From: a virus
Length of the DNA stretch: 64,000 nt
Strand: one strand, 5' to 3'
IMG/VR virus record: IMGVR_UViG_3300042450_002433
Coordinates: 83,570-147,569 of that record
The translations under genes were made by a program, and so were the position numbers. Positions within the stretch are counted from its first letter, which is position 1, and each line of letters opens with the position of its first letter. The notes below the pieces were generated by a model, which had not been told where the DNA came from, made no database searches, and worked only from the letters and a program-made list of their open reading frames with translations. Below are positions 1 to 64,000 of the stretch, one piece after another.

Positions 1-1
1 T

Positions 2-2161
2 ACAAGTCTGTTCTTCGATCCAGCAAATCTCACTGCATATACAGGCACCTATACCAGCAAAAAAACAAACTTTGTCTTGATATATGACGGAGATGAAACA
101 GGATCTGTCAAGGCAAAAAGAGCATCCATTCAAAACTTCTTTGCCGAAAATTTTGGACTGATAACAAGTTCAACATTGGGACAATTAACAAATGCCACAA
201 AAAAGACATTTGATGATAATCTTTCGCTTGAGATCGGTGTTGTCCTCGGTAATGTTGCAGCAGGACAAGAAGGACTTGTTAAGGGTGCAAGTGCATATGC
301 ATACATTGAAACCAATACGGTCAGGTCTTTCAATGGGCTAACAGGGGCAGTCACTGCGGTTGCATCTCTCAATGGATGCACAGCAGCAGTTGTAATAACG
401 GGGTCAGCGTCAGAGATTGAAGTTCTCAATACATGTCCAAACATCGTTATTGGTCTTCGCGATAATGTTACGATTTCCAATCTGAATGTACTGAGCGGTG
501 CAACCTTCGGTGGAAACTTTAGTGGTGCTACAGGCTCATTCTCTAGACTACTGACTGCAAGTGCAGGTATTAGTGCATCCACTATTACTACAGATTATCT
601 GGTTGTTGCGGCTGGCTCTACATTTGGTGCTGCTGTTGATCATACATTTGGTTTGTCAAACAGAGGATTGAAGATAAATGCAGGAAAGGGTAATAGCGAA
701 ATATTAAGTTATGGAAACGACACTCTTGATGTAAGTGCTATTGGTGGAAACGGAATTCTAAATTTGTTTGGTGCTGTTGTTACTGTTGGCGATGATGGAA
801 ATAATGATGGCACACAAATCATTGTCGATGATACTACCCAAACCATAACACATAGTGCAACCCAAGGACATGTATTTAATGGTATTGGATCTTTTAGTGA
901 ATTACTGACTGCAAGTGCAGGTCTTTCTGCAAGTGGTGCAACCTTTGCAAATGACATCAAAGTCAACGGAGTGAATATTGGATTGGGTGCTGGAAATGTT
1001 GCGAGCAATCTTGGAATTGGCAAAGGCGCACTATCAGGAAATTCAGGAGGACTGTTCAATACTGCTGTTGGAAGCGGTGCCATGGAAATTGGTACTAATT
1101 CATATTCGGTTGCATTTGGATTCAATGCACTTCATTCTTGTACGGGTGGAGGAATCAACAATGTGGCATTGGGATCTAACGCTATAACCACAATATCAAC
1201 CGCATCTAATAATGTTGCCATCGGTTCAAATTCATCACAGTCTCTTGTAGATGGAAGTTATAATGTTTCGATAGGTGGAGAGTCATTACTCAGCAATGCC
1301 AATGGAAGTTCGAATCTTGCAATTGGATATCAGGCACTGAGTACTAATTTCACATCTAATAATATTGGAATTGGATATCAGGCACTCTTTACAAATGATG
1401 AAGGGCAACAAAATACTGCAATTGGTAACGAAGCACTCAAGTCGATTGCAACCACAGGTTCTGCTGAAAGAAATACTGCGATTGGATATCAGGCAGGGCG
1501 ATGGAAGGGTGCGACTGGCACAAGTGTTATTACCAATAAATTGAATACTGCAAATGATTCTATCTTCATTGGTTGGAGAGCAAGATCATCTGCTGATGCA
1601 CAAACCAATCAGATTGTCATTGGTAATAACACAGTAGGTGGCGGTTCTAATACAATTACTATTGGAACAACTGGAACTATAGATGCAACAATTTATGGAA
1701 AGTTGCATGGAACAAATGGTGTTAGTGGCCCAACAGCATCATTTAATAGTTTGACGGTTAGTCAAAATACAACTCTTGGTAGTACTGCTTCAAATACAAC
1801 CACAATCTATGGCGCAAAGATTGTCAACGAATCCATATATTCAAATGGAACTTTGCGTAATGTTGGTATTAATTTTGCAAATGGTCAGGTGCAAACTCTC
1901 ACAGGAATAGGCACAGGAGCAACGGGCACAACTGCAATTTACTTCATGGGAGCACCCGCAACAGGAGCAGGAAATGTAACTCTGCTTGTCACTAATGGTG
2001 GAAGCATGACGGGAAATACAACAACATGGGAAGGAAGAATCAAGTGGCCAGGAGGAGTGAAACCAACATTGTCAACAACAGGAATTGATGTTATCTCCTT
2101 TATCACTCCTGATGCAGGAACAACAATCTATGGATTCGTTGGAGGGTTGAACTTCTTATGA
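2..2161 (+). CDS. Tail fibre protein with YadA-like head repeats, 5' end outside window
   Basis: The reading frame is open from the window's second base, and the first start-like codon (TTG at 77) lies inside the frame, so the gene almost certainly begins upstream. The protein is rich in Gly, Ser, Thr and Asn, as beta-rich fibres are. Between about 980 and 1520 it has repeats of the type NxAIGxxAL / NIGIGYQAL, the left-handed beta-roll repeat of YadA and Hia adhesin heads that also occurs in phage fibres. The phrase LLTASAG-SAS occurs twice (about 550 and 905). The C-terminal part resembles a fibre tip. It overlaps the next gene by ATGA, as gene 37 and gene 38 do in T2-like phages, so a distal tail fibre role is inferred. 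Fibre family is fairly sure; exact position in the virion is not. Confidence 0.8.
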   Translation, partial: TSLFFDPANLTAYTGTYTSKKTNFVLIYDGDETGSVKAKRASIQNFFAENFGLITSSTLGQLTNATKKTFDDNLSLEIGVVLGNVAAGQEGLVKGASAYAYIETNTVRSFNGLTGAVTAVASLNGCTAAVVITGSASEIEVLNTCPNIVIGLRDNVTISNLNVLSGATFGGNFSGATGSFSRLLTASAGISASTITTDYLVVAAGSTFGAAVDHTFGLSNRGLKINAGKGNSEILSYGNDTLDVSAIGGNGILNLFGAVVTVGDDGNNDGTQIIVDDTTQTITHSATQGHVFNGIGSFSELLTASAGLSASGATFANDIKVNGVNIGLGAGNVASNLGIGKGALSGNSGGLFNTAVGSGAMEIGTNSYSVAFGFNALHSCTGGGINNVALGSNAITTISTASNNVAIGSNSSQSLVDGSYNVSIGGESLLSNANGSSNLAIGYQALSTNFTSNNIGIGYQALFTNDEGQQNTAIGNEALKSIATTGSAERNTAIGYQAGRWKGATGTSVITNKLNTANDSIFIGWRARSSADAQTNQIVIGNNTVGGGSNTITIGTTGTIDATIYGKLHGTNGVSGPTASFNSLTVSQNTTLGSTASNTTTIYGAKIVNESIYSNGTLRNVGINFANGQVQTLTGIGTGATGTTAIYFMGAPATGAGNVTLLVTNGGSMTGNTTTWEGRIKWPGGVKPTLSTTGIDVISFITPDAGTTIYGFVGGLNFL

Positions 2162-3000
2162 TTGGAGCAGCAAGAGGTGCACAGGGCAGAAGTTATCAAC
2201 TTCTTGCAACCAATCAGTTCACCACGGGAGGAACTCAATCATATTCAATTCCCGCAGGTACCTCATATCTTTCTGTTGAATTGTGGGGAGGTGGTGGAGG
2301 TGGTGCGGGAGGACACAGTGTTGGTACTAGACCCACAAACTACTATGGCGGTGGAGGCGGTGGAGGTGGTGGATATGCGCGATATACAATGTATGGTGGG
2401 CAACCAAATACAGGAACCTTTTTGGGATGTGCTTTTAATAATTTTGATATGCAAGCAGGAGATTTATTAGTTTTATCTGTTGGTGCTGGCGGCCTCGGCG
2501 GAAATGTCGGAGTTGATGGAGTGGCAGGATTGCAGACTAGTCTTATTAGACATACTCGAAATGGAATAACGGTATTAGATCATGACAGCCTCACATCAGG
2601 AGATTTCAATGTATGTTCAGCAAGTTTATTCTATTCGGTGGTTGCAAATGGAGGTTATGGAGGATTGAAGGCTACAACAGTTCCCAATGGAGGTACTGCT
2701 GGAACAATTATCCAAGTCACAAATATTCCTGATCGAAGAGAATTGGGATCCGAAGAAGGATTTCGAGGACAGGGAAATAATGGCACATCCACTGCATCGG
2801 GTGGTGGTACGGGTGGTAAGGCGGGAGGATTCACATCATATGCAGGTGGTAACGGAGGTACAGGAGGAGCGGTGGGTGTGGTTGGCATGACAGGCGGTTT
2901 CCCTGGAGGTGGCGGCGGCGGCGGTGGATCAAACGCCACAACAAGAGGTAGAGGTGGTGCGGGAGCAGTCGGATCAATCATCATAAAGGCATACGGATGA
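2158..3000 (+). CDS. Glycine-rich fibre-tip (adhesin-like) protein
   Basis: A 280-residue protein with many poly-glycine runs (WGGGGGGAGG, YYGGGGGGGGGY, FPGGGGGGGGS) and the ending GAGAVGSIIIKAYG, a pattern common to glycine-rich virion and surface proteins. Short hydrophobic beta segments alternate with glycine runs, which recalls the polyglycine-II sandwich of T-even gp38 adhesins. Its start overlaps the stop of the fibre gene (ATGA), so the two are translationally coupled. Position directly after a distal-fibre-like gene suggests a receptor-binding tip protein. This is inference from composition and order, since no specific gp38 signature was recognised. Confidence 0.65.
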   Translation: MIGAARGAQGRSYQLLATNQFTTGGTQSYSIPAGTSYLSVELWGGGGGGAGGHSVGTRPTNYYGGGGGGGGGYARYTMYGGQPNTGTFLGCAFNNFDMQAGDLLVLSVGAGGLGGNVGVDGVAGLQTSLIRHTRNGITVLDHDSLTSGDFNVCSASLFYSVVANGGYGGLKATTVPNGGTAGTIIQVTNIPDRRELGSEEGFRGQGNNGTSTASGGGTGGKAGGFTSYAGGNGGTGGAVGVVGMTGGFPGGGGGGGGSNATTRGRGGAGAVGSIIIKAYG

Positions 3001-3569
3001 CACATTATGCTGTAAATATTCCTGAAGGTCGAGTCGGCAATTGGTCGATTCAAAAAGCAACAGGAGATTCTTTTGGATTTGGAGTATCAACTCTTTTCAG
3101 TCAAATCTATGGATTTAATCTTACTTGCAGAGAAGAACCTTATGGCGAATATACATTCTTATGTGTTGATTCGATTGGCCCCATCATGATGGATACAACT
3201 CATGAATATGCCGAACATCAGCCACTGTGGGACGGCGCAACGGGTGATGTCCTTATTGGAGGATTGGGACTTGGATTTGTGAATCAAAAACTGATGGATA
3301 ATCCTTTTGTTACTTCGGTAACCATCATAGAGAAAAATCAAGAAGTAATCGATCTCGTATGGGATCATTGTCCAAAAGATTCTCGATTTACGCTCGTTCA
3401 TGCAGACATCGATACATGGACACCCCCAAATACATCGCATTGGGACTATGCATGGTTTGATACATGGATTGGGGACAACTCGACTACTCAGGAAGAGTAT
3501 CCCGAATTCATTCAATCTCGATACGGATCATATTGTGATCAAATCGGAATTTGGAATCAACTTCCTTGA
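2997..3569 (+). CDS. Small SAM-dependent methyltransferase-like protein
   Basis: A 190-residue protein with a Rossmann methyltransferase signature. Residues 84-93 (DVLIGGLGLG) match the glycine-rich SAM loop, E112 ends the second strand (VTIIEKN) where the ribose-binding acid sits, D137 follows in VHADID, and WDYAWFDTW (149-157) corresponds to strand four. The closest recognisable style is spermidine synthase / class I methyltransferase. The ATG overlaps the previous stop (ATGA), so it is co-translated with the fibre genes. The substrate is unknown; modification of fibre protein, host surface or a small molecule are all possible. A methyltransferase fold is likely, but catalysis is not proven and the protein is short for the family. 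Confidence 0.6.
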   Translation: MTHYAVNIPEGRVGNWSIQKATGDSFGFGVSTLFSQIYGFNLTCREEPYGEYTFLCVDSIGPIMMDTTHEYAEHQPLWDGATGDVLIGGLGLGFVNQKLMDNPFVTSVTIIEKNQEVIDLVWDHCPKDSRFTLVHADIDTWTPPNTSHWDYAWFDTWIGDNSTTQEEYPEFIQSRYGSYCDQIGIWNQLP

Positions 3570-3575
3570 CTTTTT

Positions 3576-3607
3576 GGAGAAGTCAATTCTATTGGAAATC
3601 CTTCTCC
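3576..3607 (+). terminator. Possible hairpin between transcription units
   Basis: A perfect 7-base inverted repeat (GGAGAAG at 3576-3582, CTTCTCC at 3601-3607) encloses an 18-base loop just after the methyltransferase-like gene and touches the late promoter motif of the next gene. There is no T tract, so terminator function is weakly supported. Confidence 0.3.
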
Positions 3608-3613
3608 TAAATA
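3607..3613 (+). promoter_or_regulatory. Late promoter motif CTAAATA
   Basis: CTAAATA resembles the T4 late promoter TATAAATA. It ends 6 nt before the ATG at 3620, which predicts a nearly leaderless message. Confidence 0.65.
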
Positions 3614-3619
3614 TGCTGT

Positions 3620-4555
3620 ATGGCACTATTCAAAGTCAGAAGAACCATCAAGCCTGGAGTCATCCCAACAGGATTAACCTATGGCGAAATGGCGGTCAAT
3701 ATAACAGACCGCAAGATGTATGTTGGTGATGCGGGAGGAACCTCGGTAGAAATTCTTGGCGGTTCGGGTGGAGCAGAAACAACATGGTCATTAGCCACCC
3801 CAACAACTGCTAGTGATATTGCAGGAATTCCACAGGGAACAACCCTCGATATCGGAGAAACTTCAATTTCAATTCTAGAACGAATTCTTTATCCATATCA
3901 ACAAGTCGCATTTACAAGTCTTACCACAGGACTTGACTCATCATATGAGTTGGGTCAGACCGCAGGAAATAGTACCTTTACTGCTTCCTGGAACAGATCG
4001 GGCCCAACTGAAAATTGGGTAGCAAACAGCGCATATTACAGATACAGCGGATTGGTTACGGGCGTAGCCATAACGGGTGGTAGTCCGACTGCGGCATCTG
4101 CCTCTGTTTCATACCCCGCATTTAGAGCCACCGCCATTGGCTCCAACACACAGACATTTCAGATAACAGGTCAGCAGATAGAAGGAAGCAATCCCGTGTC
4201 TCGCAGTACCTCGTCTCGTTGGTGGTCAAAGATGTATTGGGGCAAGTCAACCAATGAGGCATTGACAAACCAAGCATTGCTAACAGACGGCAGCGAGACA
4301 TTGATCACAACCGCATCGTCAGGTAGTGGAACCGTCACCACCACGGACACAGGTGGTTACTTCTATCTGTTCATTCACAACTATTACGAGTTGGACACAA
4401 TCAAACTTGAGGGTTTTGGTGTGTCTATGGCTGCTCCTGTTAATACTACTTTAGTGACAAATCAACAGGGATTTGAGACAACCTACAAGGTGTATCGCAG
4501 TTTCTTTCAACTTCCTGGATCGCTTTCAATAGATATTACCTACTCAAACGCTTGA
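3620..4555 (+). CDS. Virion or fibre protein, function unknown
   Basis: A 311-residue protein. The N-terminus (residues about 8-40, IKPGVIPTGLTYGEMAVN, then DRKMYVGD) matches the short attachment segment found at the start of many phage fibre and appendage proteins. The remainder is Ser/Thr/Gly-rich with predicted beta structure and no recognised enzymatic motif. A late-type CTAAATA motif lies 6 nt upstream of the ATG and there is no Shine-Dalgarno sequence, so the start is supported mainly by the motif and the N-terminal pattern. It sits between the adhesin block and the collagen-like fibres. A structural role is inferred. Confidence 0.65.
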   Translation: MALFKVRRTIKPGVIPTGLTYGEMAVNITDRKMYVGDAGGTSVEILGGSGGAETTWSLATPTTASDIAGIPQGTTLDIGETSISILERILYPYQQVAFTSLTTGLDSSYELGQTAGNSTFTASWNRSGPTENWVANSAYYRYSGLVTGVAITGGSPTAASASVSYPAFRATAIGSNTQTFQITGQQIEGSNPVSRSTSSRWWSKMYWGKSTNEALTNQALLTDGSETLITTASSGSGTVTTTDTGGYFYLFIHNYYELDTIKLEGFGVSMAAPVNTTLVTNQQGFETTYKVYRSFFQLPGSLSIDITYSNA

Positions 4556-4563
4556 TATAGATT

Positions 4564-6294
<1,731 letters not shown>

Positions 6295-6312
6295 ACAGAA
6301 ACGGAACAAAAT

Positions 6313-8529
6313 ATGTCACTACAACCAGGAATTAGAATAGCAGATGTATTGGAGCAAATGAACCGTGAGGCAAATCTCACAGGAACAGGATACTTTTCGC
6401 TCGTACATTCTGGGAATATTGATTTCTCTGTCAAGGGTATCGTAGGTACAGATACTTCTCGATATGACACCACAAGTGGTGGTGCAACTCTTAAGGCAAA
6501 CAGCCCATACGGAACTAAGTATGTTGTTACTGATACAGGAATATGGACTACATTTTCAGGATGTGGTGGAGGTGGGCATGATTGCCCAACACAACTTGGT
6601 GCTGGAGATATTGTTCAGCGTGGGAATGTTAGTCTTGCCAATTATGATGTTGCAGGTCAAGTACCTTGGCAAGTTTATCTAGATATTTCCAATCCAAAAA
6701 CTCCGAGTGGAACAATTGTTTTCAACGAACATGACAGTAAGGTCTATTATTATGATGGTGCTAATTGGACTGTTGTTGGATCAGGATCTTCATCGGGATT
6801 TCTCGGCAGTGACAATCCTCTTGTAACGGGATATCCACTCACATTTGATGGTGGTACGACATGGAGTGATAGGGGTCTTTCAGGAGCAGGAATTACAGGT
6901 GATAGACTTCTTCTTGCAACAGGGCCTGCGGAAGATCCATTCCGAAACTATGTTCGATTCGGTGATGCATGGATACAGACAGGTGTTGTTGGTGTTGGTC
7001 AAGGTACAAAGGGTGATCAAGGCATTCAAGGTGTCACAGGCCCAACAGGAAGTATTGGCGCAACGGGTGCAACAGGAGTTACGGGTGTTGGTCTTACTGC
7101 TGTAAGTATTGATGCAAATGGAAACCTTCAGGCAAAATATGTTATGCCGAATGGTGCCTTTTCGGACTTCTTTACTATTGGATCTGTAAGAGGAACAACA
7201 GGATTTACAGGTGCAACAGGTGCAACGGGCGTAACAGGAGTTACGGGTGCAACAGGATCTACAGGTGCCACGGGTGCAACGGGCCCAAGAGGTTCAACAG
7301 GATCATTTGCGGGTCTTGCATACTTTACAAAATATGATTCGTTCTCTGTTGGCAATATTGGTGGCTTGACTGCAACCAATGATAATACTGTCTTACTTCA
7401 CCGAAAAGATGAATTTGGTGTAAACCACGAATCTTATATATCAACATGGTACAACAGTACAACTGATATTGATGGTACATTGCATGTTCGACCAAGATAT
7501 GTTGGAGCAGGAAGTACAGGACACTTTATATTCCAAGTAACGGGTGGTGTATCAGCGAACAGCGGTGTGTTTCAGTACCTATATGGTACTCCATTAAGTG
7601 GAACACTTTCCCAACACTTCCCCAACAGTCTTACAGAGTTGTCGATTACATTTATTAATGCAGGTGCAAGAGGTAATACAGGTTCTATTGCGGGTGGTGA
7701 TCTAAACACGGGATTGACCCATGTAGCACCAACGACCTTAACTCCCGATTCGGGACTTGCACGAAAAGTAGCATTCTTACTCGAAGATGGTTCGCTTACT
7801 TTTGACTATATTCGCAACTTTGAGGTATTCAAACCCGCAGATTTTGTTTTCTCAATAACTAATTTCAATAGTGGTATTGGCAGTACACAATTGGTTGGAA
7901 GTACCCAATTTAGTGTGGCTGACTTGACTGCAACTAGTATTACATATAATCTTGGGCCACCTGCGACTGCTTCTATACAAGTGGATAGTGGATATGGCAC
8001 AGGCTTCCCCGTATTCTTTGCAACGGGTGCCATGAATCAACTTGCATATGGTGCAGGAAAATCTATTACATCTGCGCCAGGTGGAGGTCTTGGAACTGTG
8101 ACCATTAGACTTCAGGCAACAGGTTCTGCTGGCACATTCTCACAAAGTGCAAGTACGATTTCATTCTTGAATCATGTTGTCCGAGGAGCAACAACTGCTA
8201 CGAGTTTAACAGGAGCACATCTTACAGGTGGAATGCTTGCACACGGTTTTGTGAAATCAATACAGAATAATAGAGCAGCATCATATAGCCTTGCTGGGCC
8301 CGTTGGCAATTATGATTACTTTGCATATCCTGCACGACATGGAGAGATTCAACTTGGAGGACTAAAAACAAACGGTAATGATGGAGGATTCACGAAACAG
8401 GGAGACGGAGCAGTACCAGGTACTTTTGAGCAGCCATATACAAATAATGCAGGATATACCGAAAACTATTATTTCTACAGAAGCACAAACCCAGGCTTAG
8501 TTGGCACTTCGATTGTTATCACAGCCTAA
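6313..8529 (+). CDS. Collagen-like tail fibre protein B
   Basis: A 738-residue paralogue of the preceding fibre. The N-terminal domain (IRIADVLEQMNREANLTG ... NIDFSVKGI) is also found in the 138-residue product of the next gene. Then follow the [22 protein letters not shown] module, two Gly-X-Y stretches (about nt 7003-7090 and 7190-7310) and the shared [18 protein letters not shown] ... INAGARG domain. A longer, distinct C-terminal half ends in YFAYPARHGE ... YFYRSTNP, which corresponds in layout to the end of protein A. Tandem fibres with different ends suggest alternative receptor specificities or a hetero-oligomer. Fibre identity is well supported; position in the virion is not. Confidence 0.75.
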   Translation: MSLQPGIRIADVLEQMNREANLTGTGYFSLVHSGNIDFSVKGIVGTDTSRYDTTSGGATLKANSPYGTKYVVTDTGIWTTFSGCGGGGHDCPTQLGAGDIVQRGNVSLANYDVAGQVPWQVYLDISNPKTPSGTIVFNEHDSKVYYYDGANWTVVGSGSSSGFLGSDNPLVTGYPLTFDGGTTWSDRGLSGAGITGDRLLLATGPAEDPFRNYVRFGDAWIQTGVVGVGQGTKGDQGIQGVTGPTGSIGATGATGVTGVGLTAVSIDANGNLQAKYVMPNGAFSDFFTIGSVRGTTGFTGATGATGVTGVTGATGSTGATGATGPRGSTGSFAGLAYFTKYDSFSVGNIGGLTATNDNTVLLHRKDEFGVNHESYISTWYNSTTDIDGTLHVRPRYVGAGSTGHFIFQVTGGVSANSGVFQYLYGTPLSGTLSQHFPNSLTELSITFINAGARGNTGSIAGGDLNTGLTHVAPTTLTPDSGLARKVAFLLEDGSLTFDYIRNFEVFKPADFVFSITNFNSGIGSTQLVGSTQFSVADLTATSITYNLGPPATASIQVDSGYGTGFPVFFATGAMNQLAYGAGKSITSAPGGGLGTVTIRLQATGSAGTFSQSASTISFLNHVVRGATTATSLTGAHLTGGMLAHGFVKSIQNNRAASYSLAGPVGNYDYFAYPARHGEIQLGGLKTNGNDGGFTKQGDGAVPGTFEQPYTNNAGYTENYYFYRSTNPGLVGTSIVITA
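7437..7549 (+). repeat. 113-bp block identical to 5367-5479
   Basis: Second copy of the identical block described at 5367, within the fibre B gene. It is followed by another identical stretch at 7576-7643. Confidence 0.9.
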
Positions 8530-8544
8530 TATGAAAGAAATAAT

Positions 8545-8961
8545 ATGCCAATCCAAGTAGCAGATAGAATAGAACAAGCAAACCGTGGGGGTAGATTAGA
8601 AACTCCTGAAGATTTTTTCTATACTATGAATGGATCCGATATAGACTTTTCGGTGGATGGAATACTTGAAAATAATAATGATCCGTTTGACACAATAGTA
8701 GGTAAAAAATACATTATCCGAAATATCAGTGCCGTGGGACTCCCCCCTACTAGCGGGGTTAGTATTAATGCAAATGATATTATCACATATGACGGTTCAA
8801 ATGGTATGAATTGGGTGCTATACAAACGAGTTTCAAATGCCGAAACAAATTTTGGAATTGTTTATGACAAGAGTACAAAATTGGTATATCAATATGATGA
8901 AACAAACGGTTGGTTACCGCTTCTTCGAAAGAACGGAACGATTGATGGTGGAACCTTCTAA
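8545..8961 (+). CDS. Small protein equal to the N-terminal domain of fibre B
   Basis: A 138-residue protein whose start (IQVADRIEQANRGGRLETPE, then SDIDFSVDGI) parallels the N-terminus of fibre B (IRIADVLEQMNREANLTG, then NIDFSVKGI). Its C-terminal part (FGIVYDKSTKLVYQYDE) matches the segment TIVFNEHDSKVYYYDG there. It lacks the collagen shaft and tip. It could be a stand-alone attachment or docking subunit, or the remnant of a third fibre. Its stop codon TAA lies inside the CTAAATA motif that drives the next gene. Confidence 0.6.
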   Translation: MPIQVADRIEQANRGGRLETPEDFFYTMNGSDIDFSVDGILENNNDPFDTIVGKKYIIRNISAVGLPPTSGVSINANDIITYDGSNGMNWVLYKRVSNAETNFGIVYDKSTKLVYQYDETNGWLPLLRKNGTIDGGTF

Positions 8962-8964
8962 ATA
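8958..8964 (+). promoter_or_regulatory. Late promoter motif CTAAATA
   Basis: The motif contains the TAA stop codon of the preceding gene (8959-8961) and lies 32 nt upstream of the ATG at 8997. Confidence 0.55.
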
Positions 8965-8996
8965 ACAAGTAGCAAAGAGAAAAGAAAGAAACAAAC

Positions 8997-9989
8997 ATGG
9001 CATTTAATCCCCCAAGCGGCGTAGCAGATGGAGCAACATATGGTTATGGCAATGTCATATGGGAATATGATGCAATCTTTGGTGTATGGAATATTGTTGA
9101 TGGAAGTATTATCGGTGGTGTTGGCCCCGAAGGGCCTCCAGGCCCCCCAGGAGCAGGAAACATTCCATTAGCATCTTATGCAGTAACAGGTGCTGCACAA
9201 TTCCCCAATGCAGACTTTGGTGTATCCGTTACGGGCACTGTAAGCCTTACAGGAAATGTTGCTCGAACACACATATCAAATATATTTACTGCGGCGGGTG
9301 GTAATTCATTCTCGGCGGGTATAACTGCTCCAAATATTAAGACTTCAACCATATACCCACAAGGTATAAATAGCAAGGGTGCGGGAGGATACATTGGACT
9401 AACATCTGCCGATGGCGGTGAGATAGAGGTATTCGGTGAGAGTATTTTGTTGGGTGGTGACCCAAAAGATACTCCAGACGCTTATATTGATATCCGTAAT
9501 AAATCACAATCTCCCAAGATAACTTTTGCCGCCACCAACGGCAGAATGGCATTGAATGACACAGGATTGGTATTTGGAAGTGGATATACAACACCACTTC
9601 AAATCACAGGCGGTATCTTCAAAAACCCCGAAGAGTATGCATCATATCAAGATCTTGGAAGTTCTAATTCCATCGTTATCAATGCTACGGGTGGAACAAT
9701 TCAGCGTTTCAAAATTACACCATCGGCACAAGTAGTTGTGAGTGCGGGGCCAGGATGGGATAACACTACAGTAAATGCAACCGAAACAATTGCAGTTATT
9801 GTGCAGTCAACAAACGGACAAACAGGAAGTTTTACAGGATCAATTCTTAGCAATAGTCCTGTATTGTTTGGCACAACGGGAGGAATCGATATGTTTACCG
9901 TGATGCGTGTAAAGACTGCATCTTCGGCATTGCTAATCGGTTTGCCTATTGCAAATGGCTTGACGGCGGCAGGGTTTAGTATTAGTTAA
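8997..9989 (+). CDS. Fibre-like virion protein with short collagen segment
   Basis: A 330-residue protein. The N-terminus (MAFNPPSGVADGATYGYG ... IWEYDAIFGVWNIVDG) resembles a fibre attachment domain, and GPEGPPGPPGAG at about residues 43-54 is a very short collagen-like stretch. The rest is Gly/Thr/Ile-rich with predicted beta structure and a hydrophobic C-terminus. No enzymatic motif was seen. It follows the two collagen-like fibres and has its own late motif 32 nt upstream. A structural or appendage role is inferred. Confidence 0.6.
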   Translation: MAFNPPSGVADGATYGYGNVIWEYDAIFGVWNIVDGSIIGGVGPEGPPGPPGAGNIPLASYAVTGAAQFPNADFGVSVTGTVSLTGNVARTHISNIFTAAGGNSFSAGITAPNIKTSTIYPQGINSKGAGGYIGLTSADGGEIEVFGESILLGGDPKDTPDAYIDIRNKSQSPKITFAATNGRMALNDTGLVFGSGYTTPLQITGGIFKNPEEYASYQDLGSSNSIVINATGGTIQRFKITPSAQVVVSAGPGWDNTTVNATETIAVIVQSTNGQTGSFTGSILSNSPVLFGTTGGIDMFTVMRVKTASSALLIGLPIANGLTAAGFSIS

Positions 9990-10010
9990 TGATTAACTGA
10001 AAGGAACACT

Positions 10011-11819
10011 ATGGGCTGGGCATGGCATAAATTATATCCACAAACAACAGGGTTTTTCCCCGAATGTCCTGCTGATTTTATATGTCCTTCATGTCAAGGT
10101 GAGCCTGAATGTTCGGGAACCATATGCTATGGTTATTGCCCAAACGGTCAGGGTATTTGCCAACTAGAAACTTGCATTGAGGTGGACGGGAGTGACTGTT
10201 CTTGGACAATTTATCCACTTCCTGGCGTTGATCGATACAGCCGCCTAGGCGGTAGTGGTCGCCCATCATTGAGTCAAGAGTTAGGATTACTGTACTGCAC
10301 AAGCCCCAATGCTCTTACCGATGTTAACGGTGACCCGCGTCAAATCAACCCATGTGATTATGAAAAAAATTCCGCAGGAAATGCATATTACTATGCATCT
10401 CCTTCAAGCCCCACAAGCCCTCCTGCGGTGATTAGAAAACAACCTTATGCAATGGCTCCTGGTGGTCAGGTCAGCGTTCCTAGTAGATTTCAAGTAATTT
10501 CTGGATTCAATCGATATCGATATACAGGCTATATGGCACATGGTGCAAATTGTGCTGATGAATATAGCATGGTTCGTGTTGCAACGCGAGGCGCAAATCC
10601 TGAGCATGCACAAAACTTAATGGTTGGATCACTTCCGACAACTCCTAGTGGTAATATACCATACGGAGTTACAGGAATTAGTGGGATGGAAAATTCTTTT
10701 GGAAGGCAATTTCCACTTCCTGATCATGTACTTACATTGCCATTATTTGGTGGATATACTGCACAGTATAGAGTTCTTCCGACATGTACTGAAGGCGAAA
10801 CAGAGCCTGATCCCGCATGGAGTGTTGGGCACTATGCTCCAAATCCGTTCGGCACGACAGGTGCACAAAAAGGAAGTTTTTCTTTTCAATGTTATAATGC
10901 CCATTCCTACTATAACGACAATACCTCTTATGAGGGCAGGGCGATTGGAATTCCTACTTGCTCTGTATCGTCATTACTTCATGCAATATATTATAAAATT
11001 CATGCAGATATGTTTGAAACATATGGAGGTTCTTTTGATCCCGCAAATATTAATTCAAAAATAAGACCTGATTGGTGGAAAACTGTTGATCCCACAGGAA
11101 TATCCGCAGACGGCACACAAATGGTTCGATGGGTTATGAATCGATTTGCCGAAGGTGTTGCAGCACAGGGAACAGATAATCCCACGGATGGTGGTCTTGG
11201 TGCTAATTTTCTTTTCCCCAATATTTTCCTATGGGATGAACCTTTGTTTACCCCTGCCACAACAGAAGATAGATGGAAGCACCTTTTTCTGATTGGAAAT
11301 GCAAACATCTTGCAAGATAGTTCATGTTCAGGTCATCATGGTTATAGTATTGATGCAGATCCACCGTGCGAACGACATCCAGCGAGACATCATTTTACGC
11401 TTGACGAGTGCAGTCACGGTAGCACAGGAACCATCAGACTACACAGTGGCACTCCACAAACAAATGCTAACTTTATTGGGTATGGTTATCAGCCACATCG
11501 GGCACGGTATTTGATAGTTCCAGGATGTAATCCAAATGGATCACCATGCTATGGTCGCAATCCAGGGTTTGAATCACAAGGCGGTCATACTGGAAATATC
11601 GTCACCCCAGATGGGTTTAGCCCAGGGGCAAATGCATCTATTGGCAGATTGCGTTGTACGCCCTATCCGCAAACAAATTTTTGTCTCCAGACACTCGCCT
11701 TCCCTGGGAATCTCGACCTTCCCGAGTTAAGAAAACTATGCCCCGATATTACAACATATTTTGGACATCTTGATGTTAATGGTGTCCCAAAGCAAGGCTG
11801 TGATCCATCTAAAAATTAA
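10011..11819 (+). CDS. Large Cys-rich protein of unknown function
   Basis: A 602-residue protein with many cysteines, concentrated in the first 65 residues (CPADFICPSCQG ... CYGYCPNGQGIC) and again near the C-terminus (CNPNGSPCYGR, CTPYPQTNFCLQT). There is no signal peptide, membrane segment or recognised catalytic motif. A His-rich stretch (CERHPARHHFTLDECSHG) lies at about residues 448-464. It is the last gene of the fibre block and shares its Cys-rich style with the products at 15883, 17629 and 21125. The family was not recognised. A surface-exposed or metal- or disulfide-stabilised virion protein is a guess from context. Confidence 0.6.
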   Translation: MGWAWHKLYPQTTGFFPECPADFICPSCQGEPECSGTICYGYCPNGQGICQLETCIEVDGSDCSWTIYPLPGVDRYSRLGGSGRPSLSQELGLLYCTSPNALTDVNGDPRQINPCDYEKNSAGNAYYYASPSSPTSPPAVIRKQPYAMAPGGQVSVPSRFQVISGFNRYRYTGYMAHGANCADEYSMVRVATRGANPEHAQNLMVGSLPTTPSGNIPYGVTGISGMENSFGRQFPLPDHVLTLPLFGGYTAQYRVLPTCTEGETEPDPAWSVGHYAPNPFGTTGAQKGSFSFQCYNAHSYYNDNTSYEGRAIGIPTCSVSSLLHAIYYKIHADMFETYGGSFDPANINSKIRPDWWKTVDPTGISADGTQMVRWVMNRFAEGVAAQGTDNPTDGGLGANFLFPNIFLWDEPLFTPATTEDRWKHLFLIGNANILQDSSCSGHHGYSIDADPPCERHPARHHFTLDECSHGSTGTIRLHSGTPQTNANFIGYGYQPHRARYLIVPGCNPNGSPCYGRNPGFESQGGHTGNIVTPDGFSPGANASIGRLRCTPYPQTNFCLQTLAFPGNLDLPELRKLCPDITTYFGHLDVNGVPKQGCDPSKN

Positions 11820-11873
11820 ATTCAACATAATTTGAATATCTCAATAAGCGACTGTGATACACGAGCATAGTGC

Positions 11874-11902
11874 TTGACAACCCCTGCACTATAGGGTATA
11901 TT
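11874..11902 (+). promoter_or_regulatory. Sigma-70-type promoter of the ribonucleotide reductase gene
   Basis: TTGACA (11874-11879), a 17-bp spacer and TATATT (11897-11902), located 84 nt upstream of the ATG in an otherwise empty 167-bp gap. It matches the host housekeeping consensus closely, as expected for an early or middle phage gene. Confidence 0.75.
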
Positions 11903-11953
11903 ATATCCTTTAGAAGAATATATTCTCATGTAAAAGAAGCATTGGATGCTCTT

Positions 11954-11960
11954 CTAAATA
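11954..11960 (+). promoter_or_regulatory. Late promoter motif CTAAATA
   Basis: Lies 26 nt upstream of the nrdJ start and downstream of the sigma-70-type promoter, so the gene may be transcribed both early and late. Confidence 0.5.
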
Positions 11961-11986
11961 CCCCTACGCATCATTAGGAGTTCGTC

Positions 11987-13912
11987 ATGAAATCACTTCC
12001 CACACTGTATCAAGAATTCATTCATCTTTCTCGTTATTCTCGTTGGCTCGACACAGAATCCCCAAAGCGGCGAGAGTCATGGGAGGAAACAGTTAATCGC
12101 TATTTCCGTTTCTTTGATGAGCATTTTGATGAAAAGGGAGTAAAACTGAATAAGGCTGTACGCGATGAATTGCATGATGCAGTTCTGAACCTTGAGGTAA
12201 TGCCCTCCATGCGCTCTCTCATGACCGCAGGAGAAGCCCTAAAGCGTGACAACACCGCAGGATACAACTGCTCATATGTTGCCGTGAACAAGGTTCGTGC
12301 CTTTGATGAGATCCTCTATGTGCTTATGTGTGGCACAGGAGTTGGCTTTAGTGTGGAAAGACAGTATGTTGAAAAACTTCCTACCATTGCTGAAGAGTTT
12401 ACACAAAGCGATACACTCATTGTGGTCAAGGACTCTAAGGAAGGTTGGGCAAAAGCCTACCGCGAATTAGTGTCCCTACTTATTGGAGGTCAAATTCCCC
12501 GATGGGACACCTCTAAGATTCGTCCTCTTGGTGCGCGTCTCAAGACTTTCGGTGGACGAGCAAGTGGGCCACAGCCATTGGAAGATCTCTTCCGATTTAC
12601 CGTCAGTACTTTTAAGAAGAGTGCAGGTAGAAAACTCACATCTATTGAGTGTCATGACATCATCTGCAAGATTGCGGAAATTGTTGTGGTTGGAGGAGTG
12701 CGTAGATCTGCTCTTATCTCTCTTTCAAACCTCACCGATGAGAGAATGCGCGATGCTAAAGTCGGGCAGTGGTGGTTGGAAAATCCACAACGAGCATTAG
12801 CCAACAATTCGGTTTCATACAAGGAGAAGCCCGAGATCGGCGTATTCATGGAAGAGTGGCTTTCACTCTACAAGTCCAAGAGTGGCGAACGCGGTATCTT
12901 TAATCGTCAGGCTGCACAGAAAACTGTGGAGAAACTTGGTGATCGCCGTGATCCCACTTACGAGTTCGGAACGAATCCTTGCTCTGAGATCATTCTGCGC
13001 GACAAGGAATTCTGCAATCTGTCTGAAGTAATTGTTCGTACAGATGACACTCCTGATACCCTGAAGCGCAAGGTTCGTCTTGCCACCATTCTCGGTACAT
13101 GGCAAGCCTCACTTACTAATTTCCCATACCTCTCAAGTGAGTGGAAGAAGAACTGTGAAGAAGAATGCTTGCTTGGTGTTTCACTCACAGGCATTCTTGA
13201 CAACAAACTGATGCGGGGGCAGGGTGCTGAATTGGAAAGACTGCTTGTCAATCTTCGTACCACTGCTATTGAAACCAACAAGGAGTGGGCAAAGAAGATT
13301 GGCATCAATCCTGCTGCTGCGATTACTTGTGTGAAGCCTAGTGGAACCGTGTCTCAGTTGACCGATTCCGCAAGTGGCATTCACCCTCGTCATAATCAGT
13401 ACTACATTCGTACTGTTCGTGCAGATATTAAAGATCCCATGTGTCAGTTCATGATTGACAAGGGATTCCCTGCTGAACCATGTGCTATGCGTCCTGATCA
13501 CACAATGGTGTTCTCGTTCCCACAGAAGGCTGTGGGATCAATTACCCGTACAGACCTGACTGCTATTCAGCATCTTGAGTTGTGGCTTACTTATCAACGA
13601 CATTGGTGCGAACACAAGCCGTCTATCACGGTGACTGTCAAGGAGTATGAGTGGATGGCAGTGGGAGCATGGGTCTATGCACACTTTGATGAAGTATCGG
13701 GTGTGAGTTTCTTGCCCCATTCGGATCACTCCTATGTTCAGGCTCCATATCAGGACTGCACCAAGGAAGAGTACGAAGCAGCAGCAGCAAAACTTCCGCT
13801 CTCTATTGATTGGAGCGAGTTGATGAAGTATGAAAAGGAAGACTCCACTAAGAGTTCTCAAACCTTTGCATGCAGTGCAGGATCATGTGAAGTAGTAGAC
13901 CTAACCAATTAA
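11987..13912 (+). CDS. nrdJ: Adenosylcobalamin-dependent ribonucleotide reductase, class II
   Basis: A 641-residue monomeric class II ribonucleotide reductase that makes deoxyribonucleotides with vitamin B12 as radical source. Visible features: C95 (AGYNCSYV) and C343 (EFCNLSE) form the substrate-reducing pair, C332 in NPCSEI is the thiyl radical cysteine with E334 beside it, and CSAGSC near the C-terminus is the CX4C pair re-reduced by thioredoxin. KPSGTVSQL and SGIHPRHNQYYIRT are conserved phosphate-binding segments. It is about 100 residues shorter than the Lactobacillus enzyme. AGGAG sits 6 nt before the ATG. Preceded by a strong sigma-70-type promoter. No partner subunit is needed. Identity is very sure. 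Confidence 0.95.
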   Translation: MKSLPTLYQEFIHLSRYSRWLDTESPKRRESWEETVNRYFRFFDEHFDEKGVKLNKAVRDELHDAVLNLEVMPSMRSLMTAGEALKRDNTAGYNCSYVAVNKVRAFDEILYVLMCGTGVGFSVERQYVEKLPTIAEEFTQSDTLIVVKDSKEGWAKAYRELVSLLIGGQIPRWDTSKIRPLGARLKTFGGRASGPQPLEDLFRFTVSTFKKSAGRKLTSIECHDIICKIAEIVVVGGVRRSALISLSNLTDERMRDAKVGQWWLENPQRALANNSVSYKEKPEIGVFMEEWLSLYKSKSGERGIFNRQAAQKTVEKLGDRRDPTYEFGTNPCSEIILRDKEFCNLSEVIVRTDDTPDTLKRKVRLATILGTWQASLTNFPYLSSEWKKNCEEECLLGVSLTGILDNKLMRGQGAELERLLVNLRTTAIETNKEWAKKIGINPAAAITCVKPSGTVSQLTDSASGIHPRHNQYYIRTVRADIKDPMCQFMIDKGFPAEPCAMRPDHTMVFSFPQKAVGSITRTDLTAIQHLELWLTYQRHWCEHKPSITVTVKEYEWMAVGAWVYAHFDEVSGVSFLPHSDHSYVQAPYQDCTKEEYEAAAAKLPLSIDWSELMKYEKEDSTKSSQTFACSAGSCEVVDLTN

Positions 13913-13923
13913 CAGGAATAAAC

Positions 13924-14316
13924 ATGGATATATTGATTTCTACATTATGGGCTGTCATGTTACTCTTTTTGCTGTATGAGACATCGGTTGTATACACCTA
14001 TGCAAAGAGTTTTACAAAACTGCTTCCGTTTCTAAATTACTTTACCCATATCAAGGAATACGAAAAGCAACTTCAAAATTCTGGAATTGCAATTCCCCCT
14101 TCGTATTCTCAGTACATGACATGGAACCATAATGGCTTTATGATCGAACTGTTCAACTGTCGATATTGTTTGGGATTTTGGATATCCCTGATTCTTGTAA
14201 ATTACCATTCAATTGTTAATTTGCCAATTGTGTATCTTGGATCTCAACTCGGATACTCGCTGTTCCGAATGGTTGATAAATACCTAGTACAATCGGGAGA
14301 ACCTTCAGATGAGTGA
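13924..14316 (+). CDS. Membrane protein with CxxCLGFW motif
   Basis: A 130-residue protein with an N-terminal hydrophobic helix (about residues 4-24) and a second hydrophobic region (about 83-114). Between them is CRYCLGFW (79-86), the hallmark seen in the DUF1360 type of small bacterial membrane proteins of unknown function. It lies 11 nt after nrdJ and overlaps the next gene by 8 nt, so it is probably in the nrdJ transcript. Inner-membrane location is inferred from hydrophobicity. The role is unknown. Confidence 0.65.
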   Translation: MDILISTLWAVMLLFLLYETSVVYTYAKSFTKLLPFLNYFTHIKEYEKQLQNSGIAIPPSYSQYMTWNHNGFMIELFNCRYCLGFWISLILVNYHSIVNLPIVYLGSQLGYSLFRMVDKYLVQSGEPSDE

Positions 14317-14602
14317 AATCACTTTCAATAGCATGCAAGAGTTTTACATGGCAATCCATGCAAAGGGTGGTGCTACAATCGAAGCACATGGCCCAATTGG
14401 TAATTTTTATATACTGATGGCAGTCTATACAAATCCAAATACCTGTTCATGCAAGAAGGGCAAAAACGCATTTGCCAATATCTTCAATACCTGCCGATCC
14501 GCATTGAACATGAGTGGCGAACATCTTACAAATTGTCGCGCCATGTTTGACAATCAAAATGTCACAGTCAATGAGAGCGGAAGAGAAGTAACGAAGTTCT
14601 AG
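14309..14602 (+). CDS. Small protein of unknown function
   Basis: A 97-residue protein starting at an ATG that overlaps the end of the membrane protein gene. Three cysteines cluster in CSCKKGKNAFANIFNTC (about residues 47-63), but no known metal-binding pattern is evident. Composition is that of a soluble small alpha/beta protein. It ends in the hairpin shared with the convergent metallopeptidase-like gene. The family was not recognised. Confidence 0.6.
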   Translation: MSEITFNSMQEFYMAIHAKGGATIEAHGPIGNFYILMAVYTNPNTCSCKKGKNAFANIFNTCRSALNMSGEHLTNCRAMFDNQNVTVNESGREVTKF

Positions 14603-14630
14603 TATTCTATTTCATCAGAGAATACAGAAC
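14596..14630. terminator. Bidirectional hairpin between convergent genes
   Basis: GTTCTAGTATTCT (14596-14608) pairs with AGAATACAGAAC (14619-14630) with one bulged base and a 10-nt loop. It covers the last codons of both convergent genes (stops at 14602 and 14607). There is no clear T tract, so it could terminate or simply protect both 3' ends. Confidence 0.5.
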
Positions 14631-15203
14631 CGAATATACCTTCGTTGGAATTGACACATGGCTTAGGACTGCCATAGTCGAAGGCATGATGCGTAAAACG
14701 CTTTGACAGTAATACGGATTCCGCTTGAATGAATAGAACTTGCGGGATTTCTCCATCATGAAGTGGCTGTAGATATACACATGAGCGCGTTTTGCATACA
14801 TCTCTTTGTCGATGTTCAATTGAAACAGTTCAATTAAACGAACTGCTCGTTTCTCACAATCTCTTTCCATTGCTCGAACAATAAAAAATGCCCTCTTCAC
14901 TTCTTTGGGGGCATAGTTTTTACCTTTTAGCCAGCCGTCAACGATGGTCGAGGCTTTGTATGATTTCTCATAGACTTTGCTGTTGTTGATGTATTGTAGA
15001 AAATGACAATACTCGTGAACTAATACAGGTAGAAATTTACAATGTCGCGCTATGCGAATTGCCTTACCCGATTCATCAAAACATCCTGAGCAACGAAATC
15101 CATCGACATTGACACACTTGCCTTTTCCGATGATGAGTTTCATGCCGTACTGTGCTAAATGATCACGCACATGTTTTACGAACTGACGATTTCTACCATC
15201 CAT
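14607..15203 (-). CDS. HExxH zinc metallopeptidase-like protein
   Basis: A 198-residue protein with HEYCH at residues 63-67, the zinc-binding helix of gluzincin-type peptidases, preceded by hydrophobic FLPVLV. E113 or E117 in AMERDCEKRA is a plausible third zinc ligand. There is no signal peptide or membrane segment. Cysteines at 30, 38 and 41 precede the motif. AGGAGG precedes the ATG at 15203, and an exact T4 late consensus TATAAATA lies upstream on the same strand. Target unknown; head or tail maturation, host protein cleavage or a non-proteolytic role are open. Fold assignment is fairly good, function is not. Confidence 0.6.
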   Translation of the reverse strand: MDGRNRQFVKHVRDHLAQYGMKLIIGKGKCVNVDGFRCSGCFDESGKAIRIARHCKFLPVLVHEYCHFLQYINNSKVYEKSYKASTIVDGWLKGKNYAPKEVKRAFFIVRAMERDCEKRAVRLIELFQLNIDKEMYAKRAHVYIYSHFMMEKSRKFYSFKRNPYYCQSVLRIMPSTMAVLSHVSIPTKVYSVLYSLMK

Positions 15204-15227
15204 AAGTGGATCCTCCTCAGTCAGTTA

Positions 15228-15235
15228 TATTTATA
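15228..15235 (-). promoter_or_regulatory. Exact T4-type late promoter TATAAATA
   Basis: TATAAATA on the - strand, 24 nt upstream of the metallopeptidase-like start and followed by a strong AGGAGG ribosome site. Confidence 0.7.
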
Positions 15236-15320
15236 ATATTTTCTTTATGGTATGGGTTACAGAGTCATTGGGTTTTACCAAAAAGGAGACAACTGTTTGA
15301 GTTCTTGTATGCGATATTTG

Positions 15321-15327
15321 ATAAATA
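15321..15327 (+). promoter_or_regulatory. Late promoter motif ATAAATA
   Basis: GATAAATA context, 65 nt upstream of the ATG at 15393, in the gap between divergent genes. Confidence 0.45.
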
Positions 15328-15392
15328 CCTGCGTCATTGATCTGTTTCCGTGATGCATCCTTGCAACCATCGATGACAACAGGAGGTGCGCT

Positions 15393-15848
15393 ATGTGGGA
15401 TTACCGCCTTGTCAAGAGAGTCCAAAAAGTCGGGGTTAACGACTATGTTACCTACGGGATTCACGAAACCTATTACAATCAACTCGGTGAGCCAAATGGC
15501 ATTACCGAACGCCCAATTGAGCCTTTTGGGGAAAATGCCACCGAAATTTTGGAATGTTGGTCGGCAATGGCATCTGCCTTTACCCTGCCAATTTTGGACT
15601 ATGACGAATTCGTAAACAAAGATATCGAAGAGGTGGATGATCTTGATGACCTAGTCGGTCTCAATAACATTACATTCAAGCATGACGAAACGCCTGTATC
15701 GAAAAAAGAAATAATGCGTTTCAAGCATGACCATACCAAAGAACGAGAGATTTCAGAGATGATCTACTCGAACGAATGTATTGGGAAATCGGTAGATAAG
15801 GTTATTGTATTTGGGCAGCAGTTGGTCAAGAATGCTGCAAAGAAATAA
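15393..15848 (+). CDS. Small acidic protein of unknown function
   Basis: A 151-residue protein starting MWDYRLVKR with a conserved-looking HETYYN segment, followed by an acidic middle (EEVDDLDDLVGL, about residues 75-86) and a Lys-rich end. AGGAGG lies 6 nt before the ATG. No membrane segment or catalytic motif was found. It stands alone between the metallopeptidase-like gene and the Cys-rich virion-type block. The N-terminal half resembles small uncharacterised proteins of T4-like environmental phages. Confidence 0.6.
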   Translation: MWDYRLVKRVQKVGVNDYVTYGIHETYYNQLGEPNGITERPIEPFGENATEILECWSAMASAFTLPILDYDEFVNKDIEEVDDLDDLVGLNNITFKHDETPVSKKEIMRFKHDHTKEREISEMIYSNECIGKSVDKVIVFGQQLVKNAAKK

Positions 15849-15864
15849 TGATTTTGGATAAGGG

Positions 15865-15871
15865 CTAAATA
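15865..15871 (+). promoter_or_regulatory. Late promoter motif CTAAATA
   Basis: Ends 11 nt before the ATG at 15883. Confidence 0.6.
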
Positions 15872-15882
15872 GAGAGAACCCT

Positions 15883-17622
15883 ATGCCAAACAGTTATTAT
15901 CAAATCTACAACCATGCCTACTCCTTTGCCACAAGCAAGGTGTTTTCGGCAGGAGTGACCTATTCGCTCCCACAAAATGATTATGGGATATATGGGCAGC
16001 ATGTAGATGCCCTATTCAACTCTCTTTCAAACGACATAGGAGGCACAGGGAACCTCGTTGCATGCTTTGTCTCAGACGCAGGGCTTACTTACTTCTCGAA
16101 CGCTCTCGGGGCATCTGCGGCGGTTACGGGGTACATACAGTCAAAGTTCCCCGTCAACAACAGCACATCGGGATTGGGTATTATCGATCTTCAAGGTTCA
16201 TCGGATTGGGTTCAAATCATTGGAGACGGTATTATTGGGCCTGCAAGAGGATCTACGGCATCGATTGCATTGTCCAATAACTGCCAAAAATACATCAATG
16301 GCGTAACAACTCTGTTTGGACAGTTATCAACACGATATCCAAATATCAAGTGGGCAATCGCAGGACTTCCTCATCTCCCGTTCGAGACTGTCTATGCTCC
16401 ACTCTCGGGAAATGCACCTCTGTGGGACAAATCGCTTACAAATGGCACCACAGGCAATGCCACATGGTGGGATGCACAACACCCAACAGGAGGTTCAGCA
16501 GAAAGCAGTCTGCTGTATACATGGGAGAATATTCCAAGCGAACTGTCTGCCTTCTATCAAACAGTTGTTAACAATGGCCCGCAACGACAAGTACTAGACA
16601 ACTGCAATATTGGTTGGATGTGTCCCGATATTCGAATTCCACAGGCAACCTCATTGCCATTCTATTCTTATGGATACAGTCCTGTCGCAAACTACAAGAG
16701 AAACGAAAAACTTGTTGATATGGCTTCGCAATATGGAAGGTCAAAACTTGCAGTAACATATCCCCTCATATCGAGCACATATCCATCAAGGGCAATGACA
16801 CAATATGATGATTATGGTGGAGTATACAGAGAATCATATCTGAGAAGAACAGCCCAAGACGGTTTTTATTTGGATATTGGTGGGACATCATATATTGGAA
16901 TATCGGGTAATGCAGCAAATTCTTATTATCCCCTAATTACTTTTAGACTTGACATGATTGATGCTGCCGTATTGGGAGGAGCAGATGGATTCGTCTATCG
17001 CGATGGAGTCCCTTCGATGATTGAAGCAGCATGCACAGGTAATGTAAGTGAAAACAATTCACTGTATTCGTTACAGACTCGATCTCGTAATATGTTTTCT
17101 AACATGCTATATGGTGGTGCATATTCCGATGGATATTTCCCTGTCGGTGGATACACAGACACAAATGTAAAGAGGGAACTTCTTAGATTCTGCTCAAATG
17201 AAACCATGGGATACTTGAATGAAATTCGAGAGTCTGTAAATGTCTCAAGATATGACACACAAAAATCACAGAGTGCTGCGGGAGCAAATGGATGGATGCG
17301 TTCGGCAAAAAATCCAACAGCCCCCAAAACATTCTCAGCAGTTCAACTAGAGACTCAATTCTCGGAAGGTATTCCTACTTTTGGTGGACAGTCATGGGGA
17401 GAGGATAGTAGTGGAGGAATTGATTGTAAATGTCCACCACCTGATTTGTGTGCGGGGCCGCCACCAGTTGCTTGTCCTATTTGCTCAACATGTGTTGATG
17501 GTATTTGCGTACCTACCCAAGACAATTGTAATCCTGTTCCTCCTGCCTGTTGTCAATCTTCAGAAGCATGTGGCATAGCGGAATGGGATGGATTTAATTG
17601 CACCTTCACACCAAACCCCTAA
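15883..17622 (+). CDS. Large protein with Cys-rich tail, possible virion protein
   Basis: A 579-residue protein. Residues about 1-470 show mixed alpha/beta character with segments such as VQIIGDGIIG, IKWAIAGLPHLPFE and AAVLGGADGFVYRDG, which could be strand ends of a barrel-like domain, but no hydrolase family was recognised. The C-terminal 70 residues hold about 14 cysteines (KCPPPDLC, CPICSTCVDGIC, PACCQSSEACG) resembling a disulfide- or metal-stabilised knob. The same Cys/Pro style appears in the next protein (PDLCFCGPD) and in the 813-residue protein at 21125. Late motif 11 nt upstream. A virion surface role is inferred only from context. Confidence 0.6.
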   Translation: MPNSYYQIYNHAYSFATSKVFSAGVTYSLPQNDYGIYGQHVDALFNSLSNDIGGTGNLVACFVSDAGLTYFSNALGASAAVTGYIQSKFPVNNSTSGLGIIDLQGSSDWVQIIGDGIIGPARGSTASIALSNNCQKYINGVTTLFGQLSTRYPNIKWAIAGLPHLPFETVYAPLSGNAPLWDKSLTNGTTGNATWWDAQHPTGGSAESSLLYTWENIPSELSAFYQTVVNNGPQRQVLDNCNIGWMCPDIRIPQATSLPFYSYGYSPVANYKRNEKLVDMASQYGRSKLAVTYPLISSTYPSRAMTQYDDYGGVYRESYLRRTAQDGFYLDIGGTSYIGISGNAANSYYPLITFRLDMIDAAVLGGADGFVYRDGVPSMIEAACTGNVSENNSLYSLQTRSRNMFSNMLYGGAYSDGYFPVGGYTDTNVKRELLRFCSNETMGYLNEIRESVNVSRYDTQKSQSAAGANGWMRSAKNPTAPKTFSAVQLETQFSEGIPTFGGQSWGEDSSGGIDCKCPPPDLCAGPPPVACPICSTCVDGICVPTQDNCNPVPPACCQSSEACGIAEWDGFNCTFTPNP

Positions 17623-17628
17623 AAAACT

Positions 17629-18867
17629 ATGGCAATCTTAAAAACATACAATCTCCGTAAGCATGATATTCATACCTACTCTCCCGAAGCAACACGGGAT
17701 CCGCTTGTTTATGGTGAGCAGATAGGATTTAACCCCTTTTGTCAAGGGGCGGCAGTTGATTTTTCAGGAGTTTCCCTTCGTCCTCGTGGATTTGCTCAGG
17801 TGTTTGATCCATCACAATACTATAACATTGAGTTTGACATTAACAGTATCAACTTTTGGAATACAACAAATCCATGTGCAGTTCTTATCTCCCCCAAACA
17901 TGCAATTATATGTCAGCACTATCGTGGGACATTTCCACGAAAGAATGAATTCTACACATTCTTAGGTAAGTCTGGCATTCGCCATTCTCGCCAAGTTGTA
18001 AATGTCACTCATTTTTCTCAACAGATAGATCACTCTATATTGGAATTTGAAAGTGATTTTCCTATCAATGATGTTCGTATATACGATGTTATTGCTGATG
18101 TGTCGGATATTCCTAAAGGTCGTGATATGTGGGTTCATGATTGTCAAAGCAGGACATACAAGAGGTCAATGGGTATGGCAGGTTATGACACATCTGGGGG
18201 TGTTAGGTCATACAGTTCATCTCCAATCTCAAGTACAGCAGGATTAAATGAAGGCCCTTCTTTGATCAGTAACCCATCAGTAACTATGGATCCTATCGTA
18301 TGGGTAGGAGATAGTGGAAGCCCCACCTTTGTTTTAACTCCTCAAGGGGATACATTACTTGTTGGATTGCGGCATGGTGGTGAACAAATAAATGAGGCTG
18401 AAATTACTTTAATCAATGAAGTACTTCTTTCATCTTCTGACTATTCTGTAACTCATTATGGATTTACCACGGGGAGTGGCGGTGGTGGTCCCGATCTTTG
18501 CTTCTGCGGCCCCGACCCCAATGGTATTATCAACTTTAATGATCCATCAATCTCATCACCATTCAAAAGCAGTCTGTATCCATATATTGTAGAAACCTAT
18601 AGCGAAATACCATCTGTTAATTTGACACTGCAAAATTATCAAAGAGCAGATAAGACCAATCGATTCATATTGAGTAGATACAGTAGAGACTCAGCACATA
18701 CCGATTGGTATTTGTACTATCTGCAATCGATTAGTTCGACATTGGGAAAAATTAAAAAACAATCAGAAACTACAACACGAAATCCAATTGTTGCTGTTCC
18801 TGCAATTCGAACACATTACAAAAAAGATGAATCACAGTACTATCCCAATCATTATTTCACACCCTAA
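17629..18867 (+). CDS. Trypsin-like (chymotrypsin-fold) serine protease
   Basis: A 412-residue protein with a complete apparent catalytic triad: H97 in ISPKHAIICQHY (compare SPRHVLTAAHC), D134 in QIDHSILEF (compare DIALL) and S229 in VGDSGSPTF, the GDSGG-type nucleophile loop. Spacing fits a compact chymotrypsin fold (about residues 80-265). The next residues carry a Gly-rich linker and PDLCFCGPD, then an uncharacterised C-terminal region (about 310-412). There is no signal peptide. It is 6 nt after the Cys-rich gene and so in the same late unit. Substrates are unknown; processing of virion proteins or cleavage of host surface protein are candidates. The 813-residue protein at 21125 is a degenerate relative. 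Confidence 0.7.
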   Translation: MAILKTYNLRKHDIHTYSPEATRDPLVYGEQIGFNPFCQGAAVDFSGVSLRPRGFAQVFDPSQYYNIEFDINSINFWNTTNPCAVLISPKHAIICQHYRGTFPRKNEFYTFLGKSGIRHSRQVVNVTHFSQQIDHSILEFESDFPINDVRIYDVIADVSDIPKGRDMWVHDCQSRTYKRSMGMAGYDTSGGVRSYSSSPISSTAGLNEGPSLISNPSVTMDPIVWVGDSGSPTFVLTPQGDTLLVGLRHGGEQINEAEITLINEVLLSSSDYSVTHYGFTTGSGGGGPDLCFCGPDPNGIINFNDPSISSPFKSSLYPYIVETYSEIPSVNLTLQNYQRADKTNRFILSRYSRDSAHTDWYLYYLQSISSTLGKIKKQSETTTRNPIVAVPAIRTHYKKDESQYYPNHYFTP

Positions 18868-18870
18868 ATA
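18864..18870 (+). promoter_or_regulatory. Late promoter motif CTAAATA
   Basis: The motif contains the TAA stop of the protease gene (18865-18867) and precedes the 37-residue membrane protein by 20 nt. Confidence 0.55.
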
Positions 18871-18890
18871 CATGTAGAAAGGAGATACTA

Positions 18891-19004
18891 ATGGAACATA
18901 TTCTAGGAACAATGTGGTGGAGTGTATTGATGTTTATTGCAGGTGCCCTCGTAGGCGTACCAGCATGGAAGTGGCTATCTACTAAGATGCCGTGGAATAA
19001 ATAA
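18891..19004 (+). CDS. 37-residue single-pass membrane protein
   Basis: A short frame starting ATGGAACAT, with AAGGAGA 7 nt upstream and its own late motif. The product is MEHILGTMWW followed by SVLMFIAGALVGVPAW and KWLSTKMPWNK: a single hydrophobic helix (about residues 8-26) with a basic C-terminus. The strong ribosome site, dedicated promoter motif and clear topology support a real gene. Role unknown; spanin, holin-like or membrane-targeting functions are possible, but nothing specific is visible. Confidence 0.65.
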   Translation: MEHILGTMWWSVLMFIAGALVGVPAWKWLSTKMPWNK

Positions 19005-19005
19005 C

Positions 19006-19034
19006 TTGACATACTATAGATTGTGAGGTATAAT
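19006..19034 (+). promoter_or_regulatory. Consensus sigma-70 promoter of gene 46
   Basis: TTGACA (19006-19011), 17 bp, TATAAT (19029-19034): both hexamers match the housekeeping consensus perfectly with optimal spacing, 32 nt before the gp46 ATG. Confidence 0.85.
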
Positions 19035-19066
19035 TCTGTGATATACCATGGAGTGAATACGGCACA

Positions 19067-20764
19067 ATGATCAAGTTTAAAAATATCCGTTGGAAGAACT
19101 TTCTCAGCACGGGAAACACCTTCACGGAAATGCAATTTGACAAAACAGAAACCACCCTTGTATTGGGTGAAAATGGGGCAGGTAAGAGTACTCTTTTAGA
19201 TGCTCTTACCTTTGTCCTATTTAATAAGCCTTATCGAAATATAAACCTACCACAACTAGTATCCTCGGTAAACGAAAAAGACTGTAGGGTAGAGGTAGAC
19301 TTCTCTGATGGCAAAGCAGAGTACAAGATCATTCGTGGGTTAGCACCCAAGGTATTTGAAATCCACAAAGATGGAAAATTGTTGGATCAGGATTCAAAAT
19401 CAAGAGACGGTCAGAAGATGCTTGAGGAATTGGTTCTTGGCATGAACTATAAATCGTTCTGTCAGGTAGTCATTCTTGGTTCTGCAAATTACATACCGTT
19501 CATGCGACTAACCGCTGCGGAACGAAGATCTGTTGTCGAAAGCATTCTAGATATTGGTGTTTTCTCTTCCATGAACACACACCTCAAAGAACGCATAAGC
19601 AACAACAAAGAAGAACTGCAACATTCAGAAACTGCTCTTGCGATTAAAAAAGAACGAGTGAATGTGCTTGTTCGAATGTCTGAAGAAGAAAAGCGAAGGA
19701 ACGAAGTTGATTCTGAATGGGAAGCAGAGCAGGTCGCTGCTGCCAACAAAACAATACTTGATGCAAAAACGGACATTAAGAATTCGTTGGCGGCTGTTCA
19801 GTCACACATGGACACCGTAACCGATAGCAATTCTATCAAAGAAAATTTCGAAAAATACACAAACATCAAATCACAAATTCAAAAGAAGATGACAACTCTT
19901 CGAAAAGAAATTGGATTTTATGAAACAAACGATCACTGTCCAACATGCACACAAAAAATTGATGAGCAATTCAAAACATCTGCTATTGCACGAGGAAATG
20001 CAAAATCAACAGATATGGAAAAAGCAATTGAAGATATTGCAAATGAGATCCTAACCTCACAAGAGCGAATTGAAGAAATTGGCAAGGTCATGGTATTGGT
20101 TCAGCAACACAATACAAACATTGTCAAAAAGACAAACGAAATTGAATCTACTGAGAAACACATCAAGACACTGACTACCAAGAAAACAGTCAAGACAGTT
20201 GATGTTGAAAAAGAACTCTCGGATGCAATGTCATTACAAGAAGAAGCAGCAGAGGAAAAGCGTGATCTGATTGAAGAGCAGCACTATCTTTCCCTTGCAG
20301 GAACACTTCTTAAGGATTCGGGAATCAAAAGCCGAATCATCAAAAACTATATCCCCATCATCAACGATACAATCAACAAGTATCTGACACAGATGAATTT
20401 CTTTGTCAACTTCAACTTAGACGAAGAGTTCAACGAAACCATCAAATCAAGACACCGAGACATATTCACCTATGCATCATTCAGCGAGGGTGAGAAGAAG
20501 AAGATTGATCTTGCTTTGCTTTTTGCATGGAGAGCGATTGCTTCAACAAAGAATTCAATCACAACCAATCTTCTCATACTAGATGAAATCCTCGATGGAA
20601 GTCTAGATGATCAGGCAACTGATGCCTTCCTCGACATTATGGCAAGCACAAAGACAGGTACAAATACCTTTGTGATTAGCCATAAGCCGAAGGAAGTGCT
20701 TCAGGACAAATTTGACAGATGCATACAGTTTGTCAAGCGCGGAAATTTCAGCCGAATATCGTAA
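19067..20764 (+). CDS. 46: Recombination endonuclease subunit gp46 (SbcC/Rad50-like)
   Basis: A 565-residue ABC-type ATPase that, with gp47, resects DNA ends for recombination-dependent replication. Walker A is GENGAGKS (34-41), the zinc hook CPTC is at 291-294 between two coiled-coil arms (about 170-290 and 300-410), the signature is SFSEGEKKK (471-479) and Walker B is LLILDE (502-507). Length matches T4 gp46. It is driven by a perfect sigma-70-type promoter. Its partner gp47 lies 3 kb away on the opposite strand, whereas in T4 the two are adjacent. Confidence 0.95.
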   Translation: MIKFKNIRWKNFLSTGNTFTEMQFDKTETTLVLGENGAGKSTLLDALTFVLFNKPYRNINLPQLVSSVNEKDCRVEVDFSDGKAEYKIIRGLAPKVFEIHKDGKLLDQDSKSRDGQKMLEELVLGMNYKSFCQVVILGSANYIPFMRLTAAERRSVVESILDIGVFSSMNTHLKERISNNKEELQHSETALAIKKERVNVLVRMSEEEKRRNEVDSEWEAEQVAAANKTILDAKTDIKNSLAAVQSHMDTVTDSNSIKENFEKYTNIKSQIQKKMTTLRKEIGFYETNDHCPTCTQKIDEQFKTSAIARGNAKSTDMEKAIEDIANEILTSQERIEEIGKVMVLVQQHNTNIVKKTNEIESTEKHIKTLTTKKTVKTVDVEKELSDAMSLQEEAAEEKRDLIEEQHYLSLAGTLLKDSGIKSRIIKNYIPIINDTINKYLTQMNFFVNFNLDEEFNETIKSRHRDIFTYASFSEGEKKKIDLALLFAWRAIASTKNSITTNLLILDEILDGSLDDQATDAFLDIMASTKTGTNTFVISHKPKEVLQDKFDRCIQFVKRGNFSRIS

Positions 20765-20774
20765 GATTATTCGG
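20752..20774. terminator. Hairpin between convergent gp46 and Sm-like genes
   Basis: CCGAATATC and GATTATTCGG form a roughly 9-bp stem with one bulge, closed by a GTAA loop that contains the gp46 stop codon. It spans the 2-bp gap between the two convergent stop codons and could end transcription in both directions. Confidence 0.5.
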
Positions 20775-21084
20775 TGATAAGTCTGAGCGATGGTGCAGAC
20801 TCTTGAATTTCCCGATCAGGAACAACAAGACCCGATCCAAAACTGCTGCTGTATTCATTTGCCAATTCAGTCTTTGGATTAGCAACGAATGCAATTGCCT
20901 TTGATGGCAACACCAAACTTTCGGTATAGCAGTATGGTAACCATGGGCCAAGACCCAATCGACCATTACCGAGTGGCAAAAGAATGGCGGGTGACTTCAA
21001 TGTAAAAGAATCAGATGTGGTATCAATTACCTTTGAAATGATTTCTTCGCCCGAATTTAATCTGAATAGTAGAATTTCGCTCAT
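20767..21084 (-). CDS. Sm-like (LSM fold) small protein A
   Basis: A 105-residue protein beginning EILLFRLNSGEEIISKVIDTT ... FTLKSPAILLP, a strand pattern typical of the Sm/Lsm-like proteins of T4-like environmental phages, in which a short five-stranded barrel is followed by a variable C-terminus. The product at 25624 starts in the same way (RLIRLMTGEMLMAGI ... LECPMVLI), so the window has two paralogues. An AGGAGAT ribosome site and a late motif (21109-21115) precede the start. RNA binding is possible by analogy with Hfq and Sm proteins but is not shown. Confidence 0.55.
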   Translation of the reverse strand: MSEILLFRLNSGEEIISKVIDTTSDSFTLKSPAILLPLGNGRLGLGPWLPYCYTESLVLPSKAIAFVANPKTELANEYSSSFGSGLVVPDREIQESAPSLRLITE

Positions 21085-21108
21085 ATTGTATATCTCCTAG
21101 TGATCAGG

Positions 21109-21115
21109 TATTTAG
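21109..21115 (-). promoter_or_regulatory. Late promoter motif CTAAATA
   Basis: On the - strand, 24 nt upstream of the Sm-like gene start at 21084. Confidence 0.55.
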
Positions 21116-21124
21116 CATGGTTAG

Positions 21125-23566
21125 TTAAGGTTCAGGTATTTCACAATTCTCGGGCACTGGTGATATCGGCCCTTGATCGTCATATGGGCCTACAAGTGGA
21201 AGTTTATTATTGGTGATAGGGTGTTTGCCAACACATCTTTTAGGAAGTTGCCCAGTGGTTATGGCAAGCACAAGTTCATCGCATGATATATTAGGGCATC
21301 CTGGGTCTGTTCCATTTAAACCTCCACCTGGGCAATTTATCCTCGCACACTCTGCAAGTGTCGTGCGGTGCCATTCCTCAGTCTGTTCGCCGCCAGACGA
21401 AACATATCGACCCAAGTAACACCCCATAAGCCGACTATAAAAATCGTCATGAAATACTTGCGGCCCTGGTGGTGGGCAATTTGCTTCCATGAATGCGTCA
21501 CATGCTTGTGATGGGGGTAAAATGGGAGTAGTCGCTTCTCCATTACAACCAATAGAAGGAGTATTATTATTACAATAGTCCAATCCACCCCCTTTCACTA
21601 GACGATAATACTCACATAGAGTTATATTGTTAAGACCAAGTGCGGTCGCCGTGAACATTACAAATTGTCCCATCTTCTTGTATGTCTCCCATGCGTCCTT
21701 GTCCCATACACTAGGACACTCAAGATCCAAAGGCATCCGTATAATATCTCTATATACTCGTCTCATCATATCACACAGTTTATCAGCACAAAAATACAAC
21801 TGAATCGCACTACATGCAGTGCGTTCTTGGCTATATCTATCACATTCACATCCTTTTGCACCCAACATTTTTATATTACATTCCACCATGGCCATCCAGT
21901 ACTTGCCAAAACACTCCATCTCCCGCACGGCATCTCTCACTCGCCCGTCTACTTCTTCTCCATAATCGGTTATATCTATATCTCGTGCACCAAAAAGAGA
22001 TCTAAATGTTGTAATAAGAGAATTAAAATCGGAATTAACAATTGAATTTTGTCCATTGGGATATGGATATTGGTCTATTGTCCGTTCGTGAATTTGATGT
22101 GAATTTGCCTGACATCCGCCCAATCCCAAATAGAGATTCAATATGCTTATTGGGCTATATGAATATCCCCATGGAAAGGTATACAGTTTAGTGGATCCTA
22201 TTTCCAATCCTGTTGTTGTTCCAATTACCGCATCATCTACATTATCATAGGATGACAAAAATCCCATAAGGACAGGCACAGAGTCACTGTATGTGATTAC
22301 GGGACTTCCAATATCTCCACTCATTATCTTTGCGGTAGTGGTATTTGAAAGTGCCGTTGGAAATGCCATGGATTCGGATATCACATTACATGTGTTGTTT
22401 GTATCAAGTCGAATGTCTGATGTACCCGATATCGAATCTTTGGTCAGTGGTGGGCAAAATGCCGAATGATGTCCACGACCTTCTTGATCGAATACCATAG
22501 AATATAATACCTTATCACTTCCGTAATTGTCATACAGAGATATAGGGGTTACATCAGAAGGTAATTCGGATGATAGTGTTAGTATTTTAATATTATTAAA
22601 GTAGGCAGAAAGAGCATTGAAATTTTCTAGTGTTGTTGCATTTGAATTTTCATTCACAAACCCAATTGCATCCCACATTTCCTTAAATGTATTGACAGAG
22701 GAGGATACTGCAACAGAAGTAAGACCTTGGGATAGAGAGTAGAATACTAGATTTTCAGGAGCAACATCTCTACTGTTTAAAACTAATGCATGCTTTCGCG
22801 TGATGAGTGCAGCATATGTTCCCTTATTGCTTGTGCCGAGCATATTGTAGGGAATCGGTCTGTTCTTGCGATTCGGAACATTTAGCCATGAGTAGTTTAA
22901 ATCTGCAAATGGGGTATTTTGCATGAAAAATCGATTATATGGAAACCTGTGATCTACTTTTTGTTTTGGCTCATCAGGATATGAAAACAAGTCATGGTAT
23001 TTTGAGTCATATCCATTCTCATATACAGAACCCTTGAGCCAACCCAAGCAATCGCTGCCATCCATGATATTCATTGCAGTAGTGCCCTGACATACCGACT
23101 CAATTTCCTTACTGTATCCTTTAAACGGCCCTGCATAGTAACGCTTTGCTCCGCTCGATTCTCCATATATGACCGATCCCTTGAGCAAGAAACCATCATA
23201 ACCACTCCCACCCGACATTCCATCATCACTCAGAGGAAGAATCGATGATGTATTCTGATTCATTCCCAAAAAAAGAGAAGTCTGGTATGGATATATAAAG
23301 TCTCTCAGTAATTTGAGTTCTCGATCCTCAGAATTTATAGTCCTTGTATCTTCTGATGACATGGTGCATGGAGTGGTGGTTTTACTTCCATTGACAAGAC
23401 CGAATTGATACTTTTGATTTGCATTGGGATGTTCGGGTGGATAGTAAAAAGAAACTGATTCACCATTTGTAAACTCTTTGGTGAAGTCTGAAGTCAAGAA
23501 AATATCATAACCCACCATATTTTTTGCTGCAATAACCGATATGCTTCCGTTGTTACCAAAGATCAT
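21125..23566 (-). CDS. Large Cys-rich protein with degenerate trypsin-like domain
   Basis: An 813-residue protein. Residues about 245-450 resemble the protease at 17629: ALITRKHALVLNSRD aligns with VLISPKHAIICQHYR, NNIKILTLSSELP with IDHSILEFESDFP, and SGDIGSPVI with VGDSGSPTF. All three catalytic residues are replaced (S265 for His, N325 for Asp, I419 for Ser), so it should be catalytically dead. The N-terminal 240 residues are uncharacterised. The C-terminal part is Cys-rich (CPPPGPQ, CPGGGLNGTDPGCPNISC). There is no signal peptide. Overlaps the upstream small gene by ATGA. A binding or structural virion role is inferred. Confidence 0.6.
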   Translation of the reverse strand: MIFGNNGSISVIAAKNMVGYDIFLTSDFTKEFTNGESVSFYYPPEHPNANQKYQFGLVNGSKTTTPCTMSSEDTRTINSEDRELKLLRDFIYPYQTSLFLGMNQNTSSILPLSDDGMSGGSGYDGFLLKGSVIYGESSGAKRYYAGPFKGYSKEIESVCQGTTAMNIMDGSDCLGWLKGSVYENGYDSKYHDLFSYPDEPKQKVDHRFPYNRFFMQNTPFADLNYSWLNVPNRKNRPIPYNMLGTSNKGTYAALITRKHALVLNSRDVAPENLVFYSLSQGLTSVAVSSSVNTFKEMWDAIGFVNENSNATTLENFNALSAYFNNIKILTLSSELPSDVTPISLYDNYGSDKVLYSMVFDQEGRGHHSAFCPPLTKDSISGTSDIRLDTNNTCNVISESMAFPTALSNTTTAKIMSGDIGSPVITYSDSVPVLMGFLSSYDNVDDAVIGTTTGLEIGSTKLYTFPWGYSYSPISILNLYLGLGGCQANSHQIHERTIDQYPYPNGQNSIVNSDFNSLITTFRSLFGARDIDITDYGEEVDGRVRDAVREMECFGKYWMAMVECNIKMLGAKGCECDRYSQERTACSAIQLYFCADKLCDMMRRVYRDIIRMPLDLECPSVWDKDAWETYKKMGQFVMFTATALGLNNITLCEYYRLVKGGGLDYCNNNTPSIGCNGEATTPILPPSQACDAFMEANCPPPGPQVFHDDFYSRLMGCYLGRYVSSGGEQTEEWHRTTLAECARINCPGGGLNGTDPGCPNISCDELVLAITTGQLPKRCVGKHPITNNKLPLVGPYDDQGPISPVPENCEIPEP

Positions 23567-23781
23567 GTGATTCCCCCTGCACCCCAGTTTGCATTCTTTA
23601 GTTTCCCAATTTCAACGCGAGAGGGTGAGTTATTTTTTAGTTGGCGTATAGAAGGCTTTTTGGCAGTACTTGCTTTGCCTGTTCGAGACATTATGTCAAC
23701 GACATATCCCGTCCCGCTTCTTGCGGGAGCAGTACTCCACTCCTGTATATCCGATATGAGAACATGATATGGTTTAGCCAT
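23563..23781 (-). CDS. Small basic protein of unknown function
   Basis: A 72-residue protein (MAKPYHVLISDIQEWSTAPA ..., then GYVVDIMSRTG and a Lys/Arg/Ser-rich end). A CTAAATA motif lies 6 nt upstream of the ATG, and its stop overlaps the start of the 813-residue protein gene, so it heads that operon. The promoter spacing and the coupling support a real gene. No family was recognised. Confidence 0.55.
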   Translation of the reverse strand: MAKPYHVLISDIQEWSTAPARSGTGYVVDIMSRTGKASTAKKPSIRQLKNNSPSRVEIGKLKNANWGAGGIT

Positions 23782-23787
23782 TAACCA

Positions 23788-23794
23788 TATTTAG
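23788..23794 (-). promoter_or_regulatory. Late promoter motif CTAAATA
   Basis: On the - strand, ending 6 nt before the ATG at 23781; it overlaps the stop codon region of gene 47. Predicts a nearly leaderless message for the pseudoprotease operon. Confidence 0.65.
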
Positions 23795-24837
23795 CCCTGC
23801 AAAGACTCGCTGTATATCTCACGAACAAGAGTTTTTAACCGAACAGGATCAACCACACTCTCCATGGTATCGATTTCATCACAAATCAGGGTCAGTGTGT
23901 CCTTGGACATGTCCACCGTAAAAGATTTTGTATTCGTGTCTTTTTCCGACTGATCGGTAACCGTAACCGAATGAACAGGAGCATCATTGAGTCGGTCAAC
24001 TAACGAATCAAACATGATGGGTCGAGTTTTGTTCTTGACCAAGAGTTTGACATAGGTGTTTTTGAATTTCTTGCAGTTAAGTAGGGTATAGTCTTGGTTC
24101 GCATCGTCATATTCAATCTGATGGAATATCTGACATGGATTTTCGACAAATTCCATTTCTCCTGTTCTAGGATGAAGTATATGGAATCCCTTACGCTCCC
24201 CTAAATCTGCAAATGTCATCTGATACTGTGTACCAAGATAATGAATATTCGATCCCTTGCTGTGTCTGCAATGAAAATGTCCACTGTAGACTGCTTCATA
24301 TCCACTGAGAATATTGGGATCCATCCCGTCATGAAACTCTACTCCCCGTAGAACTTCATATCCATTGATTTCAAAATGCCCCATGAGAACACGAACTGTT
24401 GCTGATTGAATAAAATCAAGGCATGCTTGGGCGTTTTCTTTGGTGATCCATGGGACAATACCCACCTTCATTTCGCCAAGATCAAGAATCGTAGGAGATT
24501 CATGAATACGAATATTCGAATATCCTGCAAACAACTCAACAATAGAATTCAATCGGTTGGTGTTCTTGAAGAACGCATCATGGTTCCCAAGAGTAATATC
24601 CATTTCAATTCCCATTTTTGATAGTGGCTCTAGGAACCGAGTACGAACTTGATTGAGTGTGTGGAAATTGATGTACTTTCTTCGATCAAGAAAGTCACCC
24701 AAATGAATAATTCGCTTGATCCCTCTGTCTTCAAGTGTTGGGAAAAAGGTAGTTTCCCAAAATTCTAGAAAATGCTCTAGGAAAATTGGGCTATCGTTTC
24801 TTGCGCCAAAATGTGTATCGTTGATAACTGCGATCAT
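23791..24837 (-). CDS. 47: Recombination endonuclease subunit gp47 (SbcD/Mre11-like)
   Basis: A 348-residue metallophosphoesterase that works with gp46 in DNA end processing. Metal-binding motifs are in the expected order: DTH (7-9), GDFLD (47-51), GNHD (83-86), H153 (MGHFE) and GHFH (185-188). Length matches T4 gp47 (about 340). The ATG overlaps the stop of gene 55 (ATGA), so the two are co-translated, which links recombination to late transcription. Identity is very sure. Confidence 0.93.
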   Translation of the reverse strand: MIAVINDTHFGARNDSPIFLEHFLEFWETTFFPTLEDRGIKRIIHLGDFLDRRKYINFHTLNQVRTRFLEPLSKMGIEMDITLGNHDAFFKNTNRLNSIVELFAGYSNIRIHESPTILDLGEMKVGIVPWITKENAQACLDFIQSATVRVLMGHFEINGYEVLRGVEFHDGMDPNILSGYEAVYSGHFHCRHSKGSNIHYLGTQYQMTFADLGERKGFHILHPRTGEMEFVENPCQIFHQIEYDDANQDYTLLNCKKFKNTYVKLLVKNKTRPIMFDSLVDRLNDAPVHSVTVTDQSEKDTNTKSFTVDMSKDTLTLICDEIDTMESVVDPVRLKTLVREIYSESLQG

Positions 24838-25400
24838 TTATCTTCTAAATCCAATGTAGGTGGTTCAATTTCACCTTTACGAACTCGCTTTTTCTTTTTC
24901 GGTTTAAGAGATTCTGTTGTTTGTGTTTCGCTTGGGATGAAATCTGCAAACGGACTTAGTCCTGTATCTTCATACTTGGAGTGCTCTTTCTCCATCCAAT
25001 TACGAAATCTTCCTGTGGGATCATTTTCCTCAAAGCATCTCATCTTGATATACAGTTGCTTCTTTTCTTTCTGAATTCTTCGAAGGAACGCATAGTAGAT
25101 TATCTGAGTGAAGAAGGCAAAAGGATTTCTTGATTTCAATGGGTCAAAGTTAGTAGCATACATGATGCAGTTTTCAACTGAATCTGATACCATTTCGTCC
25201 TTGTATGTGTAATTTGCAAAATTGGGTTTCTTAGATAGATTGTTTGCAATGTCTAAGAAACATTGTCCAATGTAGTTGTTCACTCCAGGAGGTTTGATGC
25301 CTTCTTTTTTTGCTTTAATGACAATGTCCTTGTGTGTAACGAGTTCATTTAAGAATCGTTCATTGTCAATATAATGGTTACCTTCACGCTTTTTTGACAT
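24834..25400 (-). CDS. 55: Late-transcription sigma factor gp55
   Basis: A 188-residue protein matching T4-family gp55. Residues 92-112 (NPFAFFTQIIYYAFLRRIQKE) correspond to the sigma region 2-like helix that recognises the late -10 element. The N-terminal part is helical with the pattern VSDSVENCIMYATNFDP, and the C-terminus is basic (PKKKKRVRKGE). T4 gp55 directs host RNA polymerase to TATAAATA promoters with gp33 and the gp45 clamp; gp33 is at 31298, gp45 is outside the window. Its own promoter looks sigma-70-like, as expected for a middle gene. Confidence 0.9.
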   Translation of the reverse strand: MSKKREGNHYIDNERFLNELVTHKDIVIKAKKEGIKPPGVNNYIGQCFLDIANNLSKKPNFANYTYKDEMVSDSVENCIMYATNFDPLKSRNPFAFFTQIIYYAFLRRIQKEKKQLYIKMRCFEENDPTGRFRNWMEKEHSKYEDTGLSPFADFIPSETQTTESLKPKKKKRVRKGEIEPPTLDLEDK

Positions 25401-25423
25401 CTATTCTCCGTTTGTTATGAGTG

Positions 25424-25451
25424 ACTATATCACAATTTACACTAATGTAAA
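25424..25451 (-). promoter_or_regulatory. Sigma-70-type promoter of gene 55
   Basis: On the - strand TTTACA (25451-25446), 16 bp, TATAGT (25429-25424), with TG one base before the -10 box (extended -10). It lies 23 nt upstream of the gp55 ATG and overlaps a palindrome. Confidence 0.6.
25436..25451. promoter_or_regulatory. Possible operator palindrome over the gene 55 promoter
   Basis: TTTACA-CTAA-TGTAAA is a perfect 6-bp inverted repeat with a 4-bp centre that covers the -35 element and part of the spacer of the gene 55 promoter. Position suits a repressor site. No regulator was identified. Confidence 0.4.
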
Positions 25452-25587
25452 GTGTCTTCTGTAAAATTCTTTTAGCAAATTTTCAAATCAAAGACAATTT
25501 ACCGATTTCCGATACTAGATACACTTGAGTTCAAGGGGTGGATTAAGTTACTTAAGTTACTAGTACTTAATGTACTCCTTTGAGTAA

Positions 25588-25616
25588 TATAGTAAGTACT
25601 GAGTATAGTAAGTACT
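25588..25616. repeat. Tandem 13-bp repeat in the gap before gene 55
   Basis: TATAGTAAGTACT occurs at 25588-25600 and 25604-25616, followed by the palindrome GTACTTAAGTAC (25612-25623) at the end of the second Sm-like gene. The whole 25401-25623 gap holds no ORF of note; further TTAAGT/TACTTAA words occur at about 25525-25572. Confidence 0.6.
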
Positions 25617-25623
25617 TAAGTAC

Positions 25624-26091
25624 CTAGAGCCGTGGATCTCCACCCCAACCTGGAAACTCGTCATACTCTTCATCATCCCATGATGGTTCGCTATCCCCAT
25701 CCTCAGAATTTTCATCCTGCGAGTCTTCTTCATCACTCAAGTCATTGATAGATTTACCTTCAGACAATCCGCTATCGATCATATCGCCCATAATGTCTGA
25801 ATGTATTTTTGCCTGAATGTAGTCTGCAAGAATTTCTCTTGTTGGTTTCATGATGCACATTACTGCCTTTTTGGAGATGATATAGTACTCATCAGCAGTA
25901 AATTCAATCCAATTTTTTAGCATAACCGCTACTTCTTGAATCTGATTCTCTCTTTGTCTTGATGATGTGACAGCAATCAAAACCATTGGGCACTCCAATA
26001 CATATGACAACTTACCACCATCCGATATCCCTGCCATTAGCATTTCACCCGTCATCAATCGAATCAATCGTATTGGATAAACTTGCGTCAT
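25624..26091 (-). CDS. Sm-like (LSM fold) small protein B with acidic tail
   Basis: A 155-residue protein. Residues 1-85 show the same barrel-like pattern as the protein at 20767 (IRLIRLMTGEMLMAGI, YVLECPMVLIAV, EYYIISKKAVMCIMKPT). The C-terminal 45 residues are highly acidic (DEEDSQDENSEDGDSE ... DDEEYDEF), like tails that engage replication or RNA-binding partners in single-strand-binding proteins. It is coupled to uvsW by ATGA, so a recombination, repair or RNA-related role is plausible. Function unknown. Confidence 0.6.
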   Translation of the reverse strand: MTQVYPIRLIRLMTGEMLMAGISDGGKLSYVLECPMVLIAVTSSRQRENQIQEVAVMLKNWIEFTADEYYIISKKAVMCIMKPTREILADYIQAKIHSDIMGDMIDSGLSEGKSINDLSDEEDSQDENSEDGDSEPSWDDEEYDEFPGWGGDPRL

Positions 26092-27629
26092 GTGTGATCC
26101 TTTTTGGGTCTTTGAATTTTCAAATCAATTGGCATCTTTATCAACTTGTATCTGAACTGCTCCGACTCATAAATCTTAACTCGTTTCAGAAAATGCTGAA
26201 GGGTGTAGTTTAGTGTTTCTCCGCTGTGAAGATCATCTGCAATGTCATACAATTTGGCAATATGCTTCCCATCACACTTTCTTAATTGCCGACCAATGCT
26301 CTGAAGAACTCTAATTCGACTCTTGGATGGGCTTGCAAAGATGATATTTTTCAAACTTCGAATATTGATTCCTGTACTAAATGTTCCATAAGAAGCAACA
26401 ATGATTGCATTTTCCTCTTGCTCTACAATGTTTCGAATTCCTTCGCGCTGTTCGAGTTCAGTTTCCCCTGCTACAAAGAACACCTTGCGATTTTCTATTA
26501 CATTCGTGGCACACTTTTTGATGTTTTCGAATAGTGGCTTTCCGTGCTTCTCAACATAATTGAAAAGGACAAGAGTATTACCACGGGTTGCAGATGCAAG
26601 TGAAGTGATGAATTCGTTTCGCTTCTCACAGTTGATCAGCCATTCAATCTCTCCGTGATAATCTAATCCACACACTGTCTTTCGAATTTCAGCAGGGTAT
26701 CGAAGCATGATGCATTCGATTCTTAAATTCGTTAAGAGGTTTTTCTCCATCAGTTCTTTTGTTGTGGTCACTTGGTACACAGGGCCGAATAACCCCTCAA
26801 TCGCCAATTTATGAATCTTACTGCCATCAAGAGTGCCTGTAAGTGCAATTCGATAAGGGCAGTCAATTAGTTTGTTCATGATCCCGTTCAAACTCTGTGC
26901 TTTGAAGAGATGTGCTTCGTCTCCAATAACCACTTCAAAGTTATCAAACCATGCTCTTGGTAGTTTGTATATGCTTTGCCATGTCGAGATTACAATCTGC
27001 TTGTCGGTTAGTTTTGCCTCACCCGCAGTAATTCGATGACAATTGTTTTCAACATTCCATTTGGTTTGTGCTGAATAATCTTTAAAATCTGCATACAGTT
27101 GAGCAACAAGCGAAATGGTAGGAACCACTATTAGGATTTTACGATTGGGAGCAATTGCACTTTGATAGTATCTACACAGGGAATAGACTGCAAGACTCTT
27201 TCCGCTTGCCGTTGGAGATAGCAGAACACATCTTGACTGATTGAGTGCATGACATACTGCATCAACTTGATGGTCATGCGGATCTAGTGGTAACCCTCTT
27301 GCCGTAGGGTTTAAGGATTTCATGAACTCACGAACTTTATCGCAGTTGAATTTAATTTCAGGTTGTGCAATTGCAGAATCAACTTGAAGTTCGTATCCAC
27401 GATCTTTGGAGAATGTTGCAAGATAGTCCATCAATCCTGCGGGCATTAATCCCGAGTATGCATTGAACAGTCGCACTTTCCCGTCCCATACTCGCCTCTT
27501 GAAGGCGGGTGTGTACTTTGCTCCAGGTACATCGAATGTAAAGTACTCCTGTAATTCATATGCAATACCATTCTCCGTAACAATTCGAAGGTTGGCGGTA
27601 TTCATACTACGGACTTCAATTACAGGCAT
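26088..27629 (-). CDS. uvsW: UvsW helicase
   Basis: A 513-residue superfamily 2 helicase. Walker A SPTASGKS (138-145), DEAH box in IGDEAHLFK (236-243), motif III LTGTLDG (263-269) and motif VI QSIGRQLRK (443-451) are all present. An N-terminal domain of about 110 residues precedes the core, as in T4 UvsW (about 500 residues). It remodels branched DNA and R-loops and drives the switch from origin- to recombination-dependent replication. T4 uvsW is a late gene; here a CTAAATA motif ends 6 nt before the ATG, which agrees. Confidence 0.93.
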   Translation of the reverse strand: MPVIEVRSMNTANLRIVTENGIAYELQEYFTFDVPGAKYTPAFKRRVWDGKVRLFNAYSGLMPAGLMDYLATFSKDRGYELQVDSAIAQPEIKFNCDKVREFMKSLNPTARGLPLDPHDHQVDAVCHALNQSRCVLLSPTASGKSLAVYSLCRYYQSAIAPNRKILIVVPTISLVAQLYADFKDYSAQTKWNVENNCHRITAGEAKLTDKQIVISTWQSIYKLPRAWFDNFEVVIGDEAHLFKAQSLNGIMNKLIDCPYRIALTGTLDGSKIHKLAIEGLFGPVYQVTTTKELMEKNLLTNLRIECIMLRYPAEIRKTVCGLDYHGEIEWLINCEKRNEFITSLASATRGNTLVLFNYVEKHGKPLFENIKKCATNVIENRKVFFVAGETELEQREGIRNIVEQEENAIIVASYGTFSTGINIRSLKNIIFASPSKSRIRVLQSIGRQLRKCDGKHIAKLYDIADDLHSGETLNYTLQHFLKRVKIYESEQFRYKLIKMPIDLKIQRPKKDHT

Positions 27630-27635
27630 TGATTA

Positions 27636-27642
27636 TATTTAG
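27636..27642 (-). promoter_or_regulatory. Late promoter motif CTAAATA of uvsW
   Basis: On the - strand, ending 6 nt before the ATG at 27629. Late control of uvsW is known in T4. Confidence 0.7.
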
Positions 27643-28076
27643 ATAACCCCACTCATAAACTTTCTCCATTCAATTGCATTTCGAATTACCCAATTCCGAT
27701 TGTTAATTCCTTTGAGAATAGAGTCTAGGTACTCTACCTTTGCTTTCTGTAGGTCTATCTTTGATTCGTGCTTTATGATGTCGGTATCGGATTCTAAGTA
27801 AATATCCAAATCCTGCTTCAAGATTCGATGACCAAAAGGCTCCCATCCAAGTGTGGCAAGTTCTTGTTGAGACATCTTTCCGTTGTAGTATTCCCATTTT
27901 TGCTTGCGGAGAATTTTGAAGTCTACATCCAATTTACGAAGGATCAGACACTCATCGTGGTAGATGTTAAGATACTTGCTGTGTAGTTGTGGGATACGAA
28001 TTGATTCATCGCCCAATTCAGTGCCATCGATTTTGAGATCAATTTCAACTAGTTCTTTAATTCGTTCGATATTCAT
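27639..28076 (-). CDS. uvsY: UvsY recombination mediator
   Basis: A 145-residue helical protein immediately upstream of uvsW, as in T4. The pattern fits UvsY: basic YLNIYHDECLILRKLD followed by LRKQKWEYYNGKM, then HRILKQDLDIYLESD and a C-terminal helix with YLDSILKGINNRNWVIRNAIEW. UvsY loads the UvsX recombinase onto gp32-coated single-stranded DNA. Length agrees with T4 UvsY (137). The stop region is 9 nt from uvsW. The start is preceded by a GAGGTAG-type ribosome site. Confidence 0.85.
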   Translation of the reverse strand: MNIERIKELVEIDLKIDGTELGDESIRIPQLHSKYLNIYHDECLILRKLDVDFKILRKQKWEYYNGKMSQQELATLGWEPFGHRILKQDLDIYLESDTDIIKHESKIDLQKAKVEYLDSILKGINNRNWVIRNAIEWRKFMSGVI

Positions 28077-28122
28077 GTTGTATATTCTACCTCAAATTCA
28101 GATAAAGACAATACATACTTTT

Positions 28123-28677
28123 GTGAAAGCACTAGGAATCGACTACTCTATGACCTCACCTGCTGTCACTCTCATCGATGGGGACAAAGTCCAATGTTGG
28201 TTCCTGACCTCGGTCAAACGCAATCAAGTTACTTACAGCAGCGGTTTCATGACTTGGACAGGTGATCCCTATCCCGACTACCTCTGTCCTGAGCACCGTT
28301 TTGATCTTATTGCCGAATGGGCTGTCGCCAAATGTGGGATTGAACCCGACATACTCGTCATAGAGGATTATGCCATGGGAGCCAAGGGAAAGGTTTTTCA
28401 CATCGGCGAGAACTGCGGATTGCTTAAGCATAAGTTATGGAAACACAATATTCGATTTGATACTATTGCACCTGCTGCACTAAAAAAGTTTGCCACAGGT
28501 AAGGGGAATTCCGATAAATGTATGATGCATTCGTCATTTGTCAAAGATACAAATATCGATCTGATGAAAACAATGGACAAGGAAAGCAAGGAGTGTTCAA
28601 GTCCTGTCTCTGATATTGTAGATTCTTACTACCTTGCCAAGTATGCAATGGCAATATTTAAGAAGAAACTACCGTAG
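28123..28677 (+). CDS. RuvC-like Holliday junction resolvase
   Basis: A 184-residue RNase H-fold nuclease. Acidic residues lie where RuvC has its catalytic site: D7 in LGIDYSM, E81 in LVIEDYAMG, and D164 with D167 in SDIVDSYYLAKYA; K127 in GKGNS is also conserved in the family. It would resolve recombination branches in place of T4 endonuclease VII (gp49). The GTG at 28123 gives the canonical N-terminus (VKALGIDYS) but has no clear ribosome site. An ATG at 28075 in frame would add 16 residues. Divergent from uvsY; its 3' end overlaps the convergent gene by 20 nt. Confidence 0.8.
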   Translation: MKALGIDYSMTSPAVTLIDGDKVQCWFLTSVKRNQVTYSSGFMTWTGDPYPDYLCPEHRFDLIAEWAVAKCGIEPDILVIEDYAMGAKGKVFHIGENCGLLKHKLWKHNIRFDTIAPAALKKFATGKGNSDKCMMHSSFVKDTNIDLMKTMDKESKECSSPVSDIVDSYYLAKYAMAIFKKKLP

Positions 28678-29092
28678 CAGCAATATCGGGAAATGCATCA
28701 AGTACGAGTTGCTTGTTGATCCCGTATCCATAAAAAGTTCCACTGAACAGTTCTTTGACCATCAATGCCTCATCAGGATGAATCGCTTCCAACAGTTGAA
28801 TCATCAGAATGTCTTTGCGTTCTTTTGGAAGGTTGTATGACTCTTTAAATATATAAAGTCTTTTGACTTCCTGGAACAGACTTGATACAGTAAGTCCTTC
28901 GGGTGCATTGTCGGGGGTGTATGGCGGCAGATCTTGGCGATACCACTTAGAGGTATCGATGAATGCATACTGAAGCAACAGTTTAAATGCATGACTGTTG
29001 TTTTCTCTGAGCATTCGAATGACATCTTCTTTGCTCTGTGCGGTTTGCGAAATTTTCTTCACGACTTCAGGGATTGATAGTGTAGTTGGCAT
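28658..29092 (-). CDS. Conserved T4-like phage protein, function unknown
   Basis: A 144-residue mainly helical protein (MPTTLSIPEVVKKISQTAQ ... AFKLLLQYAFIDTSKW ... RKDILMIQLLEAIHPDEALMVKEL). It resembles a family of unknown function common in T4-like environmental phages (the DUF6433 type, from memory). The ATG at 29092 is chosen over an upstream in-frame start at 29287 because GAGGT and a late CTAAATA motif precede it. It sits beside recombination genes and overlaps the 3' end of the resolvase gene. Confidence 0.65.
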   Translation of the reverse strand: MPTTLSIPEVVKKISQTAQSKEDVIRMLRENNSHAFKLLLQYAFIDTSKWYRQDLPPYTPDNAPEGLTVSSLFQEVKRLYIFKESYNLPKERKDILMIQLLEAIHPDEALMVKELFSGTFYGYGINKQLVLDAFPDIAATVVSS

Positions 29093-29109
29093 AATATGTA
29101 CCTCGCCTA

Positions 29110-29116
29110 TATTTAG
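29110..29116 (-). promoter_or_regulatory. Late promoter motif CTAAATA
   Basis: On the - strand, 17 nt upstream of the ATG at 29092. Back to back with the sigma-70-type promoter at 29125 on the other strand. Confidence 0.55.
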
Positions 29117-29124
29117 CATGCCAC

Positions 29125-29152
29125 TTGACACCGATTTAATTTGTGCTATACT
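29125..29152 (+). promoter_or_regulatory. Sigma-70-type promoter
   Basis: TTGACA (29125-29130), 16 bp, TATACT (29147-29152), 36 nt upstream of the first of several small + strand genes that lead towards the exonuclease and gp33. Confidence 0.7.
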
Positions 29153-29188
29153 GTAACTAATCTTAACTTCTTTACAAGGTTTAATCTC

Positions 29189-29401
29189 ATGGACACTAAC
29201 GAAACAGCGTATAAAACTACTCCACAAATCAAGGTATGGCTGCGCGAAGAGCAAAAAATTGCAATCGTTCGGCGTGTTGAAGTTCACCCAAATTGGGGAA
29301 AGCAGTACCTAGTAACCACCCACAGCCCTGAATGGGGGCCTGAAACTTTTTGGGTAAAGGAAAAAAATGTCGAATCAATGGGAGGATCCAACAATGACTA
29401 A
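29189..29401 (+). CDS. Small protein of unknown function
   Basis: A 70-residue protein (MDTNETAYKTTPQIKVWLRE ... VRRVEVHPNWGKQYLVTTHSPEWGPETFWVKEKN). The pattern suggests a small beta barrel. The ATG at 29189 is preferred because the in-frame upstream start at 29141 lies inside the promoter. It is the first gene after the sigma-70-type promoter. Family not recognised. Confidence 0.55.
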   Translation: MDTNETAYKTTPQIKVWLREEQKIAIVRRVEVHPNWGKQYLVTTHSPEWGPETFWVKEKNVESMGGSNND

Positions 29402-29576
29402 GACCAAGACAACTCCAAAGAAGCGTACCCCGAAGGCTAAGACTGTACTTACCATCACATACTCCATGCAGTGTCCTGAAGGCAGTTATCAATCAGACAC
29501 ATGGCTTGGATTGGGATGGGATATTCTAATGCATCGATTGGGACACCTGTGGCGCAATGGTTCCTTTATGGACTAA
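29394..29576 (+). CDS. Small basic protein of unknown function
   Basis: A 60-residue protein with a Lys/Thr/Pro-rich start (MTKTKTTPKKRTPKAKT) and a Trp-rich second half (SDTWLGLGWDILMHRLGHLWRNG). GGAGG lies 8 nt before the ATG at 29394, which overlaps the end of the previous gene; a longer in-frame start at 29367 lacks a ribosome site. No family was recognised. Confidence 0.5.
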   Translation: MTKTKTTPKKRTPKAKTVLTITYSMQCPEGSYQSDTWLGLGWDILMHRLGHLWRNGSFMD

Positions 29577-29580
29577 TCCT

Positions 29581-30126
29581 ATGAATATTTTTGCAGTACA
29601 ACCCAATCCACTTGATGCCGCTCATGATCTTTGCGACAAACATGTTGTAAAAATGATAGTAGAAAGTGCACAGATGCTATCAACGGCACATCGTGTGTTG
29701 GATGGTAATGCCACCATTAGGATTTCAAAGTCCAATCGAAAACTCAAACATTGGGTACATCCCTGTACTGTTAGAGATGCAAAATTGTGCTTACCTGCTA
29801 TGGTAAATCACCCATGCACAATATGGGTAATGCAGGGCAGTGACAATTACATGTGGCTATGGCAACATACAACGGGTCTTCTGAAAGAATACACAGATCG
29901 GTATTCTAAGAAGCATTCAATGTGTGGGCTAGTCAATGATTATCTTTCTACCTTACCTGCGAATATCAGGCAAGGACAATTGTCTCCGTTTGCACAAGCA
30001 ATGCCTGAGCATTATAAAACAGATGATGCAGTCACGGCATATCGCAATTACTATATCGGAGACAAGAAGCGTTTTGCCAAATGGTCTAAAACAAGCCCTC
30101 CTTCTTGGTTTGTTAATACCACATAA
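29581..30126 (+). CDS. Conserved phage protein (CDKHVVKM family), function unknown
   Basis: A 181-residue protein. The N-terminus MNIFAVQPNPLDAAHDLCDK followed by HVVKMIVESAQMLSTAHR is a hallmark of a protein family frequent in environmental phages, usually left unnamed. W/P-rich segments (HPCTIWVMQGSDNYMWLWQHT) follow. The pattern of conserved Cys, Asp, His and Lys near the N-terminus hints at an enzyme, perhaps acting on DNA, but this is a guess. The ATG at 29581 is preferred over 29557 because it gives the family N-terminus. Confidence 0.65.
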   Translation: MNIFAVQPNPLDAAHDLCDKHVVKMIVESAQMLSTAHRVLDGNATIRISKSNRKLKHWVHPCTVRDAKLCLPAMVNHPCTIWVMQGSDNYMWLWQHTTGLLKEYTDRYSKKHSMCGLVNDYLSTLPANIRQGQLSPFAQAMPEHYKTDDAVTAYRNYYIGDKKRFAKWSKTSPPSWFVNTT

Positions 30127-30129
30127 ATA
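30123..30129 (+). promoter_or_regulatory. Late promoter motif ATAAATA
   Basis: CATAAATA context; it contains the TAA stop of the preceding gene (30124-30126) and ends 11 nt before the ATG at 30141. Confidence 0.55.
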
Positions 30130-30140
30130 CAGTACATATT

Positions 30141-30395
30141 ATGCCTAATTATGATTATATCTGCCTTGCTTGCCAACACACATTCGAGGAATTCCTCCGA
30201 ATGAAAGACAACGACAAGCCATGCAAGACTCCGTGCCCCAAGTGTGGGGAGAAGAAAGTCGAACAGTATATTCCAACTGCACCGCCTGTTATTGATCCTG
30301 TTCGTCTTGGTATTGTTCGTCCCGATAGCGGATTCAAAGAAGTAATTTCAAAGATTAAAACCGCACATCCTAGACATGGAATGAGAGACTATTAA
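30141..30395 (+). CDS. FmdB-like zinc ribbon protein
   Basis: An 84-residue protein beginning MPNYDYICLACQHTFEEFL and continuing with CPKCG (about residues 35-39): two CxxC knuckles (C9/C12 and C35/C38) as in FmdB-type zinc ribbons. The C-terminal part (GFKEVISKIKTAHPRHGMRDY) is basic and is shared by phage members of the family. Probably a nucleic acid- or protein-binding regulator. Its stop is 2 nt before the exonuclease gene. Confidence 0.7.
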   Translation: MPNYDYICLACQHTFEEFLRMKDNDKPCKTPCPKCGEKKVEQYIPTAPPVIDPVRLGIVRPDSGFKEVISKIKTAHPRHGMRDY

Positions 30396-30397
30396 TT

Positions 30398-31081
30398 ATG
30401 ATCAACTCAGATAAAGAATTCTTGCCGTCAGTCGAAGCAGATGGTGTGGGTCGATACTATAAATCCCCAACAAAGAACAAGTGGTATCCTTCGGTTACCA
30501 CGGTTGTAAATCATCTAGATGCTGAGAAGTGGAAAGAGTGGCGTACAGATCCAAAGAATTTAGAGACCTCTCAGAAGGCAATTGCAAGAGGAAATCAGAT
30601 GCACTTGCTTGCTGAGAAATACCTCACAGATGGTACTGTCCCAACAAGCGAAGAAGATTCAATGCGTTTTGATGCACTTCTGCCAATGATGAAAAACATC
30701 GGAGAAATCTATGCAATCGAACGACCTTTATGGTCTGATCATCTGATGCTTGCGGGAAGAACAGATTGCATCGGAGAGTATAATGGAAATCCTGCAATCA
30801 TCGATTTCAAGACCTCTTCAAAGAAAAAGAAGAAGTCTTGGATCACAAATTACTTTCATCAGGCGACTGCATATTCGTATATGTGGGAAGAACGGACAGG
30901 GCAGCGAATTACAGACCTTGTTGTTTTGATTGTATCGGATGACGGCTCGTCACAAGAGTTTGTCGAACACCGAAACGATTATCGCGAAGGTTTGGCAAAT
31001 GTCATTCGTTCGTATTGGGAAAAATATAACTTTAAGCAAGTACAGGAGATTGCTAATGAATTGGCTCAAAAAAATACTTAA
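30398..31081 (+). CDS. PD-(D/E)XK exonuclease
   Basis: A 227-residue nuclease of the RecB/Cas4/MGME1 type seen in environmental T4-like phages. E108 (IYAIERPLW), D123 (LAGRTDCIGEY) and the pair D136 with K138 in IIDFKTSS form the catalytic core, and YFHQATAYSYMWEE is the following QxxxY helix. The segment YPSVTTVV near residue 30 is typical of the family N-terminus. It presumably trims DNA ends during recombination or repair. The next gene starts inside its 3' end. Confidence 0.85.
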   Translation: MINSDKEFLPSVEADGVGRYYKSPTKNKWYPSVTTVVNHLDAEKWKEWRTDPKNLETSQKAIARGNQMHLLAEKYLTDGTVPTSEEDSMRFDALLPMMKNIGEIYAIERPLWSDHLMLAGRTDCIGEYNGNPAIIDFKTSSKKKKKSWITNYFHQATAYSYMWEERTGQRITDLVVLIVSDDGSSQEFVEHRNDYREGLANVIRSYWEKYNFKQVQEIANELAQKNT

Positions 31082-31298
31082 TTGGTTTGGATTTACATTG
31101 TCTCGTAGGCTCGAACCCATCGTTCCTCCACAAAAGGAACGATTTCATTGCATTCGATTCATGACGGAAAAGGGAGAACAGATTGGAATTCTTCTGACTA
31201 CCGAAGAATTTGAGCGAGGTATTGCTCGATGGGTTGATACAATTGACGAAATGCCAATTCAAATGACAAACGATGTTAACGAAGAAAGTATGCCATAA
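31056..31298 (+). CDS. Small protein of unknown function
   Basis: An 80-residue protein (MNWLKKILNWFGFTLSRRL ...) with an amphipathic, Trp-rich and basic N-terminal helix that could touch a membrane, then a soluble part (FHCIRFMTEKGEQIGILLTTEEFERGIARW). The ATG at 31056 has AGGAG 8 nt upstream and overlaps the exonuclease gene by 26 nt. Its TAA stop overlaps the gp33 start (TAATG). Family not recognised. Confidence 0.6.
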   Translation: MNWLKKILNWFGFTLSRRLEPIVPPQKERFHCIRFMTEKGEQIGILLTTEEFERGIARWVDTIDEMPIQMTNDVNEESMP

Positions 31299-31534
31299 TG
31301 GGATCAATAATTAACATCGAAACTACTTTCAGCAAAGAGATCGAAGAACTGTGTCGAGATCGCAAGGATGGTCAATACATCGATGCAATTCTTGAACTTT
31401 GCGAAAAGCATGGAATTGAGCCTGAATCGGTTGCAAAGTTGGTAACTAAGCCAATTCGGGAAAAATTGAAAGCAGAGTTTGAGAATAAAAACATGCTAAA
31501 AGGCGGGAAAAAGTCAAAACTCCCCCTTGACTGA
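31298..31534 (+). CDS. 33: Late-transcription co-activator gp33
   Basis: A 78-residue helical protein with the gp33 core pattern YIDAILELCEKHGIEPESVAK followed by LVTKPIREKLKAEFENKNML. In T4, gp33 (112 residues) binds the polymerase beta flap and the gp45 clamp and works with gp55 at late promoters. Its position just upstream of gene 32 and the presence of gp55 in the window support the call. It is shorter than T4 gp33, as in related environmental phages. Confidence 0.75.
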   Translation: MGSIINIETTFSKEIEELCRDRKDGQYIDAILELCEKHGIEPESVAKLVTKPIREKLKAEFENKNMLKGGKKSKLPLD

Positions 31535-31555
31535 TTGGTTATTTTGTGATACAAT
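31527..31555 (+). promoter_or_regulatory. Sigma-70-type promoter of gene 32
   Basis: TTGACT (31527-31532), 17 bp, TACAAT (31550-31555), 46 nt upstream of the gp32 ATG. The leader between promoter and gene is A-rich and ends in AAGGAGAT. Confidence 0.7.
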
Positions 31556-31601
31556 AAACTAAATCGTTTTACTATACAACAAACACAAGGAGATACAAAA
31601 C

Positions 31602-32534
31602 ATGTCAGGTTTTTCAAGTATGAAGAAGAATGCTCAGTCCGCGATTGATCGCCTCTCTAAGGAAATGACAAAGGTCAATACCAAGGGTAGTTATGAGGAT
31701 GATCGCTTTTGGACTCTTGAGCGAGACAAGAGCGGAAACGGATATGCAGTCATTCGCTTCCTTGCACCTGTAGAGGGAGAAGACATTCCATGGGTTCGAC
31801 TGTTCTCCCACGGATTCCAAGGCAAGGGCGGTTGGATGATTGAGAATTGCCCAACCACCGTTGGAAAGAAGTGTCCTGTGTGTGAAGGAAATACAGAGTT
31901 GTGGAACAGCGGCATTGAATCGAACAAGGGAATTGCGCGTGATCGTAAGCGCAAGTTGTCATACATTGCCAATATCCTTGTGGTGAGTGATCCATCTAAT
32001 CGCGAGAATGAGGGAAAGGTTTTCTTGTATAAGTTTGGCAAGAAGATTTTTGATAAGTTGCAGGAAGCAACAAGCCCTGCATCTCCCGATGAGACAAAGT
32101 TCAATCCGTTTGATTTTTGGCAGGGCGCAAATTTCAAGTTGAAGGCACATCTCGAATCGGGTTATGTCTCTTATGACAAGAGTGCGTTTCAGCCACAGTC
32201 GGAAGTGTTTGATGGCGATGACAAGCGTCTTGAGGCTCTGTGGAAGTCACAGTATCCTCTTCAGCCCTTTGTTGCTCCTGATCAGTTCAAGGCATATGAG
32301 GAACTCAAGGGTCGAATGGATCAGGTTCTTAAGGGAGGCGCAGCAGAGGGTTCTGCCGTCAATGCAGAGGAAGCACAGCCTGAGGACTTTCGTAGCAAGA
32401 TGAAGTCTATGGCAGCATCTAGTTTTGGAGAAGAGAAGGTGGCAAAGAAGGCTCCTGCAAAGGGAGCAAAGACTGAAGATGAAGGCGAAGATGCCTTTGC
32501 CTACTTCAAGAAGTTAGCAGATGATGATGACTGA
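31602..32534 (+). CDS. 32: Single-stranded DNA-binding protein gp32
   Basis: A 310-residue protein matching T4 gp32 (301). The N-terminal basic segment (AIDRLSKEMTKVN) is the cooperativity domain. The core has zinc ligands H70, C83, C91 and C94 (SHGF ... ENCP ... KKCPVC), and the C-terminus is acidic (EDEGEDAFAYFKKLADDDD), the tail that recruits UvsY and replication proteins. It coats single-stranded DNA in replication, recombination and repair. AAGGAGAT precedes the ATG. Very sure. Confidence 0.95.
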   Translation: MSGFSSMKKNAQSAIDRLSKEMTKVNTKGSYEDDRFWTLERDKSGNGYAVIRFLAPVEGEDIPWVRLFSHGFQGKGGWMIENCPTTVGKKCPVCEGNTELWNSGIESNKGIARDRKRKLSYIANILVVSDPSNRENEGKVFLYKFGKKIFDKLQEATSPASPDETKFNPFDFWQGANFKLKAHLESGYVSYDKSAFQPQSEVFDGDDKRLEALWKSQYPLQPFVAPDQFKAYEELKGRMDQVLKGGAAEGSAVNAEEAQPEDFRSKMKSMAASSFGEEKVAKKAPAKGAKTEDEGEDAFAYFKKLADDDD

Positions 32535-35258
32535 TTAGAGTGAAGGACACTCTTGAAATAGCAGAGCACGGAATGTAGGCTCTGTATTCCGATTTGAAGT
32601 CGGAGACAACATAATAGATTCGCCCCCGCCCCCACCACCGAGAACATTTGTGGTGGGGGCACTTATGTTGGTGGGGTTGTTTTGCTTGGTTGCATTATAT
32701 TGAGCAGTGGATGCATTTGTTGTTGCGGCATTAACTGCATTTGCATTGTATGATTGTGAAGACATATTAGCATACTGAACACCACCTCCTGCTTTTCCAA
32801 GGGGAGTGCTAGATGAACTGTTGTATGTGTTCTGTGTATTTGCTGCAATGTTTGTATTGCTTTGTGCCATGGAAGAAACTGCACTGTTTGTGTCTTCCAT
32901 AACCTTGTTTGTTTTTTCTGCTGCAACTGCAAGAGGAGATGCTGCGGGTGTGCCACCTCCCAATGCAGCCTTAATCGAACCACCAACAAGAGGAATCTCA
33001 CCAAGCGCATCGGCAATCGAATTGATAATATCTGTGAAAAAACTGACTAGTTTGTCATTAAGCCACTCACCAAAATTTGCAATATCTTCTAACCATTCTC
33101 CACTTGTAACCCAATTCCATAACCAAGTTACGGTTGAGGTAAGTGCATCCACAAGCATCTTGGGAAGATCGTAATAGAAAAATTTGATTACATAAAATGC
33201 TGCCTTAAGCAACAGTATGGGCAATCTAATAAATGTCATTATCAATTGTCCGATCAGATACTTTGCAATTGCAAAAAACATTTCATATATTGATTTTAGG
33301 ATTTTGGAGAACATCCCACCACCGCCTTGGAATATCGCCACAATATTACTAAAAGCATCAATGAAAGGTTTGATCAGTAGGTTATATCCTCCCATGATAT
33401 ATTCAGATATCGCATCGATAAGTCCTCCGATTGTGTCTCCGATTGTGTTATTTAAAAAGTCAAAGATGTCTTTGAAATCGAGCAGTCCAAAAGTCAGTCC
33501 GCTGATAATTTGAGACACTGCTCCGAGAATTGCTCCTTTAATATTCCCAAGTTCCTGAAACCCTTTATATGCACCATAGAGTGCATCAACAACGAGTTGA
33601 GCATAGAAGAAAAACTTCCCAAGAATTTTGAATCCAAACATGAATGCTTTTCCAAATAACCCAAGAGAACCTGCCGTTGCTGGAAAAATCTTAGAGAGTG
33701 CTGCAAATCCTTTTGTGAGGGGTGAAAGAAATTCCCCAATACCCGAAAACATTCGCATAATTCCCGAACCAATTCCCGAAAATACAACACCAAATGCCTT
33801 GCCAATTCCAAAAGGAATGAGTTTTATCAGGGATATGATAAACATAATCTTGGTAAAGAGATAACCAACTACCGCACCTATTCCCACAACCAAAACAAGA
33901 AGGATTTTTTTGAACATACCACTATCCTTATCAAACAGACCTCCAAGTTGATCTTTTAGATTTGCAATGCTATCAGTGAGCATCGATGCCCACTTAGGAG
34001 TTCCTGTATTGGCTTCTGCATCTCGTTCTGCCGCTGCAATATCTTCTGCCTTTGTGTGATTCAGTGTGGCGAGTTGAGTATCCGCAATACGATCCAGTCC
34101 ATCGACAACTTGAGTGCCTCGTTCCTTTGCCTCCTGACGCTCCTTAATCATTTCAGGATCTCTCGCGACCATGGTCGTTGCCATCTGTCTCGAAACATTT
34201 TTGTCAGCCATCTTCTTGAGAATCTGTTTTTCTTCGATTGAGGTCAGTTCTCTTTTTGTCTTGATTAACAGATTTTCACGAATCGTCTCTTTGCTTTTCA
34301 TTGCAAATTGCTTACGATATTCTTCTGTCTCTTGTGCAGTTGCCTCAGGATTCTTGATTGAATATAGTGCCATTTCTGCCGAAACAATAGCATCAAGTTC
34401 GCTTTTGATGTCTTTCAATCCCACAATACCGCCCGTGGCACTCAATGAATCTGAGAGTTTTGTTCCTTCTGTTTCTGCATTCTTTTTTGCAAGAATTTCG
34501 TTGAGTTTTTCTCTTTGAATAATCCCCGATTTGGCATCTTCGACTATTCGTTTTTTGGCATCTAATGTTCTTAGCAGTCCAATTTCGTTGTCTCTGATTT
34601 TTGCACTTTGCTGTATTTCAGTAAAGGTATCAGACACTCCTTGGAATGCCTTAGACATTTTGCCCATTTCAGGGCCAAGAACATCTGCCATATTACTAGC
34701 AGTATTAAGGATTGTGGTCTTGAGAGATTCTAATGATCGTTCAGTTTGTTTCCGCTGACTTCCTTCCAATATAGCAGCCTGTCGAACTTCGGACAGTTCT
34801 ACTCTTGCAGCATTTTGTTCTTTTGTTGCTTTTTCAATTTCTAGATTATAGAGTTTAAGATCTGCTTCATGCAGATCCATTGCTTCTCTTGCGCCGTCAA
34901 TAGACAATTTCCACTCACCTGCGGAATCTCTGAACTTCTTATTTTCAGTTGCAGATTTGCGTTCAAACTCTAATCTTTTATCTTCAGCAGCAAGAACTTT
35001 TTGCTTTTTTTCGCTATGCTTAGACTCGACTTGCTCAAGTTTCTTAAGCGTTGCTATGTATTTTTGAGAATCCTTTTCAACTGCATTTATGGTTGCTTGA
35101 AAATCTTCAAGTGCCTTTGCTGCCGCCTTTTCTTTTTCAGGATCGAATGTGGGTTTAAGAGACGGTGGTGGAGGAGGAGTTTGAATAGGAATAGCAATTC
35201 CATCTTGATTGATGGGTGGCGTTGGCTGTCCCGATTGATTTGTTGGTTCTCCTGCCAT
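32535..35258 (-). CDS. Tape measure protein (T4 gp29-like role)
   Basis: A 907-residue protein. The first 35 residues are Pro/Gln-rich. Residues about 40-440 are charged and helical, with long coiled coils. About 445-720 is strongly hydrophobic with several transmembrane-like segments (ILLVLVVGIGAVVGYLF, IKGAILGAVSQIISGL), and the end is low-complexity Asn/Ser/Thr/Gly. This layout is that of phage tape measures, which set tail length and enter the host membrane. It directly follows gp26 and the small frameshift ORF, as lambda gene H follows G and T. T4 gp29 is 590 residues, so this one is much larger. Confidence 0.75.
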   Translation of the reverse strand: MAGEPTNQSGQPTPPINQDGIAIPIQTPPPPPSLKPTFDPEKEKAAAKALEDFQATINAVEKDSQKYIATLKKLEQVESKHSEKKQKVLAAEDKRLEFERKSATENKKFRDSAGEWKLSIDGAREAMDLHEADLKLYNLEIEKATKEQNAARVELSEVRQAAILEGSQRKQTERSLESLKTTILNTASNMADVLGPEMGKMSKAFQGVSDTFTEIQQSAKIRDNEIGLLRTLDAKKRIVEDAKSGIIQREKLNEILAKKNAETEGTKLSDSLSATGGIVGLKDIKSELDAIVSAEMALYSIKNPEATAQETEEYRKQFAMKSKETIRENLLIKTKRELTSIEEKQILKKMADKNVSRQMATTMVARDPEMIKERQEAKERGTQVVDGLDRIADTQLATLNHTKAEDIAAAERDAEANTGTPKWASMLTDSIANLKDQLGGLFDKDSGMFKKILLVLVVGIGAVVGYLFTKIMFIISLIKLIPFGIGKAFGVVFSGIGSGIMRMFSGIGEFLSPLTKGFAALSKIFPATAGSLGLFGKAFMFGFKILGKFFFYAQLVVDALYGAYKGFQELGNIKGAILGAVSQIISGLTFGLLDFKDIFDFLNNTIGDTIGGLIDAISEYIMGGYNLLIKPFIDAFSNIVAIFQGGGGMFSKILKSIYEMFFAIAKYLIGQLIMTFIRLPILLLKAAFYVIKFFYYDLPKMLVDALTSTVTWLWNWVTSGEWLEDIANFGEWLNDKLVSFFTDIINSIADALGEIPLVGGSIKAALGGGTPAASPLAVAAEKTNKVMEDTNSAVSSMAQSNTNIAANTQNTYNSSSSTPLGKAGGGVQYANMSSQSYNANAVNAATTNASTAQYNATKQNNPTNISAPTTNVLGGGGGGESIMLSPTSNRNTEPTFRALLFQECPSL
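32537..32553. terminator. Hairpin between convergent gene 32 and tape measure gene
   Basis: AGAGTG-AAGGA-CACTCT forms a 6-bp stem in the junction where the two stop codons abut (32534 and 32535). No T tract follows on either strand; function tentative. Confidence 0.4.
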
Positions 35259-35270
35259 CTGACTTATCCT

Positions 35271-35432
35271 TTATCGTTCCTGACTCTTCATCGATTCCAT
35301 TCTCTCTTTTTCTTCCTTTAGATGCTGCATCAGCAGTTCGATATAAATCCTCCGTTCCCATGACATCATGCCTTCAAGGTCTTCAAGTGTGTAGTGAAAA
35401 TTCTGCATCATCGCAAAGTTAACCGAGAGCAT
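35271..35432 (-). CDS. Small ORF reached by -1 frameshift from gp26 (tail chaperone C-part)
   Basis: A 53-residue frame between gp26 and the tape measure: it begins MLSVNFAMMQNFHYTLEDLE, has the core MMSWERRIYIELLMQHL, and ends in a charged helix (KEEKERMESMKSQER). The pattern W-ER-Y-LL-HL-EE resembles C-terminal tape-measure chaperone domains. No Shine-Dalgarno sequence precedes the ATG at 35432. The frame is open further upstream to 35465, where the gp26 frame has a T TTT TTC heptamer, so a gp26 fusion of about 298 residues would result from -1 slippage. Its stop is 12 nt before the tape measure ATG. Confidence 0.65.
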   Translation of the reverse strand: MLSVNFAMMQNFHYTLEDLEGMMSWERRIYIELLMQHLKEEKERMESMKSQER

Positions 35433-35458
35433 ATTCAATAAATTGTCATGAGTGGAGG

Positions 35459-36166
35459 CTACGAGAAAAAACTTGTGATCCCCTTGAGTACTGTAGTATT
35501 TTCATGCCCACAACTCTTACATTTAAACTCAACTTTCTTTTCCAATTTGGGCATGGTTTCAATGAACTCAAAGAGCCGCTTGAATTGATCTTGTGTTAGT
35601 TCTTCCACAAAGTTGCGAACTTCTGCTTCGTCCATCTCAGCAGCATTATGAATGATTTCGCCCTGATACACCTTATCAATCGATTTGACCAATATTGTAA
35701 GTGCTCGTTCGACATCGGATTGTGTGGTAATATCTTGAAGATCGTCCATGGTTGGATATCGCATCTGTATGCTGATATCATCTACAACCGTAATTACTTT
35801 GGTATGCTTTGGATCTATGGTTGGTTTAATCTCCTTGAGATTGATTTCGCATTCATTCGGAATCTCGCATTTTGAACATTTAATGTTTGGTTTTGCGGTT
35901 TCTCCAACAGAATGACTTCTCAATTGGAGAAATAGGTATTCCATATCTGCAATCGGCAACTTGAATACATCAACAGTCCCACCCGTGCATGCCGAAATTA
36001 CTTCTCGAATTGCACTATTGATTGTTTTTTCGTCTTTGCTTTCTGATGCCATAAAGAGGATTTTTTCCTCTTTGACAATAAATGGACGATACTCAATCTT
36101 TTTGCCACTAACAGGCAAAGTTGTCTGATGTTTCGGTACTGATGCGAGAATTCCTGAAAGTGCCAT
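35459..36166 (-). CDS. 26: Baseplate hub / tail assembly protein gp26
   Basis: A 235-residue protein matching the T4 gp26 family of T4-like environmental phages. The N-terminal segment EYRPFIVKEEKILFMASESKD is typical. Two CxxC pairs, CSKC (about 112-115) and CKSC (about 221-224), suggest a zinc site. T4 gp26 acts in assembly of the central baseplate hub. The last codons AGT TTT TTC contain an in-frame -1 slippery heptamer just before the stop, so a longer form may be made. A good ribosome site precedes the ATG. Late virion-assembly operon with gp54. Confidence 0.8.
   Translation of the reverse strand: MALSGILASVPKHQTTLPVSGKKIEYRPFIVKEEKILFMASESKDEKTINSAIREVISACTGGTVDVFKLPIADMEYLFLQLRSHSVGETAKPNIKCSKCEIPNECEINLKEIKPTIDPKHTKVITVVDDISIQMRYPTMDDLQDITTQSDVERALTILVKSIDKVYQGEIIHNAAEMDEAEVRNFVEELTQDQFKRLFEFIETMPKLEKKVEFKCKSCGHENTTVLKGITSFFS
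35465..35471 (-). promoter_or_regulatory. Putative -1 ribosomal frameshift site T TTT TTC
   Basis: On the - strand the heptamer TTTTTTC lies in the gp26 frame as T|TTT|TTC, two codons before the stop TAG. Slippage by -1 leads into an open frame that joins the 53-residue ORF without an intervening stop. X XXY YYZ sites of this kind are used in lambda and many other phages between the two tail chaperone parts. Confidence 0.65.
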
Positions 36167-36188
36167 TACGATCTCCTATGATGAAAAG

Positions 36189-37211
36189 TTAGGGGTTAAA
36201 TCCGTTGCCAAAGAAGCCTTCTCCAAAAAATCCTTGAACTTGCGACATTTGAGTCAGCATTCCCTGTAGACCGCCCTGTCTTGGAGTTGCATATACAACT
36301 CTACCATCTACGCCTCGGGGGAGATCCTGTGCTTTATATTCCTCTAGTTGCCGTGTATATGCCGTCAGGATGCTCTGTTGTTGCTGACGGACAGCATTGA
36401 ACGCTCCACGCTCTGCAATCGTTCCTAGAGCAAACCCGTTGACTGCCTTGTCAATGCCCAACTGACTTGCCATCAGGATATCTTTGAATCTATCTCTTTC
36501 AATAACAGGATATCCCGTATCCGTTACTGTGGGCAATGTGTTGCTGTATACGATTCGGTCGGGTAAAAGTGGAAGAATGTCATGATACATAAATCCAATA
36601 TCCGAGAACAGCGGTTCATTGATGTTTGTATAGTTTAGAGATCCACCATTCATATTCAACGAAAATGGATAGACTTCAGTAAACCGATATCCAACAATTT
36701 GACCATTATTCATTGCTTGCATTGCCATTTCAAAATTCTGAACATGGTTGGGGAGCAACATTAGGAATATTTCACTGCCCTTTGCATATTCGTCATAGTA
36801 TCGCCATTGGCGAGTAACTGGATTCTGAATATATCTGAGCCATGTCTCGAAAAACTCCTTCTCAAACATATCAGTACCACAGTTGAACTGAATTTTTATA
36901 CCCGAAGCATTATTCGTATTTCTCTTGTATGGAAATACGCGGCTTGGCCCTGCATCGATATAGTTTTGTTCGGTGCTATACCATGACTGTTCGTTCATGG
37001 CTACAGATTTGCATGTAGTTGCCAATCGTGCAACATCTACAACAAAATTCATGCCAATGGCATCTCGCACCTGTTGGTTGGGGAATATCATCGTGAGCCA
37101 ACGGTTCCCCGATGCCCATCCCGTATCTCGTGCGCGACCATAGACAGAATCCTGAAATGATGGTTCGGGATTCTTAACTGGCGTAACTGGTCGTATTCTG
37201 CTTGTATCCAT
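36189..37211 (-). CDS. 54: Baseplate tail tube initiator gp54
   Basis: A 340-residue protein in the gp26/gp54/gp48 neighbourhood. The pattern of the tube-like fold is visible: WLTMIFPNQQVRDAIGMNF, FNCGTDMFEKEFFETWLRYIQNP, YYDEYAKGSEIFLMLL, VGYRFTEVYPFSLN. T4 gp54 (320 residues) sits on the gp48 cap and starts polymerisation of the gp19 tube. A Gly/Phe-rich tail (GFFGEGFFGNGFNP) ends the protein. Identity rests on family pattern plus context. Confidence 0.75.
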   Translation of the reverse strand: MDTSRIRPVTPVKNPEPSFQDSVYGRARDTGWASGNRWLTMIFPNQQVRDAIGMNFVVDVARLATTCKSVAMNEQSWYSTEQNYIDAGPSRVFPYKRNTNNASGIKIQFNCGTDMFEKEFFETWLRYIQNPVTRQWRYYDEYAKGSEIFLMLLPNHVQNFEMAMQAMNNGQIVGYRFTEVYPFSLNMNGGSLNYTNINEPLFSDIGFMYHDILPLLPDRIVYSNTLPTVTDTGYPVIERDRFKDILMASQLGIDKAVNGFALGTIAERGAFNAVRQQQQSILTAYTRQLEEYKAQDLPRGVDGRVVYATPRQGGLQGMLTQMSQVQGFFGEGFFGNGFNP

Positions 37212-37229
37212 GTTTCTATACAGTATCTA

Positions 37230-37820
37230 TCATGCGAGTGCCCATATATCGCTTCGGCTTGCGCCCTTGAATCTGTCTAAAGGGAAGAAAGGAACAGTCT
37301 TCCAATCATGAGGAGAGATGAATGAAACCTTTGATACGATATGTTTGTAATAATATCGCTTGATGCATGGTCGGTATGCCTTCATGATCGCTGACCCCTT
37401 AAGCATCCCATAGGTCACTCTGAACTCTACGCTTGTGTTATTGTGTGCTATCCAATTGGGGTCGGAGACATATTTAAGAAGATTGTTTAAAAAATTTGCC
37501 CTTCCTGACGGAGGTAGATAGTGCAAATTGAGACCAAGAAATCCATCTTTTTGAGGATGTAGGATGATGGTAATTGGAAATTCATCCCAAAACATGAGTT
37601 GATCTTTTGTTTTGGGGCTATATCCATAGAACACCATCTTGCCAGGAGTCAGACTTTTTCGAATAACTGTTTTTCCTGAATCTATGAAGTTTCTTTGATT
37701 CATGGTTGTTTTGATTTTGGATAGGTTTGTTGCCAACCAACGGGTTGTTCGGTCATCTCCAAGTTGAAGATTCGTTCCTTGCATCCCTTTTAGGACTTTT
37801 ACTACTTGTTGTTTTGTCAT
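37230..37820 (-). CDS. 2: Probable DNA end protector gp2
   Basis: A 196-residue protein coupled to the gp4 gene by ATGA. It shows the pattern KMVFYGYSPKTKDQLMFWDE followed by FPITIILHPQKDGFLGLNLHYLPP and a basic C-terminal half (KAYRPCIKRYYYKHI), which matches the gp2 proteins of T4-like environmental phages as remembered. In T4, gp2 protects the packaged DNA ends from RecBCD and is added at head completion with gp4. Shorter than T4 gp2 (about 274). The call depends partly on adjacency to gp4. Confidence 0.6.
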   Translation of the reverse strand: MTKQQVVKVLKGMQGTNLQLGDDRTTRWLATNLSKIKTTMNQRNFIDSGKTVIRKSLTPGKMVFYGYSPKTKDQLMFWDEFPITIILHPQKDGFLGLNLHYLPPSGRANFLNNLLKYVSDPNWIAHNNTSVEFRVTYGMLKGSAIMKAYRPCIKRYYYKHIVSKVSFISPHDWKTVPFFPLDRFKGASRSDIWALA

Positions 37821-38317
37821 TTTCCAGCCTTACCGAAGATGTTTTCTTCTGTTAGAATCCGAAATTTCCAACCGCGATCTGTGCAGTAGTCTTTTGCTGC
37901 TTCCCATTTTGCAGAGTTAATCAGCCAATTTCTAATCTCAAACAACTTGGATTTGGAGATTCGTTTTGATTTGGGTTGCTCGGGTTTTATTGTTTGTTTT
38001 TTGGGTTTAACCTCGATCAAACACTCCTCAATCCCGCCATCAGGCTTCTTAAGACACATCCAAAAGTCCACAAAGTAACGGTGTTTGCGCCCATCGACAG
38101 GCGAAATATACGGGACAACCACTTCTTCCGAAGACCATTTAGTAACAGAGTCGTTTTCATCGCAAAAAACCATTACGCGCCTTTCCCACAATGATCGGTA
38201 AAAGCACATCGAGGGATCTCCCTTATACTTTTCGGGTCGTTTTGGTGTGTATCTTCCCTTGTATGATTTGTTGTTTGCGATGAGGGTTCTCCCGTATATT
38301 CTATTTATCAAAGACAT
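37817..38317 (-). CDS. 4: Head completion protein gp4
   Basis: A 166-residue protein with the gp4 core: YRSLWERRVMVFCDEN, then VTKWSSEEVVVPYISPVDGR, KHRYFVDFWMCLK and CLIEVKPKKQ. The residues E (WER), D (FVDFW) and ExK (LIEVKPK) follow a TnsA-like PD-(D/E)XK layout. T4 gp4 (also called 50/65) completes DNA-filled heads before tail joining. The start is 13 nt from the divergent gp48 start. Confidence 0.85.
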   Translation of the reverse strand: MSLINRIYGRTLIANNKSYKGRYTPKRPEKYKGDPSMCFYRSLWERRVMVFCDENDSVTKWSSEEVVVPYISPVDGRKHRYFVDFWMCLKKPDGGIEECLIEVKPKKQTIKPEQPKSKRISKSKLFEIRNWLINSAKWEAAKDYCTDRGWKFRILTEENIFGKAGK

Positions 38318-38324
38318 CTAAATA
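38318..38324 (+). promoter_or_regulatory. Late promoter motif CTAAATA of gene 48
   Basis: Ends 6 nt before the gp48 ATG at 38331 in the 13-bp gap between divergent genes, so transcription should begin at or next to the start codon. Confidence 0.65.
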
Positions 38325-38330
38325 CACTAT

Positions 38331-39488
38331 ATGCAAGAATACAGTAGCCTAAAAAATTTAAAAGAAATCAATGCTGTTGATAAACTACTTTCTCGCGCTT
38401 CAAGTCAATTTGAGAAACGACTTTACAATGCGGGTAGGGCATGGGGATATTACAAATATCCGTATGACTTATTGAGTAATCCCACACTACAGAGTGTTAT
38501 GAAGATTGAGATATATGATACGGGGGGAGGTACTCTTGACACGAAACGAAATCGATTTCAGATAATAACAAGTAGTCTTGTAGATAAGATAACCGATTCT
38601 ATAGGCAAAGGTGAAAAACCACAAACTCAACCAACTGACCTTTCGGGAATGGTTGGTGCGGCAGGTGGTGCAATCTTGGCGGGACTCGGAGTAATCGTTA
38701 ATACAGCAGAGCAAGCACTCGCGGACGGAGACTTGCAGGGTCAGGGATTGGGAAGAGACTCCTATACCGAAGAACAAACGGGATTGTCGGGATTGACACA
38801 GCAGATTCTTCAATCAATATATCTCTATATGCCCACAGGGCTTGAGGTTGGTTATGGTCTTGAATATGAAGATAGTAGTATGGCAGCATTGGATAATCTC
38901 AAATTGGCAAAAGCAATTTCACAAGGAGATCAGGCAGCAGCAAGAGATATTGGTAAGAAATTAGGACTTGCAAATCTCAAAGTACTTGATTCTTTGGGAG
39001 ATTTGGTTGGTGCAGAATCGGGAACATTTTCTAAATTTGCATCAGCACAGCAACGACAAGTAACAAATCCAATGGCACTGCATACTTTTAAAGAAGTTAA
39101 GCGGCGAGAATTCAACTTTGCATATACCTTTCTTCCACGAAATCAAGAAGAAATGCAGAATTGTCATGAAATAATTGGATTGTTGAAATATTATGCTCAC
39201 CCCAAGAGATCGGAGGGAAATGGTCGCCTCTTAGATTATCCCGCAGAATTTGGAATTAGTTTTTTGATGGGTGATGGTACCTTGAATGGATATTTACCAC
39301 AGATATTGAAATGTGCTCTCAAGTCAATCAGTGTTAAATATGGAGAAGACACCACTTTTACAACATTCAGTCAAGATGCGTTTGGTGCCGCACCAACAAA
39401 AATCACAATGTCACTAACATTTAGCGAACTTGAAATTCTGACTAGAGAGAGGTTTAACTGGGAATTGGGCGACAAACAATCAACATAA
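38331..39488 (+). CDS. 48: Baseplate tail tube cap gp48
   Basis: A 385-residue protein. The C-terminal half carries the gp48 pattern: FNFAYTFLPRNQEEMQNCHEI, LLDYPAEFGISFLM, LPQILKCALKSISVKYGED and ITMSLTFSELEILTRER. T4 gp48 (364) caps the hub and holds gp54. The middle (about residues 100-150) has a Gly/Ala-rich hydrophobic segment (GMVGAAGGAILAGLGVIV). No Shine-Dalgarno sequence is seen, and the message appears nearly leaderless. First gene of the long + strand baseplate operon. Confidence 0.85.
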   Translation: MQEYSSLKNLKEINAVDKLLSRASSQFEKRLYNAGRAWGYYKYPYDLLSNPTLQSVMKIEIYDTGGGTLDTKRNRFQIITSSLVDKITDSIGKGEKPQTQPTDLSGMVGAAGGAILAGLGVIVNTAEQALADGDLQGQGLGRDSYTEEQTGLSGLTQQILQSIYLYMPTGLEVGYGLEYEDSSMAALDNLKLAKAISQGDQAAARDIGKKLGLANLKVLDSLGDLVGAESGTFSKFASAQQRQVTNPMALHTFKEVKRREFNFAYTFLPRNQEEMQNCHEIIGLLKYYAHPKRSEGNGRLLDYPAEFGISFLMGDGTLNGYLPQILKCALKSISVKYGEDTTFTTFSQDAFGAAPTKITMSLTFSELEILTRERFNWELGDKQST

Positions 39489-39496
39489 GGTAATAC

Positions 39497-40450
39497 ATGG
39501 GATACTTCAATTTTTTATCTAATGTCGGATATCGAGATAGTAATGGCAATACAGTCATTGCTCGAAATATATTAACCCGAGGAAAGATTATAGATAGCAT
39601 CAAAGAATCACAGTCGGGGTATCTTAAGTATACAATCAAGGATGAGGAAAGACCTGAGACTTTAGCAGATCGCATATATGGACGATCTGATTATCATTGG
39701 ATCATTCTTCTGTTCAATGAAATATTGGATCCGTTCTTTAGTTGGCCCCTAAGCATTAATGAAATGGAACACCAAATGCAATCGGTATATGCAGGAAAAG
39801 CAATTTTCATATATCCTCCAATGCTTTTTGATGTTGATAAGAGGATTGTGTTGGATCGTAGAGTTGTTCATTTTGAGGTTGGTGATGTCATACAACAAAA
39901 GGCACTAGATGGAACAGTCTTGGCAACAGCAACCATTAAACTGTGGGATCCCAATTTATACAAAATTGTAGTAGATAACATCACAGGAAGTTTTTCTCTT
40001 CAGGGAGAAGCGGCAAGAAATTCTAGTGTTATTGGTGATCCGACTAGATTGGTTCGTGACATCTACACCACAACTAGCGAAGGAAAGCAAATATCGGCTC
40101 CTATGGTGAGAATTACTGATGACAATCAATATGCACTTCATCACTTTGAAAAGAGTGATGGCGAAGTAATGTCTCCGCTCTATCGTCCTACATCATTAGC
40201 GAATGATGGAAGCAGACAGAAGAGTTTTTCCTCGCTTATTGATCGATATGTTTTGGGAAGAGTTGAGGTCATTGATATGGGGGTGGACGAAAATGACGAT
40301 TCCTTGGGATATGCAAATAGCATCACCAATATATCACATGAAGAAACAGTCAATGAGAAAAAGCGAAATATCAAGATTATGCGTCCCGAATATATCGATC
40401 CACTCCTCAGAGATTTTAGAAAATTATTTCAGACATCCGTTTCTCGGTAA
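39497..40450 (+). CDS. 53: Baseplate wedge protein gp53
   Basis: A 317-residue protein whose N-terminal third has the gp53 hallmark: YTIKDEERPETLADRIYGRSD, then YHWIILLFNEILDPFFSWPL. T4 gp53 (196) joins the wedges around the hub. The extra C-terminal 120 residues are uncharacterised and charged. It lies 8 nt after gp48 and just before the hub genes. Confidence 0.85.
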   Translation: MGYFNFLSNVGYRDSNGNTVIARNILTRGKIIDSIKESQSGYLKYTIKDEERPETLADRIYGRSDYHWIILLFNEILDPFFSWPLSINEMEHQMQSVYAGKAIFIYPPMLFDVDKRIVLDRRVVHFEVGDVIQQKALDGTVLATATIKLWDPNLYKIVVDNITGSFSLQGEAARNSSVIGDPTRLVRDIYTTTSEGKQISAPMVRITDDNQYALHHFEKSDGEVMSPLYRPTSLANDGSRQKSFSSLIDRYVLGRVEVIDMGVDENDDSLGYANSITNISHEETVNEKKRNIKIMRPEYIDPLLRDFRKLFQTSVSR

Positions 40451-40458
40451 GGCAATAA

Positions 40459-41931
40459 ATGACACAAAGCGGCAGTGATACGATGAATAAACCAGGAGAT
40501 GTCTCGATAGACGAGATTACTCTTAAGTCTTATACTGGATTTACTATGAGTCTCAAGGGTGTATTTGAGAATTTTGTTATCTATGAAGACATCTTTTCCA
40601 ATTGCATGTCTGGAAGTATTACGCTTATTGATTCGATGAATATGGCGAAGAACTTTCCTATCATAGGAGCAGAAACACTTACGATCACCTATCGAACCCC
40701 GATGAGTGGGAGCGATCCTGTTAGATTGGTGTTTCGAACTTACAAGATTTCAGTACTGACCGAGACAGCACAAGAGTCGGCACAAATGATTCGAATTGAA
40801 TTTGTCTCGCATCAGGCAATTAAGAGCATGCAGAGCAAAATTTCAAAATCGTATGTGAATATGCCTGTTTCAAAAATGGTAAGCAGCATATTTGATGAGT
40901 ATCTTGCAATAGACAACGGAGAAAACAATGGATTGCTTTCGGCTGCGGGCAGTGGCGCGGCGGCAGGAGCACTTATTGGGACACCAGTTCCGTTAATTGG
41001 TGCAGTTGTTGGTGCCGTGATTGGGGGTGCAGTCGGTCTTCTTGGGGAAGCATTGGACGATGACAAGATTCATTTGTCATCAGTTGTGGAAACTTATGAT
41101 ACTCGCTCATATGTTATTCCTTATTGGACACCACTGTATGCCATCAATTGGTTGGCACATCGAGCAAGAGCAAAAAATAACACTTCGATGTGTGATTATG
41201 TGTTGTTTCAGAATTCACGAGGACATCATTTTGTTCCGATTTCCGCTTTGAAAAAAGCAGCACCTATATTCACATACACAAATTATCCCGATGGATTTCG
41301 AAGCGATGATGGGATAAGAATGATAGAGTCTGAACTTAGAAATATACAGTCATATGTTATTGAGGATATGACAGACAAAATCAAACAACAAAGTTTGGGG
41401 ATGCTTGCATCAGCAATATTGACTCATGATATGACTACAAAAACATGGGCTTCAACGCAATTTAAATATGACAAGTCCTTTATGAATGATGGATCTCATT
41501 TAGAGAAAAATCCTTTAGTCCCAAGAGGAAAGATTGATTATACCGATGCAGTAGAGTCTCATATTCGATTTTATCCCAACTCAACATATTCAATGTCGGG
41601 ATTGGCACAAGTATCGGATCCTGATGAAACTATCTTAATTCGACAGTCATTACTCAACCAAATTAATTCTATTAATCTTATACTGAATTGCTATGGGGAT
41701 ACCAATGTTGTGGTAGGGCAAGTAATAGATTTCAGAACAATCACAAAAGAATCAACTAAAAATAAAGACAACTTTGAAGACGATTATCTCAAAGGAAGAT
41801 ACTTGGTTACTGCCATTAAGCATGTTGTTACGGATAGAGAACATCTGATGACAATGACCGTATCAAGAGATTCGTTTGCAGAACCAGTTGCAGATTACAA
41901 AAAAGCAGAACTTGCATTGGAGACATCATGA
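40459..41931 (+). CDS. Baseplate central hub protein (gp27-like) with glycine-zipper insert
   Basis: A 490-residue protein followed directly by gp5, its expected partner. The N-terminal part (NFVIYEDIFSNCMSGSITLIDS, then IRIEFVSHQAIKSMQSKISKSY) matches the hub family that forms the torus below the tail tube. Unusually, residues about 160-197 (SAAGSGAAAGALIG ... GAVVGAVIGGAVGLLG) form a hydrophobic glycine/alanine zipper like a membrane helix hairpin. The C-terminal part resumes the hub pattern (VVGQVIDFRTITKES, YLVTAIKHVVTDREHLM). T4 gp27 is 391 residues. The stop overlaps the gp5 start. Confidence 0.75.
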   Translation: MTQSGSDTMNKPGDVSIDEITLKSYTGFTMSLKGVFENFVIYEDIFSNCMSGSITLIDSMNMAKNFPIIGAETLTITYRTPMSGSDPVRLVFRTYKISVLTETAQESAQMIRIEFVSHQAIKSMQSKISKSYVNMPVSKMVSSIFDEYLAIDNGENNGLLSAAGSGAAAGALIGTPVPLIGAVVGAVIGGAVGLLGEALDDDKIHLSSVVETYDTRSYVIPYWTPLYAINWLAHRARAKNNTSMCDYVLFQNSRGHHFVPISALKKAAPIFTYTNYPDGFRSDDGIRMIESELRNIQSYVIEDMTDKIKQQSLGMLASAILTHDMTTKTWASTQFKYDKSFMNDGSHLEKNPLVPRGKIDYTDAVESHIRFYPNSTYSMSGLAQVSDPDETILIRQSLLNQINSINLILNCYGDTNVVVGQVIDFRTITKESTKNKDNFEDDYLKGRYLVTAIKHVVTDREHLMTMTVSRDSFAEPVADYKKAELALETS

Positions 41932-43157
41932 ATCAGGAACCGATAAAAGCAGAATACATGGGGAAGAATGGCTTTATTTGGTGGCAAGGAGTTGTCGAAG
42001 ACATTTACGATCCGTTAAAGTTAGGTCGCGTTCGTGTTCGCATTCTTGGATGGCACTCAAACGACAAGACACAAATACCAACACAAGATCTTCCATGGGC
42101 GCATGTGCTTATGCCTGTAAATAGCACATCGGTATCGGGCAAAGGATGGTCTCCTACAGGGCTTGTTCAGGGAGCATGGGTTATTGGATTCTTTCGAGAT
42201 GGTACAAATTCACAAGAGCCTGTGGTTATGGGATCAATTGGCGGCATTAACACTGTAAATATTCCTATTCCTTGGGAACTTTCAGAGATACCAAATATTC
42301 CGTTTGCAGATCCTGAAAGTGTTAAAAAAATGTTTGCTGCTGAAGTTGAAAGTAAAAAGACTGAAATTCTTGCATCATTAGATGCTGCAAAAAATGATGT
42401 TGGAATTAAACCATACCAACTTCCTAAGAATCCAACAATTGATCCGACAATGGGATTTGCTGATCCCGATGGTCTCTATCCACTGATCTCTAGAATGGGT
42501 GAGGCAGATACAAATCGCCTTGCAAGAAATGAGCAAATTGAAAATACTATCGTACATAAAAAGAAAAATGACTTAGAAATTTGTGCAACCGCTCTGTATG
42601 GATTTTGGTCAGAACCACAAACTCCATATGCAGCCCAATATCCATTCAACAATGTATATGAATCTCAGGCAGGGCATGTTATTGAATATGATGATACGCC
42701 AGGGGCAGAACGAATTCATTGGTATCATTGCTCGGGCACATTTACTGAAATTCATCCGAGAGGAAGTGAAGTTCACAAGGTTGTTGGTAATGCATGGGAC
42801 ATTACTACAAACGATAAGATGATCCTCGTTAAGGGCAATTGCTCTTTCAATGCAAACAAAACATTGAAGATAATGATGGGGAAAGATCTTGAAATTGAAG
42901 TTGGTGGTGATGTAAAGATGTATGTAAAGGGCAATATGACCACTGATGTTGGTGGAAATTGTTTGCATAAAGTCAAAGGAACATACACACTATCAAGTGA
43001 AGGAAATATGGTTATTGTAGCACCGCGCATAGACTTGAATCCTGAAGGAGAAAATTCATCAACAGTACAGACACTCTTGAGCAAAGCAAGAGGTCTTGTT
43101 AATGGATTGATTGATCGACTAAGCCCAACAGATTTACAGATAAAGAATCGAGAATAA
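41928..43157 (+). CDS. 5: Central spike / baseplate hub protein gp5 without lysozyme domain
   Basis: A 409-residue protein. Residues about 12-105 form the OB domain (WWQGVVEDIYDPLKLGRVRVRILGWH, split here; then WVIGFFRDG, QEPVVMGSIGG). The C-terminal part from about 250 has the repeating VxVxGNxxxxVxGN pattern (VKGNCSFNANKTLKIMMGKD, YVKGNMTTDVGGNC) of the triple-stranded beta-helix needle. T4 gp5 carries a lysozyme between these; here the linker (about 110-245) has no lysozyme motif. The PAAR tip is three genes downstream. Confidence 0.85.
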   Translation: MNQEPIKAEYMGKNGFIWWQGVVEDIYDPLKLGRVRVRILGWHSNDKTQIPTQDLPWAHVLMPVNSTSVSGKGWSPTGLVQGAWVIGFFRDGTNSQEPVVMGSIGGINTVNIPIPWELSEIPNIPFADPESVKKMFAAEVESKKTEILASLDAAKNDVGIKPYQLPKNPTIDPTMGFADPDGLYPLISRMGEADTNRLARNEQIENTIVHKKKNDLEICATALYGFWSEPQTPYAAQYPFNNVYESQAGHVIEYDDTPGAERIHWYHCSGTFTEIHPRGSEVHKVVGNAWDITTNDKMILVKGNCSFNANKTLKIMMGKDLEIEVGGDVKMYVKGNMTTDVGGNCLHKVKGTYTLSSEGNMVIVAPRIDLNPEGENSSTVQTLLSKARGLVNGLIDRLSPTDLQIKNRE

Positions 43158-43160
43158 CCT

Positions 43161-43880
43161 ATGTGTTTTAATATTCCCAATCGATCAGTTCCCGTTACAA
43201 CAGCAACTCCATCAAGAAGTGCTCAAGGTTCTGTATACACAACACAGGACATTGAAACATATACCAATGAGCAAGACAATCAGACAAAAAGTTATGCCGC
43301 ATTGGGAGCAGCAGACAAATCCGTAGCATCAACGGGCGAAGAGGTTAGTATTAAGGGAATGGTGAATGTGCCTGTTGCTACCGATTTTTCAGAATCAAAG
43401 AAGAGTATTAACGAATTAACGGCACAGCGTGGCGATCTCGCAAGTATTCCCAATATTGATATATGTGCATTCATGGGAGATACTTCCTCGTTTGATCTTG
43501 ATCTTCCAAACCTAAAATTGGGCGATCTTCCATCACTAAATGAAATCATGGCAGGTATCAATGGCATAACTCTTCCTTCTCTTGAATTTGCTTCTGATGC
43601 AATTCTAGGAGTTATTGGAAAACTGAACAGTGCTGTGAATGATATTTCAGCAGCGATCCAAGGGAGCATCCCAACAATCTCATGTGGTAAGCCTCAAGGA
43701 ACGGTTGATGTTCCACCAATTCCTCAAATGGGAGATGCCTTGAAATTCGATACAGCATCGCCAATTGATCCATTTATCGCAGAGCCTGTTCCATATGGTA
43801 CAAATCCCAATATTATTCTTGAATCTCCTGATGTTACAGTCAAGAGTCTAAACGATCTAATTGATGCAGGAGAGTTCTGA
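43161..43880 (+). CDS. Baseplate-operon protein of unknown function
   Basis: A 239-residue protein between gp5 and the PAAR gene. The N-terminal 70 residues are Ser/Thr/Gln-rich and probably disordered. The middle contains repeats of LPNLKLGDLPSLNEIMAGIN type, with Leu/Ile periodicity, and the C-terminus is Pro/Asp-rich. The stop is shared with the next start (TGATGG). It may be a virion protein of the central spike region. No family was recognised. Confidence 0.6.
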   Translation: MCFNIPNRSVPVTTATPSRSAQGSVYTTQDIETYTNEQDNQTKSYAALGAADKSVASTGEEVSIKGMVNVPVATDFSESKKSINELTAQRGDLASIPNIDICAFMGDTSSFDLDLPNLKLGDLPSLNEIMAGINGITLPSLEFASDAILGVIGKLNSAVNDISAAIQGSIPTISCGKPQGTVDVPPIPQMGDALKFDTASPIDPFIAEPVPYGTNPNIILESPDVTVKSLNDLIDAGEF

Positions 43881-44668
43881 TGGTAGCAAATATGACAGGA
43901 ATTCTTCCGATAGAGTTTTATTATCCCGATGGGTTCGGTGAATTGAACATCGTTGAACAAGACGAATCCCTGACAGACACGATAATAGAGGATATTCTTT
44001 GGATGAGTCCTGCATTGATGAATCAGTCATACAATGAAACCTCTCCCTCTAGACCAATATTTGAACAGCAAAGGGTTCTTCGCCCCCAAGAACAGGGTGT
44101 TGATTGTAGCATTGGCTTAAAACTTGTGGCAGTCTATTACAATTATGTTGGTGCTCCCCCTCCAACAGGTGGGCCGATTAAATATGCAATTATAGAAGGT
44201 GTATTCCCCCCGAGTTTGACTCTCGACATCGATACGGGACATCTGTATGGCAAAATTGATGACTTGGATGATATCTTTCCCTTAGAATTTGGACTTACTA
44301 ATCCCGCAGGAATTCCACAAGAGGATCGGGATATTGTTGCAGCAGACACCTTTGCATTTGATTATGGTGAACAAACTCCTAGGAAGTTTACAGAAGACAA
44401 CTATGCCAAGCGAGGATCTGCTTCTTTGTATCGAGCAGGGTTTCCAATTGCCAAGGGAATTCGGTTTGTAGCAAGGGCATTTGATTCTTTATTGCCGAGC
44501 AGTTACATTGACGGAAGGTTCATAATCGACACAGACAACAATTGGTCATCGGACAGAGATGAATTCATCCTAAATATCAGAAATCAGATGTTCATTGATG
44601 GATTCCCCGTGACAAATAAAGAATATCTTACCACCATGAAAGATCGTGGTTATTTTCGAAGTTGCTAA
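43880..44668 (+). CDS. Baseplate-operon protein with putative Ig-like domain
   Basis: A 262-residue protein. Residues about 85-120 (IKYAIIEGVFPPSLTLDIDTG, then HLYGKI) match the signature of He_PIG-type putative Ig domains (LPPGLTL-TG-I-G). The N-terminal part is acidic, and the C-terminus (NQMFIDGFPVTNKEYLTTMKDRGY) is unlike known baseplate proteins. It lies between an unknown protein and the PAAR tip and is most likely a virion decoration or wedge-accessory protein. Confidence 0.6.
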   Translation: MVANMTGILPIEFYYPDGFGELNIVEQDESLTDTIIEDILWMSPALMNQSYNETSPSRPIFEQQRVLRPQEQGVDCSIGLKLVAVYYNYVGAPPPTGGPIKYAIIEGVFPPSLTLDIDTGHLYGKIDDLDDIFPLEFGLTNPAGIPQEDRDIVAADTFAFDYGEQTPRKFTEDNYAKRGSASLYRAGFPIAKGIRFVARAFDSLLPSSYIDGRFIIDTDNNWSSDRDEFILNIRNQMFIDGFPVTNKEYLTTMKDRGYFRSC

Positions 44669-44677
44669 AGGAGTTTT

Positions 44678-44965
44678 ATGCCAGCCGCACATAGACACAC
44701 GGACATATGCACAGGACATCGGTGTTTTCCCCCAAGACCAAATCTTGAAGGATCAAAGAATGTATTCGTTAACAGTCTTGGATGGCATCGAAAGGGCGAT
44801 AAATGGGCAACTCATTGCTGTGGCGATAACTGCCATGTAAGCAAAACAGCAATTGGATCGTCTTCTGTTTATATCAATAGCCTTCCCGCAGCACGGGTAG
44901 CAGATCCTGTTCATTGTGGATCTGCCTGTGCTAGAGGCAGTACAAATGTATATTGTGGAGGTTAA
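44678..44965 (+). CDS. PAAR-domain spike tip protein (gp5.4-like)
   Basis: A 95-residue protein, nearly the size of T4 gp5.4 (97). It has the PAAR layout: MPAAHRHTDICTGHRCFPPRP, then GSKNVFVN, HCCGDNCH, GSSSVYINSLPAARVADPVH and CGSACARGSTNVYCGG. The many Cys and His residues can bind the metal at the cone tip. It caps the gp5 needle and pierces the outer membrane. AAGGAG precedes the ATG. The literal PAARV motif makes this sure. Confidence 0.9.
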   Translation: MPAAHRHTDICTGHRCFPPRPNLEGSKNVFVNSLGWHRKGDKWATHCCGDNCHVSKTAIGSSSVYINSLPAARVADPVHCGSACARGSTNVYCGG

Positions 44966-44971
44966 TACAAT

Positions 44972-45610
44972 ATGAGTTCCCCATTAATTCAAATTTGGTT
45001 TGAACTTGGAATCGCCGTTTCAGGAGTTATCGGTGGCGTTCTCACAGGCATTGCATATGCAAGATCAAAGAAAAAACAAGAAGACAAACTTTATATTGAA
45101 GAGGCTTCTATAAATTCTAGGGGTTCAAATTTTCAATTAAAGCACACAAACATCCATGAAACTCTGACGGGGTTAAGAATTCAGACAGGCGCAGAAAAAG
45201 CAAAAATTGGATACTTCCATAATGGTGGAAAATTTCTTGATGGAACTCCCATGAAAAAATTCAGTATCACCCACGAATCATGTGAACGGGGAGTGGTATA
45301 TGACGGTGGGAATCTACAGGGCATTTTAGTCACAATGTTTTGGAATCTCATCGAGAATATGCGAGATGATAGTCCAGGATCTTACATAACAGAAGGAATG
45401 CCTGACGGCTATTTTCGGTCATACAACAAGTCAAATGGAATTGTTCGATACAGTATTTTGCCAATCATGAAACAAGATTTGTATATTGGATTTGTGCAAT
45501 TGGAGTGGTTTCATGAAACTGAAGTTCCAACGGTAGAAGAAGAAAAAAGAATTAGACAACAGTTTGAGCAAGCACGGGACTATATCGAACTTGAATTGGC
45601 ACTACAATAA
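44972..45610 (+). CDS. Membrane-anchored protein of unknown function in the baseplate operon
   Basis: A 212-residue protein with one N-terminal membrane helix (about residues 8-30, IWFELGIAVSGVIGGVLTGIA), a basic stop-transfer segment (YARSKKKQEDK) and a soluble domain. The latter (ETLTGLRIQTGAEKAKIGYFHN, KFLDGTPMKKFSITHESCERG) has the look of a GAF-like alpha/beta sensor fold. The stop overlaps the gp25 start (TAATG). A membrane protein between the PAAR tip and gp25 is unusual. It may be a non-virion protein placed at the inner membrane during infection. Function unknown. Confidence 0.6.
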   Translation: MSSPLIQIWFELGIAVSGVIGGVLTGIAYARSKKKQEDKLYIEEASINSRGSNFQLKHTNIHETLTGLRIQTGAEKAKIGYFHNGGKFLDGTPMKKFSITHESCERGVVYDGGNLQGILVTMFWNLIENMRDDSPGSYITEGMPDGYFRSYNKSNGIVRYSILPIMKQDLYIGFVQLEWFHETEVPTVEEEKRIRQQFEQARDYIELELALQ

Positions 45611-46002
45611 TGCTTAAAAGTCAGAACACATCTATCGATCTTGATATTAACTTTGACCGCAATCCATTGTCGGGAGATGTTGCATTGCGCCGAGACGAAG
45701 AGGCAATTAAACGATCTTTGCGAAATCTAATTCTCTATCGTAGAGGAGAGAAGCCATTTCATCCCGAAATCAGTTCAGGGGTGCAAGATATGCTATTCGA
45801 ATTGATCGAACCCATAATGGTGATTGAACTGAAAAAACGAATTTCAGAGGTCATTCGAAATTATGAGAAAAGAGTCAGTAATGCAATTGTAGATATTGTA
45901 GATGTGCTAGATAGGAATGAGATTCGCATCACAATTCACTTCACTATTCGTAATGTTCAAAGAGTATTCTCAACCACAATCGCTCTACAGAGGCTAAGAT
46001 GA
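45610..46002 (+). CDS. 25: Baseplate wedge protein gp25
   Basis: A 130-residue protein (T4 gp25: 132) with the family pattern: DINFDRNPLSGDVALRRDEEA, IKRSLRNLILYRRGEKPFHPE, ISSGVQDMLFE. gp25 belongs to the lysozyme-like sheath initiator family present in all contractile systems, where it anchors the first sheath ring and contacts gp6. Overlaps gp6 by 4 nt (ATGA). Confidence 0.92.
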   Translation: MLKSQNTSIDLDINFDRNPLSGDVALRRDEEAIKRSLRNLILYRRGEKPFHPEISSGVQDMLFELIEPIMVIELKKRISEVIRNYEKRVSNAIVDIVDVLDRNEIRITIHFTIRNVQRVFSTTIALQRLR

Positions 46003-47927
46003 GTAACATATCAAATACACCAATCGAATCGCTTGAGTTTGATGAGATTAAGGCAAACTTAAAAGAGTACTTGAGCGGTCAAGAGCAGTTCAAGGACTAC
46101 AACTTTGAAGGTTCGGCACTATCAATCCTTCTCGATCTTCTTGCATACAACACACACTATCAAGCGTTTTATGCAAACATGGCAGCAAATGAGTCATTCA
46201 TTGATTCTGCAATTATGCGACCATCGGTTGTTTCTCTTGCAAAGCACTTAAACTATACGCCAAGATCAAAAAAGGCAGCACAACTCATAGTCGATGTTGT
46301 AATGACACCAAGCGGCAATACAGTTGATATCTTCACACAGAGAGTCATTCAGGGCAAAGAATTTCTTGATACAGGAACCGTCTTTCGTGGTAAAGATGTT
46401 GATGGCAAAGCAGTCAATTTTGTCACCTTGGATACCTATAAAGCAGTTCGTAGATCGGGTGAGAATATTGTACAGGATGTTACCCTCTATCAGGGATATA
46501 CAAAACAGGTTGCATATGTGGCAAACACACAAGGCGGGACAGAGGCAAAATTTACTATTCCCGATCTCAATATAGATATTGACACGATTCGAGTATTTGT
46601 TCAGCGATCACAAAGCGATACTACGGGATCATCTCAGTTATGGAAAAAAGCAACCGACATTAATAAACTTGACTCAACTTCAAATGTGTTTTTCATTCAA
46701 GAAGGCAGAGATGGATTTTGGGAAATTTATTTTGGTGATGGGATCCTTGGCAAAGCAATTGAAAATGGCAATGTTATCAATCTTCGTTATCTTGTCACAA
46801 ATGGTTCTCTTGGAAATGGAATTGGCTATGAGGAAACAAATGCAAGAAGAGCCATTACCTGCAACGATCCCCGCGTAAATCAAGTAAGAATCAATACTGA
46901 TGCGGATGGAAAGGTGCTGTTTTCATTCGGAGGCGAGGACAGTGAAAACATTGCATCTATCAAATATTATGCCCCAAGAAACTATCAGGCACAGGACAGG
47001 GCTGTCACAGCAGATGACTATAAAGCACTTCTTGGTCGAGAATATGCAAATAGAGCAGATTCGTTCTTTATTTGGGGAGGTGAAGAAAACGATCCTCCAC
47101 AATATGGAAAGGTATATGTTAGCATTAAGCCAAAGGTAGGTACTCGATTGTCAAGTGCCGAAAAACAGGCAATCGAACGAACCATCTTGGGCGAGCGAAA
47201 TCTAGTTACAATTATGCCTGAGGTAGTAGATCCCGATATATTATACATCAATCCGAATGTTACTCTTTACTATGACGAAGCAAAAACCACTCTGAATAAA
47301 TCGGGAATTGAGGCTCGACTCGTTGATCTTATTAAGGCATTTAGCACATCTTACTTAGAACTATTTCAGCGCAATTTCAGACTGTCTAAGTTCTCATCCG
47401 CAATTGACGGATCATCGGGTGCTGTGTTGTCCAACTCAGTTGAAATTACTATATCTAAGAGATTTGAGCCAAGTTTAGGAAGAGTTGCACCATATAGTAT
47501 TAAGTTTGATAACCCACTATTTCATCCGATTGATGGATATACTCCGATTCTATCTAGTGCTGTTTTTGGTTATCGCGATGCAACTTCATCTGCGGTTCTT
47601 AAACCTATTGTGGATTGTTTTTTAGATGATGATGGATATGGCAACATTCGAATCTATAAAGAATCGGGTACCACCAAGATCATAGTTAATAAGAATATCG
47701 GAAGTATCGACTATACAACAGGGTTGCTATCTCTGAGAAACTTTAAGCCCGAGACTTTAGGTACGGGAGAAACCTCTCTTTATGTCACGGTAGTTCCCGA
47801 AAAGAGCGATATCTTTGCAAGAAGAAATCAAATTATTCAAATTGATGAGTTGTCTATTGTGGCAACTGCAATCCCAGAAAAAACAAATATTGACCGAAAC
47901 GCAAGTGATGCCTCCTTCACAAGATAA
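45999..47927 (+). CDS. 6: Baseplate wedge protein gp6
   Basis: A 642-residue protein (T4 gp6: 660) with the wedge pattern: FKDYNFEGSALSILLDLLAY, NTHYQAFYANMAANESFIDSA, VSLAKHLNYTPRSKKAA, GFWEIYFGDGILGKAIENGN, then APRNYQAQDRAVTADDYKALL. gp6 forms the inner iris of the baseplate with gp25 and gp53. Gene order 25-6 is the same as in other T4-like phages. Confidence 0.92.
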   Translation: MSNISNTPIESLEFDEIKANLKEYLSGQEQFKDYNFEGSALSILLDLLAYNTHYQAFYANMAANESFIDSAIMRPSVVSLAKHLNYTPRSKKAAQLIVDVVMTPSGNTVDIFTQRVIQGKEFLDTGTVFRGKDVDGKAVNFVTLDTYKAVRRSGENIVQDVTLYQGYTKQVAYVANTQGGTEAKFTIPDLNIDIDTIRVFVQRSQSDTTGSSQLWKKATDINKLDSTSNVFFIQEGRDGFWEIYFGDGILGKAIENGNVINLRYLVTNGSLGNGIGYEETNARRAITCNDPRVNQVRINTDADGKVLFSFGGEDSENIASIKYYAPRNYQAQDRAVTADDYKALLGREYANRADSFFIWGGEENDPPQYGKVYVSIKPKVGTRLSSAEKQAIERTILGERNLVTIMPEVVDPDILYINPNVTLYYDEAKTTLNKSGIEARLVDLIKAFSTSYLELFQRNFRLSKFSSAIDGSSGAVLSNSVEITISKRFEPSLGRVAPYSIKFDNPLFHPIDGYTPILSSAVFGYRDATSSAVLKPIVDCFLDDDGYGNIRIYKESGTTKIIVNKNIGSIDYTTGLLSLRNFKPETLGTGETSLYVTVVPEKSDIFARRNQIIQIDELSIVATAIPEKTNIDRNASDASFTR

Positions 47928-47932
47928 TTCGA

Positions 47933-50056
47933 ATGAGTATTGACTTAGAACGCCAACTTTCAAATTTTGTACCCGATAGACTTCCCGAGTTTGTCAGGGT
48001 CGATCATCCTACACTTGTTTCGTTTCTATCGGCATATTACGAGTGGCTTGGATTAAAGCGAAATTCGGGTAAAATTCTTTCCCCGATGGATATGCATGAC
48101 ATTCCTGATATTGATAGCACACTTGACCAATTCATCGATCATTTCAAGCAAGAGTATTTGTTGAATTTTCCTGAGAATCTAGCGATTAACAAGACAACAA
48201 ATGATCCCGTTGATCCAAGAAGACTTCTCAAAAACATAAAGCAATTCTACTTGGCAAAAGGAACGGAAAAGTCTTATGAGTTCCTTTTCCGAATTCTTTA
48301 TGATGCAGCGGTTGAATTTTACTATCCAAAACAAGATATTTTGCGACTATCGTCGGGTCGATGGACACAGAACAATTATCTGAGAATTTCAAATGTATTG
48401 GGCGATCAGATATACCGCGTTGCAGGAAACAACATCGTTCAAAAGAACAATGCAGGAAAGATAACTGCAACAGCAAGAGTTGTTGATGTCTCTGTATATC
48501 AAATAGGAAACTTTCCTGTTGCAGAACTATTGCTTTCGGGGAGAAATGGGACATTTACAACAGGAAGTCTTGGTGTTGATTTCACTGATGGTGGTGAAGA
48601 GTTTCATGAGGTAAAGGTTTATAGTGTGGTTTCTTCACTTGAGATTACGAATGGTGGAAGCGATTATGAAATAGGTGATCGAATTTTGTTTGTTGCAAAT
48701 GACCCAAGTGGACAGCAAGGAACAGGAACGGTTGTAGAAATTGATAGTGTTGGTGGAATTCGAAAAATCAATATTGATGACTTTGGAATTAACTATATTG
48801 TTCCTCCAACAATGCAAGTTCAATCAGTTCGAGGATCAGGATTTTCAGGATCTGTCTCCATAGGAGCATTGTGTCAGTCTGCGGGATATTACACAAATAA
48901 TGATGGTCGCCTCAGTACAAATAAAGTACTTCAGGATAATCACTTTTATCAAAATTGGTCATATGTGTTGAAAAGTGAAGTTGTGATTGAAAATTATCGA
49001 GAAATAATTCGAAGGCTTGTCCATCCTGTTGGAATTGCCATGTTTGGATCTGTATTAATTAAGCGATGTGTTGAAGCAGACTTGCAGAATGCATCGACAT
49101 TAATGTCGTTTCGTGTACCACTCATCGGTCACTATGTTCCATATACCTTTCAGACCTTTGATGATCTCTCGATGTGGTTCCTCACGGGGGGGGCAGCAGC
49201 AGGATATTCCCCCGATAATCATGACATTTATATTCGGGGACAGGGAGATGGATTGGCAGTTATGGGCAATCCGATTAGCAATAACATACCATTTGTTGAA
49301 GCCACTTCGGGAATTTTATATGAAAATGATTTCCCAAATGCAGATCCATTTTGGATTGTGTATCCCAATGCAAACAAGACGGTTTCTCGTGGATATCATA
49401 TTGCCAAAATATGGAATACTCAACTTGAGGACTTTGCAAATGCTAACGGTGGGTGGCAAGAATGGTCATATCGAAAAGAAAATAGAGAAGAAGACATTGC
49501 AATATGGATTGCAGATCTCCAATCTACCATTACCCCCACGGCTCCTCTATACACCGAACCATATGATTTTAAATATGCGCTTCTCGAATATGATGAAAAG
49601 AGTGAATTCCGTAAAATCACCACACGGGCATTCTTTAATATGCCACAGGGGCAGGAATTTGACTGCCGAAGCGAAACGATTGTAAACCCCGCACCACCAA
49701 CTTTTAATGTTATTAGTCCAATATCGGGTTCAATTGCAAACAATCCAACAGTTCCTGTCGGAACAAATACCGAGAATTTGCCATTCTTCCAAACTCTAAC
49801 TGTGTCGTTTGGTATTTTAAATGAAGCAAATTTGTCTATATTTAATGCAAAAACCATTAAGATTTTCTTAGACAATCGCCTCAAGATTACAACAGGAATC
49901 AATACGAGAAGAGTTTCTCTTGGCAGAATTACTGATGGGAGGCATACACTGAAACTCGAAATGTATGACGAGCAGGACAGGCTCATACCTGGAACACAGG
50001 CGATTGTACTTTTTGCATATACATTCATAGTCAATCCACTCACGGAAGTAGTCTAA
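47933..50056 (+). CDS. Baseplate wedge / virion protein in the gp7 position
   Basis: A 707-residue protein between gp6 and gp8. The N-terminal 150 residues (PEFVRVDHPTLVSFLSAYYE, LDQFIDHFKQEYLLNFPEN, FYLAKGTEKSYEFLFRILYD, VEFYYPKQDILRLSSGRW) are a conserved block in T4-like environmental phages. The rest is beta-rich. T4 gp7 is larger (1032), so this may be a shortened equivalent, but assignment as gp7 rests on order alone. The stop codon is part of the CTAAATA motif of the gp8 gene. Confidence 0.7.
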   Translation: MSIDLERQLSNFVPDRLPEFVRVDHPTLVSFLSAYYEWLGLKRNSGKILSPMDMHDIPDIDSTLDQFIDHFKQEYLLNFPENLAINKTTNDPVDPRRLLKNIKQFYLAKGTEKSYEFLFRILYDAAVEFYYPKQDILRLSSGRWTQNNYLRISNVLGDQIYRVAGNNIVQKNNAGKITATARVVDVSVYQIGNFPVAELLLSGRNGTFTTGSLGVDFTDGGEEFHEVKVYSVVSSLEITNGGSDYEIGDRILFVANDPSGQQGTGTVVEIDSVGGIRKINIDDFGINYIVPPTMQVQSVRGSGFSGSVSIGALCQSAGYYTNNDGRLSTNKVLQDNHFYQNWSYVLKSEVVIENYREIIRRLVHPVGIAMFGSVLIKRCVEADLQNASTLMSFRVPLIGHYVPYTFQTFDDLSMWFLTGGAAAGYSPDNHDIYIRGQGDGLAVMGNPISNNIPFVEATSGILYENDFPNADPFWIVYPNANKTVSRGYHIAKIWNTQLEDFANANGGWQEWSYRKENREEDIAIWIADLQSTITPTAPLYTEPYDFKYALLEYDEKSEFRKITTRAFFNMPQGQEFDCRSETIVNPAPPTFNVISPISGSIANNPTVPVGTNTENLPFFQTLTVSFGILNEANLSIFNAKTIKIFLDNRLKITTGINTRRVSLGRITDGRHTLKLEMYDEQDRLIPGTQAIVLFAYTFIVNPLTEVV

Positions 50057-50059
50057 ATA
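50053..50059 (+). promoter_or_regulatory. Late promoter motif CTAAATA of gene 8
   Basis: Contains the TAA stop of the preceding gene (50054-50056) and ends 7 nt before the ATG at 50067. Confidence 0.6.
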
Positions 50060-50066
50060 CAAAGCA

Positions 50067-52388
50067 ATGCCAGGATCCTGTGACCCATTTCGACAAAACC
50101 ACAAACGCATAGCCGCAGATGCCCTTCTTGGGATCTACGGAGATGTTGATGAAAACAATCTTTTCTTATCCATTGGAAAAATACAATCATGGACGGATGA
50201 TACAAATCCTCCTCGAAGTGTGGATAGTGTCAAGGATGATACGGATTTTTGGAAATCTGCATTTGCACATAAAAGAATTGACAGTGCCGATGTATCGCTT
50301 GTTGTGAGACGATACGATTGGTCGGCAGGAGTAGTCTATACTTCATATCGAGACGATTTGGATCTCTTTGATGACTTTGATCCCGCACCATTCTATGCCT
50401 TGGTAGATGAGGAAAGAGTCTATAAGTGCATCGATAATAATAATGGTGCTCCATCCATGGTTGCCCCAACCCATACAGATACTCGTATCAGAAAACTTGG
50501 AGATAACTATCGTTGGAAGTTCTTGTATCAGATTCCAGAATCAAAGCGTAAGTTCTTGACAAAAACCAAAGGCGATAGCATTGGATATATGCCCGTTGAG
50601 TATATTGAATATCTGAGAACAAGTGATGAGCGAATCCTACAATGGACTACTCAGGAATCTGCTGTTGATGGCGAGATCTCATATATCAAGATTAATCCTG
50701 ATGTTCAGCCATTTGTTGTTTCGAAGAAATGTGTTTTTCCAAATATAGACAATACGGTTGTTGCTGATGTTGGATTGAGTGCTACAGGAATTACTCTTTC
50801 ATCGCCTTACCTGTTCTTACAGGCAGATTATTATAATGACATGGTTCTGTCTATTGATAGTGGGCAGGGATTGGGTCAGAGAAGAGTCATTACTAATTTT
50901 GTTCCAAGTGGTGGTGGAAATTCTGCATTTGTGAATGTCAATTATCCTTTCTCTAGTAGTATTTCGGGTGGAGCCAATGCAAGTGAATTTTCAATTGTTC
51001 CGAATATTCAAGTAGTTGGTGATGGCACCTCATATCTCAATAGTGGAAATCCATATTCCACATCGGCTGAAGTTTCAATTCGATTTGGAGCGACAGCAAC
51101 GAGTGGAGTTACATCATGCACTGAATTTTTTGAAATAACAAAAATGATTGATTCGATTGAGTTGGTTGATGGTGGAAAAAACTATACTTTTGCCTCTCTT
51201 AATTTTGTTGAAGGGCTTTTTGTTCCTACCAACAAGGTAAATCTTGAAGACTTGGCAACGCCTATCATGTCTCCACCTGGTGGACATGGATCAAATCCTG
51301 TTAAGGAACTTGGTGCATCTTCCATTATGATCTCCAAAGAGTATTCAAGAAACGAAGGCGGGGCTGTAAGCACCGAAAATGAATATCGGCAATTTGCACT
51401 TCTTCTCAATCCACTTCTTGCAGAAAAACAAGTTCGCCTTCGGTTCTATCAGCCAGGTCTTACGGGAACCTTTAGTGTCGGATCTACTGCTGCTCAAGAA
51501 GCAACCGCAGGATTTGATGGTGCATATGGCAAAGTTGTTTCATGGGTTGTGGGAATTTCGGGACATGAAGGAACCAATCAGTTAGTATTGACCAATATTA
51601 AGAATGGTCAATTTGAATATAACGGCACAGTCAGTGGATTGAATATTATGACTGTCGATGAACGAACCCTTGCAGGATCTGAATCTAGAAGACTTCTTAA
51701 ACTTAAACTTGCTCCAACCGATACTATATTTACGGGTGGGGGAAACGATTTCGTTGAGGGATATATTGCTCACGGGATTGGTAATTATGCAACTTCGACT
51801 CCCCCATCAAGAGCAACCGCAGACATATATGATTGGAAACCTCAATTAGGTTCTAATCTGTCGGGATATCTTTATTTGGAAAATGTTCAAGGCGAGTTCA
51901 AGTACGGCGAGCGAATCAACCAAACAGATCAAATGTATTCGGGATTCTCAGAAAGAGGATTGAGTGGAATTGGTGAAATTGTAGCAATAGACAGCCTTGT
52001 TCAGGATGGAGTTGATGCATATGATCAAACCACCTCGCTTCTTATGGCATGGGATGGTTCGAATCAATTTGATTCTGCTTCATTCTTTGAGGATAACTAT
52101 CAGGTATTTGGTGGAACAGGAACAACAAACTCAGCAAATGGTTATGTTATGGATTGGAGTGTGGGTGCTTCGGGCACAACAGGAACACTCCGAGTTTCAG
52201 GAACGCAGGGAAATATTGTTGCGGGAATGACATCGAACTATAGTGAAGGGGTTGCAAGTGTGACAACAGTTCTTCACACAGGTGAACTTAAATATAGATC
52301 GGGAGATATCCTATACATACAGAATATGAAGCCGATTCAGCGCGGTTTTGAACAAAAGGAAGAAATCAAAATAGTCATTGACTATTAA
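50067..52388 (+). CDS. 8: Baseplate wedge protein gp8, enlarged
   Basis: A 773-residue protein. The first 190 residues follow gp8: NNLFLSIGKIQSWTDDTNPP, DDTDFWKSAFAHKRIDSADV, VVRRYDWSAGVVY, ERVYKCIDNNNGAPS, then NYRWKFLYQIPESKRKF. T4 gp8 has 334 residues, so more than half of this protein is extra beta-rich sequence that could carry additional peripheral baseplate contacts. Confident for the N-terminal domain. Confidence 0.8.
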   Translation: MPGSCDPFRQNHKRIAADALLGIYGDVDENNLFLSIGKIQSWTDDTNPPRSVDSVKDDTDFWKSAFAHKRIDSADVSLVVRRYDWSAGVVYTSYRDDLDLFDDFDPAPFYALVDEERVYKCIDNNNGAPSMVAPTHTDTRIRKLGDNYRWKFLYQIPESKRKFLTKTKGDSIGYMPVEYIEYLRTSDERILQWTTQESAVDGEISYIKINPDVQPFVVSKKCVFPNIDNTVVADVGLSATGITLSSPYLFLQADYYNDMVLSIDSGQGLGQRRVITNFVPSGGGNSAFVNVNYPFSSSISGGANASEFSIVPNIQVVGDGTSYLNSGNPYSTSAEVSIRFGATATSGVTSCTEFFEITKMIDSIELVDGGKNYTFASLNFVEGLFVPTNKVNLEDLATPIMSPPGGHGSNPVKELGASSIMISKEYSRNEGGAVSTENEYRQFALLLNPLLAEKQVRLRFYQPGLTGTFSVGSTAAQEATAGFDGAYGKVVSWVVGISGHEGTNQLVLTNIKNGQFEYNGTVSGLNIMTVDERTLAGSESRRLLKLKLAPTDTIFTGGGNDFVEGYIAHGIGNYATSTPPSRATADIYDWKPQLGSNLSGYLYLENVQGEFKYGERINQTDQMYSGFSERGLSGIGEIVAIDSLVQDGVDAYDQTTSLLMAWDGSNQFDSASFFEDNYQVFGGTGTTNSANGYVMDWSVGASGTTGTLRVSGTQGNIVAGMTSNYSEGVASVTTVLHTGELKYRSGDILYIQNMKPIQRGFEQKEEIKIVIDY

Positions 52389-52399
52389 GGTAGAAATAA

Positions 52400-55300
52400 A
52401 TGCCATCATACGACCCAAGTTTGTTTAATGTTGATCCTTACTATGACGATTTTAGCGAGGACAAGAAGTTTCTTCGTCTCATGTTCCGTCCTGGATATGG
52501 TGTTCAGGCACGAGAACTGACACAGATACAGACACTTCTACAGAATCAAGTCGAGCGTCTTGGTTCTCATATATTTGAAGAAGGCAGCATTGTTCTTGAC
52601 GGGCAGATCAGTGAAAATCGTGTAAAATATGTGAAAGTAAATCTTGGATCTTCGGTGGGATATTCGGATTTCATTGGAACGGTCATTGGATCATCGGGTA
52701 AGGCTAGTGCCCGTGTTGTTCATGCCGAAGGAGTATATCCAAATAGTAGTGAATCAAATACAAGTGTTCTTTTCTTTGAATATACTGAAGGCGGTGCAAC
52801 ATTTGCAATCAATAATATTCTTTCTGCGACCGCCGCAAACGGTACAGGAATAACTGCTTCCGTAACAGGGCCAAATGGATATGTTATTGGTGATGCACTT
52901 GTTGCATCGGTTGATCGTGGCGTTCGATTTGTCGAGGGATATTTTGTTCTCAATGATGCCCAATCAATTGGTGCATATACCCTCACAGGATCTGTTGGAA
53001 ATAAAATTCGCAACTATAACAACCCTACCACAAGAATTGGGTTTGATGTTGATAAGTCATTTGTCACCTCTACTGACGATACATCACTGAACGATCCTGC
53101 ATTCGGATTCTACAATTATGCCGCTCCTGGTTCAGATCGGTTCATGATTGAACTTCTTGCATCACAGAAGGGGTTCACAGCAACTGATACAACGGCAGTG
53201 GACAATTTCTCTAGAGTCGGATTTATTGAATTTATGCGTGTGGTTGACGGCGACATTGTTAAAGTTGAGAAGTATCCCGACTATGCAATGCTTGAAGATA
53301 CTCTTGCGCGGCGAACATATGACGAATCGGGAAACTATACAGTAACTCCGTTTGAATTGGTTCTTAAAGGCCCAACCGCAGTGGGTGGAACTAGTGTATT
53401 GAAAGCAGAGTTGTCTCCTGGTAAGGCATATGTATTTGGCTATGAATTTGAAACACAGGGAAAGACCAAACTCAATATTCCATGTGCCCGTGGAGCATCT
53501 CATGAAAGAACTATTACTAGAGATTTTAACAGATCTATTGGCCCATATACAAAGGTAGTATTTTCAGGAATTCCAGATTCATTTGGAACTACCGCAGATC
53601 TTGCAACACATCCTCTAGTGACATTGTCTTCGGGTGCAAGTGGTGCCGCATGTGCTGCAATTGGCACAGCAAGAATTCGTGGAGTTGAGCCATATGGTGG
53701 AACCGTTTACAATCTATCGATATATGATATCAGTTTAACAGGTGGAGCATTTTCAGATGTTACTCGCGTGTTTATGAATGGCAAGGTATCGACTACAAGC
53801 CATTTGTTTGCAATCACAGGCGGTAGTGCTACTCTCGATGCACAGAGTCAAGGATCTCTTTTATATCCAATTCCCGAAGGATCGGGAGTGACTGCATTCA
53901 ATGTTGGTGATTATGCAATCGTTTCATATGCAAAGACAACTGCAAATGCATCTACCTATCCATTTACTATTGATTCGTATGATATTAATAAAATGGAATT
54001 TCCCCTTCTTGAAAACAATATTGTTACTTTGCCAAATGCTGATATTCTTGTTTTTGATCAGAATGGGAAAGTCTTGGGAGGAACTGCTGCACGGGGTGCT
54101 TCCGAAAATCAACTATCAGTTACGGTAACGGGAACGGTCAGTGGTGCAAAGTTGAATGTAATTGCAACACAGAAGTTTGCAAATAATAGTACCTCCATGA
54201 CCGACTTCCGAAGAACAAAGACGCTCTCTACCATAAGCCAGTCTCTTACGGGAGCATTTGGCAGAGACCTCACAGGCGATGGTAGAGGCAGCACAGCAGA
54301 TACCTTGTATCTCAATGGATATACTGATGTCGATCAGTTGCTGTCGCTTACGGGGTCAATGGGAGCAAGTTCAGGAATTAATCTATTACCCTATTTTGAT
54401 TTTGATACGGGTCAGCGCGATGCTCATTATGATTGGGCTAGAGTTACCTTGATTCCTGGTACAGTAGGAGTTACAGGCCCATATTCGGCAACATTTAAAC
54501 ACTATACACACAGTACAGGTGAGTTTGGGCTTGGGCCGTATACCGCACAGTCATATCCTGATTATGAAAATATCCCAACCTATACAAGCAGAACAAATGC
54601 ACTTCAATACAATCTTCGCGACTGTATCGATTTCCGTCCTGATCGTAGTTTGACGGGAGATATTATTCCAATAACATGGGTTCCTGCAAACACCTCGGCG
54701 AATTCGACCGATTGGACATACACACACTTCTTGCCAAGAACAGATAAGATTGCATTGACTCGTGATCGTAGATTCACCGTCATTTCGGGAATTCCTTCAT
54801 TGGATGCCGATGTTCCTGCGGATGATCCGAATGCAATGTCCTTGTATAGTATTCGTGTAAATCCTTATACAGTTGACAGCAATGATGCTTCTGTTCGTTA
54901 TGTTGAAAATAAGCGTTATACCATGCGAGATATTGGTGCATTGGAAAAACGAATTGAAGCCGTTGAATACTACACTACACTGAATCTTCTTGAGCAAGAG
55001 GCAAAAGCAAAGAGCATTCGGGACACCGATGATGTTGAAATGCCTAAGCGTGGTATTCTTGTTGATCAGTTTAAGGGTCATGCAGTTGCAGACAATACCG
55101 ATCCGATGTTTGCCGCAAGTGTTGATTATGAAAACAATGAATTGCGTCCATCTTTTGTGTCTCGCTCTTATGGATTAACGGGTGAAATAAATGTATCAAA
55201 TGTTGTTGGGAATACTTCAACAGGCATATACACCTTGACTTATGCACTCTCTCCTGAAATTTCAAATCTTCTTGCAAGTGGTTCAGTTACAGTAAATCCA

Positions 55301-57367
55301 TTTAATGTTATCAATTATCTCGGCACACTTTCTATCAGCCCATCGACCGACAATTGGTACGATTCTGAAAAGCAGCCTAAGGTATTGGTGAATGTTGATG
55401 GCGAGAATGATAACTGGGAACAGAACTCAAGTTATGGATTTGGTACGCGGTTTAATGATTGGGAATCTATTTGGTTTGGTAAAGAAAATCAGACTTCGAA
55501 GAACACTCGTCCCAATTTGTTGAATCCCAATAAGTTGCTTACTGCCAAGGTTGAGGGAACTTCGTTGAATAATCTAAGTGCTTCAATTGCTCCTGAAAGC
55601 CTGAAGAAGATCATCAACAATAAGACGATTGCAAAGGATGTACTTCCTATTGCTCGTCAGAAGACAATCTCAATCAATGCCAATGGACTGAAGCCAAACA
55701 CCACTTTCCATGTGTTCTGTGATGACATGAATGTAACCCCCTATTGCACAGGAGGTAGTCAGGTTACAACAAGCAAGGGTGAGGCATCGACCAATTATCT
55801 GTTCAACTACCCAAATGCATCCACGGGCGTATTCGAACAGAATTTCTCGGTAGGTCGCCATGTCATTCGAATTATTGACAGTACCGATATCGAGAATCTA
55901 AGTAATTGGACAATGTCTGCTGAGGCCGTATATGCCATTGAAGGAAACTATAATTCTATCGCAGAAGATGGGCATATGTCTACTCGACTTTCGGAAACTA
56001 GAAGAAAGTCAGTAAAATCTTCAAGAGTTATTTCAAATCTGTCTGAAGTTCTTACAAGTTCGGGTGAAATTCGTGGATATACCGAACCACTTGCACAGAC
56101 TTTCTATGTTGATCCTACCAAGTATCCAAAGGGAATTTTCTTAAAGTCTATTGATCTGTACTTTAGTGGCAAGGAAACACTTACAACTATTCCAATCACA
56201 GTGCAGGTTCGTCCTACGATATCGGGTTATCCACATCCATCAAAGGTTCTTCCTTTTGCATCTTCGACCCTGTATTCGGACAGTATCAATACGGCTGATC
56301 TAATCACGGCAGGTAATGCAAATCAAACAAATTTTCCATTCAGTAATCCTGTATATCTGCTTCCTGGTCAAGAGTATGCAATTAGTATTCTTACAAACTC
56401 TTCTGAGTATTCGGTATTTACAGGAGCAGTTGGTAGCACTGTCTTGATCGCAAGTGAAGAGGACTCGAAGTATAATATTACAAAGCAGCCCATGATGAGA
56501 TCGATCTTCAAGGCACAGAATACGGGCAAGATGGTCAAGAGCGATAATGAAACCTTGGCTTTCCGCTTACAACTGTGCAAATTTGATAGCAGTGGAAGTA
56601 TTCGATTTGTAAATCAGGCAATTAGTGGAAGTGGTACATTCAACATTAATGAATTTAGATTAAATGCTGCTGATACTGTTCCCGAAGGATCTGTAATTTC
56701 ATATTCATCAATTGTAGTAAATGTTCAACCCGACACATACAGTCAAATATCTAAGAACAAGAACATTACTCCTTCCGATGGACATCATCCAATCACGACA
56801 GGAACTTCACAGGCAGGACTTGCATCAGTAGATGTCACAATGAGTGCAAGTAGTGATGGATATGTTTCTCCTGTATTTGATAGGGAAAAGTCGAGCATCG
56901 TTACAATATCAAATACTATCAATAACAATACAAACACAACACAGGGCGATGGACAGTATAACGGAGAACTCGAACCGAGTAATGTTGCATCAGCATTTAA
57001 AGCAAGTGCAAGATATATTAGTAAGAAGGTAACTCTTGAAGAGGGTATAGAGGCATCAAACATCACAGTATCGATGTCGCTCTGCAATCCCAAGAAAAAC
57101 AGTGCAGTTCCTTCTTCTGTGAAAGTATTTGTTCGTCCAATTCCTGTTGGTGAGGTTGACTATGACTATATTGATTATGTGGAATTGACCACAACCGATG
57201 GGGGCATATCCTCATCCGATACTGATTTCCGTGAAATATCTTTTACAAATATTGGATATACAACCCTAACTAAGTTTAAGTCATTCTCGATTAAGGTAGT
57301 TATGTTTGGAAGTTCAACGGGAGCAGCAGTTCCTCGTATTAAGAATCTAAGGATGATTGCAACATGA
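52400..57367 (+). CDS. Very large baseplate/fibre protein (DUF4815-type), gp10 position
   Basis: A 1655-residue protein. The N-terminus (PYYDDFSEDKKFLRLMFRPG, YGVQARELTQIQTLLQNQVE, RLGSHIFEEGSIVLDG) is the DUF4815-type block found in large virion proteins of T4-like environmental phages. The middle is beta-rich, with receptor-binding-like repeats, and has a helical segment (GALEKRIEAVEYYTTLNLLEQEA) at about 850-875. It follows gp8, where T4 has gp9-gp10, so a peripheral wedge or fibre-base role is likely. AAGGTAG precedes the ATG. Overlaps the next gene by 4 nt. Confidence 0.75.
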   Translation: MPSYDPSLFNVDPYYDDFSEDKKFLRLMFRPGYGVQARELTQIQTLLQNQVERLGSHIFEEGSIVLDGQISENRVKYVKVNLGSSVGYSDFIGTVIGSSGKASARVVHAEGVYPNSSESNTSVLFFEYTEGGATFAINNILSATAANGTGITASVTGPNGYVIGDALVASVDRGVRFVEGYFVLNDAQSIGAYTLTGSVGNKIRNYNNPTTRIGFDVDKSFVTSTDDTSLNDPAFGFYNYAAPGSDRFMIELLASQKGFTATDTTAVDNFSRVGFIEFMRVVDGDIVKVEKYPDYAMLEDTLARRTYDESGNYTVTPFELVLKGPTAVGGTSVLKAELSPGKAYVFGYEFETQGKTKLNIPCARGASHERTITRDFNRSIGPYTKVVFSGIPDSFGTTADLATHPLVTLSSGASGAACAAIGTARIRGVEPYGGTVYNLSIYDISLTGGAFSDVTRVFMNGKVSTTSHLFAITGGSATLDAQSQGSLLYPIPEGSGVTAFNVGDYAIVSYAKTTANASTYPFTIDSYDINKMEFPLLENNIVTLPNADILVFDQNGKVLGGTAARGASENQLSVTVTGTVSGAKLNVIATQKFANNSTSMTDFRRTKTLSTISQSLTGAFGRDLTGDGRGSTADTLYLNGYTDVDQLLSLTGSMGASSGINLLPYFDFDTGQRDAHYDWARVTLIPGTVGVTGPYSATFKHYTHSTGEFGLGPYTAQSYPDYENIPTYTSRTNALQYNLRDCIDFRPDRSLTGDIIPITWVPANTSANSTDWTYTHFLPRTDKIALTRDRRFTVISGIPSLDADVPADDPNAMSLYSIRVNPYTVDSNDASVRYVENKRYTMRDIGALEKRIEAVEYYTTLNLLEQEAKAKSIRDTDDVEMPKRGILVDQFKGHAVADNTDPMFAASVDYENNELRPSFVSRSYGLTGEINVSNVVGNTSTGIYTLTYALSPEISNLLASGSVTVNPFNVINYLGTLSISPSTDNWYDSEKQPKVLVNVDGENDNWEQNSSYGFGTRFNDWESIWFGKENQTSKNTRPNLLNPNKLLTAKVEGTSLNNLSASIAPESLKKIINNKTIAKDVLPIARQKTISINANGLKPNTTFHVFCDDMNVTPYCTGGSQVTTSKGEASTNYLFNYPNASTGVFEQNFSVGRHVIRIIDSTDIENLSNWTMSAEAVYAIEGNYNSIAEDGHMSTRLSETRRKSVKSSRVISNLSEVLTSSGEIRGYTEPLAQTFYVDPTKYPKGIFLKSIDLYFSGKETLTTIPITVQVRPTISGYPHPSKVLPFASSTLYSDSINTADLITAGNANQTNFPFSNPVYLLPGQEYAISILTNSSEYSVFTGAVGSTVLIASEEDSKYNITKQPMMRSIFKAQNTGKMVKSDNETLAFRLQLCKFDSSGSIRFVNQAISGSGTFNINEFRLNAADTVPEGSVISYSSIVVNVQPDTYSQISKNKNITPSDGHHPITTGTSQAGLASVDVTMSASSDGYVSPVFDREKSSIVTISNTINNNTNTTQGDGQYNGELEPSNVASAFKASARYISKKVTLEEGIEASNITVSMSLCNPKKNSAVPSSVKVFVRPIPVGEVDYDYIDYVELTTTDGGISSSDTDFREISFTNIGYTTLTKFKSFSIKVVMFGSSTGAAVPRIKNLRMIAT

Positions 57368-57570
57368 TGCCTAACCGAATCAAGGTAAAGAATGAACGAC
57401 TAGTGAGAGACACCAAAACAGGTGCAATTCTCTCGACAGACCATGATTCTATACATGCATATGAGAGAAGAAAGCACGAACATTTAGCACAAAAGGAACG
57501 GATAAATAAGTTAGAGCAAGAATTGTTTGACCTAAAATCCCTTGTTTCGAAACTCATAGAGAAACGATAA
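57364..57570 (+). CDS. Small coiled-coil protein
   Basis: A 68-residue charged protein. Residues 1-30 (MPNRIKVKNERLVRDTKTGA, ILSTDHDSIHAY) are a conserved-looking start, and 32-68 (ERRKHEHLAQKERINKLEQE ... LKSLVSKLIEKR) form a heptad-repeat helix. It overlaps the end of the large DUF4815-type gene by ATGA and precedes the collar fibre gene by 6 nt. It may be an assembly chaperone or trimerisation partner. Similar small proteins occupy this place in related phages. Confidence 0.65.
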   Translation: MMPNRIKVKNERLVRDTKTGAILSTDHDSIHAYERRKHEHLAQKERINKLEQELFDLKSLVSKLIEKR

Positions 57571-57576
57571 TCACAC

Positions 57577-60500
57577 ATGTCCTGTACCGCATCAGATTTA
57601 ATCAATATTCAGCCGCTCGTTCTTTCCGACACCTTTAATACATGGTTCGATAGAACAAATGAGATGATTGAGGCAGCAAGTGCCATCAATGTCTTTGATG
57701 TTGATGTTGGAGCAACATCGGGTGGATTGATTAAGGAAACAGGCTGTTCGGGTGGTTACTACAATGGCGTAGTAACTCTTTCTGCAAATCCTGGTGCAGG
57801 TATTGGAATTGGTGTTGCGGGATTCACGGATAACTTCAATAAAATAATTATTGATGCTGTTCGTCTTGAAGACTTGGGCACGGGGGCATCTGCAAATCCC
57901 CAAATGGGCGATTATGTAATTTTTAGTGATGTGAGTGATACTCGTCAGGGTTTGGCAGGAACGCCTAAGCGTACTCCTGCTCACCGAATGCTTCCTCCTG
58001 TTGTTACTTTTGGTGGCTCGGGAAATGGATCTTTCACAATTCAAGGCGATGTCAATATTGTTGGTAATCTGAATGTGTCTGCACAGACCTCATATATCGA
58101 TTCGAATGATCTTCGTATTGAAGACAAGATTATTGAATTGGCATACAATCGATATGTTGAATTTATGGTCACAGGTGTGGGATTAACAGAAGGTTCGTTT
58201 AATGGCGGTCAGACCTCAGGTATGACTGCATTCTATCACGATACTCTTACTCCTGATCCAGCCACTGCAACCACAATTGGTGTAGTTCGTAGTTGGGGAG
58301 GACGAACCGCAGGTGCAGGAACAACAGGAACAATTCAACTTCATCTATTCACCGATGGTGGTGTTGATGATGTTATTTTGGGTGGAAAGTTGGTCATTAC
58401 GGGTTCAGCAATTACATCAGTTCTTACTACAGGAACACCCACGATTGGTACTTCTTTCTTCGGTGATGAAATATTAACTCCCGCAGGTATTGATATCAAG
58501 GGTGCTTCAGGTGACAAGACATTCTTGTGGAATCTCAGATCTCCTGATATGCAGTCATGGAATGCATTTGTTGCAAATACGAATCTTGGTGTTACTGGTT
58601 CGGATAATTATATTCTTTCTTCTAAGTTTGCATCGATTGGCTATCCCGATGCATCTGTAAACAATTCCTATACTTACTACGGATCAAATGGGTCATTTTC
58701 TCGATATGATGTTGCCAATCAATTGACGATGCGACACAGCCCCACAGGTGCTGCGGGTGCTACCTTTGGTGTTGTATTTGCGGGTAGTACAGGCCCTGCG
58801 GTTTACCCAGGGGTGCCTGTTTCGAATTGGATCAAGTTTCTAAATGCAGATCAGTTGGATGGTGCTCATTCACTCACCACAGCAACTCCATGGTCTATTC
58901 CCGTTTCTTTGGGTGATGGTAGAATTCATGAGGATTGGTTAAGAGCAGATGCAATTCGTAAAACTTTCTGCCAAACAAATCACGGATTTGCAGTTGGACA
59001 TGCTCTTCGCTTTGATACCGATGGATCACTCACTTTTGCAAAGGCAAATACGGTATCAAATGCAGAGGCACTTGGAATTGTAGAAAGTGTTACGGGAAAT
59101 TGCTTCAGTCTTGTCACCAAGGGATTCATTTCGGGACTGACTGCAACAGGTGGATTTGCAAGTCTATATCCGCTCGTAACAGGAAATGCATATTTCCTAC
59201 ATCCTGAAATTGGTGGCAGTTTCATCGATAATCCCGATTCGGGTGCATATGAAATTCAACCTGGAGAAATTCGCAAAGCACTGTTGATCGCCACGGGTAT
59301 CAACAAGGGATATGTCTGCAACTATACAGGTATCGTTGTTGGCGATACTCCTACTGATCTTGTATATCTTCGTTCAACCGCTCCGATTGGTGCCGTACAA
59401 CCATTTGCAGGTATCACCGCAGGAATCCCTGATGGATGGCTACTTTGTGATGGTTCGGTAAAGGCAAAAGAATTTTGGAATGACCTTTTCGGAACTATTA
59501 GCAATACACATTATGCAATTGCAGAAGTTGTAAATGCTACAACTTTCTTAATTGAAGGAGACACCCGAGGAATTCTTGTTGGTGATGCACTTTCGTTCGT
59601 TTGGGCTGTGGGAAGCGCAGATGGAATTGTATCTTCCGTCAATACAACTACACGCACTATTACTGTTACAACAAATACATTCACAGAACTAGATGCAGGA
59701 GTTTCTCTTAAGGTGTATGGCAGAGTTGTTGCGACTGCTGTTGGTCGTTCAATTTTCTTCCTGCCCGATCTTCGTAGACGGACTGTCTTCGGCGTTTCGA
59801 ACGCCACGGGATTGGCAGGAAGTGGAATAATTACTCCCCCAATCGGATTGGGAACAATTGGTGGTGAATCTGAAGTAACGCTACTAGAGAACAATATCCC
59901 ACCACATACACATACCCTAAATTCGGCTGTTCAGACTGACTCGTTTAGCAATTCGCGTGGAAGTTCAACGACTGAAACTGGTGGCTTGCTGGGAACAGGG
60001 GCTGGAACAACACCATTCGACATCATTCCACCGAATGTTGGAATGCATTGGATCATCCGTGCCAAGAATGGTTTCCAAGCCACGATTCTGACGGGTCACA
60101 ATCACGACAACTTTTATATTCGCTATAACATCAATCATACGACTGCAAGTGGTGCTGCTCGTACCCTGACGGATGCCGACCGCGCACAGTTCCGAACAAA
60201 TGCAAAGGTTCTCCGCAACGATGCTGATGATACATTCCATGGGGCATTGACTGTTACAGGCACAATCAACATCCAAGGATTGGGCGGTGCAGACAGCGTT
60301 GATGCAATCGTTGCGGGTGGTGTGAGTGCTGATTTCTATGTCGGAAACCGCCTGTTTATTAATGAGTCTGCTCGTATCAGTCTTCCAAGCAGCAACTCGC
60401 TGATGATAACAGGCAGCAGCACATCGAGTGTACGGATGTATCCTGCCCTCAACTACGGTCTCACGGGCGCAACTAAGTTATATGATCAGAATCAGAAAGA

Positions 60501-60978
60501 TGCTGATAGCCGTAATGTTGTCGTTGATTACTCGACTGGCGAGGTTTCATGCCGACCGATGTTTAATGTCAGCACGACAGGGCCAAGCACCGCTGTGGGA
60601 TATCCTGAAGGATTTGTTTGGTATGAGACGGGCACTCCAACAGTCCAAGGAAATGTCTTGGCAGCGGAAGATGGTTGGGTAGAGTTACCTGGTGGCATTT
60701 TGATGCAATGGGGAACAACCGACATAGGAGAAGATTCCAGCACCAGCGGCAACATCTATTCAAACATCACTTTCCGAAGAGCATTTGCACAAGTATACAA
60801 CATGTCCGTTACGGTTCGTTGGGATGGCAATTATGCATCTTGGCAGGGCAAAGATTTCATGGGTCAGTATACGAATCTCACAAATACGGGCGCAAAGGTA
60901 ATTGCAAATAATGCAAACACTTCAGCAGGATGGCCTGCTGAAGGAAGAATTAGTTGGACTGCTATTGGTATAATGTAA
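57577..60978 (+). CDS. Tail fibre protein with phage tail-collar domain
   Basis: An 1133-residue protein. The N-terminal part (MSCTASDLINIQPLVLSDTF, NTWFDRTNEMIEAASAINVF) is an attachment domain. A parallel-beta type segment follows (FTIQGDVNIVGNLNVSAQTSY). The collar domain is at about 605-640 (PIGAVQPFAGITAGIPDGWL, LCDGS), with FLPDLRRRTVFGV and the metal-binding-like PPHTHTL after it and GHNHDN further on (HxH motifs as in T4 long fibres). The C-terminus resembles a fibre end (WGTTDIGEDSS ... SWTAIGIM). It is the largest fibre in the window; a homologue starts at 63450. Confidence 0.8.
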   Translation: MSCTASDLINIQPLVLSDTFNTWFDRTNEMIEAASAINVFDVDVGATSGGLIKETGCSGGYYNGVVTLSANPGAGIGIGVAGFTDNFNKIIIDAVRLEDLGTGASANPQMGDYVIFSDVSDTRQGLAGTPKRTPAHRMLPPVVTFGGSGNGSFTIQGDVNIVGNLNVSAQTSYIDSNDLRIEDKIIELAYNRYVEFMVTGVGLTEGSFNGGQTSGMTAFYHDTLTPDPATATTIGVVRSWGGRTAGAGTTGTIQLHLFTDGGVDDVILGGKLVITGSAITSVLTTGTPTIGTSFFGDEILTPAGIDIKGASGDKTFLWNLRSPDMQSWNAFVANTNLGVTGSDNYILSSKFASIGYPDASVNNSYTYYGSNGSFSRYDVANQLTMRHSPTGAAGATFGVVFAGSTGPAVYPGVPVSNWIKFLNADQLDGAHSLTTATPWSIPVSLGDGRIHEDWLRADAIRKTFCQTNHGFAVGHALRFDTDGSLTFAKANTVSNAEALGIVESVTGNCFSLVTKGFISGLTATGGFASLYPLVTGNAYFLHPEIGGSFIDNPDSGAYEIQPGEIRKALLIATGINKGYVCNYTGIVVGDTPTDLVYLRSTAPIGAVQPFAGITAGIPDGWLLCDGSVKAKEFWNDLFGTISNTHYAIAEVVNATTFLIEGDTRGILVGDALSFVWAVGSADGIVSSVNTTTRTITVTTNTFTELDAGVSLKVYGRVVATAVGRSIFFLPDLRRRTVFGVSNATGLAGSGIITPPIGLGTIGGESEVTLLENNIPPHTHTLNSAVQTDSFSNSRGSSTTETGGLLGTGAGTTPFDIIPPNVGMHWIIRAKNGFQATILTGHNHDNFYIRYNINHTTASGAARTLTDADRAQFRTNAKVLRNDADDTFHGALTVTGTINIQGLGGADSVDAIVAGGVSADFYVGNRLFINESARISLPSSNSLMITGSSTSSVRMYPALNYGLTGATKLYDQNQKDADSRNVVVDYSTGEVSCRPMFNVSTTGPSTAVGYPEGFVWYETGTPTVQGNVLAAEDGWVELPGGILMQWGTTDIGEDSSTSGNIYSNITFRRAFAQVYNMSVTVRWDGNYASWQGKDFMGQYTNLTNTGAKVIANNANTSAGWPAEGRISWTAIGIM

Positions 60979-60980
60979 TC

Positions 60981-61766
60981 ATGTCAACTTCAATTGCCAA
61001 CATTCCAGTAGGAACATCAGTTCCTGAAGATACATCTGACAACCCATCATTCCTTGGTGTTCTCGTAACTCAGCGATCAGTCGTTCGGAATTACTCAGGA
61101 TTGGATGTTATCAATTCGGGAAACTGGCAGTCCCCACAGGCTGCATATGTGCAGAATGGGGGCACATGGAGAAAAGTAGATTCCATGAAGGTCATGCAAA
61201 ATGGATCTTGGGTTTCTACTGGGCCAAAGTTGACAGAAAGCACTTACAAGAAGCAAGTTCGTCTTTCTTTTAGTTATCGAACATTCAATCAGGGCGCAGA
61301 AACATCAATCGGGCAGATGAACATTCCGAATGATTGGTATGTTCCTAGTGGGTGGAAAATGGTCTATTGTCGTTGGAAGGGCATCTATGATGATACATGT
61401 GATGGTATCTTCCTTGGACAGAAACCAAATACATTTGACGGAATTGGAACGATACTTGCGAGAAGACCAGAGACCCGTTATGTGAACAGAGATACAAGTG
61501 TTTGGACATGGGAGTCCATTCCAGACTTTACGATTACGAATCTTCGACAGGGTCAGGCATCGAACTGGATATGTACTTTTTTGCTCACTCCTAGTGTGCC
61601 AAATGATGGTGTTAGTTGCAGCGGGAAACTCGATGCTCATCGGTTTTCGAACGAGTATCAAACGATACCGAATTCATTCAACCAAATCGTCTCGGTAAAG
61701 CGTGGCAACGATTGCGATTCATGTAATCACTCCGCTGGGGGAGTAATGGTGTTTGAGGAACCCTAA
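60981..61766 (+). CDS. Fibre-associated virion protein, function unknown
   Basis: A 261-residue protein starting MSTSIANIPVGTSVPEDTSD (ATG at 60981, 2 nt after the fibre stop; an in-frame ATG at 60954 would overlap the fibre gene). SGNWQSPQAAYVQNGGTWRK followed by VMQNGSWVST is a repeat-like motif often found near baseplate and fibre proteins. Four cysteines lie near the end (VSCSGK, NDCDSCNH). No enzymatic motif. Confidence 0.6.
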   Translation: MSTSIANIPVGTSVPEDTSDNPSFLGVLVTQRSVVRNYSGLDVINSGNWQSPQAAYVQNGGTWRKVDSMKVMQNGSWVSTGPKLTESTYKKQVRLSFSYRTFNQGAETSIGQMNIPNDWYVPSGWKMVYCRWKGIYDDTCDGIFLGQKPNTFDGIGTILARRPETRYVNRDTSVWTWESIPDFTITNLRQGQASNWICTFLLTPSVPNDGVSCSGKLDAHRFSNEYQTIPNSFNQIVSVKRGNDCDSCNHSAGGVMVFEEP

Positions 61767-61769
61767 CGA

Positions 61770-61776
61770 ATAAATA
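61770..61776 (+). promoter_or_regulatory. Late promoter motif ATAAATA
   Basis: AATAAATA context, ending 6 nt before the ATG at 61783. Confidence 0.65.
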
Positions 61777-61782
61777 CCACTA

Positions 61783-62124
61783 ATGGCACAAACAATCAAC
61801 AGAGACATGGATCAGGGTACAAACTTCTCTTTCTCCCATATGGTGAAAGGAGATGGGGGTACTGCAACTGATATTTCTTCGGGACATACTGCATATGCAC
61901 AGATGAGAAAATTTTATACTTCTTCATCTGCAATAACCCTAACTACATCGATCACAGGATCTACAGGAAATATAAATGTTTCTTTGGGTGCAACTGCATC
62001 GGCTGCTGTAAAAGCAGGAGTTTATTTCTATGATTTGGAATTGCATTCAAATGGCAGTGTAAATGTCCAAAGATTGGTTCAGGGAATGATTACGGTTTAT
62101 CCAGAAATCACAAAAATTCCTTGA
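61783..62124 (+). CDS. Small virion protein, Ig-like or head-fibre-like fold
   Basis: A 113-residue protein with alternating beta strands: AQTINRDMDQGTNFSFSHMV, TAYAQMRKFYTSSSAITLTT, AGVYFYDLELHSNGSVNVQR, LVQGMITVYPEITKIP. The ending YDLEL-V-R-GMITVYPEIT is a recurrent pattern of small virion proteins in T4-like environmental phages. A late-type motif precedes it. Function unknown. Confidence 0.65.
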   Translation: MAQTINRDMDQGTNFSFSHMVKGDGGTATDISSGHTAYAQMRKFYTSSSAITLTTSITGSTGNINVSLGATASAAVKAGVYFYDLELHSNGSVNVQRLVQGMITVYPEITKIP

Positions 62125-62148
62125 CATCCAAAGGTGAGTGGATATCAT
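62121..62148 (+). promoter_or_regulatory. Possible sigma-70-type promoter of the glycosyltransferase gene
   Basis: TTGACA (62121-62126), 16 bp, TATCAT (62143-62148). The -35 box overlaps the preceding stop codon, and a late motif follows at 62153. Confidence 0.5.
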
Positions 62149-62152
62149 TCAC

Positions 62153-62159
62153 CTAAATA
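62153..62159 (+). promoter_or_regulatory. Late promoter motif CTAAATA
   Basis: Lies 32 nt upstream of the glycosyltransferase start chosen at 62192. Confidence 0.55.
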
Positions 62160-62191
62160 CATCACACACCCCGTTTATTATGGAGATTGAT

Positions 62192-63400
62192 ATGAGTGAA
62201 ACAATGACAATCGATACTGCTACCGCTCCCGTTGCAATTCCACAAACAGCAATTGCCCCGAGCAATCAAAACAAAGTAAAAACAATTACGCTCTGCATGA
62301 TCGTAAAGGATGAGGCTCGTGTTATTGAGCGTTGTCTTTCTTCTGTTCTGCCTCTTATCGACAGATGGCTCATTGTAGACACAGGTTCTACGGATGGTAC
62401 ACAGCAGAAGATCAAAGATTTCTTTGATCGCAATGGTATCGAGGGTGAACTGCATCAGAGCACATGGCAGAACTTCGGACATAACCGTTCCGAAGCACTT
62501 CAACTTGCACAGAAGACAGATACCGATTATGCATTCATGATCGATGCAGATGAGATTCTTGTGTTTGAGCCAGGATTTGATCCTGTAAAGTTTAAGGAAT
62601 CCCTCAATGCAGAACTATACAATATTTTTGCTCAATTCGGACAGACTCGTTATCACCGTCCGCAGATGACAAGCAATAAGAAGCCATTCTACTACCGTGG
62701 AATTCTTCATGAGTATGTCGATTGCCATGAGCCAATTGCAACTCGTGATTTTGCCCGTGGATTCATGAACACTCCAATTCAGGATGGGGCACGATCAAGT
62801 GATCCTGAAAAGTATCAAAAGGATGCTGTTCGATTCGAAGAGGCTATCGCATCAGGAACCGTAGAAGAAAAAGATTTCAATCGATACCATTTCTACCTTG
62901 CACAGTCATATCGTGACTCGCAGCAATGGGAGAAGGCTCTTGAATTGTATTTGAAGAGAGCAGACTTGGGTGGATGGAACGAGGAAGTGTTCTATAGCCT
63001 GTATCAGGCAGGTAGAATCATGGAGATCATGGAGAAGCCTGTTGACAACATTCTACAGTTGTACTTTAGAGCATATCAGGCGGCTCCGTGGAGAGCCGAG
63101 AGCCTTTGGGCTGCTGCTCGTCTCTGCCGTGCATTCTCCCGCTTCGATCAGGGCTACCGCTTCGCCAAGCAAGGGCTAAAGATTCGTTATCCCGAAGGTG
63201 CACTGTTCGTAGGACAAGGAATCTATGAGTGGGCAATGCTCGATGAGTTTTCAATTGCATCCTTTTGGACGGAACACTACCGAGAATCCCGTATTGCAAG
63301 CATGCAGTTGCTGAAGGACGGGAAATATCCTGCCGATCAAAAAGAGCGTATCGAAGCGAATTTGAAGTTTGCCACAGATGCACTCGTTGAGGGCAATTGA
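62192..63400 (+). CDS. Family 2 glycosyltransferase with helical-repeat C-terminus
   Basis: A 402-residue protein. The GT-A core is clear: TITLCMIVKDEARVIERCLS, LIVDTGSTDGTQQKI and the metal-binding DAD at 118-120 (FMIDADEIL). The region after about residue 220 has TPR-like helices (HFYLAQSYRDSQQWEKALEL, YSLYQAGRIMEIM). Similar enzymes are widespread in phages and bacteria. Probable substrates are virion proteins, host surface glycans or DNA. GGAG is 6 nt before the ATG at 62192; the longer GTG-initiated frame at 62138 overlaps both promoters and is rejected. Confidence 0.85.
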   Translation: MSETMTIDTATAPVAIPQTAIAPSNQNKVKTITLCMIVKDEARVIERCLSSVLPLIDRWLIVDTGSTDGTQQKIKDFFDRNGIEGELHQSTWQNFGHNRSEALQLAQKTDTDYAFMIDADEILVFEPGFDPVKFKESLNAELYNIFAQFGQTRYHRPQMTSNKKPFYYRGILHEYVDCHEPIATRDFARGFMNTPIQDGARSSDPEKYQKDAVRFEEAIASGTVEEKDFNRYHFYLAQSYRDSQQWEKALELYLKRADLGGWNEEVFYSLYQAGRIMEIMEKPVDNILQLYFRAYQAAPWRAESLWAAARLCRAFSRFDQGYRFAKQGLKIRYPEGALFVGQGIYEWAMLDEFSIASFWTEHYRESRIASMQLLKDGKYPADQKERIEANLKFATDALVEGN

Positions 63401-63406
63401 TCTACG

Positions 63407-63413
63407 CTAAATA
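63407..63413 (+). promoter_or_regulatory. Late promoter motif CTAAATA
   Basis: 36 nt upstream of the ATG at 63450 of the last fibre gene. Confidence 0.55.
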
Positions 63414-63449
63414 GTGGAAGCATAACTACTAAAGGTAGGAACTCCATTA

Positions 63450-64000
63450 ATGGCATATAGTGCAATCCCTCTTGTCGGCGGCGGTGGTGGCGGCGATGGT
63501 CGCAGAATCCTCAACACATGGAATGTTCCCGTGGGACATCCGTTTGTGGCAGGATCTGTGGTCATTTACACAGGTGGTGCAACAGGATTTCAACTCGCAA
63601 TTGCAGATGACTTAGATACTGCACAGACAGTTGGTATTGTTGAATCTGTTACAAATACAACAGCAACAGTCATCTATCAAGGAGAGATTGATTTTGTCGG
63701 TGCCCTTCCAATAGATGATACTGCCACATCACTCACCGCAGGTACGGTCTATTACCTATCGCCAACAAATTTAGGAAATCTAAGCCCGAATCGACCATAT
63801 GATGGATCGTCATATATTCAGGGTGTCCTTGTTGCAACGGCTGCTAAGAGTGGTTTTGTTATCAATTCTCTACCACAGGCACCAACAACTGCGTCCCTGT
63901 TCACTCCTGTTGGATCGATTATTCCATGGGCAGGATCTTTTAATACTGTTCCTAGCACATGGCGTATTTGCGATGGTGCAGCAGTTCGTAAGTCGGGAAA
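63450..64000 (+). CDS. Tail-collar fibre protein, 3' end outside window
   Basis: The frame opens at ATG 63450 after AGGAACTCC-type spacing and runs to the window edge (183 complete codons). It begins MAYSAIPLVGGGGGGDGRRI and later has TPVGSIIPWAGSFNTVPSTW followed by RICDGAAVRKSG, the start of a phage tail-collar domain. The order is the same as in the fibre at 57577 (VGxxxPxAG ... P-W-LCDGS), and segments such as VGIVESVTN also match there (LGIVESVTG). It is therefore a second collar fibre, truncated only by the window. Confidence 0.8.
   Translation, partial: MAYSAIPLVGGGGGGDGRRILNTWNVPVGHPFVAGSVVIYTGGATGFQLAIADDLDTAQTVGIVESVTNTTATVIYQGEIDFVGALPIDDTATSLTAGTVYYLSPTNLGNLSPNRPYDGSSYIQGVLVATAAKSGFVINSLPQAPTTASLFTPVGSIIPWAGSFNTVPSTWRICDGAAVRKSG

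Follow-up and report, generated by a model that had tools for sequence, protein, structure and literature searches.

It is very probable, judging from sequence comparison, that the gp26 homologue of this uncultivated T4-like virus is the short form of a tail assembly chaperone and that a −1 slip at the heptamer T TTT TTC, near the end of its gene, yields a long form of 298 residues. The anatomy of the locus, its conservation, the phase-specific codon constraint and the homology of the extension were observed directly, in the window (the whole 64,000-nucleotide stretch of DNA that was analysed) and in the loci compared with it.

The proposed slip site and the neighbouring genes

The gp26 gene lies on the minus strand at positions 35459 to 36166 and encodes 235 amino acids, which would constitute the short chaperone form (TAC-N). 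Direct reading of its 3' end (35473 to 35459) gives AGT TTT TTC TCG TAG, in which AGT occupies 35473 to 35471 and the TAG stop 35461 to 35459; the heptamer (35465 to 35471, minus strand) stands in X XXY YYZ phase, one sense codon ahead of that stop. Counted from the heptamer, the −1 frame has 66 sense codons before it reaches a stop at 35273 to 35271. This gp51- or T-like C-terminal part (TAC-C; 35271 to 35471, minus strand) encloses a 53-residue ORF (35432 to 35271, minus strand) with an ATG at 35432, and a gap of 12 nt separates its stop from the start of the following gene at 35258. An earlier note on this DNA had placed an in-frame heptamer before the TAG and a −1 frame running on into the small ORF; the heptamer proved exact to the base, all the coordinates were correct, and the conceptual fusion of gp26 with the −1 extension, put there at about 298 residues, has a computed length of 298.

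The gp26 protein matches the Pfam family T4_baseplate (PF12322, E = 4.2e-60) and the baseplate hub family phrog_150 (E = 7.9e-61), and its AlphaFold model (pLDDT 88.6, pTM 0.83) matches gp26-family models in BFVD and, more weakly, a gp51 model. Foldseek comparison of the model with the PDB returned no significant solved structure, HK97 gp13 (2ob9) lying among the noise (E = 2.7, TM 0.20/0.35); a profile search of solved structures gave no meaningful match, and a search of NCBIfam gave no useful one.

The following gene (32535 to 35258, minus strand; 907 amino acids) has its own Shine-Dalgarno (SD) site. It had been called the tape measure gene in the earlier note, from which the 12-nt spacing stands; the identity is only probable, as judged from the position of the gene, its hydrophobic central region and a tblastn comparison that linked it weakly to two proteins annotated as tape measure (E = 2e-4 and 4e-4), and family searches gave no match. 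Elsewhere in the window, the homologue of the head-closure protein gp4 (37817 to 38317, minus strand) matches not only phrog_218 (E = 3e-56) but also PF08722, a TnsA-like endonuclease domain (E = 7e-24).

The frequency of such features by chance was surveyed in the 86 ORFs of at least 100 amino acids in the window. The −1 frame stays open for at least 50 codons beyond the stop in 23 of the 86, so that an open frame by itself is not rare and has little meaning. An XXXYYY slippery site within the last 12 codons occurs in only 5 of these ORFs, and the combination of a heptamer with 30 or more open codons in the −1 frame in 2, gp26 and a gp46-like gene. This gp46/SbcC-like gene (19067 to 20764, plus strand; phrog_77, E = 2e-156) carries the heptamer A AAT TTC in frame close to its end, and beyond its stop the −1 frame continues for 46 codons, which is probably due to chance or to ordinary overlap with the next gene. 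Given the chance figures for the window, the case rests on the relatives, and conservation decides it.

Conservation of the site and identity of the −1 extension

A gp26 scan of viral contigs yielded 72 loci with 30 to 100% identity, to which the window and five reference phages (S-PM2, P-RSM6, phiN3, Melnitz-1 and pf16) were added. Loci were taken as testable if the end of gp26 was readable, truncated loci being excluded; the resulting 74 were reduced to 37 representatives below 90% identity, reaching approximately 30% protein identity. The earlier note had proposed aligning relatives for a slippery heptamer and an open −1 frame, and both were present at every one of the 74 testable loci, the heptamer always as NNT TTT TTY (TTT/TTC) with an unchanged phase and close to the gp26 stop; from the use of Phe and NNY codons elsewhere in these genes, NNT TTT at the Phe pair would be expected at approximately 35% per gene. 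Cyanophages, Sinorhizobium phage phiN3, Melnitz-1 and pf16 are all among the phages that keep the heptamer, and the −1 frame in the relatives is open for 61 to 78 codons, barring two loci cut by a contig end. Synechococcus phage S-BM3, whose gp26 is 38.7% identical, has both the slippery site and the open −1 frame; its extension (L086:2206-2390) falls between gp26 and the following gene, an interval for which no gene is annotated. Among more distant phages, TTTTTTC is kept by Aeromonas phage 65, Stenotrophomonas phage Moby and Vibrio phage D490, and Vibrio D506 and Ackermannvirus Ds23CZ have just the weaker CTT TTC or ATT TTC. Of the outlying phages compared, T4 and Acinetobacter DLP3 have no heptamer at the end of gp26. 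A shift into the +1 frame was dismissed, since almost all relatives have a stop in that frame approximately 13 nt past the end of gp26.

Within the near clade, variable columns upstream of the slip fall mostly on gp26 third positions (94/60/38), and those downstream fall mostly on −1-frame third positions (19/5/40 in the small ORF); the gap from the gp26 stop to the first ATG, a short stretch with 10 variable columns, gives 3/1/6. This distribution supports a −1-frame coding constraint that begins at the slip site and not at a start codon.

The earlier note had also suggested a profile search of the small ORF, and it led to gp51: read from the slip, the −1 peptide of 66 residues matches the gp51 family phrog_634 ('baseplate hub assembly catalyst') with E = 8e-18, and the match is poorer (E = 5.9e-16) if the peptide is read from its first start codon only. 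The same peptide matches the last 52 positions of phrog_150, the gp26 family (E = 9e-4), so some phrog_150 sequences evidently contain the extension. A profile built from conceptual fusions gave an alignment of 229 columns with T4/Acinetobacter gp51 (E = 4.4e-13), in which gp26 takes up the N-terminal side and the −1 peptide the C-terminal side; the −1 part alone matched the C-terminus of T4/Acinetobacter gp51 (E = 1.2e-5, and 0.47 in a column-shuffled control), and T4 gp26 matched only the N part of the fusion profile (E = 2.9e-19). Since the fusion is collinear with nearly all of T4 gp51, T4 has the long form as a gene of its own, read without a shift. Heptamer phase, coding constraint, gp51 homology and the absence of an SD at the small ORF all support the assignment, made at the outset, of gp26 as the G-like and the small ORF as the T-like part.

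Probable mode of expression of the −1 frame

That the small ORF is instead an ordinary separate gene 51, with its own start and coupled to the termination of gp26, seems very improbable to us. The records of S-PM2, P-RSM6, phiN3, Melnitz-1 and D490 do annotate gp26 and gp51 as two CDSs, and Moby (L079), Ds23CZ (L081) and Vibrio D490 (L082) have a −1-frame TGATG/TAATG overlap at the gp26 end, so that a coupled restart may occur there besides the slip. Against such a gene, the first −1-frame start in the window comes 11 codons beyond the slip and, as had been claimed for the small ORF, has no ribosome site of its own: SD pairing is absent at TTG 35438 and at ATG 35432 (duplex energy +0.7 kcal/mol, compared with −7.3 for gp26 and −5.4 kcal/mol for the following gene). 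Pairing is weak across 36 representatives as well, with a mean SD energy of −0.4 kcal/mol at the first −1-frame start versus −5.0 at gp26. In these representatives the first start varies from 3 to 34 codons past the slip, whereas conservation of the peptide starts at the slip itself; so scattered a start is ill suited to an independent gene conserved from the slip onward. Furthermore, a separate gene would leave unexplained both the conserved phase of the heptamer and the single-ORF fusion in T4. Reading the locus as a slip corrects an annotation fault, in that the −1 part has been recorded as a separate 'gp51' or, in S-BM3, left unlisted, and consequently the long chaperone form is missing from the records.

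Still less probable is a transcriptional frame change, with RNA polymerase slipping at the T run and adding frame-shifted copies to the mRNA: the run is a homopolymer, and two relatives (L066 and L067) have longer ones, but it comprises merely 6 T in the window and mostly 6 to 7 in the relatives, which is short for polymerase slippage, the constant placement of NNT TTT TTY is needed by tandem tRNA slippage and not by the polymerase, and an SD-like element is kept upstream of the heptamer.

With a −1 slip of the ribosome as the preferred reading, the majority of ribosomes would terminate at the TAG and release the 235-residue TAC-N; in a minority, the tRNAs on TTT TTC would slip one base back onto TTT TTT and translation would continue to 35271, giving the long form (TAC-NC), whose last 60-odd residues would be the gp51 C-terminal domain. 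If the proteins act as lambda G/GT do, the short form would coat the tape measure protein, the tail part of the long form would recruit tail-tube subunits, and both forms would depart before the tail is completed. The slipping itself, its rate and the chaperone role in this phage are inferred.

The SD-like element, AAGGGG (35480 to 35485, minus strand), lies 8 nt ahead of the heptamer and is a putative frameshift stimulator, which probably makes slips more frequent. At this position GAGGG, GAGGA or a similar sequence occurs in most relatives. Anti-SD pairing at the element averages −6.8 kcal/mol versus −4.95 kcal/mol in synonymous shuffles, with a z of about −8.4 over 37 representatives that are mutually related and hence not independent. 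Where the codon specifies Glu, it is GAG in 19 of 22 cases, and still in 9 of 11 under a 60% identity cut, compared with 25% elsewhere for Glu codons that precede Gly; in the window and the relatives nearest to it this codon specifies Lys or Arg, not Glu, and some lineages, e.g., L034 and L046, have no excess of anti-SD pairing. Codon choice and pairing energy indicate that the element is kept beyond amino-acid need. In E. coli dnaX, frameshifting is stimulated by an internal Shine-Dalgarno-like element.

Downstream of the slip, RNAalifold predicted zero pairs on 13 relatives, and the fold energies in the window were no better than those of shuffles (z of about +0.4 to +1.2); averaged over the family, z is −0.9 to −1.7, so downstream structures may be present in some lineages. 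We consider the chances about even that T4-like sites use mainly an upstream SD-like stimulator (8 to 10 nt ahead), kept across marine T4-like phages, and not a downstream hairpin or pseudoknot. The locus offers a test case for this stimulator, which is the least familiar part of the finding. Separately, in L066 and L067 the T run of the slip site is longer (8 to 9 T), the SD-like element is absent and an ATG stands three codons past the slip; these two might use a different mode.

Comparison with known chaperone systems

The abstract of the 2022 paper by Vladimirov, Gautam and Davidson reportedly describes frameshifting as conserved in several T4-like groups and names T4 genes 26 and 51. The frameshift arrangement is not new, since it was published that year for T4-like phages (Virology 566:9-15, on the tail assembly chaperones of genes 26/51); the window is a further member of that family and adds an uncultivated T4-like group to the keepers of the frameshift. 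The published systems have the same gene pair before a presumed tape measure gene and, according to PMC12846349, a poly-T site at the end of TAC-N; the virus described here differs only in being uncultivated and in having a gp26 at most about 39% identical to those of reference phages. Two papers citing that work describe poly-T frameshift signals in the TAC-N genes of some T4-like groups (PMC12846349) and T4-like phages in which the short and the long form have a gene each (PMC10885494). The earlier note had placed the arrangement outside the classical T4 description, which is true of T4, whose gene 26 is without the heptamer, but not of T4-like phages, for which the frameshift had already been published.

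In relation to T4 itself, gp26 of the window aligns with T4 gp26 and the fusion matches T4 gp51 over almost its whole length; unlike in the window, genes 26 and 51 of T4 are separate and oppositely oriented. T4 gene 51 is plainly the unshifted equivalent of the fusion, in agreement with the 2022 paper. The tail chaperone locus of phage Adele (Vandenendeviridae/Andersonviridae), which belongs to a different phage family, has a −1 frameshift in common with the window; there, the shift is conserved, all genomes having a GTTTTT motif and an open −1 frame (PMC12846349).

The lambda G/GT mechanism has been reviewed (PMC5009743), and T4 was still given as an exception in 2016. Compared with solved chaperones of the lambda type, gp26 has no detectable sequence match and no significant fold match. 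The slippery heptamer differs from that of lambda gpG/gpGT, and the downstream domain here has just approximately 60 residues; as in lambda, however, the proposed −1 slip is placed near the end of the short gene, the tape measure gene (here the probable one) lies downstream, and a short and a long form would be made (PMC5009743).
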